From: Lentinula raphanica | Lineage: Eukaryota; Basidiomycota; Agaricomycetes; Agaricales; Omphalotaceae | Reading direction: 5' to 3' | DNA length: 64,000 nt | Assembly (NCBI GenBank): GCA_027919835.1 | Contig: JANVFP010000021.1 | Location: 1 to 64,000, forward strand | Shown: piece after piece, positions 1 to 64,000 of the stretch | Layout of the letters: the number at the start of each line of letters is the position of its first letter | How positions within the stretch are numbered: the stretch's first letter is position 1 | Made by a program: the position numbers and the translations under genes | Notes under the pieces: generated by a model | What the model was told of the DNA's origin: nothing | Seen by the model: the letters and a program-made list of their open reading frames with translations, nothing else | Database searches by the model: none

Positions 1-159
1 CTAGAGTGCCTAAAGAGCCTAGGTTCCCAGGAGCACCCAGGAGCCCTTAGAGAACCTCAGAGTCTTTGGGATCACAAAATTTGCTTTGAAAGCCCATAAG
101 AATTTGGGGAATCTCTAGGGTCCTTGAAAGACTACAGGCCTGGAGTGAATTTCCTGATG
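1..159. mobile_element. E-family inverted-repeat element, right end only (E1)
   Basis: The window opens inside a non-coding element that ends with TTTCCTGATG at 150-159, the right terminus seen in six other copies here (E2-E7). The body is rich in short GAG/CTC-type runs like the other copies. It sits in the last exon of the neighbouring pseudogene, which reads on into the terminus and stops at 115. The left end and target duplication lie outside the window; the base pair next to the right end is TG. Confidence 0.75.
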
Positions 160-2771
160 TGGTTTCTCCTCCTCGACGGGTCCGCTCTGAGCCGTCATAT
201 GCGAATATTCGCGAACAACAGGCGGGGGAGACGGATCTTTTGCTGCAATCTCGTTCTCGTACAACATTTCATTGAATGGAGGAGCCGGGACTTCGACGTC
301 GTGCGTCCGGAGAAATTCCTGGAACTTGGCAAGGGTGCCTGGGTCCTTGAGATATGCGGACAGGTTGCAGGAGGAATTCCACCCAAAGAATGTCGCAAAC
401 CAGCAGGCAGTGTTGTAGTCGAGCTGTTCACCCGGGTGCTCTTTAGCCCATAGGGACAGCACAACGTTGGCGTCGAGTCCACTGAGTTTGGAACGATTGA
501 CGTGGCGAGCGATACCAAGAAGGGAGTTCTGGATTATCTCTCCAGCATTCTCCAAGATGCGGAAATGGGCGTTCAGAGCTTCCTGCAGTTGCCCCACGGA
601 CTCAGAAAAACCTAGAAAGGAGGTCTGGCGTTAGCAGGGAGTGAGACCAAATAAAAACTTTAGGTACTTACCCCCGGGAAGCGAGCGGACTGCCTCTGGG
701 ATGATATCCAGCAGATCCGATTGTAGTTCCATATGAAGGGCGCTTGGACAGGTTCAATGAGATTGCTCACAGCCAGCACAAGGACCACCGATCTGTTCCC
801 CATTACGGCAAGTAAGCCCTCGAATCAGACACGAGACACAGTCCGTGGTTGGGGCGATGTCGGGATCCAACGGACTGGTGGACGGTGCGATACCCCGAGT
901 GGTCAAATAGGCAAATCGAGCGAGGTTGGAGATCGAGAAGGATGCATTCCCCACAGTGAGGAAGCTCCCGACCGATGCCAGCTCTGGTGTGGCAACCCAC
1001 TTGGGCATTCGAAGGACCTGATGGTCCGGGCGACGTTTGAGGTTATGGCCGGGGGAAACAAGCGTGCTGAAGGCGATACGAGGCTTGTAGTCCGGGTTGG
1101 CGAGGAAAGACACTTGTCGAGTTATGTCGCGGTCGTCATTGGCAAGGAGCTGGTCCATAGCCATCGAGGACGCGGCTGCTTCGGAAATAAGGGCTGGCTC
1201 CAGCTCGTCGGTCTCAGCTGAAAGAGTGGGAGTAACGGCGCGAGCTTTGCCCGCAGCTTTACCCGTCTTCTGTTTCTTGAGAGCCGGTGTTGTATGACTC
1301 TGAAATCCGCGTGTTAATGGTGTCGGCGAGAGGACTGATAAAAGAGACCCTACCGATGATTTCTCTTCGTCAGGCCTCTCCCGCTTGACCGAAACCGTTA
1401 CAACAGGTTTGGAGGCCTCAGCAGCTTTGGCTTTACCCTTACCAATGGGAGGACCTATCTTCTCAGGTTTGGGGCGGGTGGTGCTGTGGCGAAGCGTTCC
1501 CAGGTCTGTACCTATGCACAAATATGTTAGCAAGGATAGATGGGACAACCAAAGCGAATAAGGGAACTTACCTGCCCGAGTACGCACCCGAGAGCCCTGG
1601 TACACGTCGAGCTCCTCAAGTTCGTCAGAAGAGGCCTCGGTCTCTCCAAGGTCCTCATCCTCAGCTGGAAAGAACGGGGAACCAACAGGAGAGGCGACCC
1701 CATCATTGCTGATGATAGGGGAAGCGATTCCGACGTTGCTAGACCCAGCTTCAGGAGGAGGAGTGGAAACTGAAGCATGGACTTCGTAACCGGGCTCGGG
1801 TAGGATGTTCTGGTCAGTGAAGGGATTCTTGATGAACTGCGGTGGTGAACCAGTGCTTGCCACCTTGATGATCAACTGCCCCTCACGGGACAGGGCGTCG
1901 AAAGAGATAGGGATAGCCAAGGTAGCCATCGTGGGCGTGGTACTCTTCAAAAAGTTCTGGAAGAAAGGGTATGGTCAGGAAGAGCGTAACGGCTGATTAA
2001 GGAGAGACACGAACCTTAACCGCAGTCCTAAGCGCCAGGCTTACTCCAAATCCAGTGCTCCTGGCTTCATCGTACACCAGCCGGGTGTACTCGGCGGCTT
2101 CCAGGTACCTCTCGCAGTAATCGCAAAAGAGGCACACGAAACGAAGTGCAAAGAGTGGACACGAGCGGGAGCGATGCCAAAATCAGCGGTAATGTTTCTG
2201 CGGATACCCGGTCAGTAACAAGCTAGTTAGCTAGACTGGGTATCGAGGGACTTACCAGAGCGTTTTGAATAACGGGATCTTCCAATAGTTGAATGATGTT
2301 GGCTTGGGTCTTAGCCCGCGATTTGTTTGAGGCCTGGATCTCGGAAATCGCTTCCTGAACAAGACGCAGACCTCGGTAAAGGAACGACGCGTTCACTCGA
2401 CATAAGGGACCCTTGGCGAAAGGCGGATACATCTGTACCAGCTGGGAAGGATAGAAGTTTGTCGGGACCTGGTCCTGATAGTCAGAAGGGAGGCGTTGCG
2501 GGAAATCCATGTCATCGACAGGTTCGAATTCGGGTTGCTTGAAAGCCGACTCTATGGTATTGGGGAATTTGCGCCAAAGTTTCTGAAGTGTGTTAGATTC
2601 TGCAGGCGTTGATGGGAGGAACAGGATTGCATCAGCGCTGTTCGAAAGACTGTCTCGGGCTCGTAGAGCGTTGTGAAACGTAACCTCAAGGAGCGGAGCC
2701 GAGAACTGGATCTTACGAGACGATGTGCCCTGAGTCTTACCCGACGACGAACCCTTGCCTTTGGGAGCCAT
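160..2771 (-). pseudogene. Spliced gene of unknown function, broken by two TGA codons and an insertion
   Basis: I do not recognise a named function. Five exons can be joined on the minus strand: 2771-2256, 2197-2015, 1956-1572, 1511-672 and 611 downward, all with GT-AG introns of about 55-60 bases that keep the frame. The first Met used opens MAPKGKG at 2771. A Cys-rich stretch (CVSC, then C, then CAGC) near 800-870 resembles a small zinc-binding knuckle, and the region before it is basic and acidic low complexity. Exon 2 has an in-frame TGA (2185-2183) just before FWHRSRSCP, and exon 4 has another (756-754) just after the Cys cluster; reading frame and sense continue beyond both. The 3' end is replaced by element E1, so the final residues before the stop at 115 are encoded by the E terminus. 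It may be an accessory gene associated with retroelements. Both TGAs fit C-to-T change from TGG or CGA. Confidence 0.6.
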
Positions 2772-2789
2772 AATATCGATCAGAAACAC

Positions 2790-4960
2790 GGTGGGAGACG
2801 AAAAAGCGTTGAAGTTGGAGGGAAGAAAGAAAGCGGACTTAGAGAAAATTTTCGAAGTCCGGCAGCCTTTTATCCACGGTTCTTAAGAACTTCCCAGGAC
2901 GTAATAAGCCACTGGGAAAATTCTAAGAATAGTAGGAAGAATTGTAATACTCACAAAGGTCAAAGAAATGAACTTTGTGAAGTTGCAGGATGTTGTGATT
3001 AGATCTCTTGATAATCACACTCGGAAATTAAGCGCTTCTATCGAGTTAGCCGCGGGTTTAATTATCATCAGTTGATCCCGAGGCAACCGAACAGATCTAT
3101 AGCGTTAATGAGTGGGAATACCATTGGGATATCGAGGAGATCAATCCAAAAGCTCGGATCAGTTGCAGTACCACACTCCCAAGGGAGGTACGAGCCTGTC
3201 TACCCAACCAGATGACCGGGGACGGTCAGATCTTTAGTTTGGGGGAGATAATACGCCCATTTTGCGTGCAGGCAGGCAATGGCCTAATTTTAACGATTAG
3301 AGCCTTGTAGAGTACTAAAGGACTGTAGTGAGCCCGAGCTGACAGTCAAACTTGTATCATGTTAATGCCAGGACGTCAGATCCAGACAGGAAAACACATC
3401 CTGACGAATAATAAGAGTTCACACTCGAGTCCCTTGGTCGGGGAGTCCTTCAAGACAAAGCCACCTCTGATATGAGCTATCAAGGGATTATCAACTTAGT
3501 TTTCAACGCCTAACGGCCAACTGAGTATGATACTGCACCGAGACGAGCTTAGAACCAATAGATCTATTCGTATTACCAGTGGGGATGGATTATTCAAGGC
3601 CTAGACTCAACAGATCGACCAGGAGTGTTGCAAGGGTAGATCTTTCGACTTCACCATTGTCAAATCTCTGGATCTATTCGATATATGCATATCGTTGGAA
3701 AGCTAGAAGCCAAACGAACCTATTGGGACAGGTTTCCCCCCTTTATATGTACTCCCATTCAGTTGGAGAGGCATACAACCGTTCACATAGCGGAATCAAA
3801 TGAGGAAACGTTTGAGTTACCTGTGCAGGAGCTTATCCGTGCCCTTTAACCACCAGCATGTGGATGGACGCACAGACCAGGTCCGGATTTGAAGGTCAGG
3901 CAACTAGATCTCGACGAAGGACCACCAGAAATGGACATTTTACTTGTTTTTATCCTTTTTACTCTCTGTTTCTCTGGTGTTTGTATCGTTTCTCATCCTA
4001 TCTTTCCTTATTTGTATCAGATCTCGGACTCCGTTCTCTCAAATCTATAGATCTATTCCATAAAATAGTAAATTGGCTACAGATCTCTTCGTAGAAGTAC
4101 TTAAGGACGTAGCCTACAAAAATTATATTCAGGTTTTGTGCCCAGTTTCTCTGACTAGCTAACCTTTGCTCTCATACGTGAGGAGTAAAGGCTTTGTAAG
4201 CCAGGCGGTCTTCGAAAGTGGTTGTGAAATTCTCATCTCGTTAGGCCCGATATCTTGTCAGTTGATAAAGTCTCAGCTAGATTTGAATCGAAGGTAGACT
4301 CCTATCGTGGAGATACAGAGGGCTTGGTTCTCGGTTGTTCCAAGTGAGCGTTCAGAGTTTCGGTGGCTCTGTTCAAGCAGACGTGTGGTGATCGGTGATC
4401 CATACGAGCTGTGAAGGTTTCCTGTGATCGGTGATCAGTAGATCTTCAACCTGGTTCTGATAGTATTTGTGTGGTCATAAAGTCTGATCTATACGAGTTC
4501 TCTCGTTCCTTGTAAACCCTTTGAGTGGATCACTCACCCCCTTCGAGTCCAGATCAAAAGATCTGTACTTCTGTGTCACTTCGCTCTGTTGACCTGTATT
4601 GCGGATCCAGTAGATCTTTTAAGACTACCAGTTCGTTCTAAGGTATAAGATTGTGCGGAATCTCTGACAACGCCCCACACCTCGCTTAAATACATTTGAC
4701 AAACGACATAAGAAGTATATTGGTGATCAGTGTTCAGTGATAAAGTCACTAGGTCATTAGATCTATCCAACGAAGCATTAAATTGCACCCTTCATATCCT
4801 CGTTAGCGCAGCAACGCGTCGTGGCTTCCAGATGAGGGCGTTGTTGGGTCAGGCAGTGGTTGGCTGGGCTTGGGCATATCTATTACCCCTATGCTTATTG
4901 TCAGTCATTTCACTACATCTAGCGATATTGCGACAGGTTCCAATACAGAGGTAGATAACT
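2790..4960. other. Non-coding stretch, possible degenerate long LTR
   Basis: No gene is supported here. A purine run TTTGGGGGAG at about 3237-3248 followed by a plain start could be a polypurine tract next to an LTR. A TATA-like CTTTATATG at about 3741 and many AGATCT sites fit a long, decayed LTR ending near 4915. No second copy lies in the window, so the ends cannot be set. Short ORFs inside have no recognisable content. Confidence 0.25.
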
Positions 4961-5028
4961 CAAACATCCAACTTATATCTAGTACCTACATACAAGATTG
5001 GACGACACAATACAGCAAGTGCTTAATT

Positions 5029-8000
5029 TTGAGCATAATTGTTGAAGAGCCGTGGATGGTATGACTGAAACTCAATTTGTTTAGTGCATGAATTAGAATA
5101 TGATCAATGTACTTACCTTTGGGGTTGGTAGCACATGAGTAACAAGCATATCTTTGATAGTCAGTTCTGTTCGGGCAAAGTGCGAAACAACCTGCAATAA
5201 GGGTAGTAATCGGTAGCGACCGAGCCCTCTAGAACATAACCAACCACAATTTAATTTCCGGTACAGGTCGTGCTCTGCCGCAATTGGGTTCATATGGCGG
5301 ACTTCCAGGTATGTTGCAGTTTCTGATACACCAGTCATAGGATGTGGGTACGAATGAGATATAATTCCTTGAATGATGCCAGCGCTGTAATTTTCTGCCT
5401 CAAGATCCTTGAAGATCACTGAACTCTCGCGAGTATTGCAAGAGAATACAACCCTGTCGCTAACAACGCCAGCCAGTTTGATACCATTACGGATCAGTCG
5501 ACCATCCCATGCATGAGTCGGTAGGCTGTATTTTGTAGACAACAGTTCACGGATTTGGTCCAAAGTGGTATTCTCCATGATGAACTCGCGAGACTTGAAG
5601 GTGCGATCAGATGAAGACCAGGAAGAAAGGTCGGTCCCATCAAACATTCCACGATGAGATTCACGCTTCATCTCAACCAAACTGCCTAGTGCCTCGCCGA
5701 TGTCCTTCTGTAACTCTGAATTATGCCCTAGTATGATTTCAAGAGCAGCCTGACGGCTGTAATCGCTTTGCATAGTTGCCTCCACCTCTCCTGTGATGGA
5801 GCAAAACAGATACCAACTCAATATGGCTACTCCGCACAATACAAAGGACACACTAACCTGAATGATTATTCGAATTGACTTCCTGCAAGATATGGTTTGT
5901 GCGTTCGAAGACTGGCATATTCCGAGCCTGGACTGGGCCCATAATTTCCAGGTCTTCAATGATGTGAAGAGCGTAATGGTGGTTTGGCTTCAGATTGACA
6001 TCGGGGAAAAGAACCAGCAATGTGCGTAGATACCTGAGGATAAGGGAGCGGTACTCATTTCGAGAATCTTCTGAGGTCTCACGCAAGTTCAGGAGCCTGA
6101 TAGCATGGACCATATCGAGGAAGTTTTGTAGCATCTGGAAGTGACGAGCTTGGGGTTTGTCTTCATATGGATAACCCCAGAGCCGAATCAAGGTGACCAC
6201 CAAAGATACGGAACAGACGACTTTCCATTCATCTGCACTAAGTTTCCCATTGGCCTTGGTGCCCCAATTTTCTGGAGGTGAGTCCATCCAGCTAGGCAAT
6301 ACAGTGATCTTCATATCATTCCAGACCTCATCCAGAATGTCTTTTGCAATGACGTGCCTGGAAGTAGCACCTCTCTTAGGAGTGAGGTCACTTTCACGGT
6401 TTTCTCGACGCTATAATGTCTTCAGACTTGGCTTTGATTTGTGACAAATATTGGAACTCACCCAGAGGATCAAATTCTTGGCCATCTCAGCTTTTTTTGG
6501 TGTAGTGCTTGGGGTGGATAGGTTGGAGGTGAATGGTGGAATTTGATAACTCTGACATAGCTGGGCAAGGTAAGCTTTACTGTATTCGCTGCCCATGAGG
6601 GTTGCCATAGTTGGTTCCTTCTCCTCGAAACGTTCCTTCAATTTGAGAAAGTGCACAGAGCCCGTGTTTGGGACGGACAGCTCTTCATCCTCATCTTCAG
6701 CTTGTCTTGCATGCTACAAAAATGTCATTACTGCACTGCACAGAAAAGCACTCAGCAATACATACATAAATCTTGAGTCTGATGACAAGATCACGATGAT
6801 CATCTTCCTTGTCATTATAGTGGATACCAACACCAGCACACAATGCCTTGAGCATATCCTTTTTGATTCTGGAAAGACCAGGCATCTTCCGAGTACGATT
6901 TTGTAGCTGCTCAATGAGGTTCTGATATTGAGCATCAGTTTGCATGCTACTGCTAGAAGTGGTATCCGGACAAGTTAAGTGGGAAGCAGGTGGAAGATGA
7001 TGGCTGGCTTCTTCAATGTCAAAGGTCACTGAAGATTGGGTAGAGGTGGTGTTCTGTGACATAGCTGATTCCTGTAGCATGTTTCATAATTGAGGTTCTG
7101 TGTGTCCACGGGCCACAAATAATAGAACTCACTGTATCTGAATTCAAAGATTCAGATAGTTCCTCAGACTCCTGATTGTTGGTATCAACCACATTGGTGT
7201 TATAAGATAAGGGAGGAATGAAGGGGATAGCATCGATGTTAGCTGTTTCCCGCTAGAAACAGCAGTGAGTTGCCAAAAATAATGGAATATTAATCTGTAC
7301 ATACCCATGCTAAGATAGCTTTGATAAGTGCTTCCTTCTTTCCAGCAGAAGGCAGGCCCAGATCGAAACAGATGTACCACAAAACTGCATGAGCTTGATC
7401 GTCCAAAGTCTTGTTTAGAGAAGGATGGTTGTGTCTAATGCTATCATACAATGCCCGCAGAAGAGAATTGGAGGGTTTCTTGCGCTTCTTGTCAGATGAT
7501 GGCTGAGCATAGCCTTCACCACTTCGAAGAACCTCTGCATCCATTTTCCAAATTTTGCGGACATGTGTAGCAAAAAGACCAAGATAACAAAGATGCATGC
7601 TATCAATGACTGTGAAGACAATAGGATTCCAGTATGGAAGCCTCAAGAGCTCTGACCATCGCATTCCAGAGTCTTCGTAAATCTTTCGACGAGCAATTTC
7701 GGAAGGAGCGTCACGCCAGAGACTTGCTTGTTCTTTGTGTATCTTGATATCACGCTTGGGCCATGTATTGGTGTCGAGATTGTGGATTTCTTGGATAGGT
7801 AACAGGCATCGAACACAGAAGTATTTATGACTGTGCGATGCAAAGCCCGAAAGTGAGTGTGCACCTTCAGTATCACATACAGCAGGGACTAGGGCTGCAT
7901 AAACCATTCTACCGCTTGGGTACTTGGAGGTCCGGGTGAAGAAAACCCCATTCCAGAGCAGTAGGAGTTGATCAACAATCTTTTCCAGAGTATAGTTTAT

Positions 8001-10784
8001 CTGAGCTTCGTTTGGATGGCCGCGCATAACGGTAACCAGAAACATGTACTCCTTGCGGTAGCGAAGGTGCTCAGGAAGGACCAGAAGAACCATATACAGA
8101 GCTGTAGAGCTAGCAGAGCCACCAGATCTTTTCATATGGAAGGGATTGAATGAATCATATCCGAGACTCATCATAAGCCGTAAATCAGGAGATCCAGAAA
8201 TGCCACTCTTTTCTCGCATGAATGGCTGGCCATCTGGACCTGGAAAGTCTTCGAAGGTAGGGGAATCCCAGAAGTCCTGAGCAGGACCGGAGGTGCTGGG
8301 TCGGTTCAAACATTCTTCGAGTGAGTTTTCGATACCTGGAATTGCTAAGAGCCTTCCTATCCATTTGTTCAGATTCTGGAAGACTTGCTTTCGAATGGGC
8401 ACTACAAAGGCGCTAGGACCAGCGCTACGTGTTTTCCACAATGCGTTGCCGCAGTCCGGAGAGTTAGGATGAGATTTGAATGAACAGGAGGACAAGAGCT
8501 GATCTGTAGCATGGGACTCTTCATTCCCAACCAGCTCCTTCTCTGTAAACGGATAGAGAGCATAGCAGCTAGAGCATGATATGAAGGTATCCCAACAGGG
8601 ATTAAGGCCATAATGATCAACCACGGTATGGATATCCTTGGGTATCTGATCTGCGATGCTAAGGCCAAGTGCTGTACGAATCTCGGGTTTGACTCTCGTG
8701 GTCAGACTTTGTATCATGGCACGATGAAGTGCAAGGATGACTTTCATCTGGCGGACTGAATTCTGGAATTTGACATAGAGGATAAGAGCAGTTATGAGCA
8801 TCAGGAAAAATACCCCTGACCAGAGGTCTTTTAAAGACACCAGAGATTCCCCCAAAAGTTTAAAGTCTTTCAAATAGTTTAAAGTATCTAGACTCTCAGA
8901 ACTCTTTGGGAAAAGGGCTCAAAATTTGGTTTCCTTGAAATTCTTTAGAATTATTTCTGACTTGTTCAAAGGTAACTCAGAGATCCCCAAAATGCTCCAG
9001 GTTTTTGGGAATAACCTGAGCTCTTCAGATACTCTAGAGAGCTTGGATACTCTGAGCTGCCTAGGTTTTTTCCAATATCCTGAAGATTTCTTGAGATTTT
9101 TTATGTTCTCTAAATATCTTTGAAAGATCTTTGAATATCTTTGAATATCTTTGAACATCTTTGAAAGATATTTGAGCTTCTCTGAAGACTTTGAGTGTTT
9201 TCAAAAAGTTGAAATTTGAGATATTGAATATGAAATAAGATACTATTGCATCTTAACATCTAAAAGATAGTATAGTGTAGTAATACAGTGTAGATATCAG
9301 TTAAAATATTATAACTCACAGTTGTCAATAATATAGGTGGTCACATGACCTGCCACCGTGGACTGTGTACAATCAAAAAGAACTTCACCAGGTCAAAATC
9401 TGAATATAGATATAATAACATATATTATATACATTGTTATCTATGATATTTGTTAACATTACACATATATAATTGTTGTAATAATATATTATGATACATA
9501 TAATCAGAATGTGTTCCGAAATTAATAGTTATCAAGTTCAAATACAGTATATCATAATATATGGGTGTTAGTAGATATAGTCAATATAAGAGCAATAGAT
9601 AGAGTATCATATGATGAAGTAAAAGTGATTGAATAAGTTTTTGAATCATTTGAACTTATTAAAGAGCTTTGGAAAATCTTTGAAAGATATCTAAATATCT
9701 CTGGAAGACTCTCAGAGATTCTCAGAGATATTCAAAGATTTCTAAAGATTTTCAAAGATATCCAAAGAAATTCAGAGATTTTGAAAGACATTCAAGGAAC
9801 TCTAAAGGCTTTAGGTTTTGGGGGGTGTCTCAGGAGACACCAAAGACACTGAAGACTCTAGAGACTCCAGACAACCTGGAATTCTTTGAGATCTATGTTG
9901 GGTAGCTCTGAGCACAGAACATTTTTGCTGATGAGGGCTATCCTGATGCTACGGTCCTGTGGGGCCCAAGCTCTGAAATAACGAGCTATAGATATGAAAC
10001 TGCCTTAATATTCAATTGCAAGTGACCAAGGAATCTTTGGCTTACCGTTATTGAAAATGTATTGACTTGAACTAGGGGAAGCTTGTTGTTCCCAGTTTCG
10101 CCTCTTCCTTCGCTGTAAACTTTCCAAAGCTTCCTGTAACAAATCCTCTAGTACATCATGATCGTTTTTGCCACCTGAATCTTGATGACGAGGATTGCTT
10201 CGGAGCTCTCTCAACAAGGTGCAGAACCGCGCTTCGGTTTCAAGGAAGCGTCGATTACCTGGATTAGCCACTGTCAATGTGAAGGACCCTGAGTTGACCT
10301 GGAGTATGGTCTCTGGATCTAGAAGTATAAACGATTTGTCGGGAGAAGGTGATTCGTCGAAATGCAGACGGAGATCAGCTTCGAAGAGATATCTGAGACG
10401 AATTTTTATCTCTTCTCTGATCTCTTCTCCAGGAATTGCCAATACAAAAGAAGAGCATTTTGCTGCAAAGTTTCCAGCTGGATCAGATATCGAATACCCT
10501 TGATTACTGGGGGTATGACTGGAAGAGCTGGCCAGATCTGAGCTGAAGGGAATTGTCAAGGCTGTTTCAGTCCTCGAGTGTCCAGAAGCAGAAGATATGG
10601 AGGGGGATGCAAGGTTGCTTGAGGATACTTCGGTGGGCATGACTGTTTTGAATCGATCATGTATCTGTTGCTTTTTTGCATGTGAACGCAGTATATCATA
10701 TGGTTGATCAAGGCCGTGTGGGTTCGTCAAACAGCAGTCGTCGCATTTGCAACGTCGGAGGCGGAAATCGCGTCGAGGACCCAT
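5029..10784 (-). pseudogene. CACTA/EnSpm (Tnp2-type) transposase, split by element E2
   Basis: This is the cut-and-paste transposase of a CACTA/EnSpm DNA transposon. Minus-strand exons begin at 10784 (Cys-rich CKCDDCC near the start), continue through 10784-10046 and 9985-9934, are interrupted by E2 (8799-9933), resume at 8798 and run to a stop near 5029. The central exon carries Tnp2 landmarks: SLGYDSFNPFHMK, LPEHLRYRKEYMF, an LLLWNGVFF block, a Cys pair in FCVRCLLP, and VIDSMHLCYLG. Later exons (about 5853-6314) carry the helical region with LIRLWG and PNHHYALH. Introns are short and GT-AG (for example 7304 to about 7254). Removing E2 with one copy of its AG duplication restores RYFRAWAPQDRS joined to LILYVKFQN. 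Element termini were not identified, so only the gene is called. It cannot make full-length protein unless E2 is spliced or excised. Confidence 0.8.
8799..9933. mobile_element. E-family element E2 inside the CACTA transposase
   Basis: The element starts CATCAGGAAAAAT and ends ATTTTTGCTGATG, an inverted repeat. AG flanks both sides (8797-8798 and 9934-9935). Removing the element and one AG rejoins the transposase reading frame. The 1135-bp body has runs of TCTTTGA-type repeats on both sides and an AT-rich centre (about 9220-9640). No coding potential is seen, so it depends on a transposase from elsewhere. Confidence 0.85.
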
Positions 10785-11523
10785 TGGGAAGAAAGAGAGT
10801 GATCAAGGCATTAACAACTCAGTTAACAAAATTTTGTTACTGCCGGACCGGAGGCCCTTTACTGTGTACGATATGTTGGAAACAGCGCCTTTGTTGCGAG
10901 ATATCAAGACAAACAAGGAAGAAGAGACAATGAGGTCAAGCAACCGAATCAGATCATCCACCCCATCATAGTTCAGTCAGACTAAATGCAACACCGTGCA
11001 TCAGATGAGAATTCAAAGGAAATCCAATCAGGATCAGGAATATCTGAACCAAGCGTCGAATCTCCCATGCAGCCGTTCCTGTTGACAATAGTGATGATCA
11101 GCCACAAAGTCCAGGAATCGTGGAAGCCTCAAACCACTACTACCTGTAACTGCTCTCACTCACAAACTCCTGGTACCCTGTTCCACACTTCCTTGATCGA
11201 TGAGAAACTGTTACAAACACGGCACAACCACCACTCCCTTGCCATTGCGTTCTTTGACACAAAAAGTTTAACGCTCACACAACTGATGATGAAGGGCTTG
11301 CTACCTTGTGCACAGGGTTAATACAGCTAGTATCCGCGTACAATATCAGCGACTGTAGAATCGGAGCCCCGTTTGTCCTCCAAGGCTGCCTCAAAGAAGC
11401 CTCCGAGCCGTACTACACAAGCGAGAGCCAAGACACCGGTGTCAGAAGCAGAGACTGATGATATCAACAACGAGGAATCAACAATCACCAAGCCAAAATG
11501 GGGAGACATTAACCCCAACATTA
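10785..11523. other. Unassigned stretch upstream of the CACTA gene
   Basis: This probably holds the promoter and left-over end of the CACTA element. Small ORFs occur (for example 11373-11561 on the plus strand, 62 residues) but none has recognisable content. I see no clear terminal repeat. Confidence 0.3.
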
Positions 11524-11559
11524 GGGAGGGGTCTGATTCAGTGCCAAACATGAGCCAAT

Positions 11560-11652
11560 AAGGGTTAGGGGGTTAGGGGTTGGGTTAGGTTAGGGTTAGG
11601 GGTTTGGTTAGGGGTTAGGGTGGTTAGGGGTTGGGTTAGGGGTTAGGGGTTG
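11560..11652 (+). repeat. Interstitial telomere-like TTAGGG tract
   Basis: About 90 bases consist of TTAGGG, TTAGGGG, TTGGG and related variants in one orientation (G-rich on the plus strand). TTAGGG is the usual telomere unit of filamentous basidiomycetes. The tract is degenerate and flanked by transposon sequence on the right, so it is an internal relic and not a chromosome end. Confidence 0.85.
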
Positions 11653-11769
11653 AGGATATATTGATAGACCTTAAAAAAAGACCCCCTATAGGGGGTGTCA
11701 GTTTTTTCCAAAAATGGATATTTCAAAAGATACAATTAATTCTTTTTTTCAAAAATATTGAAAAATGTT

Positions 11770-11942
11770 CTTGCCTATATGTTATGCATAACATGTTGCC
11801 CAAGTTGTTATGCATTACATCCACTGCTATAGTGAGCTATAGTGAGGCTTATTGAGTGGTGGGCAACTGCCCCGCTGTTATGCAAAACGGGCTTCAGGGA
11901 CTTGCCCATATGTTATGCATAGAAGTTACAGCCTCAGCTGAT
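11770..11942. mobile_element. Terminal-repeat relic with TTATGCATAA motifs (right end at 11942)
   Basis: Read inward from 11942 on the minus strand the end is CAGCTGAGGCTGTAAC, the same terminus as palindromic element P1. Inside are four variants of TTATGCATAA. A closely related arm ends at 15590. It cuts off the end of the gypsy pol that begins at 15480. The matching left end was not found. Confidence 0.55.
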
Positions 11943-14900
11943 GAGGGGAAAACATTTGGCTGATTTGGCATGTCGAGGGTGTAAGAGCTGAATTCGGGGT
12001 GTGCTTGAATGATCTCATAGGGTCCATCAAACCGGGGGAAGAACTTAGCGGCACGTAATTCACCGGCTTTCTTGTATGCGTCGCGACGATGCCACGTCGT
12101 CAGCCAGACACGTTCACCTTCCAGGTAAATTTCACAGGGCCCGCGTTCCTTGTCGGCTTGATAAGCTTGAACCACTTTAGCCAAGGTGAGAGCGTCCCTG
12201 GCCTCACGCTCAACCAGTGCGAAGGACTCAATCAAATCCACGGCGTCCTGCATTTCGGAGTTCGGTCTGGTCTTGTCAATGGTCTGGTCGACCAGCGGCG
12301 GGAAAACTCGAGCGGAGCGGCCGAAACGAAGTTGGAACATGGACAAACCGGTTGAGGCGTTGATGGAGTTCATGATGTCAAAACGAACCTTGGGCAGGGC
12401 TCTTACCCAACCCTTCTGATTACGTTTGACGTAGAAACGTAACGATTGGTTTATCGTTTTATTTGAGCGTTCACTCGACCCGTCTGTCTCGGGGTGGAAT
12501 GCAGAAGACATTGCTAAGCGAACACCGGTTAGTTTATTAAATGCTTTCCAGAAACGAGAGACAAAAAGTTTATCACGATCACTGACGATCTCGAGCGGGA
12601 GACCGTTGTCGCAATACCAGTGCTGGAAAAATAGCAAGGCAAAATCCTCGGCAGTGATATCTGTCCGACAAGGTAAAATCTTCAAATCAGCGCCTAATCG
12701 GTCAGTCATGGTTACTATGCAGTTGAATCCATTGTCTTCCGGCAAGGGACCAACGAAATCAATTGCCACAGAGTCGCCACGATGTTCTGGAACAGGTAAA
12801 GGATGTAAAGGGCCCTTAGGCTTCTTCACCGTACGATCCTTGTTACGCTGGCAGGGTTCGCAGGCCGGGATATATTTCTTGTACAGATGAGAGCGCATGG
12901 AAGGCCAAAAAAATGAATCAGAAAGCAAGCCGTACGTTTTGTCCCCACCGAAATGACCACAGGTGTCGTGAGCCAAGTGGAACAAACGTTCGCGCATGTT
13001 ACCCGCTTCGGGCACATACAAACGACCATGTACGTACCAAAGTCCATCTTGCTTTGTCACGCCTGGAACGAGAGAGCCTCCCGCTACAAGTTTAGCAATG
13101 AAAGGATCACCGTCGTACCCGGACTTGATGGAGTTCAGTAGAGCGACGTCAGCCAACAAGCTGAGGATAGATGCACACAGGAAGGGGTTCTCTTTCCATG
13201 CGGAAAAATTGGTTGAGTCCGCGTCAGGACTCGTAGTGATATCGACAGGCTGGTGCAGGTTCATGGGATCGGAAGGGAGACACCCACAGCGAATCCTGGA
13301 CAACGCGTCTGCCGCCGGATTGTCTTCGCCTTTAATGTATGCAATTTCGAGTTCGAATTGCGATAACTCTTCTTGCCAACGTAATTGACGGCGACTAAGG
13401 TCTTTCTGACCGTTGAAATTCTCGAGGGTTTTGTGATCGGTGAGAACGTGCACTTTCATACCTAGACAGTCCGCTCTCCATTTCCGGAGGCACTTGACAA
13501 TGGCAAGAAGCTCTTTCTCATGCACAGGGTAATTAAGCTCACACTTGTTGAATTGAGTGGAGTCGAAACCCACGGGACGCGCAGTGTCCAGAGTTTCCCC
13601 CCACATCAACACGCCACCGGAGCGGAAATCACTAGCATCCGTGATGAGAAAAAGATTGTTGTTACCAGGGTTCTCGTAGTCAATCGTTGTGAGGACGTGG
13701 CGAGAGACGACCAACTCCTTGATCTTCTGGAAGGCAGTCTCGTGTTCGATGGACCAGGGAGGGAAGGCCTTATCCAGTTCCTTCTTGGTGAGTGGCGTCA
13801 ACACAGCAGTGTATTCCGCCAAGTTATGCAGGTAGCCAGCAATGAAACGAACCATACCAAGAAACCTGCGCACTTCGGACGTAGAAGTAGGAGCGGGATA
13901 ATTGAGAATCGCCTCGCACTTCTTGTCCTGAGCCTTTATGCCATTCGATGTGATGTGGTGTCCCAAGAAATCAATCTCCTTGCGGAAGAACTGACACTTC
14001 TTGGCGTTGCAATACAGTTTATTTTTACGAAGAGCGTCAAGGATCAGACGAACATGTTTGCGGTGCTCATCTGCGTCCTTAGACCATATGATAATGTCGT
14101 CGAGATACACATGACAAAAACGTCCGATGTAGTCTCGCAATGCCTGGGTAACCCGTCTTTGCTGTACGGCGGGTGCATTACGGAGGCCCTGGGGCATCAC
14201 CGTCCATTCATACAACCCCACCGGAGTCTGGACAGCGACGAACGGAATGGAGGCAGGGTCCATGCGAGTTTGAAAAAACGAATCGGTCATGTCCATCTTT
14301 CCGAATATTTTACCTTTCCCGCAGTCAGCGAGGATCTGGTCAATACGAGGAAGTGGGTGACGGTCAGGGATTGTGTTCGCATTCAGTTTCCGAAAATCGT
14401 TAACCCAACGAGGCAACGCGGCGGGGTCTGCTTTCGGAATCAGAAAGGCGGGAGAGCTGACAGGAGAGGACGAAGGTCGGATACGGCCAGCATCCAAGTG
14501 CTTCTGGATCAATATGCTCCAAGCTTCTTTAAACTTACGAGGCGACGAGTAACCGCGACTCTGGATGAGAGTCTGGGCACCCTTTAAGTCTATCCTGCAT
14601 GTAACGTCAGTGGGAAGATCATCCAAGTGAGGGATGTCACCGAACACGTCAGAATACTCCGCCTTGATATCGTCAGAGAACTGTTCGTATTTGGCTAACT
14701 CCTCGAGTTGCTCCAGACGAGCCTTGACCGCGGCAACGACGTTGAACGGAGACACGGGTTCCGAGGTGAACTTGCCTGGGTGTTCAGCAACAAAGGTTTT
14801 GAACTCCTCCCGGAGTCGCTTCATGTTATCCAGGACAGAACTTAGTTCCTGCTGCAATTTACGATTAGCCTTGTCACGTCGTAACTTAGGACTTTCAAGG

Positions 14901-15480
14901 GGGACAGGAGGCGGGGATGCCTTCAGAAGAGACGGGTTAAGAAGATCAAATTCGATACCTCTAGGCTTAACAGAACGTGCAGCATAGTCGATGACTAGCG
15001 AGTTATGGGACAGGAAGGGCAACCCAAGTATCATAGGGTAACATAAAGAAGGTAAAATGAGAGCTCTGACTTGTTTCGATCTCCAGTGTCCAGAAGGATC
15101 ACGTAACGACACCTTGCAATATTCCGTGGCGGTGAAAACGGTCGGAGTCCCGTCCGACATCGCGAGCGACATACGATGCGGCGTCGGGAGGGTGCGACGT
15201 TTTAGTCCTAGTGGGGAGACCATGTCAGAGTCAATCAATACAAAGGGACAACCATCGTCGATGAGAAGTCGCTTGTGATGTGCTACGCCGTCAGCGTTTA
15301 CAATCTCTGCTTCCCATAACAAATGAGGAAGGAATAGAGGCATGTCAGAGCTTACTTGGTCACTGCCGTCAAAGTCCGCTTCTACGGGGGAGCTTTGACG
15401 TTGTTCGTGGGGCTTCACAGAGGAGACCACGCTCGGGAGTGGTTCCGGGGGTCGGGAGGGGCCTGATTCAGTGCTTAATC
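11943..15480 (-). pseudogene. Ty3/gypsy pol polyprotein, truncated at both ends
   Basis: One open frame codes for protease, reverse transcriptase, RNase H and integrase. The protease site reads LLIDDGCPFVLID, with DDG in place of the usual DSG/DTG. The reverse transcriptase has YLDD at about codon 440 counted from 15430. RNase H begins near TDAS (about 597). The integrase HHCC finger (HDTCGH to CEPCQRNK) is at about 820-860, with catalytic Asp in AIDFVG, Asp in VSDRDK and Glu in SSERSN. There is no gag and no LTR. The frame is open upstream of 15430 without an ATG until it meets an inserted terminal repeat near 15480, and sense sequence stops after PNQPNVFP, where the 11942 terminus begins; the last residues to the stop at 11894 are encoded by that terminus. 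It is therefore an internal fragment of an older element. Confidence 0.9.
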
Positions 15481-15590
15481 CCAGTTTAAATATTCATTTA
15501 TTGACTGAGTGGATTAGTGCCCTGCTGTTATGCAAAACGGGCCTCAGGCACTTGCCCACTTGTTATGCATAAAACCTACAGCTACAGGTG
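15481..15590. mobile_element. Terminal-repeat relic joining copia and gypsy fragments
   Basis: Read inward from 15590 on the minus strand the end is CACCTGTAGCTGTAGG, followed by TTATGCATAAC and a GTTTTGCATAAC block shared with the relic at 11770-11942. It interrupts copia reverse transcriptase just after the codons for LILAF. The inner boundary is approximate. Confidence 0.5.
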
Positions 15591-16086
15591 GAATGCTAGG
15601 ATGAGACGAAGAGAGGCCTTTCGGACGACAGGAGCCCACGTCTTGTCAAAGTCAAGACCGTAGATTTGGCTATATCCACCTACACAGATGCGAGCTTTGT
15701 ACTTGAGTATTTCGCCTTTGGGACCGAGTTTCTTTCGAAGGGCAACAACGCATTTAGCGATGTTGGTGTCACCAGAGGGATGCTCAACGATGTCAAACGT
15801 GTTGTAGGTAGAAAGGCGGTCAACTTCGTTTTGGTAAGCGCTCGTCCATTGATCAGCATCGGTGCTTCGTAATGCATCGCCGAGACGGAGAGGATCTCCG
15901 TTGACAGCTGAGAAAGCCAACTCGACAACACGACGTCTCCAGTCATCATCATCCTCATGTTCAAATTCGGTTACGCTGGACTCCATCATCAATGCCTCAA
16001 ATCCCTCGGCTAATCCTCCTCATTTAGTGACAGCCGAATCTTTGAAGAATCCGGGAGGAGGTCTTTCGCCGCGCAAACGTCTAGGT
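15591..16086 (-). pseudogene. Copia pol, start of reverse transcriptase (second half of split element)
   Basis: The translation (ORF 15992-15582) contains the conserved entry to Ty1/copia reverse transcriptase: KYKARICVGGYSQ, GLDFDKTWAPVV and SLRLILAF. It continues the copia ORF that ends at 18364. Removing P1 and one TCTAGGT duplication joins PPPEPR directly to RLRGERPPPGFF in frame, with one further in-frame TGA before GGLAEGFEAL. The remaining reverse transcriptase and RNase H are missing beyond 15591. Confidence 0.85.
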
Positions 16087-16739
16087 CACCCGTAGCTGTA
16101 GAATCTACGCGAAGTACTCTGATAAGTCTCGAGCACAGCTTCGCGAAGTACACCGATACCCTCTCGAAGGGTCAAATTTTGGCTCTGGGGGCTATTATTT
16201 TTTAATAATATATATATATTAATTGTATTTTCCATTAAAAAAATAGAAAAAAAATATACAGCTTTGCGAAGCGGTGTGGCAAATGTCACAAATGATGGCA
16301 TCAGCCAAAATGATGAGATCTGCATCATTGATTTGCCTTTTTGGGAAAAAAAAGATTTATATTGGAACCAGGGGTCATGAGAGTGCATATGAGTGTTTAA
16401 AAATAGGAAATATCATATAGGAAGCATATAGGGTATCCCAGGCACATTAAAGTTGCCTAAAAAGGAAATTGGTCTAAAAATAGAACTTGATCTCATCAGG
16501 TAGCAAAAAATCTGAAAAAATCATAAAAAATACTCAAAAAATTCAGGGTCGCCTCGTTGGCCCTGAAAATGCAAAATTAAAAAAAAATACGCCACAAGTG
16601 TAAAAATTTTTATCACTCCAAATCATACCAGATCCTCTATACATTGAGTATATATGATGTACATGCTATTTTTAGCACCCCTAGTACACTCAGACACTCA
16701 GAATGGCTTATATCATTCAATATATTCAGTACACTCAAT

Positions 16740-17170
16740 GCTTATTATACTTAACACACTTAACAATGAAAAAACTCGGAATGGTAGTAATGTATATTAT
16801 ACTCAACACACTCAACAATGAAAAACCTCAAAACAGTGTTCATGTATATTATACTTAACACACATAACACACTTAACAATGAAAAAACTCGGAATAGTAG
16901 TAATGTATATCATACTCAACACACTCAACAATGAAAAACCTCGAAACAGTGTTCATGTGTGTTATACTCAACACACATAATGCACTTAACAATGAAAACT
17001 CTCAGAACAGTGTCCATGTGTATTATACTTAACATACTCAACACACTTAACAGTGAAAAAACTCAGAACAGTGTTCATGTGTGTTATAACACACTTCATC
17101 AATCAATATAACATACTTAACAATCAAAACTCAGAGTAGTGTTATCACAAATTATACTTAACACACTTCA
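16740..17170 (+). repeat. Degenerate tandem repeat in the left arm of P1
   Basis: Units of roughly 50-65 bases repeat, each built around TTAACACACTTAACAATGAA and a following GTGTTCATGTGT-like segment. The mirrored form appears in right arms, for example 36240-36780 in P4. Unit number differs between arms and copies. Confidence 0.7.
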
Positions 17171-17220
17171 TCAGTAAGTATAACATACCTTCAATAGGAC
17201 ATTGTTATACTATAACACAC

Positions 17221-17970
17221 TTATAACAACGAGTTTTGGGCGCTTATGGGCGCTTATTTGGGATTTTTGAGTCGAAATTCATTAATAGTACACTCAATAA
17301 TTTTTGTATGGGCTCTATATTGTGTCAGGATGTTGTCTATATCATATTCCTCTAGATATAATTCGGAGAACTCAAAAATACAACCTGTGTGGCTAGCTAT
17401 ACTATAATCTTTTGTCATATAACAGTGTTTTATGTAAATGCCAATGCATATGTCCATGTAATGCAAGTATACTGATGCTGGTCCATCAAGAAAGCACTCC
17501 TACAGTCTACTGGCAGTGTCTGTACATGATTCAGATAGCTATCATAAAGGTTGGACTCTGTGATACACATGTACATGTTTCATGTACACTATAGATGTCT
17601 ACACTTACATGTAACAATAGATGTCATATTCAATAACCCCCATTACAGATCTCTTGGCTGTATCACATAGAGTTAACATAAAATAGGTTGTAGGATGACT
17701 CTTTTCATGACCCAGCAGCAGTTTGACTTCATAACATGGGTGTATGCACTGTCATTTACATGACACACTGTTATATTACAAAAGATTATAGTATAGCTAG
17801 CCACACAGGTTGTATTTTTGAGTTCTCCGAATTATATCTAGAGGAACATGATATAGACAACATCCTGACACAATATAGAGCCCGTACAAAAATTATTGAG
17901 TGTACTATTAATGAATTTCGACTCAAAAATCCCAAATAAGCGCCCATAAGCGCCCAAAACTCGTTGTTAT
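17221..17970. repeat. Shared palindromic core with doubled GGGCGCTTAT (P1 copy)
   Basis: The core is bounded on the left by ACGAGTTTTGGGCGCTTAT with a second GGGCGCTTAT and on the right by its reverse complement. Equivalent cores occur at about 25551-26315, 28471-29222, 35401-36175, 40494-41466 and 42701-43465. Each arm carries a 67-70-codon frame that reads outward and ends just before the GGGCGC motif (17466-17254 minus, 17736-17939 plus here). Confidence 0.8.
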
Positions 17971-18364
17971 AAGTGTGTTATAGTATAACAACTTTGATGT
18001 GCCTGGGATACCCTATATGCTTCCTATATGATATTTCCTATTTTTAAACACTCATATGCACTCTCATGACCCCTGGTTCCAATATAAATCTTTTTTTTCC
18101 CAAAAAGGCAAATCAATGATGCAGATCTCATCATTTTGGCTGATGCCATCATTTGTGACATTTGCCACACCGCTTCGCAAAGCTGTATATTTTTTTCTAT
18201 TTTTTTAATGGAAAATACAATTAATATATATATATATTATTAAAAAATAATAGCCCCAGAGCCAAAATTTGACCCTTCGAGAGAGTATCGGTGTACTTCG
18301 CGAAGCTGTGCTCGAGACTTATCGGGCTACTTCGCGTAGATCTTACAGCCTCAGCTGTCTAGGT

Positions 18365-20964
18365 TCAGGAGGAGGTGTGGATGGAGGCGATGATAAAGGT
18401 GAAGAACCATCAAGGAGAGGTGTATTTTGAGGAGAAGTGATAGGTGTAGGATTGTGAGAGACATGTGGAGACGAAGATGGCTGCTTTTGAGGTGAGTTTG
18501 TCTCCCCCTCGTTTCCAGAGGTCTCTAAGATCACAAGATTAGGGTCGTGATCTTCGTCTCGTTCAACAGAGACAATGTTTCGGCTAGGCCAGAAAACACG
18601 TACACCCTTCGACTCGGAGTCATATCCCATGAATCGCCCCTCCGCTCCTCGTATATCCAACTTATCGGATTTCAGGTCTCGAATGTAGATAGGCGCGCCC
18701 CAAGCAATCAAATCTTTGAAGCTCGGTTTAGAGCCATACACTCGCTCATAAGCAGACCTTCTGTCTGACCCGCTCAGAAGACAGTTGCGAAGCCAGACAG
18801 CATGATTGACAGCCTCTGCCCAGAGACGTTTAGGGAGACCAGATCCAATTAAGAAGGCTCGTGCATCAGCAATGATGTATCCAATAACACGTTCGGCTAA
18901 GCCATTCGAGGGAGAGGAGTCATGGACATTGAGGTGATGGATAGTGCCAGCTTTTCTGAGGTGAGTCTGGAATTCCTCACTCATAAACTCGCCGCCTCGA
19001 TCTGATCCAAGGATCTTTATTTCGTCAACCCCTCGTTGGGTTTTAACAAATGCTTCGAATGTCGTGTAGCGATCAAATGCTTCAGACTTCTCCTTCAAGT
19101 AGTAGGGCACGATCTCTACTGAGGATACATCGACAAAAGGTTCGAAGTAAAAGCTGTTCCCTAGGCTTTTGGTACGAGCGGGTCCCCATAGGTCAGTGAC
19201 GACTTTATCACCGTAGTTCTTGTATTCGGTGTGACTTTCTTTGGGGAAGGGATGACGAGTGGACTTGGCTTTCGCGCAAACTTCGCAAAAAGGTCGAAGG
19301 TTTGTGAGGTCAACGTCCGGAAGATCATCGACGAGCTTATTCTTTATGATTTCCTCGCAGGTTTTGAACCCGATATGGCCAACAAGAGTGTGGAACTCCA
19401 GAAGAGTGAGGGTTCGTTTAGAGGACAGGCCTGCAAGGTGAATCGACTGAAAGGAGGGTCCATCATGAACACAATAAAGGCCGCGAGCATTGGGGATTCG
19501 AGCAATAACCTTTCGCAAAGGTTTGGGCGACAAGATGGAGCAGACACCGTCTTCGATATGGAGAGAGAAGCCGGCGCGGTCAAGCTTGATGACCGAAATG
19601 AGAGTGTAGGATATGTGAGGTGAGTAAAGGACATCTTTAAGAGTAACGGTCGTAGATTCACCCCCAGCCATAGGAAGTGCTACGACCATATCGCCTTTGC
19701 CAACAGCTGTGAATGTACGTCCGTCTGCTGCGCGAATAGGTTCAGGCTCGATTTCGACATAACGAACCAATGCCTTTCGGTCAGGAGTGAAGTGAGAGCT
19801 TGCTCTACTGTCGATGATCTTTCCATGCTCGATTTCGGAGGTGCCACCTTGGGATTTGTGTGCCTCATTCACCTCAACGTCTCCACAGACGGAGAAAGTG
19901 TGAACGGATGCGCTTGGGGAAGGATTCTCAATACGGACACTTGCCGCAGATGCAGAGAACGCGAAATTTTCTTCTGCTTTCGGCGCCTCAGCCAGATTGG
20001 CCGATTTAGCCTCCTTCTTCCCCTTCTTTCCCTTCTTCTGCCAAGGAGCCTGGCCCTCTCGAGCACCACCTGGACCAAAACACTGTGAGGTCTTGTGTCC
20101 CTTCTTCTTACAGTTATCACAAACTAAGTCCTCTTTTCCAGAAGACTCGTTACCGCCTTTAGAGTTCAGGGAGGAGCCACCCTTCCCCTTAGGCTTGAAC
20201 GGAGTAACGGCTGATCGTGCACTAACGATCATAGCCGCGTTCTCGGTTTCATTCTTAGCGTTCCTCAACGCGAGACGATTATCAAACTCTTCGTACACAG
20301 GAGCGAGGAGAGTGTTGATGGTGAGTGTTTGTCCTACTGCAGCAATACTTGCTGAGACGTTCGTCGCTATCATCTGATAGGATGGAGGAAGCGAAAGCTT
20401 CACATACGAAACGAAGGTAGACTCGGGAATCGGATGCCCCATCGCAGCAAGGGAGTCGTACATGTTGAACATCCGGCTGACATGATGACGGATATCACCA
20501 TCTTTGGCCACGCGAATAGTGTTAAGATTCGAGAGGATGGAGGTGTGAGTAACCTCGCCCTTCTTCTCAAAGAGAGAGCAGAGCTCCATCCACATAATGT
20601 GTGCCGAAGCTTTACAAGCTTTGAGGGAGTTCAATGTGGTCTCGGAAACTGACTGGTACAGGATGTTACGGATCTCCCATTCACGCAAGTCGAAATCATC
20701 GACTGCGTCGAGGAGGGCTTCCGCAGTCTCGGAAGATAGGGGCAAGATCATGTCAGATTCGCTTCGATAGAACTGTCCGTCCTTCTCGACTGGGACAACA
20801 GGATGCTTAGCACGACCGCTAAGGTGTTTCTTCAGATTGGGCTTGCTGTAGATAGCAGCGATGGCCCGCTCCTTCCAGTTGTGCCAGTTGGAGCCATTGT
20901 CTTTGAGACGAGGAAGGGAGGAGGAAACTTTAACAACGTTTTCGGACATGGCTTCGGGGCCCAT
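18365..20964 (-). pseudogene. Copia gag-protease-integrase (first half of split element)
   Basis: The ORF starts at 20964 (MGPEAMSE). It has a gag region with a UBN2-like middle, a zinc knuckle CDNCKKKGHKTSQC at about codons 282-296, and a protease site that reads IDSRASSHF where DSGAS is expected, so the catalytic Gly is Arg. The integrase finger runs from HTLVGH to CEVCAKAK (about 521-565), with Asp in VTDLWGP, Asp in GSDRGGEF and Glu in NGLAERV. It ends where P1 begins; the apparent C-terminus RQLRL is encoded by the P1 end. Order gag-PR-INT-RT identifies Ty1/copia. The protease change and the truncation make it inactive. Confidence 0.9.
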
Positions 20965-21130
20965 AACCTGTTGAGCGCAGGTGTTCTGAGGTGACTCGGG
21001 CTAGAGGAACGAATGGTAAATATATAAATAAGGCAAGGAATACAACCGTAGTGTAGATTACCTAGAGGAACGAATGGTAAATATATACTGTATTGTAGTT
21101 AGTTGTAGTCCTGATAAATAGAATGAGTGG
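20965..21130 (-). other. Copia leader with likely primer-binding site and a short direct repeat
   Basis: On the minus strand AACAGGTTATGGGCCC precedes and overlaps the gag ATG (about 20958-20975). It resembles the half-tRNA-iMet primer-binding site used by copia-type elements. Further out, CTAGAGGAACGAATGG occurs twice (about 21001 and 21060), 59-60 bases apart. LTR limits could not be set because no second LTR copy is present. Confidence 0.45.
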
Positions 21131-22137
21131 TCAACGTACAATAAGGCGGTAACGACAAGCGACACCAACGAAGAGAGTAAGAGAGATGGGGAGAAAAAAA
21201 TATCGTAAGAAAATTTATCTTAATGTAAGGAAAAGACGGAGGCTTATTCGAAACTGGTATCAGTAAGTGTATCATCGTATAGTACGTGCGTCGGTAGTCC
21301 GAAGGATTTCAGCACAGCGTCCTATCCTCGACATAACAAGCGCTGCAGCTCAGTCAACAAAAGTGACAAAGCGTGTTGTCACATTTACAAAAGTTCCGCC
21401 TCCCAAACCATTCTAATCATTTCTGGGAGTACTTCACTGATATGCCATAGATGCCGAGAAACCAGCCGAATGATGGCCTGGGCACTTAAATGACCATACC
21501 CGCCACCTGGATAGATTGCTGGGGCCCGACCGTGTTGTCACAGATCTTTTCAAAAGCCCCCCGATAACTCATCGGGACTTTTTACAAAAGCTTTACAGTA
21601 TACTGGGGCCTAAGTTTTGACTCGAAATGAGAGTGAGAGTCGGAAGTATCTCGGACTGATCAATTTCATCTGAGAAGTACCACATCATTGGCACAATCTG
21701 ATGTTCATTTATTCCGACTTCATTATCCTGCTCAGAATGTCATATTTCATAGTGCTTTACAAACCCTCTGACGAGACTACTACGGGTGGGGCTGAACATA
21801 CCAAGAATCAATGGAAGGGGGTTATGAACCGGTTGCAAATTGCCAGGAAGACTTGAGGGAAGAGGGCAAATAACCTGAGTTGCTTCGACGACAGAGCTCT
21901 ATGGAAAGTACAAGTATATGCATACAAGAAGAACAGGAGTAGACAATCAGTCAAGTTTCGAGCAGTTAATAAGAAACTAGTAAATATTCTGAGTAGCATC
22001 GAGCGTAGTGAGATCACAGTGGGTAAAACTCAGGCTAAAGAAACAGGACAATGAAGCCAAGACAGAGTAAGTAGCTAGTAGAGCGAAAGAGATGTATCGA
22101 GACATATTGTTACAAGTACTAGTAGTATGTGTCTATG
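21131..22137. other. Intergenic stretch with a P3-like terminal-repeat relic
   Basis: Bases about 21541-21612 match the terminus of P3 when read on the minus strand (ACTGTAAAGCTTTTGTAAAA, then CCGATGAGTTATCGGG). GTGTTGTCAC occurs at both about 21374 and 21530 with ACAAAAG or CAAAAG nearby, suggesting a small decayed element at about 21360-21612. I see no gene in the rest. Confidence 0.4.
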
Positions 22138-23465
22138 CTACTCTTGATGCCGGCGCCAGATCACATATCCATTGAGCCAGAATTGCTCCAGCGATATCCC
22201 ATCTTGATTCTCTTCGATCTTTGACCGAAGCAAATCCGGATTGGCCGTCCTCACATCTAGCTCATTGTATTTTAAAATGGAGATATTGGACTTGAAGGTC
22301 AGGTTGTTTATCTGCGAAAGAGGTGTCAGAATTTCTCAGTCTCCCTTGAAAGTGGACTCACTATTTCTTGGCCATCAACCCAATCGGCCTCAATCTCCTC
22401 CAGCCCTACAATCTCTTCGACCAGACGTGTCAACCGATTGCTTTCGTTGAATTCGTTCTCTCCCATTTGAACTCGCAGCTTTCGGAGAGCTCCCACCTGT
22501 TGTAAGTTCAAGGGTATTATGTTGTCATCGACCTGTTTGAAGGGAGTAGGGATTGACAGCTCCTCTAATTGGCAACTCGGATTGTTGAAGCAAACCAGTA
22601 ACTCCCAGGGTGCTTGGACCTTCGTGATCTTGGCCGTAACCTTTGCGGCCCCTATGTGAGACTCCTTGAGTCGAGGTGCTGTCAGGACCAGTTCCTCAAG
22701 CTCTTGACAGTAGTTGACGAGCATGATCGCCGAGGCCACCATGTCTGGTGTCGACCATTCATTATCATACCAAGGTGAGACCACAAGGTTGATCTTCAAG
22801 TGTCTCGGTGTTTGTCTTATCCAGTAATCCTCCCAACCTGGACTCCGCGGCCACATAACGCTATCGACATCGACTTCGACGTGTACAAGGTCGCTGAAAT
22901 GGAGTTGGAGTATGCGAAGGCTGAGTTGAACACTCTGGTAAAACCAGTTCATCTCGTGTCCGGGGGGGGGTCATGGCCAGGAGTTTAGAGAACTGAACTG
23001 GATGTTCCAGGTGTCCTCTTGAGCTGGGAAGAACGACTCGAACAGGTGGCACCGAATCAGATTAGCCTCAATTGGCCGTGGGAGGCCAACAGACCATTCG
23101 AAAAAATTGTGGTCCAAGTGGACCTTCTTCAACGAGAGAGTAGACAGGTTTGTGCATCTGCGGAGGACGTCGGAAAAGAGATTGGTATAGTGTGGATCTA
23201 CTAGCGCTTCACAAGAACAATCATAGGCGTGACGACAGCCGGCGAAAACATGTCGAACTTGTCCCGCGCATTCCTGTCAGACTTCTCTGGTTGGATCCGG
23301 AAAATAAACTACAGTTTTTAGGACAGCCTTTGCTATCCGATGCCACTTTGTATTGAGGAGACTGAGTTTGATGATGGTGTCTGGGCTCGGATAAAAGACA
23401 TTGGTGTTGCCGTAACAATCCAATGATAATTTACAAATCATAGTTAGCAATTCTTCGGGGAGATC
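22138..23465 (-). pseudogene. F-box / leucine-rich-repeat protein, degraded
   Basis: Minus-strand sense begins with an F-box-like start (LPEELLTMICKL, then LSLLNTKWHRIAKAVL), which in intact proteins binds Skp1 in an SCF ubiquitin ligase. It continues with LRR-like text (CTNLSTLSLKKV, LRILQLHFSDL, CQELEELVLTAPRL, LEEIEADWVDG). An intron runs from 22361 to 22312, and the last exon ends IWRRHQE at 22138. Damage: an in-frame TGA at 23279-23277, a frame change in a run of nine G at 22962-22970, and no in-frame ATG ahead of LPEEL after an upstream stop. A sequencing error in the G run is possible, but the missing start and the TGA argue for a pseudogene. It is one of the few host-type genes here. 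Confidence 0.7.
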
Positions 23466-24396
23466 TATTGTATGATGTGAGTCTCAAGAGTTTCGGAAGG
23501 CTTTCTTCACTTAGTCTTACTTTTGATGGTTATCGGCATGATGTGGAGGTGCTATTTGAGGAAGAATTAGGTTAATCCGAAGGGACAAAACTGGTTTTAT
23601 TTCGATGGTTTGCCAGCTGATACAATTAGACGAATATGTACGCGAGCGACGATGAGAGGCAGGAAGTGAGAAAGTATGGGCGCTAAAAGGCGCTAAATGA
23701 TACCGCCGAGGGAAACTTTGCCATCCAATGCTAACTCTTTCCTAGGGAGGTGGGGGTGGGCTACAATGAATACATCTGTAGTACGTTTAGGGTAGAAGGT
23801 TTTGATGCAAGTTTTATGGAATCCAGCTCGATTTTCTGTTGGCTCGTGTCGTGAGCCTGTGGACGGAACAAAAGAATTAAGTTCACTCAGACAGAGAAGA
23901 GAGGAAAAAGAGCGAGAGAGAAAAGAGCCTTCCTAATTGCTTTCTATACTTACAGTAATGACCGTTGATGCAATCGGGCCGCTACGCATCCCAGCCGAAC
24001 TAGGGTAACAACTTACAAGTGTCCAACGTCAACATCCATTGAATATGGCCCAATGGTACTAGCTCAGTTTGAGCTCAGTCACTCAGTGGTACATACTTAA
24101 GTTGAATGCTATAGTTCTTGTATAGGCGAGTGACGCGGAGCTCAGCGATTCGAGGAATTCATCAACATTTCCATGCCCATGGCGCACGCAGTGACTTTAT
24201 AGAGTTGTTATACACTACGTACTTAGAGATTAGCATTTTCTTTTCGGCTACACCGTTCGTCCATCTGTGTTAGGAACCGGGTTGAGAGGCGAGTCGCGAG
24301 AGAGGCTCGAGAGCGGTAGAAAGTGGGCAAAAAGTGATAAGAGTTGATTCGACAACGATACTACGAGAGATACAACGGTTTATATACATGGAAAGT
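23466..24396. other. Intergenic stretch without recognised genes
   Basis: No coding signal, RNA gene or repeat boundary was recognised. It separates the F-box pseudogene from palindromic element P2. Confidence 0.5.
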
Positions 24397-26434
24397 CAGC
24401 TGATACTGTAAAACTTTTGTAAAAAGTACCGATAAGTTATCGGGTACCTATTGCAAATAGTTGTGATAACCCGGAGGAGGTCCCGGAAATGGCCCCGGGG
24501 GGTGGTCATGCCTGTCACCACCTGTCACATATGGCTTATATTTACTGTTTTGGGTAATTAATAATCATCCAGATATCAATAAGCAGTACATTTTCAAAAA
24601 AACTTGAAAATTCATAAAAATTCATAAAAAACCTAAAATGGCCTGATTAAGTCAGATCAGGATATGTAAGCAAATGACCTCATATGATAAAAAATGATGT
24701 AGAGCCAATGTAGGTACTAAAAATAGCCCAAAAAATCAATAAAAATGCAAAAAATATTTAGGGATGGTATAGAGCCTATTGCAGGCCCAGGCACATCAAA
24801 ATTACCAAAAAAGGAAAAAATTGATCATGATCTATCTCATCTTGTAGCAAAAAATCTGAAAAAAATCCTAAAAATAGTCAAAAAATTCAGGGGTGCCTTG
24901 TTGGCCCTGAAAATGCAAAATAAAAAAAAATACGCGACAAGTGTAAAAATTTTCATCACTCCAAATCATCCCAAATCCACTATACAGTCAGTATATATGA
25001 TGTATATGCTATATTTAGCATCCTAGTACCTTTATTGGGCTAAAAATAGAACTTGATCTCATCTGATAGTAAAAAATCTGAAAAAATCATAAAAAATACT
25101 CAAAAAATTCAGGGGTGCTTCATTGGCTCTGAAAATGCAAAATAAAAAAATTTACACGACACAATTGAAAAACAATATCACTCCAAATCATACCAAATCC
25201 ACTACACAGTCAGTATATGTCATGTATATGCTATTTATAGCACCCCTAGTACCCTCAATCACTTATATCACTCAAGAATCATACCAAACTGAATAATTTG
25301 GGGAGTAAATATATTGTACATGATATTTTTAGCACACCTAGTACCCTTGATAACTTAGAACAATTTATATTACTCAATATGTCCAGTACACTTAGCACTT
25401 ATCACACCTAACACACTAAAACTCATAACAGTACTTATATGTATTATACTTAACACAGTTGACAATGAAAATACTGTAAACAGTGTTATCAGTCATTATA
25501 CTTAACACACTTGACAGTCAAAAAGTCGGAACAGTTGTTATACTATAACACACTCATAACAACGAGTTTTGGGCGCTTATGGGCGCTTATTTGGTGTTTT
25601 TGAGTCGAAATTCATTAATAGCACACTCAATAATTTTTGTTTGGGCTGTATATTGTGTAAGGATGTTGTTTATATCATAATACACTTGATACAGTTCGAA
25701 GAACTCAAGATTACAGCCTGTGGGACTGGCTATATTGTGATCTTTTGAAATATAACAGTGTTTTATGTAAATGTCAATGCATATGTCCATGTAATGCAAG
25801 TATACTGATGGTGGTTCCTGAGGGAATCACTCCTACAGTCTACTAGAAGTGTCTGGACATGGTTCAGATACTCACTATGACTATTGGACTCTGTGATATA
25901 CATGTACATGTTTCATGTACACTATATAGTATAGATGTCTACACTTACATGTAACAATAGATGTCATATTCAATGACCCCCATTACAGATCTCTTGGCTG
26001 TATCACATAGAGATAGCATAGAATAGGTTGTAGGATGACTATTCTCATGACCCAGTAGCAGTTTGACTTCACAACATGGGTGTATGCACTGACATTTAAT
26101 TAAAACACTGTTATCTCACAAAAGATCACAATATAGCCAGTTCCACAGGCTGTAATCTTGAGTTCTTCGAACTGTATCAAGTGTATTATGATATAAACAA
26201 CATCCTTACACAATATACAGCCCAAACAAAAATTATTGAGTGTGCTATTAATGAATTTCGACTCAAAAACACCAAATAAGCGCCCATAAGCGCCCAAAAC
26301 TCGTTGTTATGAGTGTGTTATAGTATAACAACTGTTCCGACTTTTTGACTGTCAAGTGTGTTAAGTATAATGACTGATAACACTGTTTACAGTATTTTCA
26401 TTGTCAACTGTGTTAAGTATAATACATATAAGTG
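24397..26434. mobile_element. Palindromic element P2, right arm truncated by the LINE
   Basis: The left end CAGCTGATACTGTAAAAC is the same as the left end of P3, followed by an arm that matches P3 closely. The core lies at about 25551-26315. The right arm mirrors the left only to ACATATAAGT at 26434, where the LINE begins. The rest of the right arm is not found elsewhere in the window. The flank at the left end is GGAAAGT. Confidence 0.8.
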
Positions 26435-27236
26435 GGGGACTCCTTGATCCGGAACTACCACCATCAAAGAGACGCCCAAACGGACGTTATACCCCCCGTC
26501 GAGCGCAACACTGACGGTGAAAGCACAACACATGCTAACCATAGAATAATACACTGTGGACCTCGAATAAAAAAAGAGGAACGAGAATATCCTCGTAGTC
26601 TCAAAAGTAAAAACGACTGAGATGTAAATGTAATGCTGCCGCTCAAACCTGAACCAGGTGACGCAAACCGAAACTCAAAGCACACTCTCTTCCTCCAACC
26701 TCACGGTCAACTCCGTCCTTATCATAGAAGATGGAAAACGGATAAACAAGTTTACGTCTACAAACAGAACATGAGGCACCGGAAAACTCAGCGACAACAC
26801 CACAGCATGAGCCTTACCTGAACCACCAACATGCAGTCCGACCACGAACGCAGAAAGGTTTCCACAACTGTCCTAGCTCACGGAATAACTCTTCAAAGCA
26901 GGGCAAAAACTGGTCAACAACGTGAATACAACGAGGTATAGCCCCGGGAAACATAACCCTCATAACGACTAAGCCATTTTCAGGAAAAAGACACCAAGAA
27001 CTAGGATGGCAGGGTAGACACACGAGGGTGTAGTCAAAGATATAAAGAATCAAGAGGTCCAGTAGATGAGTGCACACCAGCACCAAGCTCTACCGTCTAA
27101 CAAAGCACCACCGCAATTCGAAGTAATATGACTATCTACGAGAATGAGACCACACCCACGATGATGGGGAAGGTGCGCCCCGCCATAAAAGTTCTAAAAC
27201 GAGAATCTAACGGCTACACAGGGGAAGGCTCAGCAG
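26435..27236 (+). mobile_element. LINE 5' end and untranslated leader
   Basis: Sequence changes from AT-rich palindrome to GC-richer DNA at 26435 (GGGGGACTCC). It leads without another boundary to the ORF1 ATG at 27237, so it is read as the 5' region of the LINE inserted in P2. Small ORFs here are not supported. Confidence 0.55.
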
Positions 27237-30200
27237 ATGCCTCCTAACAAGAACCCTAGGTTGAACGACTCCCAGACTGCACACAAGACCCCAGTCAGCT
27301 GATACTGTAAAACTTTTGTAAAAAGTACCGATAAGTTATCGGGTACCTATTGCAAATAGTTGTGATAACCCGGAGGGGGTCCCGGAAATGGCCCCGGGGG
27401 GTGGTCATGCCTGTCACCACCTGTCACATATGGCTTATATTTAATGTTTTGGGTAATTAATAATCATCCAGATATTAAATAAGCAGTACATTTTCAAAAA
27501 AACCCGAAAATTCATAAAAATTCATAAAAAACCTAAAATGGCCTGATTAGATCAGATCAGGATATGTAAGCAAAATCCCTCATATGATAAAAAATGATGT
27601 AGGGCCAATGTAGGTATTAAAAATAGCCCAAAAAATCACTAAAAATGCAAAAACTATTTAGGGATGGTATAGAGCCTATAGCAGGCCCAGGCACATCAAA
27701 ATTACCAAAAAAGGAAAAAGTTGATCATGATCTCATCTTGTAGCAAAAAATCTGAAACAAATCCTAAAAATAGTCAAAAAATTCAGGGGTGCCTTGTTGG
27801 CCCTGAAAATGCAAAATAAAAAAAAATACGCAACAAGTGTAAAAATTTTCATCACTCCAAATCATTCCAAATCCACTATACAGTCAGTATATATGATGTA
27901 TATGCTATTTTTAGCATCCTAGTACCTTTATTGGGCTAAAAATAGAACTTGATCTCATCTGATAGCAAAAAATCTGAAAAAATCATTAAAAATGCTCAAA
28001 AAATTCAGGGGTGCCTCAGTAGCTCTGAAAATGCAAAATAACAAAATTTACATGATACAATTGAAAAACAACATCACTCCAAATCATACCAAATCCACTA
28101 CACAGTCAGTATATATCATGTATATGCCATTTATAGCACCCCTAGTACCCTCAATCACTTATATCACTCAAGAATTATACCAAACTGAATATTTTGAGGA
28201 GTAAATATTTTGTACATGATATTTTTAGAACAGCTAGTACCCTTGATAACTTAAAACAATTTATATTACTCAATATGTTCAGTACACTTAGCACTTATCA
28301 CACCTAACTAAAACTCATAACAGTACTTATATGTATTATACTTAACACAGTTGACAATGAAAATACTCAAAACAGTGTTATCAGTCACTGTACTTAACAC
28401 ACTTAACAGTCAAAAAATTGGAACAATGTTACTTTATATACATAACACACTCATTGTTATACTATAACACACTCATAACAACGAGTTTTGGGCACTTATG
28501 GGCGCTTATTTGGTGTTTTTGAGTCGAAATTCATTAATAGCACACTCAATAATTTTTGTGTGGGCTCTATACTGTGTCAGGATGTTGTCTATATCATATT
28601 CATCTGGATACAATTCAGAGAACTCGAAAATTCAACCTGTGGGGCTGGCTATATTGTGATCTTTTGAAATATAACAGTGTTTTATGTAAATGTCAATGCA
28701 TATGTCCATGTAATGCAAGTATACTGATGGTGTTTCATGAGGGAATCACCCCTACAGTCTACTAGAAGTGTCTGAACATGGTTCAGATACTCACTATAAC
28801 TATTGGACTCTGTGATATACATGTACATGTTTCATGTACACTATAGATGTCTACACTTACATGTAACAATAGATGTCATATTCAATGTCTCCCATTACAG
28901 ATCTCTTAGCTGTATCACATAGAGTTAGCATAGAATAGGTTGTAGGATGACTCTTCTCATGACCCAGTAGCAGTTTGACTTCACAACATGGGTGTATGCA
29001 TTGACATTTACATAAAACACTGTTATCTCACAAAAGATCACAATATAGCCAGTCCCAAAAGCTGTAATCTTGAGTTCTCCAAATTGTATCAAGTGCAGTA
29101 TGACATAAACAACATCCTGACACAATATAGAGCCCACACAAAAATTGATGAGTGTGCTATTAATGAATTTCGACTCAAAAACACAAAATAAGCGCCCATA
29201 AGCGCCCAAAACTCGTTGTTATGAGTGTGTTATAGTATAACAATGAGTGTGTTATGTATATAAAGTAACATTGTTCCGACTTTTTGACTGTTTTGAGTAT
29301 TTTCATTGTCAACTGTATTAAGTATAATACATATAAGTACTGTTATGAGTTTTAGTGTGTTAGGTATGATACTAAGTGCTAAGTGTACTGAACATATTGA
29401 GTAATATAGTAAATTGTTCTAAGTTATCAAGGGTACTAGGTATGCTAAAAATATCATGTACAATATATTTACTCCCCAAATTATTCAGTTTGGTATGATT
29501 CTTGAGTGATATGAGTGATTAGGGTACTAGGGGTGCTATAAATGGCATATACATGATATATACTGACTGTGTAGTGGATTTGGTATGATTTGGAGTGATG
29601 AAAATTTTCACACTTGTCGTGTATTTTTTTTTATTTTGCATTTTCAGGGCCAACAAGGCACCCCTGAATTTTTTGACTATTTTTAGGATTTTTTTTAGAT
29701 TTTTTGCTACAAGATGAGATCATGATCAATTTTTTCCTTTTCTGGTAATTTTGATGTGCCTGGGCCTGCAATAGGCTCTATACCATCCCTAAATAGTTTT
29801 TGCGTTTTTAGTGATTTTTTGGGCTATGTTTAGTACCTACATTGGCCCTACATCATTTTTTATCATATGAGGGATTTTGCTTACATATCCTGATCTGACC
29901 TAATCAGGCCATTTTAGGTTTTTTATGAATTTTTATTAATTTTCGGGTTTTTTTGAAAATGTACTGCTTATTTAATATGATTATTAATTACCCAAAACAG
30001 TAAATATAAGCCATATGTGACAGGTGGTGACAGGCATGACCACCCCCCGGGGCCATTTCCGGGACCCCCTCCGGGTTATCACAACTATTTGCAATAGGTA
30101 CCCGATAACTTATCAGTGTTTTTTACAAAAGCTTTATTGTATCCTGTGCCCCAGTCGCCTCTTCCCCCGATAAAACCAACCGGAAGATCCCAAATCAAAC

Positions 30201-31723
30201 GGCCAACACGCAGACCTCTCAGGTGTTGCCCCCAGCGGGATCCGACGACGATATGCAACCCGAATCCGGAGATGAGGAGGACGATGACCAACCAGAAGCT
30301 GACAAGCCCTATCGTCGACGGATGTACAACCCAAATACTGACCCCGAGAATGTATCCATGCACGCTCATGGGAATACCGACGACGTCTTCACAGCCGGGA
30401 CGCAGATTCTGGTCCATGCGACACCCAACGAAGGAACTGCCTCCACAGCTGGAGGGCAGGCTCGTGCACCCCAGACTGCGGACAACAGTGATGATGAACA
30501 AGAAGCCCGCAGGCAAAACACTCGCACCATCTCCTTTGCTAGCCGCAGCCTGATGCGCCCGCTCACCCTTATCCAGGTGGGAACCCTAGACGAAGAAAAG
30601 AATCGGAACGTCTTCGGGAGTGGAGAGAACCCTCATGGGTACATCGAAAAACCAGAGGCGGTATACACGGACGACCAAATGCTGATCCTTCAGCACTGCT
30701 CGACCAATGAAGGACACTTCATCCGAGCTCTCTTTTACCCATCCTACATCTTCCAAGGGGTAACCCCAGATTGGGTGGAGCTGTACTGTCACCCTAGGAG
30801 CAAATTCCTCGCCTTTGTCTTCTTCAACGGAGGAAATGCCCTACACACGAAACATAAAAGCACCGTAACTGACCTCCGAGACTTCCTCCTACGAATCGGC
30901 TGCAAAGCCGACGACATCCAGATAAACGCCCCCTTCTACCAACGTCCCAAAGTTGAAGACGACGGCGATAATAACCAGAAGAAATTGACCGCGAGTGGAA
31001 GCTCGAGAAGCAAGCCCAGTCCAAAACGTCTCCTCGGAGGCCTTTCTCCTGTTGGACACCCGAAGGAAAACGACAAGTACAAGGGACCGAACACCGCCTT
31101 CGTCCGTATCGGATCCGCTAACATCAGGAGCGCTCTCGTTCACCTCCAGACTATTGCGGTATCCAAGACGCTCACTTTCCATGTCATCACTCCATCCACC
31201 GCCTATCGTCCCTGGATCGTTTGTACGATGTTCGCGAACACCCTTACAACAAGCGACCACAACCGTGTCGGCATCCGGTGGGCCATCATGAAAGCTGTCC
31301 GTGACGATCCTACCCTCATCAACAGAATCACCGAGCTGGGGTAACGCGGGAACGGCTCAGGAACGAGTACAAGCTTTCATCGATACGATCCAGGTCTACA
31401 ATGCGCACTACACTGCAACGAAAGAGGGCCAGACCTGCAGCGCGTGGCTAGTATATGCCATGCCCAACCCAAAGGAGGGTTCCTTTGAAGAAATGGACGC
31501 CCGAGAGCAGAAGGTCCGCACTTTGATCAGTAGGCTCCGTTTACAGTTTGAGGCATTTGACATCTGGGGCGAGGTAATCGAATGCACGAAGTGCAAACTA
31601 CTAGAGCACCAAGCGTACCAGTGCACGTTCCAGTCTGGAACAGCATGGAATGGCCTGAAAGATGGGATCAGCGAGGTTCTCAATGAGATTAAGAATGCAA
31701 AGAAGACAGGCCGGGCATCCTAA
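27237..31723 (+). pseudogene. LINE ORF1 (gag-like, CCHC knuckle), split by P3 and frameshifted
   Basis: ORF1 starts at ATG 27237 (MPPNKNPRL), runs to 27295, is interrupted by P3, and resumes at 30156 in the same frame once P3 and one CCCCAGT are removed. It continues to 31344, where it stops after RITELG. Sense continues in the +1 frame (GNAGTAQERVQAF onward) to 31723, so a frameshift lies near GGGG at about 31339. The C-terminal part has CTKCKLLEHQAYQC, a CCHC knuckle expected of an RNA-binding ORF1 protein. The N-terminal part is acidic and low complexity. P3 and the frameshift both prevent a normal product. Confidence 0.75.
27296..30148. mobile_element. Palindromic element P3, complete
   Basis: The ends are CAGCTGATACTGTAAAAC on the left and, reversed, CACAGGATACAATAAAG on the right. 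Both are followed by TTTTGTAAAAA, then CGATAAGTTATCGGG or a close variant. CCCCAGT flanks both sides (27289-27295 and 30149-30155), a 7-bp target duplication. The arms mirror through the whole 2853 bp, with the core at about 28471-29222 and the centre near 28.85 kb. No transposase is present. It interrupts LINE ORF1 after about 20 codons. Confidence 0.9.
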
Positions 31724-31962
31724 TCTGTGTATCGCGTAGGCACATCTTAAATAGTATGATGTTGGGACGTTGTTAGACTCTCAATTGTATCTGTCCAACA
31801 TGTATTATTCAATCAACCCATGCCTGATTATGAACTCAGTCTATTAACGACTCTTGCCTGAACTTGGATAGGAAGAAGTCGCATAATACCAGTGCGCAAC
31901 CTTTTACTGCTTAATATACTGACCAGGAGTTTGCTTCTGGGACAGGACGCAGGAAAAAGGAT

Positions 31963-32571
31963 ATGCGTACAGAAACCATTAAGGCCGATTCCTTGATGAG
32001 TACTCTGCTACGCCGCAATGGTGGGGCTATTGAGCCCGGGGAACACCTGCCAGCAATCCTGGCTTCCTATTGTCTAATCAGTGCGTGTGTCCAAGTACCC
32101 ACTGGTATTCAATACGGAGTCCCCTCTACAGGTAAGCTATTCTCTGACCCTCGCGAGGTAGAGAATACAGACCACTCGACGCAACAAACAACAATACAAA
32201 TCAAACTCAAAATTCAAGGCAACGACATGGGATTACGGACAACAGCACTTCCGAATCTGGAGGGAGTGTCAATGCCGCCCCCAGACACACTCCCGAGGAA
32301 AGATTTGGAAGAGGAGGGGATAGGTCTCAGACTCGAGGCCCCAGCAGTCAAAACACGACACCTGGACCGGCCACAAATGGCACGGATAGGCAAAATGCCA
32401 CTGGTCCCAATAATACTGAGGACACGGTCAACCACAGACCGAACGGTGATCGACCACCGGACTCCGACTCACAGGAGAGAAATCATAGGAACGTGCATAT
32501 GCATAATGAACAGACCAGACATCGCCGATGCAGGAAGCAAACAAACTCCGCGATCAAGATTGCAGCACTGA
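31963..32571 (+). other. Open stretch between LINE ORF1 and ORF2
   Basis: A 202-codon ORF ends overlapping the start of the endonuclease frame. It has no recognised domain and may be the shifted N-terminal part of ORF2. Bases 31724-31962 hold no ORF I can support and look like the inter-ORF spacer. Confidence 0.3.
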
Positions 32572-34073
32572 ATATCAGGGGACATGGAACGATGAACCCC
32601 GGACATACTGAGAACAAATGGCTACATGTACGCCAGACCATGAACCGTCACCGAATAGGGATCTTAGTGGTTGGAGAGGCTCACTTGGACTCTCAAAGGA
32701 GAGAGGATATTGAGCAAATCCATGGAGCGAGCTTGAAGATACTCTTTTCCAAGAAGCAGGATACCCCAAATGCTGCGGGAATTGCATTTGCTTTGAACAA
32801 AAGCATAACAAACACGGAAGGGGTACAAACATATGAGATTGTAGCTGGACATGCACTTCTGATGGAAGTCAACTGGCATAATGATGAAAGGCTATCAGTA
32901 CTAGGGATATATGCCCCAAACGCAAGCATGCAAGAAAATGCAGGCTTCTGGGAAAAAATCAAGAACTTCTTTGAGCGGAACCCCAGGATTCGGAAACCAG
33001 ACCTGATGCTGGGAGACTGCAATGTAGTAGAGGAGCCGATTGATCGTCTGCCAATGAGAAGCGATGCACAAGGTGCTGTGGACTCACTAGATGAATTGAA
33101 AACTGCGTTACAGCTCGAAGACGGATGGAGATGTACTTATCCGTCTACACTGAAATACACATTCATGAGAACCGCACAGGACCACACAAAACACCATGCT
33201 CGTCTCGATCGAATCTATAATAGGACAAATATAAATGAGCACCTCTTCGAGTGGAAGATTGAAACATTGGGTATAAAAACAGACCATGACATGGTGTCAG
33301 TAAGACTCACTTCCGAGACAGCACCAAAAGTTGGGAATGGCAGGTGGGTTATGCCACACCACATAATATATGACAAAACCATGCGAGACTTCATAAACAA
33401 AGAAGGTATGAAGTTAGAAGACAACATTACCACATTGGAGAATGAGGATTGGGATCCCACCAGGAACATACAGACTGAATGGGCTATATTCCAACAAGCA
33501 TTTGTCAAACTAGCTCGTGAACGGGCAAAGGTAGTAGTACCAAGGTTAGATCGGGAAATCCAGATAACGGAGAGTAAAATCGACACAATTAGCAATGACC
33601 CACAGATAGGGGATGATGAGCGGATGATCTCTATGTCAATGCTCAAAGAAAAATTGATATCGCTGGAACAACAGCGGCATAAGTCAACCAGAGACATGAC
33701 GAAAACCAGAAATATGGTATATGGGGAGACCATATCGAGATACTGGTCCCTTCAAAATAAATCAAAGAGCCCGCGGCAGCTTCTACGTCGACTAGAAAAG
33801 ATGACAGCAGATAATGGGATAGCACCAGTGGAAGCTGGACCCCAACAAGTGGAAGCTACGAGGGAATACGAGACTCACTCCCAACGCGTGGCAGACATGA
33901 TGCGAGATCATCATAGCAAAATTCAGTTAGATGATAATGACCCAGACCCAATGGAAAGAGAGCGGGCGATACAGAACGTGCTTGAACGGATTGACTGTAA
34001 AATCCACGAGAACCACGCACAGGATCTGGGCAACCTCTTGACAGATGAGGCAGTTGCGGAGGCCCTCCGTCTC
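32493..34073 (+). pseudogene. LINE ORF2, endonuclease part only
   Basis: The frame holds an apurinic-type (EEP) endonuclease as in L1/Tad clade LINEs. It begins IKIAALNIRGHG, then GILVVGEAHLDS with the catalytic Glu, LMLGDCNVVEEP with Asp and Asn, and ends KTDHDMVSVRL with the Asp-His pair (about codons 20-260). A helical linker follows (RDMTKTRNMVYGE, RYWSLQNKSKSPRQLL). The reverse transcriptase that should come next is absent because the frame runs into the P4 terminus: the last residues LQLKL and the stop at 34088 come from P4. This LINE cannot reverse-transcribe itself. Confidence 0.85.
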
Positions 34074-37000
34074 CAGCTGAAGCTGTAAAAACTCCGCGAA
34101 GTAGTCCGATAAGTCTCCACCACAGCTTCGCGAAGTAACAGGACTCGCTCTCGAAGCTCAACAAACCCTTCCGGGTAGGCCAGTAGGGCTCCGGGGGGTG
34201 CTCGGCTATTTAGTATATTTAATAATATTTAATAATTCTTTTATTATTTAATAGGTATATTATAATAAATCTACTTTGCGAAGCTGTACTGCACTTCGCA
34301 AAGTGACTACGTTTACGGCAATCATGAAATCAGGTAAATTAGGGTTAGATCATTACGTCATTGATTTCCTTTTTGGGTTATGATATTTTTGAATAGAAAA
34401 AAGCATAGAATGATATTATTGATCTTGAGGTGCTAAAATATGACAGAGGAAACCAAAAATAGCATCAGGAAAAATATTCTCATCTCTAGAGTCCCCAGAG
34501 ATACCCCCCAATTCCTAGGTAGTCTCAGAGAGCCTAGAGTATCTGAGTTCTTTGAGGCTTCTAAAAATTCTCTGGGTGCTTTCTAGTGCTTTCTGGTGCT
34601 TTCTGGTGCTTTCAGGATCTCTAGGATGTTTTTTGATCTTTCAAAGCTCACAAAAATCTCTGAGCAGCCTAGGAATTGGGGGGTATCTCTAGGGACTCTA
34701 GAGATGGGAATATTTTTCCTGATGAGCTACAATGGGGTATTGGCTACCTCAGGCACATCAAAATTGCCTAAAAAGGAAATTGGTCCAAAAATAGAACTTG
34801 ATCTCATCAGATAGCAAAAAATCTGAAAAAATCATAAAAAATACTCAAAAAATTCAGGGTTGCCCCGTTGGCCCTGAAAATGCAAAATAAAAAAAATACG
34901 CGACAAGTGTAAAAAATGTTATCACTCCAAAATCATACTAAATCTAGGTATATATGATGTACATGCTATTTTTATCACACCTAGTACCCTCAGACACTTA
35001 GAATGGCTTATATCATTCAATTTATTAAACTTAACACACTTGACAATGAAAAAAACTCAGAACAGTAGTAATGTATCTTATACTCAATACTGACAATACA
35101 CTTAACACACTCAACAATGAAAAACCTCAAAACAGTGTTCATGTGTGTTATACTTAGAACACATAATACACTTAACAATGAAAAGTCTCGGAACAATACT
35201 AATGTATATCATACTCAACACACTTCACAATGAAAAAACTCGGAACAGTGCTCATGTGTATTATACTTAATACACTTCATCAATCAATATAACACACTTC
35301 ACAATCAAAAACTTGGAGTAGTTTAATCACTCATTATACTTATCACACTGAACACACTTCATCAGTAAATATAACAGACCTATAATGGGACATTGTTATA
35401 CTATAACACACATATAACAACGAGTACAACGAGTTTTGGGCGCTTATGGGCGCTTATTTGGTGTTCTTGAGTCGAAAATCATTAATAACACACTCAATAA
35501 TTTTCATGTGTCCTTTATATTGTGTCAGAATGTTGTTTATATCATACCTTCCTAGATACAATTTGGAGAGCCAAAAAATTCAGCCTATAGAGCTGGATAT
35601 ATGATGATCTTTTATGATTTTACACTGTTTTGTATAAATCACAGTGCATACATCCATGTTATGAAGTCAAACTCCTTCTGGGCAATGAAAGGAGACATCC
35701 TACAACCTATTCTATGCTTACTCTGTGTCATAAAGCTAAGAGACTTACAATGGGAGTCATTGAGTATGACATCTGTAGTTACATGCAAGTATACATATCA
35801 CCAATATACATGAAATATGTAGATGTATATTACAGAGTCCAATGGTCATGGTGAGTATCCGAATCATGTTCATACACTGCTAGTACACTGTAGGAGTGCT
35901 CTCCCCATGAGACAGCTTTGGTATCTATGCAATACATGAACATATGAATTGTCATTTACCTAAAACACTGTTAAATCATAAAAGATCATGATATAGCCAT
36001 CCCTACAAGCTGTAATCTTGAGTTCTCCGAATTGTATCTAGGGGAGTATGATGTATACAACATCCTGACTGAACAGAAAGTCCTCACAAAAATAATTGAG
36101 TGAGGTATAAATGAATTTCGACTCAAAAACATCAAATAAGCGCCCATAAGCGCCCAAAACTCGTTGTAATATGTGTGTTATAGTATAACAATGTCCTATT
36201 AAAGGTATGTTATTCTTACTGATGAAGTGTGTTCAGTGTGATACATGTTATGAGTGATTACACTACTCTGATTTTTATTGTTAAGTGTGTTATATTGATT
36301 GATGAAGTGTATTAAGTATAACACACATGAGCACTGTTCCAAGTTTTTTCATTGTAAAGTGTGTTGAGTATGATATACATTAGTATTGTTCCGAGACTTT
36401 TCATTGTTAAGTGTACTATGTGTTTTAAGTATAACACACATGAACACTTTTTTGAGGGTTTTCATTGTTGAGTGTGTTAAGTGTGTTGAGTATGATATAC
36501 ATTAGTATTGTTCCGAGACTTTTCATTGTTAAGTGTATTATGAGTTTTAAGTATAACACACATGAACACTGTTTCAAGGGTTTTCATTGTTGAGTGTGTT
36601 AAATATGTTGAGTATGATATACATTAGTATTGTTCTGAGACGTTCCATTGTTAAGTGTATTATGTGTTTTAAGTATAACACATATGAACACTGTTTTGAG
36701 GTTTTTCATTGTTGAGTGTGTTAAGCATATTGAGTATAATATATATTACTACTGTTCTGAGTTTTTTCATTAACAAGTGTGTTAAGTTTATCAAGCATTG
36801 AGTGTGCTGAATATATTGAATGATATAAGTCATTCTAAGTGTCTGAGGGTACTAGGTGTGCTAAAAATAGCATGTACATCATATATACCTAGATTTGGTA
36901 TGATATGGAGTGATAACATTTTTTACACTTGTCGCGTATTTTTTTTTATTTTGCATTTTCAGGGCCAACGAGGCAACCCTGAATTTTTTGAGTATTTTTT

Positions 37001-37498
37001 ATGATTTTTTCAGATTTTTTGCTATCTGATGAGATCAAGTTCTATTTTTGGACCAATTTCCTTTTTAGGCAATTTTGATGTGCCTGAGGTAGCCAATACC
37101 CCATTGTAGCTATTTTTGGTTTCCTCTGTCATATTTTAGCACCTCAAGATCAATAATATCATTCTATGCTTTTTTCTATTCAAAAATATCATAACCCAAA
37201 AAGGAAATCAATGACGTAATGATCTAACCCTAATTTACCTGATTTCATGATTGCCGTAAACGTAGTCACTTTGCAAAGTGCAGTACAGCTTCGCAAAGTA
37301 GATTTATTATAATATACCTATTAAATAATAAAAGAATTATTAAATCTTATTAAATATACTAAATAGCCGAGCACCCCCCGGAGCCCTACTGGCCTACCCG
37401 GAAGGGTTTGTTGAGCTTCGAGAGCGAGTCCTGTTACTTCGCGAAGCTGTGGTGGAGACTTATCGGACTACTTCGCGAAGTTTCTACAGCTACGGGTG
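34074..37498. mobile_element. Palindromic element P4 (P1-type ends), no target duplication
   Basis: The left end CAGCTGAAGCTGTAAAAAC and right end (reversed CACCCGTAGCTGTAGAAAC) match P1 termini. Subterminal TTCGCGAAGTA and CTTTGCGAAG repeats occur on both sides, then mirrored arms with the core at about 35401-36175. A 7-bp duplication is not present: the left flank is CCGTCTC in the LINE and the right flank is GTAAATG in the HIT zinc-finger gene. The two halves therefore probably come from two insertions joined by recombination. Confidence 0.85.
34463..34724. mobile_element. E-family element E3 in the left arm of P4
   Basis: The element has CATCAGGAAAAATA and its inverted copy at the ends and is 262 bp long. 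AG duplicates on both sides (34461-34462 and 34725-34726). The mirrored right arm of P4 (about 37090-37120) supplies the empty site: CCAAAAATAGCTACAATGG when reversed, which proves the 2-bp duplication. Confidence 0.93.
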
Positions 37499-39203
37499 GT
37501 AAATGAGCAAAGAAGTGAAATGGCGAAATGGTGTTGTCTATGTAGATAGCTTGAAGGTTTGAAGCAGAGAGCGGAAATGATGAAAACAATGGAAAGGAAA
37601 CGATGAAAACGATTGAGAACGATGGGAAGAAACAATCAAAATGATGGAGGATGGGAAACGAGGAACAACGAGGAACAGAACAATGTACCTTGTCCACTTT
37701 CAACCAGACATCATCAATCGCATCCGCCACCGTCGTATATAACACCGTTGATTTGCGTTTGATGAGGAAGGGGATGAGCTGTGCGAGGAAACGTCTGGCT
37801 TCCTCGATGTCTTCGATATCTCTTAAGTTTTCGGTTTCTTGTGAGTTCCCAGCATGCGCATTAGCATCGGAAGATTCGCAACGCAAGGGTACCAACGGAG
37901 ATTTGCCTAATCGACGAGTGGTGTACTCGTATGCAAAACTTCAAGAAATTAATGACCTCTAAGTTTTCTTCTATTATCCTGTGAAATGAAATGAGAGAAC
38001 TCACCAGATAGCACATAGATTATATATCAACGGTGGTCCATTCGGGAATGGTCTTGGCTGGATCATTGTCAAGGGGATGGAGATTGGTTTTGGGAGGTGG
38101 GGTGGTGGTGGCGAGGAGCGAATATCATCTGTATCATCAATCCTCAGGCCAGCTTGATCATGATGAACGTCCCGGACAAGAGAGAGATGAAGATTTTGAG
38201 AACTCCGCTGCATCAAACCGTCTGGAGCCTGACTCTGACCCTCCCACCACAGTCGATACGTGACTTCCCTCCTGAGCTCATCGCTGAGGAGAAGTTCTTG
38301 AGAGAGAGCACTCGATGGGTCTTGGATGGATTTAACGAATTGGGCGCGTTCGGAGTCGGAGAGAAGGGACTAGAGGAGGTTTGGGGAGGCTGAGGCTGTT
38401 GGGTGTCGGAGATGGATGATTGAGGAGTGTGGATGAGCGTCGATGAGAGTGAACAAGAGAAATGAGTGAGTGTGAGTGTCAGAATGGCGATTGAAGGACG
38501 GAGAATAGAAATAGAAACGGAAGGGTGAGTCAGAAGAGGACGAGAGGATGAGAGCATAAAACGAACCGATGTCGATGCCTGCGAGGCGTTTTGCTAGATC
38601 GTCATCTTCGTCGTCTTCTCCATCTCCATCGTCCTCTCCCTCTCCGAGTTGCCCTAGGCTATCGCTATCATTATCTTCTTCAAACCGTCTGAGAATCTCC
38701 ATCATCTTCAACCGCTCCTGTGTTTGTGTAGGGTTAGCCTCTAAGCCTGAGCGGGCATCGGTTTCGATTTGTTTCTTGTAGAACGATTCGGACCAGTCCG
38801 CATGTGCCTGTGGATCAAAACTAGCTCTTAGCTCCAATAAAATTTCGATAGACGAGACGACGCGCACAGGAGATTTGAAGCATGTTGAGGAGCAATAAGG
38901 GATGTTACATTGAGGACAGGTGTAATGAGCAATAGAGCCTATTTGCAAGGGGGTTCAACTCATCGCTGTCCCCGAACAGCATGTGACCCCCTCATGAGGT
39001 TTCTTTGTTGGTGTTTTGGATTCACCCACCAATGACACATGGTTGAACTCATCACCAACCTGCCACTTGTTATACCGGTGCAAATAGGCTCTAATCTAAC
39101 GACGACATCTGGTTGGGAATGAGTCAGAGGGTGGTAGAAGATTGAAGAGGGAGACGGACACTTTGCAGACTACGTTTGAATCATCCTCAATCGACGAAGA
39201 CAT
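37499..39203 (-). pseudogene. HIT-type zinc-finger protein (ZNHIT2-like), broken at both ends
   Basis: ZNHIT2-type proteins work with R2TP/HSP90 in assembling ribonucleoprotein and polymerase complexes. The likely ATG is at 39203 (MSSSIEDD). An exon downstream has YTCPQCNIPYCSSTCF (zf-HIT), then an intron, then AHADWSESFYKKQ, where the last zinc ligand position of HxxC reads Trp. Later exons give an acidic stretch, LAKRLAGIDI, then SLLSDSERAQFVKSIQDPSSAL, LRREVTYRLWW and PPLIYNLCAIW, and near 37700-37900 EEARRFLAQLIPFL and ADAIDDVWLKVDK. These match the long C-terminal region of ZNHIT2. A TA-flanked MITE sits just before YTCPQC, and P4 replaces everything after 37499. Whether another intact copy exists cannot be seen. 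Confidence 0.65.
38935..39091. mobile_element. Small TA-flanked MITE in the HIT zinc-finger gene
   Basis: The ends are GAGCCTATTTGCA and its exact reverse complement TGCAAATAGGCTC, 157 bp apart. TA flanks both sides (38933-38934 and 39092-39093), as for Tc1/mariner-type MITEs; a 3-bp AAT duplication with one more base in each terminus is equally possible. It has no coding content. Confidence 0.7.
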
Positions 39204-39546
39204 GGATTATTTGGAAATTGCCGCCCAGGAAATAGGTCCAGCATAATTTTGCCTGCCGGTTCTTTTCTTCCTTTTCTCATCTTCTCGTTGCTCGTCCTCG
39301 CAGATATTGACCAACGCTCATCCAATTAAAAGCAAAAAAGCAGTATCCTCATTCAAAGCAGAATCTGAAGTGCCAGACAAACTGTATACTTCCAAAAAAT
39401 TTTCACTGCGAAAAAAGATGCACTTGATCTACAGCTGTTCATACGTTCAATGTTATGATTTCTCTGTTCCAGTAGCAGTTTCAGAACATAGAGACCCTAA
39501 TGTAACCTCAACTGTTTGCATTTCAATTTTCCACATTAAACAACTG
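39204..39546. other. Short intergenic stretch
   Basis: This runs upstream of the HIT zinc-finger gene to the P5 target site. A 101-codon ORF at 39307-39612 has no recognised content and overlaps the P5 end. Confidence 0.4.
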
Positions 39547-40697
39547 ATGGCTTCACCCCATACTGTAGTACCTTTTAAAAAGTATACTGTAGTTACATGG
39601 TGCACCTTTTAAAAGGTATACCGCAAATTTTACTGGTTTGTTTTGGGCATTGAACCACTTATAATGAGCTGAACCATATTATAAATACCCTTTTTAGGAA
39701 ATGTACCTTTTAAAAAGTCTACTGTAACTTTTGGTGGTTTGTTTGGGTTATTGAACCACTGCTATAGGGCTGAACCACATCAAAAATAGCCTTATTAGGC
39801 ACTAATTACTGAACCGGGGCACCTTCATTATTTCCTTTTATAGTAAAAATACATACAGAGCTTCAATAAATGCCTGAAAATGCAGGAAAATATGAAAAAA
39901 TCTCACAGTATTGAGAGAGGGTGGCAATTAGCTTAAATGGCAAATAATTGCCTAAAAAGGAAATTTTTCTAAAAATAGAACTTGATGTTATCTGATAGCA
40001 AAAAATCTGAAAAATTCATGAAAAATACTCAAAAAATTCAGGGTTGCCTCATTGGATCTGAAAATATAAAATACAAAAAAAATACGCGACAAGTATAAAA
40101 ATTTTATTGTTCCAAATCATACTAAATCCACTATACACTCAGTGTATAGAATGTATATGCTATTTTTAGCACTTCTAATACACTCAATCACTCAGAATAG
40201 CTTATATCACTCCATAATCAGATCAGGTTGACTATAATAATTGAATATAATGTATATGATATTTCCAACACACCTAGGACCATTAAGCAATCAGAACAGC
40301 TTATATTACTCAATATTCAGTATACTCAGTATTCATCACACTTAATATATACTAAAAAATCCAAAACTCAAAACAGTAGTCCTGTGTATTACACTCACTA
40401 TAGTTGACAATGAAAATACACAAAACAGAGTTATCAGTCACTATATCTCACACACTTAACAGTCAAAAAGTTGAAATAGTGTTGTATGATAATACACTTA
40501 TAACAACAAGTTTTGGGCGCTTATTTGGTGTTTTTGAGTTGAAATTCATTGATAGCACACTCAATAATTTTTGTGTGGGCTCTATATTGTGTCAGGATGT
40601 TGTCTATATCATACTGCCCTAGAAACAATTCGGAGAACTCGAAAATTCAACCTGTGGGACTGGCTATGTTGTGATCTTTTGTGATATACCAGTGTTT

Positions 40698-40920
40698 CAT
40701 CAGGAAAAATCTATCTAGGCCCAGATTGCCTGGAGACACCCCCAAAATTCCAGGCAGTTTCAAGTTCTTGAAATGATTCTAAGTCAACCTTATGTCTTCA
40801 GGCTTACCTGAGTTGCTTTGAAAATCTTTGGAAATCTTTGAGAATCTCTGGGAAGCCTGAGAAGCCTAAGCTTTTGGGGGTGTCTCTAGGCTCTCTGGGC
40901 CCAAGGTATTTTTCCTGATG
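40698..40920. mobile_element. E-family element E4 in the core of P5
   Basis: It starts CATCAGGAAAAATCTATC and ends ATTTTTCCTGATG, 223 bp. TT is duplicated: the inserted site has TTT on each side where the other cores have CAGTGTTTTATG. The body has the usual CACCCCC/GGGGGTG stem near each end. Confidence 0.9.
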
Positions 40921-41502
40921 TTTATGTAAATTTCAATGCATATGTTCATGTAATGCAAGTATACTGATGGTAGTTCATGAGGGAATCACTCCTACAGTCT
41001 ACTAAAAGTGCCTAGACATGGCTCAGATACTCACTATGACTATTGGACTCTGTGATATACATGTACATGTTTCATGTACACTATAGATGTCTACACTTAC
41101 ATGTAACAATAGATGTCATATTCAATGACCCCCATTACAGATCTCGTAGCTGTATCACATAGAGTTAGGATAGAATAGGTTGTGGGATGACTCTTTTCAT
41201 GACCCAGTAGCAGTTTGACTTCATAACATGGGTGTATGCATTGACATTTACATAAAACACTGGTATATTACAAAAGATTATAGTATAGCTAGCCACACAG
41301 GTTGTATTTTTGAGTTCTCCGAATTATATCTAGAGGAATATGATATAGACAACATCCTGACACAATATAGAGCCCACACAAAAATTATTGAGTGTGCTAT
41401 TAATGAATTTCGACTCAAAAACCCCAAATAAGCGCCCATAAGCGCCCAAAACTCATTGTTATAAGTGTGTTATAGTATAACAATGTCCTATTGAAGGTAT
41501 GT

Positions 41503-41726
41503 CATCAGCAAAATCACCCTGTCTCTAGAGACTCCAGGGATACCCCCCAAATCCTAAGCAGCCTCAGAGTAATAAAAGTGCTTTAGAGTCTCTGGGCATC
41601 TCTGGGCATCTTTGAAAATCTCTGAGGGTATCAAAATTTCTCTGAGAGAGCTGAAAGAAATAAAATCTCTCTAGGATTTGGGGGGTGTCCCTGGAGTCTC
41701 TAGAGACAGGTGTGATTTTCCTGATG
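41503..41726. mobile_element. E-family element E5 in the right arm of P5
   Basis: It starts CATCAGCAAAATCACC and ends GATTTTCCTGATG, 224 bp, with matching inner stem TCTCTAGAGACTCCAGGGA. GT is duplicated (41501-41502 and 41727-41728). The reversed P1 left arm near 17170-17195 gives the empty site GAAGGTATGTTATACTT. Confidence 0.92.
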
Positions 41727-42061
41727 GTTATACTTACTGATGAAGTGTGTTAAGTATAATGTGTGATAACACTACTCCAAGTTTTTGATTGTTGAGTATG
41801 TTATATTGATTGATGAAGTGTGTTAAGTGTAACACACATGAGCACTGTTCTGAGTTTTTTCATTGTTAAGTGCATTATGTGTGTTGAGTACAACACACAT
41901 GAATACTGTTTCGAGGTTTTTCATTGTTGAGTGTGTTGGGTATAATATACATTACTACTATTCCGAGTTTTTTCATTGTTAAGTGTGTTAAGCACTTTAG
42001 GCAACCACCAAAAGGTATCATATTAGATAGGACAAGACCTGAAAATCCCCTATCTAATATG

Positions 42062-42320
42062 CTGAAAATCCCCGGGAATTCCCCAATGGGATGTCCCACT
42101 CAGCTGGGATGTCCCAGGTGGGATGTCCCTATGGCCTGGGAGGTCCCATGTGGGATGTTCCTATGACTTGGGATGTCCCAGGTGGGATGTCCCTATGACC
42201 TGGGATGTCCCTATGGATGTGGGATGTTCCATGTGGGATGTCCCTATGGATGTGGGATGTCCCATGTGGGATGTCCCTATGGCCTGGGATGTCTTGTTCC
42301 TCATGTCTGGGACATCCCCT
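42062..42320 (+). repeat. GGGATGTCCC minisatellite, left arm of P6
   Basis: Units of about 18-21 bases alternate GGGATGTCCC with CTATGG or AGGTCC-type spacers. The unit is itself nearly palindromic. The mirrored array lies at about 43840-43889, 44242-44431 and 55253-55310. ORFs running through it are a by-product of the repeat length. Confidence 0.85.
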
Positions 42321-43891
42321 CACCTGGTATGTCTCTTTAGCTGGCATATCTCTCTGACCTGTTCATGTACTCAATGCTGATTACATAACCTATTAATCTT
42401 GAATGAAAAACTTAGAACAGTGGCATAGTGTGTTATACTCAATATACACAACTATCACTAGGTACACACTCAATATACTCATTATATTTAATAATGAAAG
42501 AATTTGGAACAGTCATCACTGTGTGATATAATTAACACACTCAACATCCATCATAGTTAAAACACTTGCACAAAATATACATTGATACACTTGACTGTAC
42601 AGAGAACAGGCAGAAATTCAGAGCAGTGTTATCACTCATGACATTCATTGCACACAGTACTTCATAAGTAAGTATGGTTGGAACATTATTATACCATGAT
42701 ACACATATAACAACGAGTTTTGGGCGCTTATGGGCGCTTATTTTGCGTTTTTTGACTTGAAATGCATGAATACCACACTCAATAATTTTTGTGTGGGCTT
42801 TATATTGTGTCAGGCTGTTGTCTATATCATAATCCCTTAGAAACAATTCGGAGAACTCAGAAATACAGCCTGTGGGGCAGGCTATGTCATGATCTTTTAT
42901 ACTTCAGCAGTGTTTTATGTAAATGACAATGCATATATCCATATAATGCAGGGACATTGAAGCTGTCTCATGGGGAGAGCACTCCTACAGCTTACTGACA
43001 GTGTTTTCACATGATTCAGATACTCACAATGACCATTGGACTCTCTTAGATATATTTACATATTTCATGTATACTAGTGATATGTAGACTTGCATACAAC
43101 TCCAGATGTCATATTCAATGACTCCAATTGTGAATCTCTCAGCTGTATGACACAGAGTAAGCATAGGATAGGCTGTAAAATAAATCTTTTGATGACCCAG
43201 TAGTGGTTTGACTTCATAACATGGGTGTATGCATTGTGATTTGAACAATGCACTGTTAAATCACAAAAGATCATGATATAGCCTGCCCCACAGGCTGTAT
43301 TTCTGAGTTCTCCGAATTGTTTCTAAGGGATTATGATATAGACAACAGCCTGACACAATATAAAGCCCACACAAAAATTATTGAGTGTGGTATTCATGCA
43401 TTTCAAGTCAAAAAACGCAAAATAAGCGCCCATAAGCGCCCAAAACTCGTTGTTATATGTGTATCATGGTATAATAATGTTCCAACCATACTTACTTATG
43501 AAGTACTGTGTGCAATGAATGTCATGAGTGATAACACTGCTCTGAATTTCTGCCTGTTCTCTGTACAGTCAAGTGTATCAATGTATATTTTGTGCAAGTG
43601 TTTTAACTATGATGGATGTTGAGTGTGTTAATTATATCACACAGTGATGACTGTTCCAAATTCTTTCATTATTAAATATAATGAGTATATTGAGTGTGTA
43701 CCTAGTGATAGTTGTGTATATTGAGTATAACACACTATGCCACTGTTCTAAGTTTTTCATTCAAGATTAATAGGTTATGTAATCAGCATTGAGTACATGA
43801 ACAGGTCAGAGAGATATGCCAGCTAAAGAGACATACCAGGTGAGGGGATGTCCCAGACATGAGGAACAAGACATCCCAGGCCATAGGGATA

Positions 43892-44239
43892 CTGTACCGT
43901 TACGACCACTTGTTCAGTCACGGGTCACCTGGGCCCAAAATGAACAGTTCACAGGGGGGTGTCACCAGTCACCGAGACTGGTGAACACTGTGACATCCAA
44001 AGGTAAAGAATTTTTATATAGCCAGAAGTATCTCTACAAGGCAAAAGTATTTGTTTTTATGATACAACAATGCAGGATAGATTTATTATAGCTGAAGCTA
44101 CTGGATATGAGTGGTGTAGACCCCAGTGAACAACTTTTCTTGGGGCTGTCACTGGTCACCCAGACCTGTGAACACCAAAAATACTGAACAGGGGGTGTCA
44201 CCTGTCACATCCTGTGAACAAGTGGTCGAAACGGTACAG
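43892..44239. mobile_element. TA-flanked MITE M1 in the minisatellite
   Basis: The ends are CTGTACCGTTACGACCACTT and, reversed, CTGTACCGTTTCGACCACTT, followed by GTTCA. TA flanks both sides (43890-43891 and 44240-44241). It is 348 bp, non-coding, with several GTCACCTGTCAC-like blocks. TA target and size fit a Tc1/mariner-type MITE. Confidence 0.8.
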
Positions 44240-44431
44240 TATCCCACATGGGACATCCCAGGCCATAGGGACATCCCACATGGGACATCCCACATCCATA
44301 GGGACATCCCACATGGAACATCCCACATCCATAGGGACATCCCACCTGGGACATCCCAAGTCATAGGAACATCCCACATGGGACCTCCCAGGCCATAGGG
44401 ACATCCCACCTGGGACCTCCCAGGCCATAGG

Positions 44432-44714
44432 TGTAACCGTCCGTGAGGATGGTTGTTTGGAGCTTTAAGGCTGCTAGTAGCTTGTAGCTTAATGTCTTAA
44501 TTCACGCGTAATGAACACGACGAGTCTCTTATTAGACTTCGCTATGTACGATTTTACACGGTAGAAAAGAACTACTGTAAATTATCTAATAGTCCGGTAT
44601 TTATAGTGCCGAGGAACTGTATAGTTCCTCGTGAGAATCAATGTCCGAAAAGAGAAACTTATAGATATTGATAAGATAATATGTATATAGAGGAGATAAA
44701 TAGGGGCCGTTACA
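44432..44714 (-). repeat. 3' LTR of the complete gypsy element
   Basis: This 283-bp LTR starts TGTAACCGTCC and ends GGGCCGTTACA on the plus strand. It differs from the other LTR at one visible base (ACGACGAG here, ACGATGAG there). The 5-bp target duplication ATAGG lies at 44427-44431. In element orientation it is the downstream LTR. Confidence 0.95.
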
Positions 44715-44726
44715 CCCTCCCCCATT
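44715..44726 (-). promoter_or_regulatory. Polypurine tract of the gypsy element
   Basis: On the minus strand AATGGGGGAGGG lies directly against the TG of the downstream LTR. This is the expected place and composition for the plus-strand primer of reverse transcription. Confidence 0.85.
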
Positions 44727-44802
44727 AGACTGAACCCAGCAGTCTGTACTCCTGGGGTAGCGAATATGTTTAATGACCTTTCTAGGTCAGTTATGGATAA
44801 CT

Positions 44803-45171
44803 TTATCGGGCTATATCCATACCCGTATCATCACCATCTCCGTAGTCGAGTATGGGATCTCCATTCACATCATGTGTCTCCTGGTCCCAATCTACAGGCT
44901 CAGGAACATCTATTGAGATACCTGCTTCAGGTGGTGGGGCCACAGTTGCAGTAGAGGGAGCAGGATTAGATTGAGCGGGTCCACTGTCGTTGGTCGCTCC
45001 TGATGCTCCGGTCAAAGCTCCAGTCGGGGCAATACGGTCGGCCTTGGGTATCAAGGCTTCCCTGATTAACTGCAATTCGGCGAAACGGCCAGCAGATTCG
45101 GTGTTGTCCCGCGTCGACCCATCCGTAAACACATAGTGTTCCGTGAACGTTGGTCCACTACGAGGTACCCC
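44803..45171 (-). CDS. C-terminal extension of gypsy ORF3 after a UGA codon
   Basis: After the TGA at 45174-45172 the same frame stays open for 122 codons to a TAA at 44805-44803. An internal Met lies at 45132. The text is Pro/Ala/Ser-rich, then acidic (YGDGDD near the end). No domain is recognised. It may be made as a readthrough tail of ORF3, or the UGA may be a mutation in this copy. Its codon 3 use and open frame look like the rest of the element. Confidence 0.5.
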   Translation of the reverse strand, partial: GVPRSGPTFTEHYVFTDGSTRDNTESAGRFAELQLIREALIPKADRIAPTGALTGASGATNDSGPAQSNPAPSTATVAPPPEAGISIDVPEPVDWDQETHDVNGDPILDYGDGDDTGMDIAR

Positions 45172-47631
45172 TCAATGAGAGTGGGGTACCAATACGTTGC
45201 GAACAACATGTACAAACTGCTGTTGAATAGCAGTTCCCATATTTGGGATTTGATGTGATACGTCTTCTATCCACCACATGAGATAGAGTGCCATGTCACT
45301 CAAATGCTCGCGAGTATATCCTCGCAATGATAGATCAAAAGCGATCTGTTCCACACCAACGGGTCCCGCGTACATGGGTAGAGGTCCCGGTCGGTGGGTT
45401 GGGTGAGGCGTTAACCCAGGTGCAGCGAGGATTCTCTCGTAGGCACCAGGAAGATACGCTAATTCACATAACACAAGGTGTATGTAAATATTCGCCTCCA
45501 GACTGGCGGCGTCATTTAACCCAAGAACGTTGGGTAGTAGGCGTTGTACCTCAATCATTCCGCGAATGCCTCTCGAGTTCGCAGCGAATGTGTAATCCAC
45601 AGTTTCTAACCTAACGCCTTGTGGTAATTCAGCGTTGGGTGTGTGGAGCAACCGATCAGCCCATTCGGCCTCGGTATGGTCTTCAGTCAGCCCTTCCCAA
45701 GCTCGTCCATCTCGCACTTCTGCGAGGCGGGTCTGCAGACTCTGACGAGGTCTCGCCGTGGTTCCCTCAGTCGGATTCTCAGTCCCGGTAGGATTCAGCG
45801 ATTCTGGCGAATCGTGAGACGCCGACGTCCCTGTCTGGTGTCTACTCGCAGTAGTATATACTGGCTGCGAGTTAGGGAAAACAAATGGCCTCTTCTTTTG
45901 GGAAGCCATTGCCTCGTTATACCATCGAGGTATATAGTTGAACCTGGAGACTAGGGATCGCTCCAGTTCACTGCGATTGGCCGCAGGGATAGCACGAGCA
46001 TGCTCGTACATACGGTGCATGCCTTGCATCGTCCTCCACATAAGTCGTGGTGGAGTGAAAGAATCAGATTCACGCAGAGCGTGATTGATAGTATCCACCT
46101 CTTCAGCGGTGGTGGGCTGTTGAAACTCCTCTTTTGAGAAGTCTCGACGAAGAGCGTCGAACTCCCTCTTCTTACTGCGCTTCGAATTTTTAGGAGGGGG
46201 AGGCAGTCCGAGGACTTTGTTTCTGCGCACTGCATCTTCGTACATTTTTCGCTTCGCTTCTTTATTTATGCGATTTTGGCGAAGTCGAGCCTCTCCTTTC
46301 AACCGATTGGGATGAGGGTCGGGCTCGAAGTCATCACTCACGTCTGATTCTTCGGGGATAGTGAGACGAGTGACTCCAGCCGGAGTGGATGAGTACGGTC
46401 CCTCATACGGCTCAGCGGTTCTACCGCTACCCTCTTCTACTCGTGATTGGGTATGAGGGTTGAACTCCGAAGACAGAGTATTTAGTGGTAGTCTAACTAC
46501 CACACTACCAGCGTCCGACGACGCCGTTGTGGACACTGGAACCCCAGGGAGGTCCGTGTCTTCGCGCATCGGTGACAAACGTCGCGCTAAAGGGATAGTT
46601 GGATCCCGATTCTCCGCTCCTCCCGTCTGAGAGAGGCGTTGTTCTAACGGTACCATAGGTACCTCCCTTCCTTTTCCTTTGCGGTCTGGCTTCTTATTAG
46701 GTCGAGAGCGTTCCTCCCAAGTGTCTGGCTGGGCAGGTTCTGTCACTCTGGAGCCGCTCGATGAAGGTCCAGCCACCTTGGCTTCTGCTTCACGGTCGGG
46801 GGTACCGTAGCGATACTTCCAGTATCGTCGACTCTCATTGAGTTCACCGTTTTCACGCGTCAATTCGTCCACTTGAGCGCGTTCTTGATGATATCTATCT
46901 CGATAATCATCACGTTCTAGCTCTAGGGCTAGTATCCGATCCCCCATCGTCTGGCGCTCGATATCCCTCATACCTCGTAATGAGGTTAGTTGCTCTTGGA
47001 GCGAATTGATGAGAGGCTCATGATTACATGTAGCCGATGAGGTGGTAGCGGCGCCGTTTCCTCGAATTTGGCTGTCTCGTTGTGCGATGACGCTACCAAA
47101 CTCGTCAGTCATGGACGCCATGGCCATGTGCGCGATGTAACTAGTACATATCGTGCAGCCCTCGGAGTGAGCGATGATGTTTCTGAGGGTAATCCTTAGC
47201 GGTGGTGCCTGCTGAGGCGGTGGATGGGTACCCATTCCTTGGAATGGTAAGTTGGGTGGTTGTATCCCAAATGGAGGTTGTGGTGCGGGGAGATTGAAGT
47301 TGGGTGGTATCTGCTGTTGCGGATACGAGAACGCGTTGATTGGGGCCTGTTGTGCAGGCGGGGGGTGTTGTAGTTGGAAAGGGAAGACTCCCGAATGGGG
47401 CCCTCCCCCCGAAAATCCTGAAATATCAGGATTATTTGGACCGTAGTCCGGCGATCCCGACGTGTTGGGTGTCGAGATCACAGTGTTTGTTGTGTCATTA
47501 GACCCATAGGGTCCACTGAACACGTTTTGTTGAGAGCCCGAAGGCCCAGGCTGGTTGGAACTGCCAGACGGCGTGTGCGACATGATAGTCTTTGAAAAAG
47601 AAAACTTAGCCGCGACGCGCGCTTGGACCAT
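45172..47631 (-). CDS. Gypsy third ORF, unknown accessory protein
   Basis: This 819-residue ORF lies downstream of pol in the same frame. The first in-frame Met is at 47631. The N-terminal 170 residues are Pro/Gln/Gly-rich, then a CTICTSY Cys pair, a coiled coil at about residues 205-275 (LQEQLTSL, ALELERDDYRDRYHQE), a long polar linker, a basic patch (KNSKRSKKREF), and a C-terminal helical region with PRLMWRTMQGMHRMYEH, IPRWYNEA and MALYLMWWIEDV. I see no signal peptide or membrane anchor, so an envelope protein is not supported. A role as an accessory structural or nucleic-acid-binding protein is only a guess. It begins 29 codons after the pol UGA with no other stop between, so it could be made by readthrough or internal initiation. 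Confidence 0.75.
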   Translation of the reverse strand: MVQARVAAKFSFSKTIMSHTPSGSSNQPGPSGSQQNVFSGPYGSNDTTNTVISTPNTSGSPDYGPNNPDISGFSGGGPHSGVFPFQLQHPPPAQQAPINAFSYPQQQIPPNFNLPAPQPPFGIQPPNLPFQGMGTHPPPQQAPPLRITLRNIIAHSEGCTICTSYIAHMAMASMTDEFGSVIAQRDSQIRGNGAATTSSATCNHEPLINSLQEQLTSLRGMRDIERQTMGDRILALELERDDYRDRYHQERAQVDELTRENGELNESRRYWKYRYGTPDREAEAKVAGPSSSGSRVTEPAQPDTWEERSRPNKKPDRKGKGREVPMVPLEQRLSQTGGAENRDPTIPLARRLSPMREDTDLPGVPVSTTASSDAGSVVVRLPLNTLSSEFNPHTQSRVEEGSGRTAEPYEGPYSSTPAGVTRLTIPEESDVSDDFEPDPHPNRLKGEARLRQNRINKEAKRKMYEDAVRRNKVLGLPPPPKNSKRSKKREFDALRRDFSKEEFQQPTTAEEVDTINHALRESDSFTPPRLMWRTMQGMHRMYEHARAIPAANRSELERSLVSRFNYIPRWYNEAMASQKKRPFVFPNSQPVYTTASRHQTGTSASHDSPESLNPTGTENPTEGTTARPRQSLQTRLAEVRDGRAWEGLTEDHTEAEWADRLLHTPNAELPQGVRLETVDYTFAANSRGIRGMIEVQRLLPNVLGLNDAASLEANIYIHLVLCELAYLPGAYERILAAPGLTPHPTHRPGPLPMYAGPVGVEQIAFDLSLRGYTREHLSDMALYLMWWIEDVSHQIPNMGTAIQQQFVHVVRNVLVPHSH

Positions 47632-47718
47632 GCAAACTTTCCCACGGGTAAAACTTTCGTAACTCCGGCCGAACTCGGCAGAACCACGATCACCTGGTGG
47701 GGATCCTGAACCTGCGAG

Positions 47719-50700
47719 TCATTTTCGCGGTAGTTGTCTCCAATGGGAGACATTCTTTAACGCTAGATATCTATCTAACGCTTGAAGATCACTACAAGTA
47801 GTGTAGGGTTCGACCGTTATGTCACCCATATTCCATAACACATGGAAGAATAACTTTTTCCCTTGCCATTGATGACCAACGATGTCATCAACAAGCCACT
47901 CGACTTCGACAGGTTCACCGAAGTCGTAGGGTTGGGCTTGACTACGATCTGGGAATAATACGTCGTCGTTGGCGACGTGTGGTCTCAAGAGAGATACGTG
48001 GAATTTGTCATGGATTCCACGTTTACGGAGTTCTGTTGGTAGTCCCAGCTGGTACACCGATTTCCCTTCGACTACCTCAGTTATGGGGTATGGCCCAACG
48101 AATTTGGGCAATAATTTTCTCGCTCTGCCTTTTGGGAGATTGAGATTGGTGGTAGCGAGATAAACCAGGTCATTGACCTTGATCTCCGGCTCCTCTCGTC
48201 GATGTAGGTTCGACCAATGAGTTTGAAATACTCTAGACGCTATTATAGCGTCATGAGCCTCTGCCAGATGGGAAATCGTTTGGGCAGCGAAGTGTCTAAC
48301 TCCTGGAGCCACGGCAACTTCTGCTGGTAATTCCCGGATCATGGATGGGAGATAGCCACCGTCAAGTTCGAACGGCGCGAATCCGGTGGATTCATTTACG
48401 CTCGCATTGAGCGCGAATTCCGTCATAGGAATTTTCTCCAACCAATCTTTCTGATTGGGCTTAACCACAGATCGGAGTACCTGCGTTATCGAGCGATTGG
48501 CTCGCTCCGTGACTCCATCCGTCTGTGGATGGTAGGAGGTAGACATGAGAAGCTTAGCTCCCAGTAACCGATGTACTTCTCGCCACCATCGCGAGATGAA
48601 CTTCGGGTCTCTGTCTGACACGATAGACTTGGGAAGTCCATGTAGTCGTACTATTTCTTTCAAAAATAGTTCGGCTAATTCGACGGCAGTCGTCGAGGTA
48701 TTGAGAGGAATCAAATGATTCCTAGCCGTCAATCGGCATATTACCACCCAAAGATAATTACATCCTTGGGTTTCGGGGAATGGTCCAACAAAGTCCATCC
48801 CAATGGATTCCCATGGTTTAGTGGGAATCGGGAGGCTGTGAAGCTTCCCGGCAGGTCGAAGATTTGGTTTCTTTGACCGTTGACAAGTCTCGCAGGACTT
48901 GCAGAATAATTCGGTGTCACCATGTATTCTGGGCCACCAATACCATCGTCTGACATAGTCCGATGTTCGTTGCTCTCCGAAATGACCAACGATTTCGTGT
49001 GCTTGCTCCAATACTAGCCCACGTAATGTCTTTCCAGACGATGATTTACCGCCAGGGATACACATTACTTCCTCTCCGCTGCGGTTAGTGGTGTAGATCA
49101 CCTCATCGATCACACGGAACCCCTTGTGATCACTAGGATGCTCAAGTATTTTCTGGAGCAGTGCATCCTTCGCGGATAGTTTCTTCACTTCTTTCACGAA
49201 GTCATCCGGTCCCAATACCACCGGTATTGGTTCTATCCCCCTTGCGCGGGATTCTAGGATGGTAGGATTATAGCCATCCGCCTCTCCTTCCGAATTTACC
49301 AGATCGGGTTCTTGGTTATCCTGCAGTATTTTTGCTTCGGTATCACGAAGTTCTTCCTCTTCTCGGAGGGCTGCCATCCGAGTTACCTGCACTTCAATTA
49401 CTCGTTGTGCAGGTAAATCGTCCATCTCTTTGTCGAGTTGAACATCGGCATTGACGTACTCGGATGCCGAATGAACTTCGTTCGGAAGGTCAGATTCAAA
49501 ATAGCGAGACAGTGCGTCTGCTATCCTGTTAGTTGATCCTTTGATATAGCGTATATCAAAGTCATATCGAGATAGGTATTCCATCCATCTCGTTTGGCGG
49601 CTGCTCAAATGCCGCTGAGTCTTAAAGAATGTCAACGCTTCGTGGTCTGTTACTATGTGGATGCGATATCCCATAAGTTTATCAGACCATTTGAGCAATG
49701 CTTCAAGGATAGCGAGTGTTTCTTGTTCGAACACTCGGTAGTTCATCTGAGCAGCAGTGAACTTTTTGGACATGAATCCCGCTGGACGGCATTCCTTCCA
49801 GGTGGGACCTTGACCATAGTAGGCTCCAATGCCACTGACGGATGCGTCGCATATGACCCATATGGGTTCACCCGTTCTCGGGTCTATAGGTTTCAACACA
49901 GGAACCTTCTCAGACGTGGCCAGTCTCTTGATGTTCTGGAAGCACGTTTCATGGAACGGAAGCCACACGAATGGGACATTGTTCCGACACATCAGCGACA
50001 GAGGGCTGGTGTAAACTGCCACAGATGGCATATAACTGGCTAGGTACTGTACCAAACCTAAAAACTTCTGAACATCATTGAAGTTTCGTGGTGTTCTCCA
50101 CTCTCGGATTTTCGCCATCTTATCCATGTCGGCATGGATTCCCTGGTCGTCTATAAGATGACCCAAGCAATCGAGTTCGTTTGCATACAACTCGCATTTT
50201 TCAGCCTTTAAATAGAACTTCTGTTGTCGCAGTCGTTCAAACACCTGGCCTAGGTGCTTTTCATGATCCTCTATAGAATCACTGAATGTGAATATATCGT
50301 CTAAATAGACGTGTACAGATCTCCCTATGAGATCTTGAAACGTTCTCGTCATTATACGTTGGAACGTAGCAGGAGCGTTACAGTCTCCCTGCATCATGAC
50401 CTGGCTCACATATGTGCCATAGATTGTTGCGAATGCGGTCTTGGGTACATCCTTGACCTCATTGCGTATCTGCTCGTACGCATCCGACATATCGATCTTT
50501 GATCGATATTTATGTCGTGCCACATCTGATCGTATGTGGTCTTGGTCAGGGAATGGCGTTACATCCTTGACCGTATTTTCGTTCCGTTGCCGATAATCGA
50601 CAATGGTTCGTAATTTCCCATTCTTCTTGGGAATACACAGCATTGGAGCTGCTTGCGGAGCGGTGGCATGAATCCACCATTGAGCTCGAGTGTATCTTTC

Positions 50701-51501
50701 GAGTTTTTCAGACAAGTCAACTTTCAGACTGTCTGGACATCGAGGCATATAATAATTATACCTCTTATCCTCATCGATCAGTGGTATTCGATGATTAATC
50801 TCCCTTAATGGAGGGAGAGTTTCTGGGACGCCTTGCAGCATGTCCTTATTCCTTTCGAGCCACCCTTCGCGCAGTCGCGGGACATCTCTAGAGGATAATC
50901 GCTCTTCATGAGCGTTTAGGGATTTCATAACCCCTATGGGTGATTCCATTTCGATTTCGTCAAACGGAATATAAGTCAATTCGGCGTGTCTAGCCCTGAA
51001 TTGTCGACGACGGCGTGCAGTGAATCCTGTACGACGTTTCTTTTTCAACCCTTTTCGATTGTTCGACGTGGGTACTTGACCTCGTCGTTTATGACTATGT
51101 ATTATACACAGTCTATCCGATGGTCTGAGTTTGTGGGTATGTTCCACAATCTCATAGTCCTCCTTTACGGAGTAATCAGAACCCGACTCTGATTCATCGT
51201 CAGTGAACCCTTCAATGAGTTCTACCGATTGTTGGGGTTCGGGAAATACCTGTCTTCCCTCCCCCATTTGATGTTTCCCTAAGGTAGCATCAAAACGTCT
51301 TGAAAACTCCTGGACAAATTCCACACCGTCATCTAACATCTCCGGACGGATGTCAACCTGATCATCAGGATCAGCTAGGCTAATCACCATCGGGGAATCA
51401 GATGGTAATGCTCGTTTTATTCGAGCAATTTCTTCTCGGATATCCGAGTCATCCATCGTCTCTTCGATGGTAGGTCTACGAGAGAGCTTCTCAGCTTCCA
51501 T
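47719..51501 (-). CDS. Gypsy pol: reverse transcriptase, RNase H, integrase
   Basis: This 1260-residue ORF makes the replication enzymes. A long basic N-terminal region (KKKRRTGFTARRRR) precedes the reverse transcriptase, with YLDD in HVYLDDIFTF at about codon 397. RNase H starts at VICDASVSG (about 549). The integrase finger runs HEIVGH to CETCQRSK (about 837-868), with catalytic Asp in GMDFVGPF, Asp in VSDRDPKF and Glu in TERANRS (about 902, 960, 998). The C-terminus (VEWLVDD, LFFHVLWNMGD, QALDRYLAL) looks like a chromodomain. All key residues are present. There is no protease here: it is at the end of the gag ORF. The first Met is 10 codons after the gag UGA in the same frame, and pol itself ends in UGA-CUC. 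Expression by readthrough is therefore likely, and the given start may not be used. Confidence 0.93.
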   Translation of the reverse strand: MEAEKLSRRPTIEETMDDSDIREEIARIKRALPSDSPMVISLADPDDQVDIRPEMLDDGVEFVQEFSRRFDATLGKHQMGEGRQVFPEPQQSVELIEGFTDDESESGSDYSVKEDYEIVEHTHKLRPSDRLCIIHSHKRRGQVPTSNNRKGLKKKRRTGFTARRRRQFRARHAELTYIPFDEIEMESPIGVMKSLNAHEERLSSRDVPRLREGWLERNKDMLQGVPETLPPLREINHRIPLIDEDKRYNYYMPRCPDSLKVDLSEKLERYTRAQWWIHATAPQAAPMLCIPKKNGKLRTIVDYRQRNENTVKDVTPFPDQDHIRSDVARHKYRSKIDMSDAYEQIRNEVKDVPKTAFATIYGTYVSQVMMQGDCNAPATFQRIMTRTFQDLIGRSVHVYLDDIFTFSDSIEDHEKHLGQVFERLRQQKFYLKAEKCELYANELDCLGHLIDDQGIHADMDKMAKIREWRTPRNFNDVQKFLGLVQYLASYMPSVAVYTSPLSLMCRNNVPFVWLPFHETCFQNIKRLATSEKVPVLKPIDPRTGEPIWVICDASVSGIGAYYGQGPTWKECRPAGFMSKKFTAAQMNYRVFEQETLAILEALLKWSDKLMGYRIHIVTDHEALTFFKTQRHLSSRQTRWMEYLSRYDFDIRYIKGSTNRIADALSRYFESDLPNEVHSASEYVNADVQLDKEMDDLPAQRVIEVQVTRMAALREEEELRDTEAKILQDNQEPDLVNSEGEADGYNPTILESRARGIEPIPVVLGPDDFVKEVKKLSAKDALLQKILEHPSDHKGFRVIDEVIYTTNRSGEEVMCIPGGKSSSGKTLRGLVLEQAHEIVGHFGEQRTSDYVRRWYWWPRIHGDTELFCKSCETCQRSKKPNLRPAGKLHSLPIPTKPWESIGMDFVGPFPETQGCNYLWVVICRLTARNHLIPLNTSTTAVELAELFLKEIVRLHGLPKSIVSDRDPKFISRWWREVHRLLGAKLLMSTSYHPQTDGVTERANRSITQVLRSVVKPNQKDWLEKIPMTEFALNASVNESTGFAPFELDGGYLPSMIRELPAEVAVAPGVRHFAAQTISHLAEAHDAIIASRVFQTHWSNLHRREEPEIKVNDLVYLATTNLNLPKGRARKLLPKFVGPYPITEVVEGKSVYQLGLPTELRKRGIHDKFHVSLLRPHVANDDVLFPDRSQAQPYDFGEPVEVEWLVDDIVGHQWQGKKLFFHVLWNMGDITVEPYTTCSDLQALDRYLALKNVSHWRQLPRK

Positions 51502-51531
51502 TCTCTCGTTCTCCTCTCGGAGGGCCCGGAG

Positions 51532-54500
51532 TCAGATGGTAGATTCAGACGGGGAAGGGTTATCCTTCCTCTTCACCTTCTCATTCCTTTCGGAATGCCT
51601 CATGGCGACACGTCGCTGGAATTCAGCGGCGTCCTCAGTAGCAGTCATCGCGGCTATTTTTGTGCCGTTGATGTTGATAACGTTGTTCTTGAAATCAAGA
51701 ACAACGTTATGTTTCCTCATCCAATACGTGCCTATTACCGCATCGTATCGATCGAGGTTAACGATATCCCAATATGTGGGGTATTGAGCTTCACCTACTA
51801 TGACATCTGCATGAGTGCCATAGTTAAATTTGGCACGACTGCCAATCGTACCCAGCTGCAGACTATGTTGCTGGGTGAGTTCGAACACCTTATGTTTAGC
51901 CACCTGGGTAAACATTGGTGTGAGTGCTTCTAGAGAACTCCCAGAGTCGAACATAAGAAGCGCTACTTGCCCTCCTATATTCATGAGGCAGGACATCATG
52001 CGTCGATCTTCAACGGTACCACGTTGTGGTCGGTCAATCTTACTGGAAGATTTGCGCATGACCACGCTAGTCATTATAGTGGGTTGCTGGCTATCCTTTT
52101 GAATAGCCACTAGACGCACATCGTCATCGATATAGCTGTATAACAGCTCACCCTCCTCTTCAGAGGATGGTTTAGACTCTCCTGATGCGACTTCTGGCCA
52201 AGGGTCAAAGTCGTGGCATTCTATCAACCCAGGAGGACAGTCATCTACTCCGTAAGGAGAGTGGTTAATGGGGTCGCCCATGATGATATCTTCCTCGACA
52301 TCATCACCCGCCTCCTCATCGAGTACGACATTGCCGTCACTCAACTCGACCCATCTTGCTCCATCTTGGTACACTATTGGGTGTCCTAAGATGTTGTCGA
52401 GCGGAACGCTCATACCAGTGAGTCGATCTTCATGCTCCAAAGAATCGTCTTCACTTTCGATGGACTGATACATGGCACCCATGTAGTCCTCGTACTCTTC
52501 GAGCACGTATTCGCCATCAGAGGCTTCTACTAATTCGGCTTGTCCATTAGGACTGTTAGTGTCCTCAGTAGCGTCCTGCACTACTACTACCTCGGAATCA
52601 TGCGATTCGGGGTTTTCATTGTCTTTATCAGATACTTCATCGCTAATGGAGAACAACCGTTCTTTTCCATAGCGTTCGCATGATGGGTCGTTGTGGAAAT
52701 GACCCGTTTTCCCACACCCCCAGCACAGTTTTGGGGTGTTTCTGCGACCAGTGTTGGTCGCAGCCTTATCCTGCGGTTTCTCCGCGGGAGCAGACATAGC
52801 GGCATGTCTGGGCATATTGTTGCCCACTGTGTTAACAGGTTTCGACCAAGTGGTCGTTGGGCGATTGGTCTGATTGGACAGTTTTACCAATCGAAATCGT
52901 TGACCGTTCCCTCTGGAATAACTCCCTACTCTCGCGGCATTGGGGGATACATTTCCAGTTTGCCCATGAAGCAACTTGGTATTAGCAGCCATATTGTCTG
53001 CTTCTTCTTTCCTACGAATGCAGTTCACAATCTCGCGAACTGACGCGACTTCAGGAACAACATGTTCCTCCCTCAGATGATTGATGAGGCTCAAAGGTAT
53101 ACCTTCGAGTAATCTCGTTCTGAACGAGTGTTTACTCGGTATATGGAGTAATCTCAACGCGAACCTATTCAGTTTCGCGAAGAATTCTCTGATACCTAGC
53201 TTGGCATCATACTTAGCAGTACGCCAGCAAGTCTCAGCGTACGTGAAGACTTCGTCTTGCACGAATCGTTTGAATAGTCCAATCAGGACTTCTTCAGTCT
53301 TCCACATATCCCGGACTCTATGTGGTCCAGTGACGTGATCATGATACCACAGTTTGGCATCTCCATCAAGCATGCCTTCAAGGCATAGTACCTGCATACC
53401 ATTGCCTTCCGGGCCAGTCAATCGATTCACCACCATCCAGTTGATGACTGAATTGACCCACGTCTCGAAAGTATCGATGTTACCATCGCCTGCCCATGGG
53501 TCTGGGTATTTGATTTTAACGTTCTTTATGCCTTCGAGTGAAGGTAGAACTTGATCCAACTGTCTGCGTATTCCTTCCAGCAGTTGCTGCTGTATACGAC
53601 GATTGTACTCGTCGTGGCCTCGATTGGTTAATATATCCAACATTTCACGAGCCTTTTTTGCCTTTCGGCGTTTTTTCTTCTCCCGCTTACGCTGGGATTC
53701 CAGACGAGCTTTCTCACTGGGGGTGTCACTGAACTCAGCGTGGACAGATTCTTCTGAATCTGACTGGAGCCAAGGCGTTTTACTACGCCTGTCATCCTTG
53801 GACGGGTTATACCCATCGAATGAATTATCGGACGAACTGCCATCGCTATCGTCTCCAGGATCCCGATCCCCTTGAGCAGTTCTGAGCTTCTCGTCCGGGG
53901 GGTACTCCCTCTCATGGGGTTTTCCTTCGGTGTCGAAGGCGATATTCTGGTCATACCATATACATTGGTTGACTGATGATCCAGCTCTGAGAGCATGGAC
54001 TCTCAAGACTTGACCTATCACTCGGTCTTCCCATCGAAGTGGTTTACCAATGTAGCGATTACTACCCGGGATCTTGACGAACCTCGGGTCGTTCACCATC
54101 TCGTCGAACGTTTTCCCATTAGGGTAAACGTGTCGAGTGCTAGGCTTAGCACTCGTCTCGAGATTGATGTTCTCGTATATATCATTCTCGGCTTCTTCAG
54201 CCTTGACTGATAGTGCCTCCGTGTTCTGAATTTCTACTTCCCCTGAAGGTTTTGCGGTTTCCTCCTCGACAGAAGATTCGTTGACCCAGTCTCTCAGGGT
54301 CTGAAACCTCTTTTTTAGAAGGTCGTTTTGCGATTCCCGCAATTCCTTGATCGATTTTTCAAGGATACTCTGGGCCTCATTTTCCTGAGACTCCAGGAGT
54401 TGTATTAGCGTTTGCGTACGCTTTTCAGGGGTTCGAACACTGGTATTTTCGTCTACCAGTATTGGATAACCCAGTTTTCCTCCTAGTTCAGGAGACTTAC

Positions 54501-54903
54501 CAGCGTCGTTGCCTTGTTGCGCAACGAGCTCGGGAGACTTATTGCCCAACAGGGCATTTTCTCTCTTACGATCGGCCGCTGCCGCTAATGGGGAACTACG
54601 AATCGTATTTCCTAGAGAACTCGTCTGGGAGTCATCCTCCTCAGTCGTTTGTTCCCTGATTTGACCAGGTTCCGTAGGGGAACGAGGTCGTCGTGGTGGT
54701 AAACCACCAAACGGATTTTCAAAGTCCGCCGTAGTCGTGACTACGTTGTCTCGGTCCACCTGACCAGAGTTGCTCGTATTAGGCTGACCATCGTCAGCCG
54801 GATTATTGGCAGAAGAGCCCAACGTTTGGGTCGGATCTGCCTTTTGAGGTTCAAATAGTGGTCCTATCTTAGGACCCTTTTTGCTGTCTTTTTTCGGCGG
54901 CAT
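51532..54903 (-). CDS. Gypsy gag-protease polyprotein
   Basis: The 1123-residue ORF starts MPPKKDSKKGPK at 54903, about 66 bases after the upstream LTR. A disordered acidic N-terminal part is followed by a retrotransposon gag (capsid-like) region at about 465-635 (FETWVNSVINWM, LCLEGMLDGDAKLWYHDH, EVFTYAETCWRTA). A zinc knuckle CWGCGKTGHFHNDPSC lies at about 724-739 (C-x2-C-x4-H-x6-C, a slightly long last gap). The aspartic protease is at the C-terminus, with the catalytic motif in LLMFDSGSSLEA (about 985) and a hydrophobic VIGTYWMRKH flap partner region. Placing protease with gag and ending in UGA-CUC before an in-frame pol is the arrangement expected if a small share of gag ribosomes read through into pol. 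Confidence 0.92.
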   Translation of the reverse strand: MPPKKDSKKGPKIGPLFEPQKADPTQTLGSSANNPADDGQPNTSNSGQVDRDNVVTTTADFENPFGGLPPRRPRSPTEPGQIREQTTEEDDSQTSSLGNTIRSSPLAAAADRKRENALLGNKSPELVAQQGNDAGKSPELGGKLGYPILVDENTSVRTPEKRTQTLIQLLESQENEAQSILEKSIKELRESQNDLLKKRFQTLRDWVNESSVEEETAKPSGEVEIQNTEALSVKAEEAENDIYENINLETSAKPSTRHVYPNGKTFDEMVNDPRFVKIPGSNRYIGKPLRWEDRVIGQVLRVHALRAGSSVNQCIWYDQNIAFDTEGKPHEREYPPDEKLRTAQGDRDPGDDSDGSSSDNSFDGYNPSKDDRRSKTPWLQSDSEESVHAEFSDTPSEKARLESQRKREKKKRRKAKKAREMLDILTNRGHDEYNRRIQQQLLEGIRRQLDQVLPSLEGIKNVKIKYPDPWAGDGNIDTFETWVNSVINWMVVNRLTGPEGNGMQVLCLEGMLDGDAKLWYHDHVTGPHRVRDMWKTEEVLIGLFKRFVQDEVFTYAETCWRTAKYDAKLGIREFFAKLNRFALRLLHIPSKHSFRTRLLEGIPLSLINHLREEHVVPEVASVREIVNCIRRKEEADNMAANTKLLHGQTGNVSPNAARVGSYSRGNGQRFRLVKLSNQTNRPTTTWSKPVNTVGNNMPRHAAMSAPAEKPQDKAATNTGRRNTPKLCWGCGKTGHFHNDPSCERYGKERLFSISDEVSDKDNENPESHDSEVVVVQDATEDTNSPNGQAELVEASDGEYVLEEYEDYMGAMYQSIESEDDSLEHEDRLTGMSVPLDNILGHPIVYQDGARWVELSDGNVVLDEEAGDDVEEDIIMGDPINHSPYGVDDCPPGLIECHDFDPWPEVASGESKPSSEEEGELLYSYIDDDVRLVAIQKDSQQPTIMTSVVMRKSSSKIDRPQRGTVEDRRMMSCLMNIGGQVALLMFDSGSSLEALTPMFTQVAKHKVFELTQQHSLQLGTIGSRAKFNYGTHADVIVGEAQYPTYWDIVNLDRYDAVIGTYWMRKHNVVLDFKNNVININGTKIAAMTATEDAAEFQRRVAMRHSERNEKVKRKDNPSPSESTI

Positions 54904-54969
54904 TGTTCTATTCAGATAACTGAATGAAAATTTACTAACGGAGTTTTTAATGCTCGGTGTTCAAAAAAC

Positions 54970-55252
54970 TGTAACCGTCCGTGAGGATGGTTGTTTGGAG
55001 CTTTAAGGCTGCTAGTAGCTTGTAGCTTAATGTCTTAATTCACGCGTAATGAACACGATGAGTCTCTTATTAGACTTCGCTATGTACGATTTTACACGGT
55101 AGAAAAGAACTACTGTAAATTATCTAATAGTCCGGTATTTATAGTGCCGAGGAACTGTATAGTTCCTCGTGAGAATCAATGTCCGAAAAGAGAAACTTAT
55201 AGATATTGATAAGATAATATGTATATAGAGGAGATAAATAGGGGCCGTTACA
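54970..55252 (-). repeat. 5' LTR of the complete gypsy element
   Basis: 283 bp, identical to the LTR at 44432-44714 except one visible base. In element orientation it is upstream and should hold the promoter. The 67 bases between it and the gag ATG are the leader; a primer-binding site was not recognised in it. The ATAGG duplication follows at 55253-55257. Confidence 0.95.
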
Positions 55253-55657
55253 ATAGGGACATCCCACCTGGGACATCCCAGCTGAGTGGGACATCCCATT
55301 GGGGAATTCCCGGGGATTTTCAGCATGTTAGATAGGGGATTTTCAGGTCTTGTCCTATCTAATATGATACCTTTTGGTGATTGCCTAAAGTGGTGTTAAG
55401 TGTGTTAAGTATAATACACATGAACACTGTTTTGAGGTTTTTCATTTTTGAGTGTGTTGAATATGATATACATTACTACTATTCCGAGTTTTTTCATTGT
55501 TAAGTGTGTTAAGTGTGTTAAGTATAATACACATGAACATTGTTTTGAGGTTTTTCATTGTTGAGTGTGTTGAATATGATATACATTACTACTATTCCGA
55601 GTTTTTTCATTGTTAAGTGTGTTAAGTATAATAAGCATTGAGTGTGCTGAATATACT

Positions 55658-56690
55658 AATCAGGAAAAATGTACTGAGCTCTCAGCCACTAAAAGCTGCT
55701 TTCAAGCCCCCTAGGGCCTTCCAAGGCTTTGGAGCCCCCAAGGCATGCAAAGATACCCCCCAAATCCTAGGCACTCTCAGCCACTTGAAAGTTCTGGGGT
55801 ATTCTTTGAGGTGCTTTGAGGTGCTTTGAGAATCTTTGAGTGTCTTTGAGTGTCTTTGAGTGTCTTTGAGTGTCTTTGAGGATCTTTGAGTGTCTTTGAG
55901 GAGCTTTGAGATGCTTTCAAAGGCAAAAAATATGAATAAAAATTAATTGATTCCTCTTATTTATATTTTACATTACATTCTATTTTAGATTCTTGTTTTA
56001 TGTAATTTCTAATTATATTATATTACATAAGACTTATATAATTACAAGAATTTGTAATGTACTAGTTAATTATCAAATTATATAGAGAATCTAATCTACA
56101 AATCTCACATATAAAGTCCTTCATTGAGATATGATAACATATACAACATGTAGATATGTAGTTAATATAGCTATATATAAGTTTGGACCATGTGACAAAC
56201 TTTTTGATTGTACATGGTTCACAGTGGCAGCCCAAATATATCATTGAAACAAGATCTTGTCAAAGTTGTCAATGGCACTTTTTGATGCATGTATTCTCTA
56301 GATTAAGCAAGTTCTGCAATACACTTATGAAATTTTCTATTTGGGTGATGTTTTCTTCATTTAATTTGATATTAAAAATTGCTAAAAAGCTCTGCAAAGA
56401 CTCTCAAAGACTCTCAAAGATCCTCAAGGATTCTCAAAGCACTTCAAAGCACTACAAAGCAGTTTAGTGACCAGGGTTACCTAGGCAACCTAGGCCATTG
56501 AGGCACTTTCAGAGTCCCTAGGAATTAGCCATTTCTTGAGGTGCTCTCAGATCAAAGTATATTCCTTTGAGGTTGCCTAAGAAATACCCATTTTTCTCAG
56601 TGCTTTCTAGCTCTCCTAAGCATGTAGGCCCTCTAGAGAGCCTCAAAGATACTCATAGTTGCCTAGGCCTAGAGTGTTTTTCCTGATGGC
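55658..56690. mobile_element. E-family element E6 in the right arm of P5
   Basis: It starts AATCAGGAAAAATG and ends GTTTTTCCTGATGGC, about 1.03 kb. CT lies at both edges (55656-55657 and 56691-56692), but the empty site elsewhere reads GAATATATTGAATG, so the boundary is less clean than in other copies. Tandem TCTTTGAGTG units occur at about 55805-55910, with an AT-rich centre. Confidence 0.75.
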
Positions 56691-57255
56691 CTATTGAATG
56701 ATATAAGCCATTCTAAGTGTCTGAGTGTACTAGGAGTGCTAAAAATAGCACGTACATCATATATACTCAATGTATAGAGAATCTGGTATGATTTGGAGTG
56801 ATAAAAATTTTTACATTTGTCGCGTATTTTTTTTATTTTGCGTTTTCAGGGCCAACAAGGTGACCCTGAATTTTTTGAGTATTTTTGTGATTTCTTTCAG
56901 ATTTTTTGCTACCTAATGAGATCAAGTTCTATTTTTGGACCAATTTCCTTTTTAGGCAACTTTGATGTGTCTGGGATACCCTATACAGTTCAGTTATTAT
57001 TGCCTAATAAGGCTATTTTTGACGTGGTTCAGCCCTATAGCAGTGGTTTAATAACCCAAACAAACCACCAAAAGTTACAGTAGACTTTTTAAAAGGTACA
57101 TTTCCTAAAAAGGGTATTTATAATGTGGTTCAGCTCATTATAAGTGGTTCAATGCCCGAAACAAACCAGTAAAATTTGCGGTACACCTTTTAAAAGGTGC
57201 ACCATGTAACTACAGTGTACTTTTTAAAAGATACTACAATATTGGCTGATGGCTT

Positions 57256-57608
57256 GCCTTTCAAGTGCTTTTTAAACATGTTTGAAGTTTGAACATTCTC
57301 AATTCTCAAAACAGTAGTTTAATCAGTACAAGTACTACCTAGGTACAATCCTACAGCTATACAAACATCCTTGTGAATACCAGAACCTATGAACAGGTGC
57401 AACAACAATATGCAATGACAGAAAAGTAAAAGTAGTAAGTAGTGACAATGAGGAGAGTAGTGTTAATGATGAAGAAGCAAAAGAGGAAAATTCTCCAGCA
57501 GCAACTTGACAACAAAGTTTTCACAGAAAACAACTAACCTTGGAGATGAATCAGAGTCAAAGAGTATTGGGACATTGAAGAGATAAACACACAATCAACA
57601 GACTAGAT
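57256..57608. other. 3' flank of the NLR gene
   Basis: Between the P5 target site and the ancestral NLR stop codon. No gene is recognised. It probably held the 3' untranslated region of the NLR before P5 and E7 inserted. Confidence 0.45.
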
Positions 57609-57714
57609 TCAAGCACCCTGGGCATTGATCTCTGCACCCTGTTGATGCAAAAATTCCACAATATCTTTGTAGTCATTATCTGCTGCTGCTCGAAGTGCAG
57701 TACCATATTTCCCA
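57609..57714 (-). pseudogene. Orphaned last ankyrin repeat of the NLR gene
   Basis: On the minus strand this reads GKYGTALRAAADN, then YKDIVEFLHQQGAEINAQGA and a stop at 57611-57609: one ankyrin unit and a natural C-terminus. It is cut from the main array by E7. Removing E7 and one CA duplication restores TTTCCCACCCTGAGC, as in other repeat junctions of the array. Confidence 0.88.
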
Positions 57715-59108
57715 CATCAGGAAAAAAAAACTTTCCTACTTAGGTCTCTGTAGTCGGGGTAGTTCTGATAGCCAGGTAGACAAGTGCCCTTTTAGTAGTA
57801 CCAAATAGTTCACATAGCAAACTACATAGCTTGCTGTAGTACACTGTAGTGATCCATATTGTCCCATGTAGTGCCTGGTAGTGTGCAATAGTCGAAGTTG
57901 TACTCACTTAAGCTACAGGAGTCCCTCCACTATGACACCAACATAGTATATGGAGTGTGAAATAGCAATGTCAGCTCTTACAGATTGTATTTCCAAGCAT
58001 TCGAGAGAATTGATAAAATTAAAGCGAAGCGCTATGTATTACAGGCAACATGTTACATATGTCAATGAAATATTAATGAAGGCCCGAAAGTCGACGACAT
58101 TGGCACGGCGCTCTGAGCGCAAGACATACATATGGCACTTCATACAAAATGCCCGGAGTCACATAGCTCTCGAGTTCCACCACTCTTGAGTCCGACCACT
58201 TCCACAATATGATCACCCCGGCTTGTTGCACTAAGAGAAGTGTGTCCTGCGTATCTGTAATCAGCACCATTTTTGTGAATAATGTAGTAGTGTCGATACG
58301 TACTTGGCACCAGGCCTTCGACTGCTGTCTTCATGAGTTGTCCATTTGGAGTCACATCCAAGGAAGTTGAGCTATTCAAAATCTACAATGAGTACATAAG
58401 TAAGATACACATATAAGGCATTGAATCACTCACTCACCATCCAGAGCCTGCTCCCAGATTTCAGCATTCTCCTTGTATAGTGTTGAAAAATGTGTGAGGT
58501 GTCATCAAGAACACACAGTGAGTAGCCTTTGTTAGCCTCACTCTTGATGCTGAGAGAAGGCAGCGAGAGGAAGGGGAGAATTCCTTCTCAGAAGCACGAG
58601 ACGTTGCCACGTAGTGGTTAGAAGGAAAGAAACTTAGAAAGCGCTTGGCCAAACTTGCGCGCGGTTTTGGGCGCATAATTACGTAAATGAATAACTACAA
58701 ATTTACCCGCGTCTCCTTTGCGGACAAGTTGAGTCAAAGGAAAAATGTTCAAGTCGAAAATCAGTTGAGCTCTCACTCAAAACCTCAAAACTCATTAAGG
58801 ATATCATCTGTAAATATGGTACTGGTATGCCTCTGGACAATATTCTAGTAATTCTAAACTAATCTAGTGAGACTAGTATCACACTACTACCCAGTACCAA
58901 CTTGCATGGTACTCAACCCTACACTGACTATGGAGAACTATGTAATATCAAGGTGCCCTTCTATTATGCACCAGGTATTATTGGGCTGCTACTACAGAGA
59001 CTACGGAATGCTACAAAGACACTGCAGGCGACTACATTAATGACACCGGCTATGATAACTATATATTTCAAGCATGGGCGCCAGTAGCTAATTCAGTGTT
59101 TCCTGATG
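57715..59108. mobile_element. E-family element E7 in the ankyrin array
   Basis: It starts CATCAGGAAAAAAAAACTTT and ends GTGTTTCCTGATG, 1394 bp. CA duplicates on both sides (57713-57714 and 59109-59110). Its interior has a GC-richer segment (about 58080-58680) that looks like part of a host gene, unlike the simple bodies of E3-E5. Confidence 0.88.
58073..58680 (-). other. Possible captured gene fragment inside E7
   Basis: On the minus strand, text around 58490-58440 can be read as STLYKENAEIWEQALD up to a GTGAGT donor. After a CAATTGATG-free gap it resumes near 58383 as ILNSSTSLDVTPNGQLMKTA. Upstream lies promoter-like GC-rich sequence. The two pieces look like exons flanking an intron. It fits transduplication of a host 5' region into a MITE, but the source gene is not in the window and I do not recognise the protein. 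Confidence 0.4.
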
Positions 59109-62100
59109 CACCCTGAGCATTGATCTCTGCACCTTGTTGAAGCAGAAATTCCACAATATCTTTGTGGCCATTATCTGCTGCTGCTTGAAGGGCAGTGCCA
59201 TAAAGCCCATCCTGAGCATTGATCTCTGCACCTTGTTGAACCAGAAATTGCACAGTATCTTTTTGGCCCTTAGCTGCTGCTGCTTGAAGTGCAGTGCCAT
59301 ATTCCCCACCCTGAGCATTGATATCTGCACCCTGTTGAACCAGAAATTCCACAATATCTTGTTGGCCCCAATATACTGCTGCTTGAAGTGCAGTGCCATA
59401 TTTCCCACCCTGAGCATTGATCTCTGCACCTTGTTGAACCAGAAATTGCACAGTATCTTTTTGGCCCTTAGCTGCTGCTGCTTGAAGTGCAGTGCCAAAT
59501 TTTCCACCCTGAGCATTGATATCTGCACCCTGTTGAACCAGAAATTCCACAATATCCTTGTAGCCTTTAGCTGCTTGAAGTGCAGTGCCATATTTCCCAC
59601 CCTGAGCATTGATATCTGCACCCTGTTGAACCAGAAATTCCACTATATGTTTGTGGCCATTATCTGCTGCTTGAAGTGCAGTGCCATAAAGCCCACCCTG
59701 AGCATTGATCTCTGCACCCTGTTGAACCAGAAATTTCACAATATCTTTTTGGCCACTAGCTGCTGCTGCTTGAAGTGCAGTGCCATATTCCCTACCCTGA
59801 GCATTGATCTCTGCACCCTGTTGAACCAGAAATTTCACAATATCTTTTTGGCCATTAGCTGCTGCTGCTTGAAGTGCAGTGCCAAAAAACCCACCCTGAG
59901 CATTGATCTCTGCATCCTGTTGAACTAGAAATTCCACAGTATCCTTGTAGCCTCCAGCTGCTGCTGCTTGAAGTGCAGTGCCAAAAAACCCACCCTGATG
60001 ATTGATCTCTGCACCCTGCTGAAGCAGAAATTCCACAGTATTCTTGTAGCCTTCAGCTGCTGCTGCTTGAAGTGCAGTGCCATAATACCCACCCTGAGCA
60101 TTGATCTCTGCACCCTGTTGAGCTAGAAATTCCACAATATCTTGGTGGCCCCCAACTGCTGCTGCTTGAAGTGCAGAGCCATATTTCCCACCCTGAGCAT
60201 TGATCTCTGCACCCTGTTGAACCAGAAATTCCACAATATCTTTGTGGCCATTATTTGCTGCTGCTTGAAGTGCAGTGCCATAAAGCCCACACTGAGCATT
60301 GATCTCTGCACCCTGTTGAAACAGAAATTCTACAATATCTTTATGGCCTTTGGCTGCTGCTGCTTGAAGTACAGTGTCATATTCCCCACCCTGAGCATTG
60401 ATCTCTGCACCCTTGTGAACTAAGAATTCTACAATATCTTTGTAGCCATTATTTGCTGCTGCATTAAGTGCAGTGCTATAATGCCCACCCTGAGCATTGA
60501 TCTCTGCACCCTGTTGAACCAGAAATTCTACAATATCTTTATGGCCTTTGGCTGCTGCTGCTTGAAGTACAGTGTCATATTCCCCACCCTGAGCATTGAT
60601 CTCTGCACCCTTGTGAACTAAGAATTCTACAATATCTTTGTAGCCATTATTTGCTGCTGCATTAAGTGCAGTGCTATAATGCCCACCCTGAGCATTGATC
60701 TCTGCACCCTGCTGAAGCAGAAGTTCTGCTGTATCTTTGTGGCCCCTAGCAGCTGCTGTTTGTAATGCTGTTCCAAAATATTCTGATATTGTATTGATAT
60801 CTAATGGATCATTCTCAATATAGTTATATATTATATTAGTGAAAATCAACTTGCATACCTGTATCTGTATTTGTCACCAATTTTTGTGCACTTGTTCCCA
60901 GGCCAAACCATGCAGTAACATGAAGCTTGTCATTTTCTACAAATATCTTGTTTAATCCAAATTTCCCTTCAACTTTAGTTAGAAAGTTCTTTATCCAATT
61001 TTTAAATGCTTCAGATCCCTGTTCCAGAAATATCTGAATCATTCCTATTGATTTGTTATATGAAAGTAAATTCTTATCAATATAGTGACTATGCTCTCCC
61101 CAGTACTGAGTTGCATACTGTTCAAATGTCTTAATATCCATCCTCCATATGTAACCTGAATTTTCCCATATATCTTTTTCTTCACTTTGGTTTAGAAGAT
61201 ATATAAGACACATCTGAGCTATAATATCATGTGCCAGTTCTGCATTTATATTGATTAACTTTGTGTCTTGAGAACTACTATTGCTTTCTAATAGGAATTC
61301 CTTTACAGATGCATGTGAAAGTTGGACAATATTTTTATTGTCAACAGTAACCAAAGTAGTATCAATAATTTCTTCCAATCCAACTAGCATTTCAGCATCA
61401 GACTCAACCTCTCTTGCCTTGAGATCAATTGAAAGAATAACTGCAACCTGACTCATATTGAGAGGCTCAAATGAATATAGAAGCCATAGGAGAAGATGAT
61501 GTGCCTCTTCAGAATAAGAACTACTTGTAATTTTTTCAATAGCATTGTAATATATCCCTTTGAGACTTGAAGGTAACTCAGCTAGTACCTTGTGTACTCT
61601 CTTTGCATTTGCACTTCCTTTTAGAATTTGAATTTGACAGTCAATATAGCGAAATCTGTCACATCCTTAGATTTGAGCAGTTGAATATATGAATAATATC
61701 ACTTACCCTCCATTTGCTTTTGGCATTAATGTGGATATTACTTCATCATTCAAAGCTGTACTCTTAAATGCAACTTGGTGATTCAAGAAAGTAGCAATAT
61801 CTTTGTTAACCATACTATTTTTCCACAAAGATATTGCACAATATTTTGAGGACTCAGGTTGATAATTTCGGCTTGTAATTAAGATTCCAATATGCAAATT
61901 AGCCATCTGCATACAAAAATCCCAGACTTTATCTATTTCATTGCATTCATCTAGGGCATCAATAATCATGTACACTTGATAGTCTTTTTGAACTAGGTCT
62001 CTTGTGATTTGTATAATAGTGTTTGCAAGTCTTTCATTAGTAGGCTTGGAAGGGGAAAGACCATTTCTTGATGATTCATGCAGATTCTTCAACTCAGCAT

Positions 62101-62882
62101 GGATCTTTTGATCTTGAACCCCTATTTGTGAAAGGCAAGATGACAAAAATCCTTGAAAACTTGTCTTGGATCCAGTATTATCACGTGTATCAAAGTAGTG
62201 ATAAATCGAAAGTGTTGAACCAGTTATTTTTTTGAGGCTTTCAATAATACTGGTACTAAGGAAACCAGTCAATAAATGTTAGCCTCAGTATATTCAATAA
62301 ATTTAAAACTTAGAGTCTCACATCAAGAATGTTTTACCAGACCCAGCTGCAAGAAAATTTGAATAAGCTCTTTCATCATGAATTTCACAAAGCAGTTACC
62401 TTGGCCCTGAATCCACAAGATACTTCCTTTCTTTCTCCATTCAAGGTAAGTAGGATCTTTGAAGATCCATTTCCCTGTTCCATCTACCCTTTTGTTCAAA
62501 GCTGCTGCATAGTTGATGGAACAATCTGGAGCACCAAGCCATTCTTGAAGTTTTTTCTCTTCATCACTTGAGAGATCTGTACATCACATCATTATTTCAA
62601 TATAATTATCAATTATTTTGTGTCTCTGACTTACAGTAGTTGATATCTTTCCCTGCCACTTCAAAGTTTCCTCCACTGATTGTTACATTTTGTGCATTAT
62701 TGAAAATGCCAAAGTTTCTGTAAGAATATTAGAATGTATATGGATAAAGTAGTTTAATTCATAGATCTCACCCTTCTGTAGACTGATTGCTATAGCTGTG
62801 AAGAATAATGTGACTAAGTATACAAAGACAATGAATATGTGTATATAATCATTTACCTCTGGTTATTCATTTGATAACTCAT
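59068..62882 (-). CDS. NACHT-ankyrin NLR-like protein, C-terminus altered by E7
   Basis: A STAND-class NTPase of the fungal NLR type, thought to act in non-self recognition and cell death. Joined exons: 62882-62857, 62795-62772, 62717-62635, 62576-62400, 62346-62322, 62255-61707, 61655-60859 and 60800-59068, in phase throughout, 1137 residues. The start MSYQMNNQ is the first Met before a short-exon leader. Residues about 17-45 hold the motif FGIFNNAQNVTISGGNF. The NACHT domain has Walker A GQAGSGKTF (about 103-111) and Walker B YMIIDALDE (about 203-211), then a helical region to about 560 (FRYIDCQIQILKG, LSHASVKEFLLES). Seventeen ankyrin repeats follow, near-identical units of 33 residues (two are 31 and 32). 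The last 12 residues come from the E7 terminus and replace one further repeat. All exon frames are intact, so it may still be functional. Confidence 0.88.
60338..60787 (-). repeat. Recent tandem duplication of two ankyrin repeats
   Basis: Repeats 2-3 and 4-5 are encoded by blocks offset by 198 bases that are identical or nearly so over most of their length, including the rare variants VHKGAEIN and YDTVLQ. This is two repeat units (66 codons), so the frame is kept. Confidence 0.85.
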
Positions 62883-63952
62883 TGTTACAAGTAGAAGCTA
62901 ACTCTTGATGGGGGAAAACTAAGAGGTATGAGTGTCACTGTCAATGTGGCTTATATATAATTTGCCTCATATTTTTCCGGAGAATCTCCTATCAAGCGCT
63001 GATCATTATTTGTATAATGCAATGCATTTCCCATGAGGCTATATTCCATCTGTCAATCTGCTGATGAGAACAGCATTGCAAGACCTAGCAAGTGATCAGC
63101 CAATTGGGAGGAATAAAATGAACATTGAAACTGTCAACTGTCAAATTGCCATGCAAAACCTGTGAAAATGTTATTCCTCCAGCAAATTATGCATGCACGC
63201 AGCACAGTGCTACGCTTCCCCCATTTGCTAGCCTTGGTGAACAAATCCATAATGGACAAGCATATACTGAAGTTCATATAGTGACTCTCTACTCAAGCTC
63301 AGATGTATACATTAGTAGTAGCTGGTTTCATAAATCAACTTGCAACTATCATCTGACAGCAGCATCAACAGCATGCACAGCATGATATGTGGTCAAAAAA
63401 AGAAGACTGAGTGCAGGTTCATGCCTCAGAACCTGCATCATATCTTTGTATATAGTGATGAATTGTCAATGAGTGATTTGATCTTGAAAAATCTAGAGAA
63501 AGAAAGAATATATGAATCAGAAATAGTAAGAAATAGTTAGATGTCCTGCACATCCTCTGAGGGAACACAGACTTGAGAACATCTCTTGAGGGAGGACAGA
63601 GATGTCCCCTGTAGAATTTTGGACCTCCCCTACCAGCATGGTAATAGTATACATGAATAAAGTATATCACCCACATTTTTCTCTAACTTCTGTTCTGTTT
63701 GAAACATAGAACTTCACATGGCTATGAGTGACTGGATCTGAGAATATAACTTGAAGGAATTTTCCCTGGAAGACTCAGTGCAAAGATCACCTTGAACTCC
63801 TTCTTGGCTTCTACAGGAACGGATAAATTCGAGTCCTGTTGAAAGGAGTATTGCAAATGCCAAATTGACGCTCAACGCTTAGCGCTTAGCAACCATTCCC
63901 GGCAAAAAAAAAACTGCCTGCCGCTCACTCCTTTTTCAAAAAAGACCATCAC
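62883..63952. other. Intergenic stretch upstream of the NLR
   Basis: No gene, RNA or repeat recognised. ORFs of 60-90 codons here have no recognisable content. It presumably holds the NLR promoter and that of the gene starting at the right edge. Confidence 0.45.
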
Positions 63953-64000
63953 GATGGTCGACGCCCACCTCGTCGACAGCAAATCAACATTTTCCTCTTT
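63953..64000 (+). CDS. Possible start of a host gene, cut by the window edge
   Basis: An ATG at 63953 in the context ATCACGATGGTC opens MVDAHLVDSKSTFSS and stays open to the end of the window. It follows a GC-richer, CT-rich stretch unlike the AT-rich sequence before it. Too short to identify. Confidence 0.3.

Follow-up and report, generated by a model that had tools for sequence, protein, structure and literature searches.

The window analysed here, a 64,000-nucleotide stretch of Lentinula raphanica DNA, contains on its minus strand a 10.8-kb element bounded by two 283-nt long terminal repeats (LTRs) of the form TGTAAC...GTTACA. These repeats (5' LTR at 54970..55252, 3' LTR at 44432..44714) have TG...CA ends and differ by one mismatch in 283 nt, an identity that rounds to 100%. 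A target duplication, CCTAT, was read in both flanks (minus strand; 55253..55257 on the 5' side and 44427..44431 on the 3' side), and the pol domains follow the Ty3/gypsy order (RVT_1, RT_RNaseH, Integrase_H2C2, rve and SH3_Tf2-1 in Pfam). With the LTRs and target duplication that are also traits of this group, the element is a young Ty3/gypsy LTR retrotransposon, recently inserted in a Lentinula mushroom. No chromodomain was matched in the window's pol or in its C-terminal piece; PF00385 is annotated in 8 of the best 120 pol relatives listed. A TGG-type primer site was not found directly after the LTR, and the longest complement between the LTR and the 25 nt following it, a trait linked to self-priming in Tf1/sushi elements, is 7 nt, near chance.

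From 54903 to 44803 one minus-strand frame holds exactly four stops, against 115 to 237 in each of the remaining five frames of the same stretch. The gag-protease open reading frame (51535..54903; 1,123 aa from its ATG) carries a CCHC knuckle 397 codons upstream of the first stop and a protease (51646..51957) whose DSG motif lies about 138 codons upstream of it; the protease piece has no Pfam match and gives a weak match to a solved structure, that of retroviral-like aspartic protease 1 (E 0.0034). The first stop, the TGA at 51532..51534 followed by CTCCGG, separates protease from reverse transcriptase (RT) and is the putative readthrough site. Pol then stays open for 1,270 codons (47722..51531; first in-frame ATG at 51501), encoding RT, RNase H, integrase and a Tf2-type SH3 domain, and ends at a second TGA (47721-47719) followed by CTCGCA. 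A 135-nt spacer (47584..47718), open in frame in the window copy, leads to ORF3 (45175..47583, from the conserved start MSHTPSG), inside which stands a third TGA (45174-45172, followed by GGGGTA); the C-terminal remainder (44803..45171) runs to the final TAA at 44805-44803. The initial annotation had placed starts at 54903, 51501, 47631 and 45132 in one frame, with UGA-CUC ending both gag and pol, UAA as the last stop and no other in-frame stop at the two main junctions, all of which the frame check, the stop list and codon-by-codon reading bear out. Homology moves its ORF3 start from 47631 to the ATG at 47583, 48 nt further in, and its separate 'tail' becomes the C-terminus of ORF3, severed in the window copy by the third UGA. 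Because a 99%-identical protein continues through that position, this UGA-GGG reads as a nonsense mutation within ORF3.

The stop between gag and pol behaves differently in relatives from the one at the end of pol. The comparison covers 15 copies, all from one genome, many decayed and several of them near-copies; UGA followed by CU lies in frame with the adjoining gag and pol codons in every one, and frameshifting is rejected because the frame is identical throughout. Among eight lineages, the only invariant columns at the junction are U-G-A-C-U (5 of 63), every other column being shared by at most six. The codon after the stop is CTA in five lineages and CTC in three (P 6e-4 against leucine usage, the eight lineages being related), and the codon before it is GAA in the four group B lineages (GAA-TGA-CT) and ATC in the window's subgroup. 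Four copies, the window's own, C14, C15 and C8, are interrupted from gag-protease to pol solely by this UGA, with open gag-protease frames of 1,142, 1,134, 1,208 and 1,174 codons and open pol frames of 1,270, 1,277, 1,254 and 1,208 codons, respectively. The protease motif precedes the UGA by 137-152 codons in eight of nine copies examined, the decayed C21b being without it.

The initial annotation had proposed checking whether UGA-CUC persists at both junctions while flanking codons vary, a pattern that relatives show for UGA-CU at gag-pol and do not show for UGA-CUC at the end of pol. Where the end of the pol frame was read (12 copies), UGA-CU occurs in the window copy only; the other 11 end in UGA (three, followed by TC, GT or AT), UAG (three) or UAA (five), decay having possibly shifted the end in C30, C36 and C39. 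The spacer differs in length and frame in most relatives: in eight copies with a recognisable ORF3 start, the frame relative to pol is 0 in three, 1 in four and 2 in one, and seven of the eight have an additional in-frame stop ahead of that start. Since other stops, contexts and frames are what the annotation itself had named as refuting its proposal, readthrough at this second junction is not borne out. Double readthrough would have been surprising; as a conserved feature it is rejected on these pol-end stops and ORF3 frames, and the claim is now removed; a gag-pol-ORF3 fusion is not supported. The second UGA-CUC is probably an ordinary stop that resembles the first by chance, and ORF3, which is fast-evolving, reads from its sequence as a protein apart, begun at a conserved AUG that belongs to it. 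Upstream of ORF3 the window copy has a pyrimidine-rich AG resembling a 3' splice site, but nothing clearly equivalent was seen by eye in C31, C2 and C33, and no splice site is claimed.

A narrower version would have both UGA-CUC stops programmed in the window's subfamily only, with a few ribosomes making Gag-PR-Pol-ORF3 by two successive readthroughs. The identical sites, common frame and open spacer of the window copy agree with it, as does the ORF3 of a related element (P0001), whose frame stays open for about 42 residues upstream of the conserved start, a segment that aligns without gaps to the window's; the nearest copies, C17 and C50, lack a pol end. Weighed against the single occurrence of UGA-CU at pol ends, the varying ORF3 frames with their further stops and the conserved start of ORF3 itself, such double readthrough appears improbable. 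If true, very small amounts of ORF3 would thereby enter the particle.

Slightly less likely still is that ribosomes terminate at gag and begin pol afresh from an AUG further on, with no readthrough. This would suit the window copy and the A2 copies, in which the first in-frame ATG lies near the UGA (codon 11 and 12, respectively), but across copies this ATG ranges from codon 9 to 116 (28 in C14 and C36, 39 in C39, 59 in C15, 116 in C21b), and stands at codon 200 in the decayed C7. Moreover, purifying selection acts on the group B codons that follow the UGA and precede this ATG (dN 0.25-0.54, dS 1.1-2.0, one of six pairs being saturated), and re-initiation requires neither the shared frame nor U-G-A-C-U. 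We therefore reject it on the ATG positions and the constraint ahead of them. In group C, coding constraint over the same region is weak (dN 0.56, dS 1.03, 23 codons). Nonsense mutations have arisen among these copies, one of them in the window's ORF3, but a random nonsense mutation at gag-pol, or removal of the UGA by splicing, is scarcely credible given that all 15 copies retain the stop, including four whose gag and pol have no other interruption, and that the coding alignment abuts it on both sides.

RNA structure downstream of the stop differs among subgroups. The CTCC-GAGA-GGAG stem that the initial annotation had pointed out just after the gag UGA (51511..51522, minus strand) is present in the sequence; its arms are invariant in the eight subgroup A copies, so that covariation cannot test it, and it is set aside as evidence. 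A second hairpin (51478..51509, minus strand; ACGAGAGA / TCTCTCGT) has one compensated pair between two lineages, the whole of the group A covariation; as much is attained in 444 of 500 shuffles. In group B, a hairpin about 10 nt downstream of the UGA has been rebuilt by compensatory changes, with 29 of 32 cells paired and 4 of 8 pairs compensated. Neither the 93,696 helices of pol compared over three sequences nor the 89,720 compared over four include an equal of this helix; the four-sequence comparison follows the DNA aligner in assigning a 3-nt gap of C15 to the loop, and with the codon aligner's gap in C15 the helix cannot be scored. The 54 nt after the UGA are more stable than synonymous recodings in six of eight lineages (z -2.3 to -4.2), group C showing little structure (z -1.6 and -0.5). 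When stability is taken by itself, it is equalled in the same stretches by 3 to 30% of the remaining 50-nt windows and, at a length of 40 nt, by 1 to 57% of them.

Taken together, UGA-CU in one frame in all copies, selection on the codons after the stop and the covarying 3' hairpin of subgroup B strongly support readthrough at gag-pol, and programmed readthrough of this one UGA very probably joins gag-protease to pol. Most ribosomes would terminate after the protease and release Gag-PR, and a minority would decode UGA-CU as sense to yield Gag-PR-RT-RNaseH-IN; RNA hairpins about 10 nt downstream probably assist, a role that is more tentative in subgroup A. The protease would then be produced at the level of Gag. 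In a basidiomycete, Ustilago maydis, UGA-CU is stated to be enough for stops to be read through efficiently; there it serves cellular metabolic enzymes with a peroxisomal tail and not a retroelement, and fungi are stated to lack selenocysteine machinery (PMC4207609). Counting against this explanation, the junction of Tca2, where a possible pseudoknot starts 8 nt past the UGA, gave no readthrough in Saccharomyces cerevisiae (PMC2194720). Tca2, from Candida albicans, likewise has gag, UGA and pol in one frame, but belongs to the Ty1/copia superfamily (PMC2194720).

Beyond this genome, two scans of viral contigs confirmed no DNA relatives, and the genome-contig scan returned five loci at 31-36% identity, in bacterial MAG records. 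Among the best 120 pol relatives listed, 112 start with M; 91 of these have the RT motif, at most 450 residues from the start in 83. This fits pol on its own ORF, but the search filtered by length, which biases the figure, and no UGA is demonstrated by it.

Murine leukaemia virus similarly reads through its gag stop, stimulated by an RNA structure that a spacer separates from the stop on its 3' side, but uses UAG and a known pseudoknot. Its protease is located after the gag stop. In alpharetroviruses such as avian sarcoma-leukosis virus, the protease is on the gag side and only RT and integrase are on the rare product, as would be the case here, but they use a -1 frameshift. The view that readthrough is unusual for Ty3/gypsy elements, which the initial annotation voiced for two successive sites, is only partly right, because Tj1, Tosmo1-3 and Tcry1 of fission yeasts, all five in the Tf1/sushi group, have an in-frame TGA followed by CT between gag and pol (PMC10085805), and Tj1 is reported to require the gag stop for efficient integration (PMC4600332). 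Readthrough of gag-pol at UGA-CU has thus been described before. The strictly conserved GAA-TGA-CT of those elements (PMC10085805) is shared by the four group B lineages, whereas in the window's subgroup ATC takes the place of GAA; their stop precedes the protease, whereas that of the mushroom element follows it; and neither a third ORF nor a covarying hairpin is described in the consulted parts of these reports (PMC10085805, PMC4600332). New here are the mushroom clade, the position of the stop, the covarying hairpin and the fast-evolving third ORF.

The subgroups, with CUC and two hairpins, CUA or CUC and a covarying hairpin, and CUA with little structure, form a natural set for separating the shares of stop context and RNA structure in readthrough. 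The findings carry conserved gag-pol readthrough at UGA-CU over from fission yeasts to mushroom retrotransposons, in which the protease falls on the abundant side and dilution would affect RT and integrase only.

The Ty3/gypsy element occupies 44432-55252 on the minus strand and is bounded by two 283-nt LTRs that start with TGTAAC, finish with GTTACA and differ by a single mismatch; together with the flanking CCTAT, this near-identity points to a recent insertion. One frame is shared along the element, as the initial annotation proposed; it has four stops, whereas each of the remaining five frames contains 115 to 237. The first ORF contains a CCHC knuckle and, close to its end, a DSG motif whose region matches retropepsin weakly (E 0.0034); a Pfam search with the window's own protease piece gave no aspartic protease match, and the pieces of two other copies in the genome, C14 and C8 (copies are named by contig), matched below cut-off (E 0.0011 and 0.0068, respectively). 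The second ORF carries RT, RNase H, integrase and Tf2-type SH3 domains. A primer site of the TGG type is missing directly after the 5' LTR (54945-54969), where the best complement to the LTR is just 7 nt. Units resembling GGGACATCCCA make up the repeat that surrounds the element (42000-44431 and 55253-55385); this region includes a 678-nt inverted repeat (42274-42951 and 43212-43889, 97%) and a 133-nt stretch that recurs inverted on the element's other side. Also nearby are tandem-like short direct repeats (55393-55670 and 56999-57200), comprising 113-nt copies with 52-base spacing and two 101-nt copies, 77% alike.

Searches of the 49-Mb genome (75 contigs, the window belonging to C21) with gag, pol and ORF3 as queries, one of which scored all 127 first-look candidates, yielded 15 clade copies with a readable gag-pol junction. 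Similarity among these copies assigned them to eight lineages: A1 (window, C17 and C50), A2 (C31, C30, C2, C33 and C36b), B1 (C14), B2 (C21b and C7), B3 (C36), B4 (C15) and two in group C (C8; C39). A pol tree built with a quick method and midpoint-rooted (51 rows: nine copies, two outgroup pieces and 40 of the best 120 relatives listed, taking every third) joined groups A and B, placed C with metagenome relatives and enclosed them all in one 28-row clade with support of 100. The closest group outside the clade within this genome has both protease and RT in a single open frame, at eight places and over 2556 to 2695 codons. A gypsy-like pol reading (31-36% identity) on five short contigs of bacterial MAG records (L050-L054) is probably eukaryotic contamination, and a beta-galactosidase C-terminal reading directly downstream of C8 (Pfam Bgal_small_N, E 2e-72; locus L048, 2826-4067) is presumably a neighbouring host gene.

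At the gag-pol junction (51534-51532 in the window), 15 of 15 copies carry TGA with CT directly after it, in the frame of the neighbouring gag and pol codons. Among the 63 columns around the junction in eight representatives, only the T, G, A, C and T of TGACT are invariant, every other column agreeing in at most six. Immediately ahead of the stop, the four B lineages all have GAA, group A has ATC and group C has AAA or AAT; immediately behind it, five lineages have CTA and three CTC (P = 6e-4 against the leucine usage of these pol genes, to be taken as a guide because the lineages are related). Both gag-protease and pol are open in the window (1142 and 1270 codons), C14 (1134 and 1277), C15 (1208 and 1254) and C8 (1174 and 1208), and the UGA is therefore their sole interruption. 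C7 and C21b, on different contigs, are identical over 150 nt at the junction and near-identical in pol (branch lengths below 0.01; L008 and L031 versus L005 and L028); despite this, the pol of C7 decays at its N terminus, failing shortly after the UGA, and the gag of C21b fails before it.

Downstream of the UGA, pol first meets an in-frame ATG at codon 9 in C8, 11 in A1, 12 in A2, 28 in C14 and C36, 39 in C39, 59 in C15, 116 in C21b and 200 in the decayed C7. In group B, the opening 26-27 post-UGA codons, all upstream of the first ATG, have dN of 0.25-0.54 and dS of 1.1-2.0 in the five pairs of six that are not saturated, rough values from short stretches; constraint is weaker in group C (dN 0.56, dS 1.03, 23 codons). 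Readthrough at the gag-pol UGA is very likely.

A stem opening 11 nt past the UGA in group B has been restored lineage by lineage, with pairing in 29 of 32 cells and changes on both sides in four of eight pairs; its covariation score was matched by 3 of 500 shuffles, and pairing falls to 25-47% when one arm is shifted by 1-3 columns. When all eight-pair helices with loops of 3-30 were scored across the entire pol alignment, only this stem and two overlapping stretches of it reached its score among 93,696 helices (three sequences, gap-free), as did the stem alone among 89,720 (four sequences, C15 gap placed in the loop); with the codon aligner's gap the stem was not scorable and none of 89,765 helices reached the threshold. 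Group A has two hairpins, the first invariant and the second with one compensated pair, which is weak evidence. The first 54 post-UGA nucleotides were more stable than synonymous recodings, with deviations of -2.6 SD in the window, -3.8 in C31, -2.4 in C14, -4.2 in C21b, -3.5 in C36, -2.3 in C15, -1.6 in C8 and -0.5 in C39. Against a structural reading, group C has little structure and plain stability is unexceptional, with windows as stable as this one making up 3 to 30% at 50 nt and 1 to 57% at 40 nt.

The initial annotation saw UGA-CUC at both junctions and proposed double readthrough yielding gag-pol-ORF3. UGA-CU is kept at gag-pol, within CUC or CUA, but not at the end of pol (47721-47719 in the window), where the 12 copies read show TGA (four), TAG (three) or TAA (five), decay having possibly displaced the end in C30, C36 and C39. 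The four TGAs are followed by CT in the window alone and by TC, GT and AT elsewhere; C17 and C50, the closest copies to the window, have no pol end. In the eight copies where the beginning of ORF3 can be recognised, its frame relative to pol is 0 in three, 1 in four and 2 in one, a single spacer base setting C31 out of frame with its near relatives C2 and C33, and seven have an extra in-frame stop ahead of ORF3, the window being the exception. Since stops, contexts and frames vary, conservation does not extend to the second UGA-CUC and double readthrough is unlikely, with a low probability left for use of the site within the window's subfamily alone. DNA blocks such as TTCGGCCGG and CGTGGGAAA are common, by eye, to the spacers of the window (47584-47718), C31, C2 and C33 (L039, L045 and L047); their retention across differing frames hints at a non-coding signal for ORF3.

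Comparison with related copies and proteins places the conserved ORF3 start, MSHTPSG, at 47583 on the minus strand. All 15 protein matches carry Lentinula names, and the best by identity, P0002 from L. raphanica (99% over 72% of the query), continues through the position of the window's third UGA (45174-45172). These names suggest that the host is L. raphanica or a near relative. The window's ORF3 is thus truncated, and the tail, previously taken as a separate piece, is its severed C terminus; intact ORF3 copies exist. A Lentinula ORF3 profile matched C14 in its downstream ORF, with a probability of 94.6 and E 7e-8; that ORF is 55% identical to its counterpart in C7. The profile gave no match to the downstream ORF of C8 or to solved chains; Pfam returned no family above cut-off for the ORF3 proteins tested. 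A cysteine-histidine motif is visible by eye, and weak matches suggest a coiled coil.

To our knowledge, judging from a title- and abstract-level search, a readthrough stop placed after the protease is undescribed; the literature searched, covering titles, abstract openings and few subscription journals, contained no recognised description of UGA-CU readthrough in mushroom retrotransposons. In published reports, efficient readthrough in Ustilago maydis requires no more than UGA-CU (PMC4207609), a UGA separates gag and pol in a Verticillium copia element (PMC3441728), and GAA-TGA-CT is strictly conserved between Gag and protease-containing Pol in Tosmo1-3, Tcry1 and Tj1 (PMC10085805), the stop being required in Tj1 (PMC4600332). 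Tosmo1-3, Tcry1 and Tj1 share GAA-TGA-CT with the group B lineages but carry the protease within Pol, after the stop, whereas in the window's element it ends the first ORF, before the stop. The element is very likely a variation on the already known UGA-CU readthrough between gag and pol.
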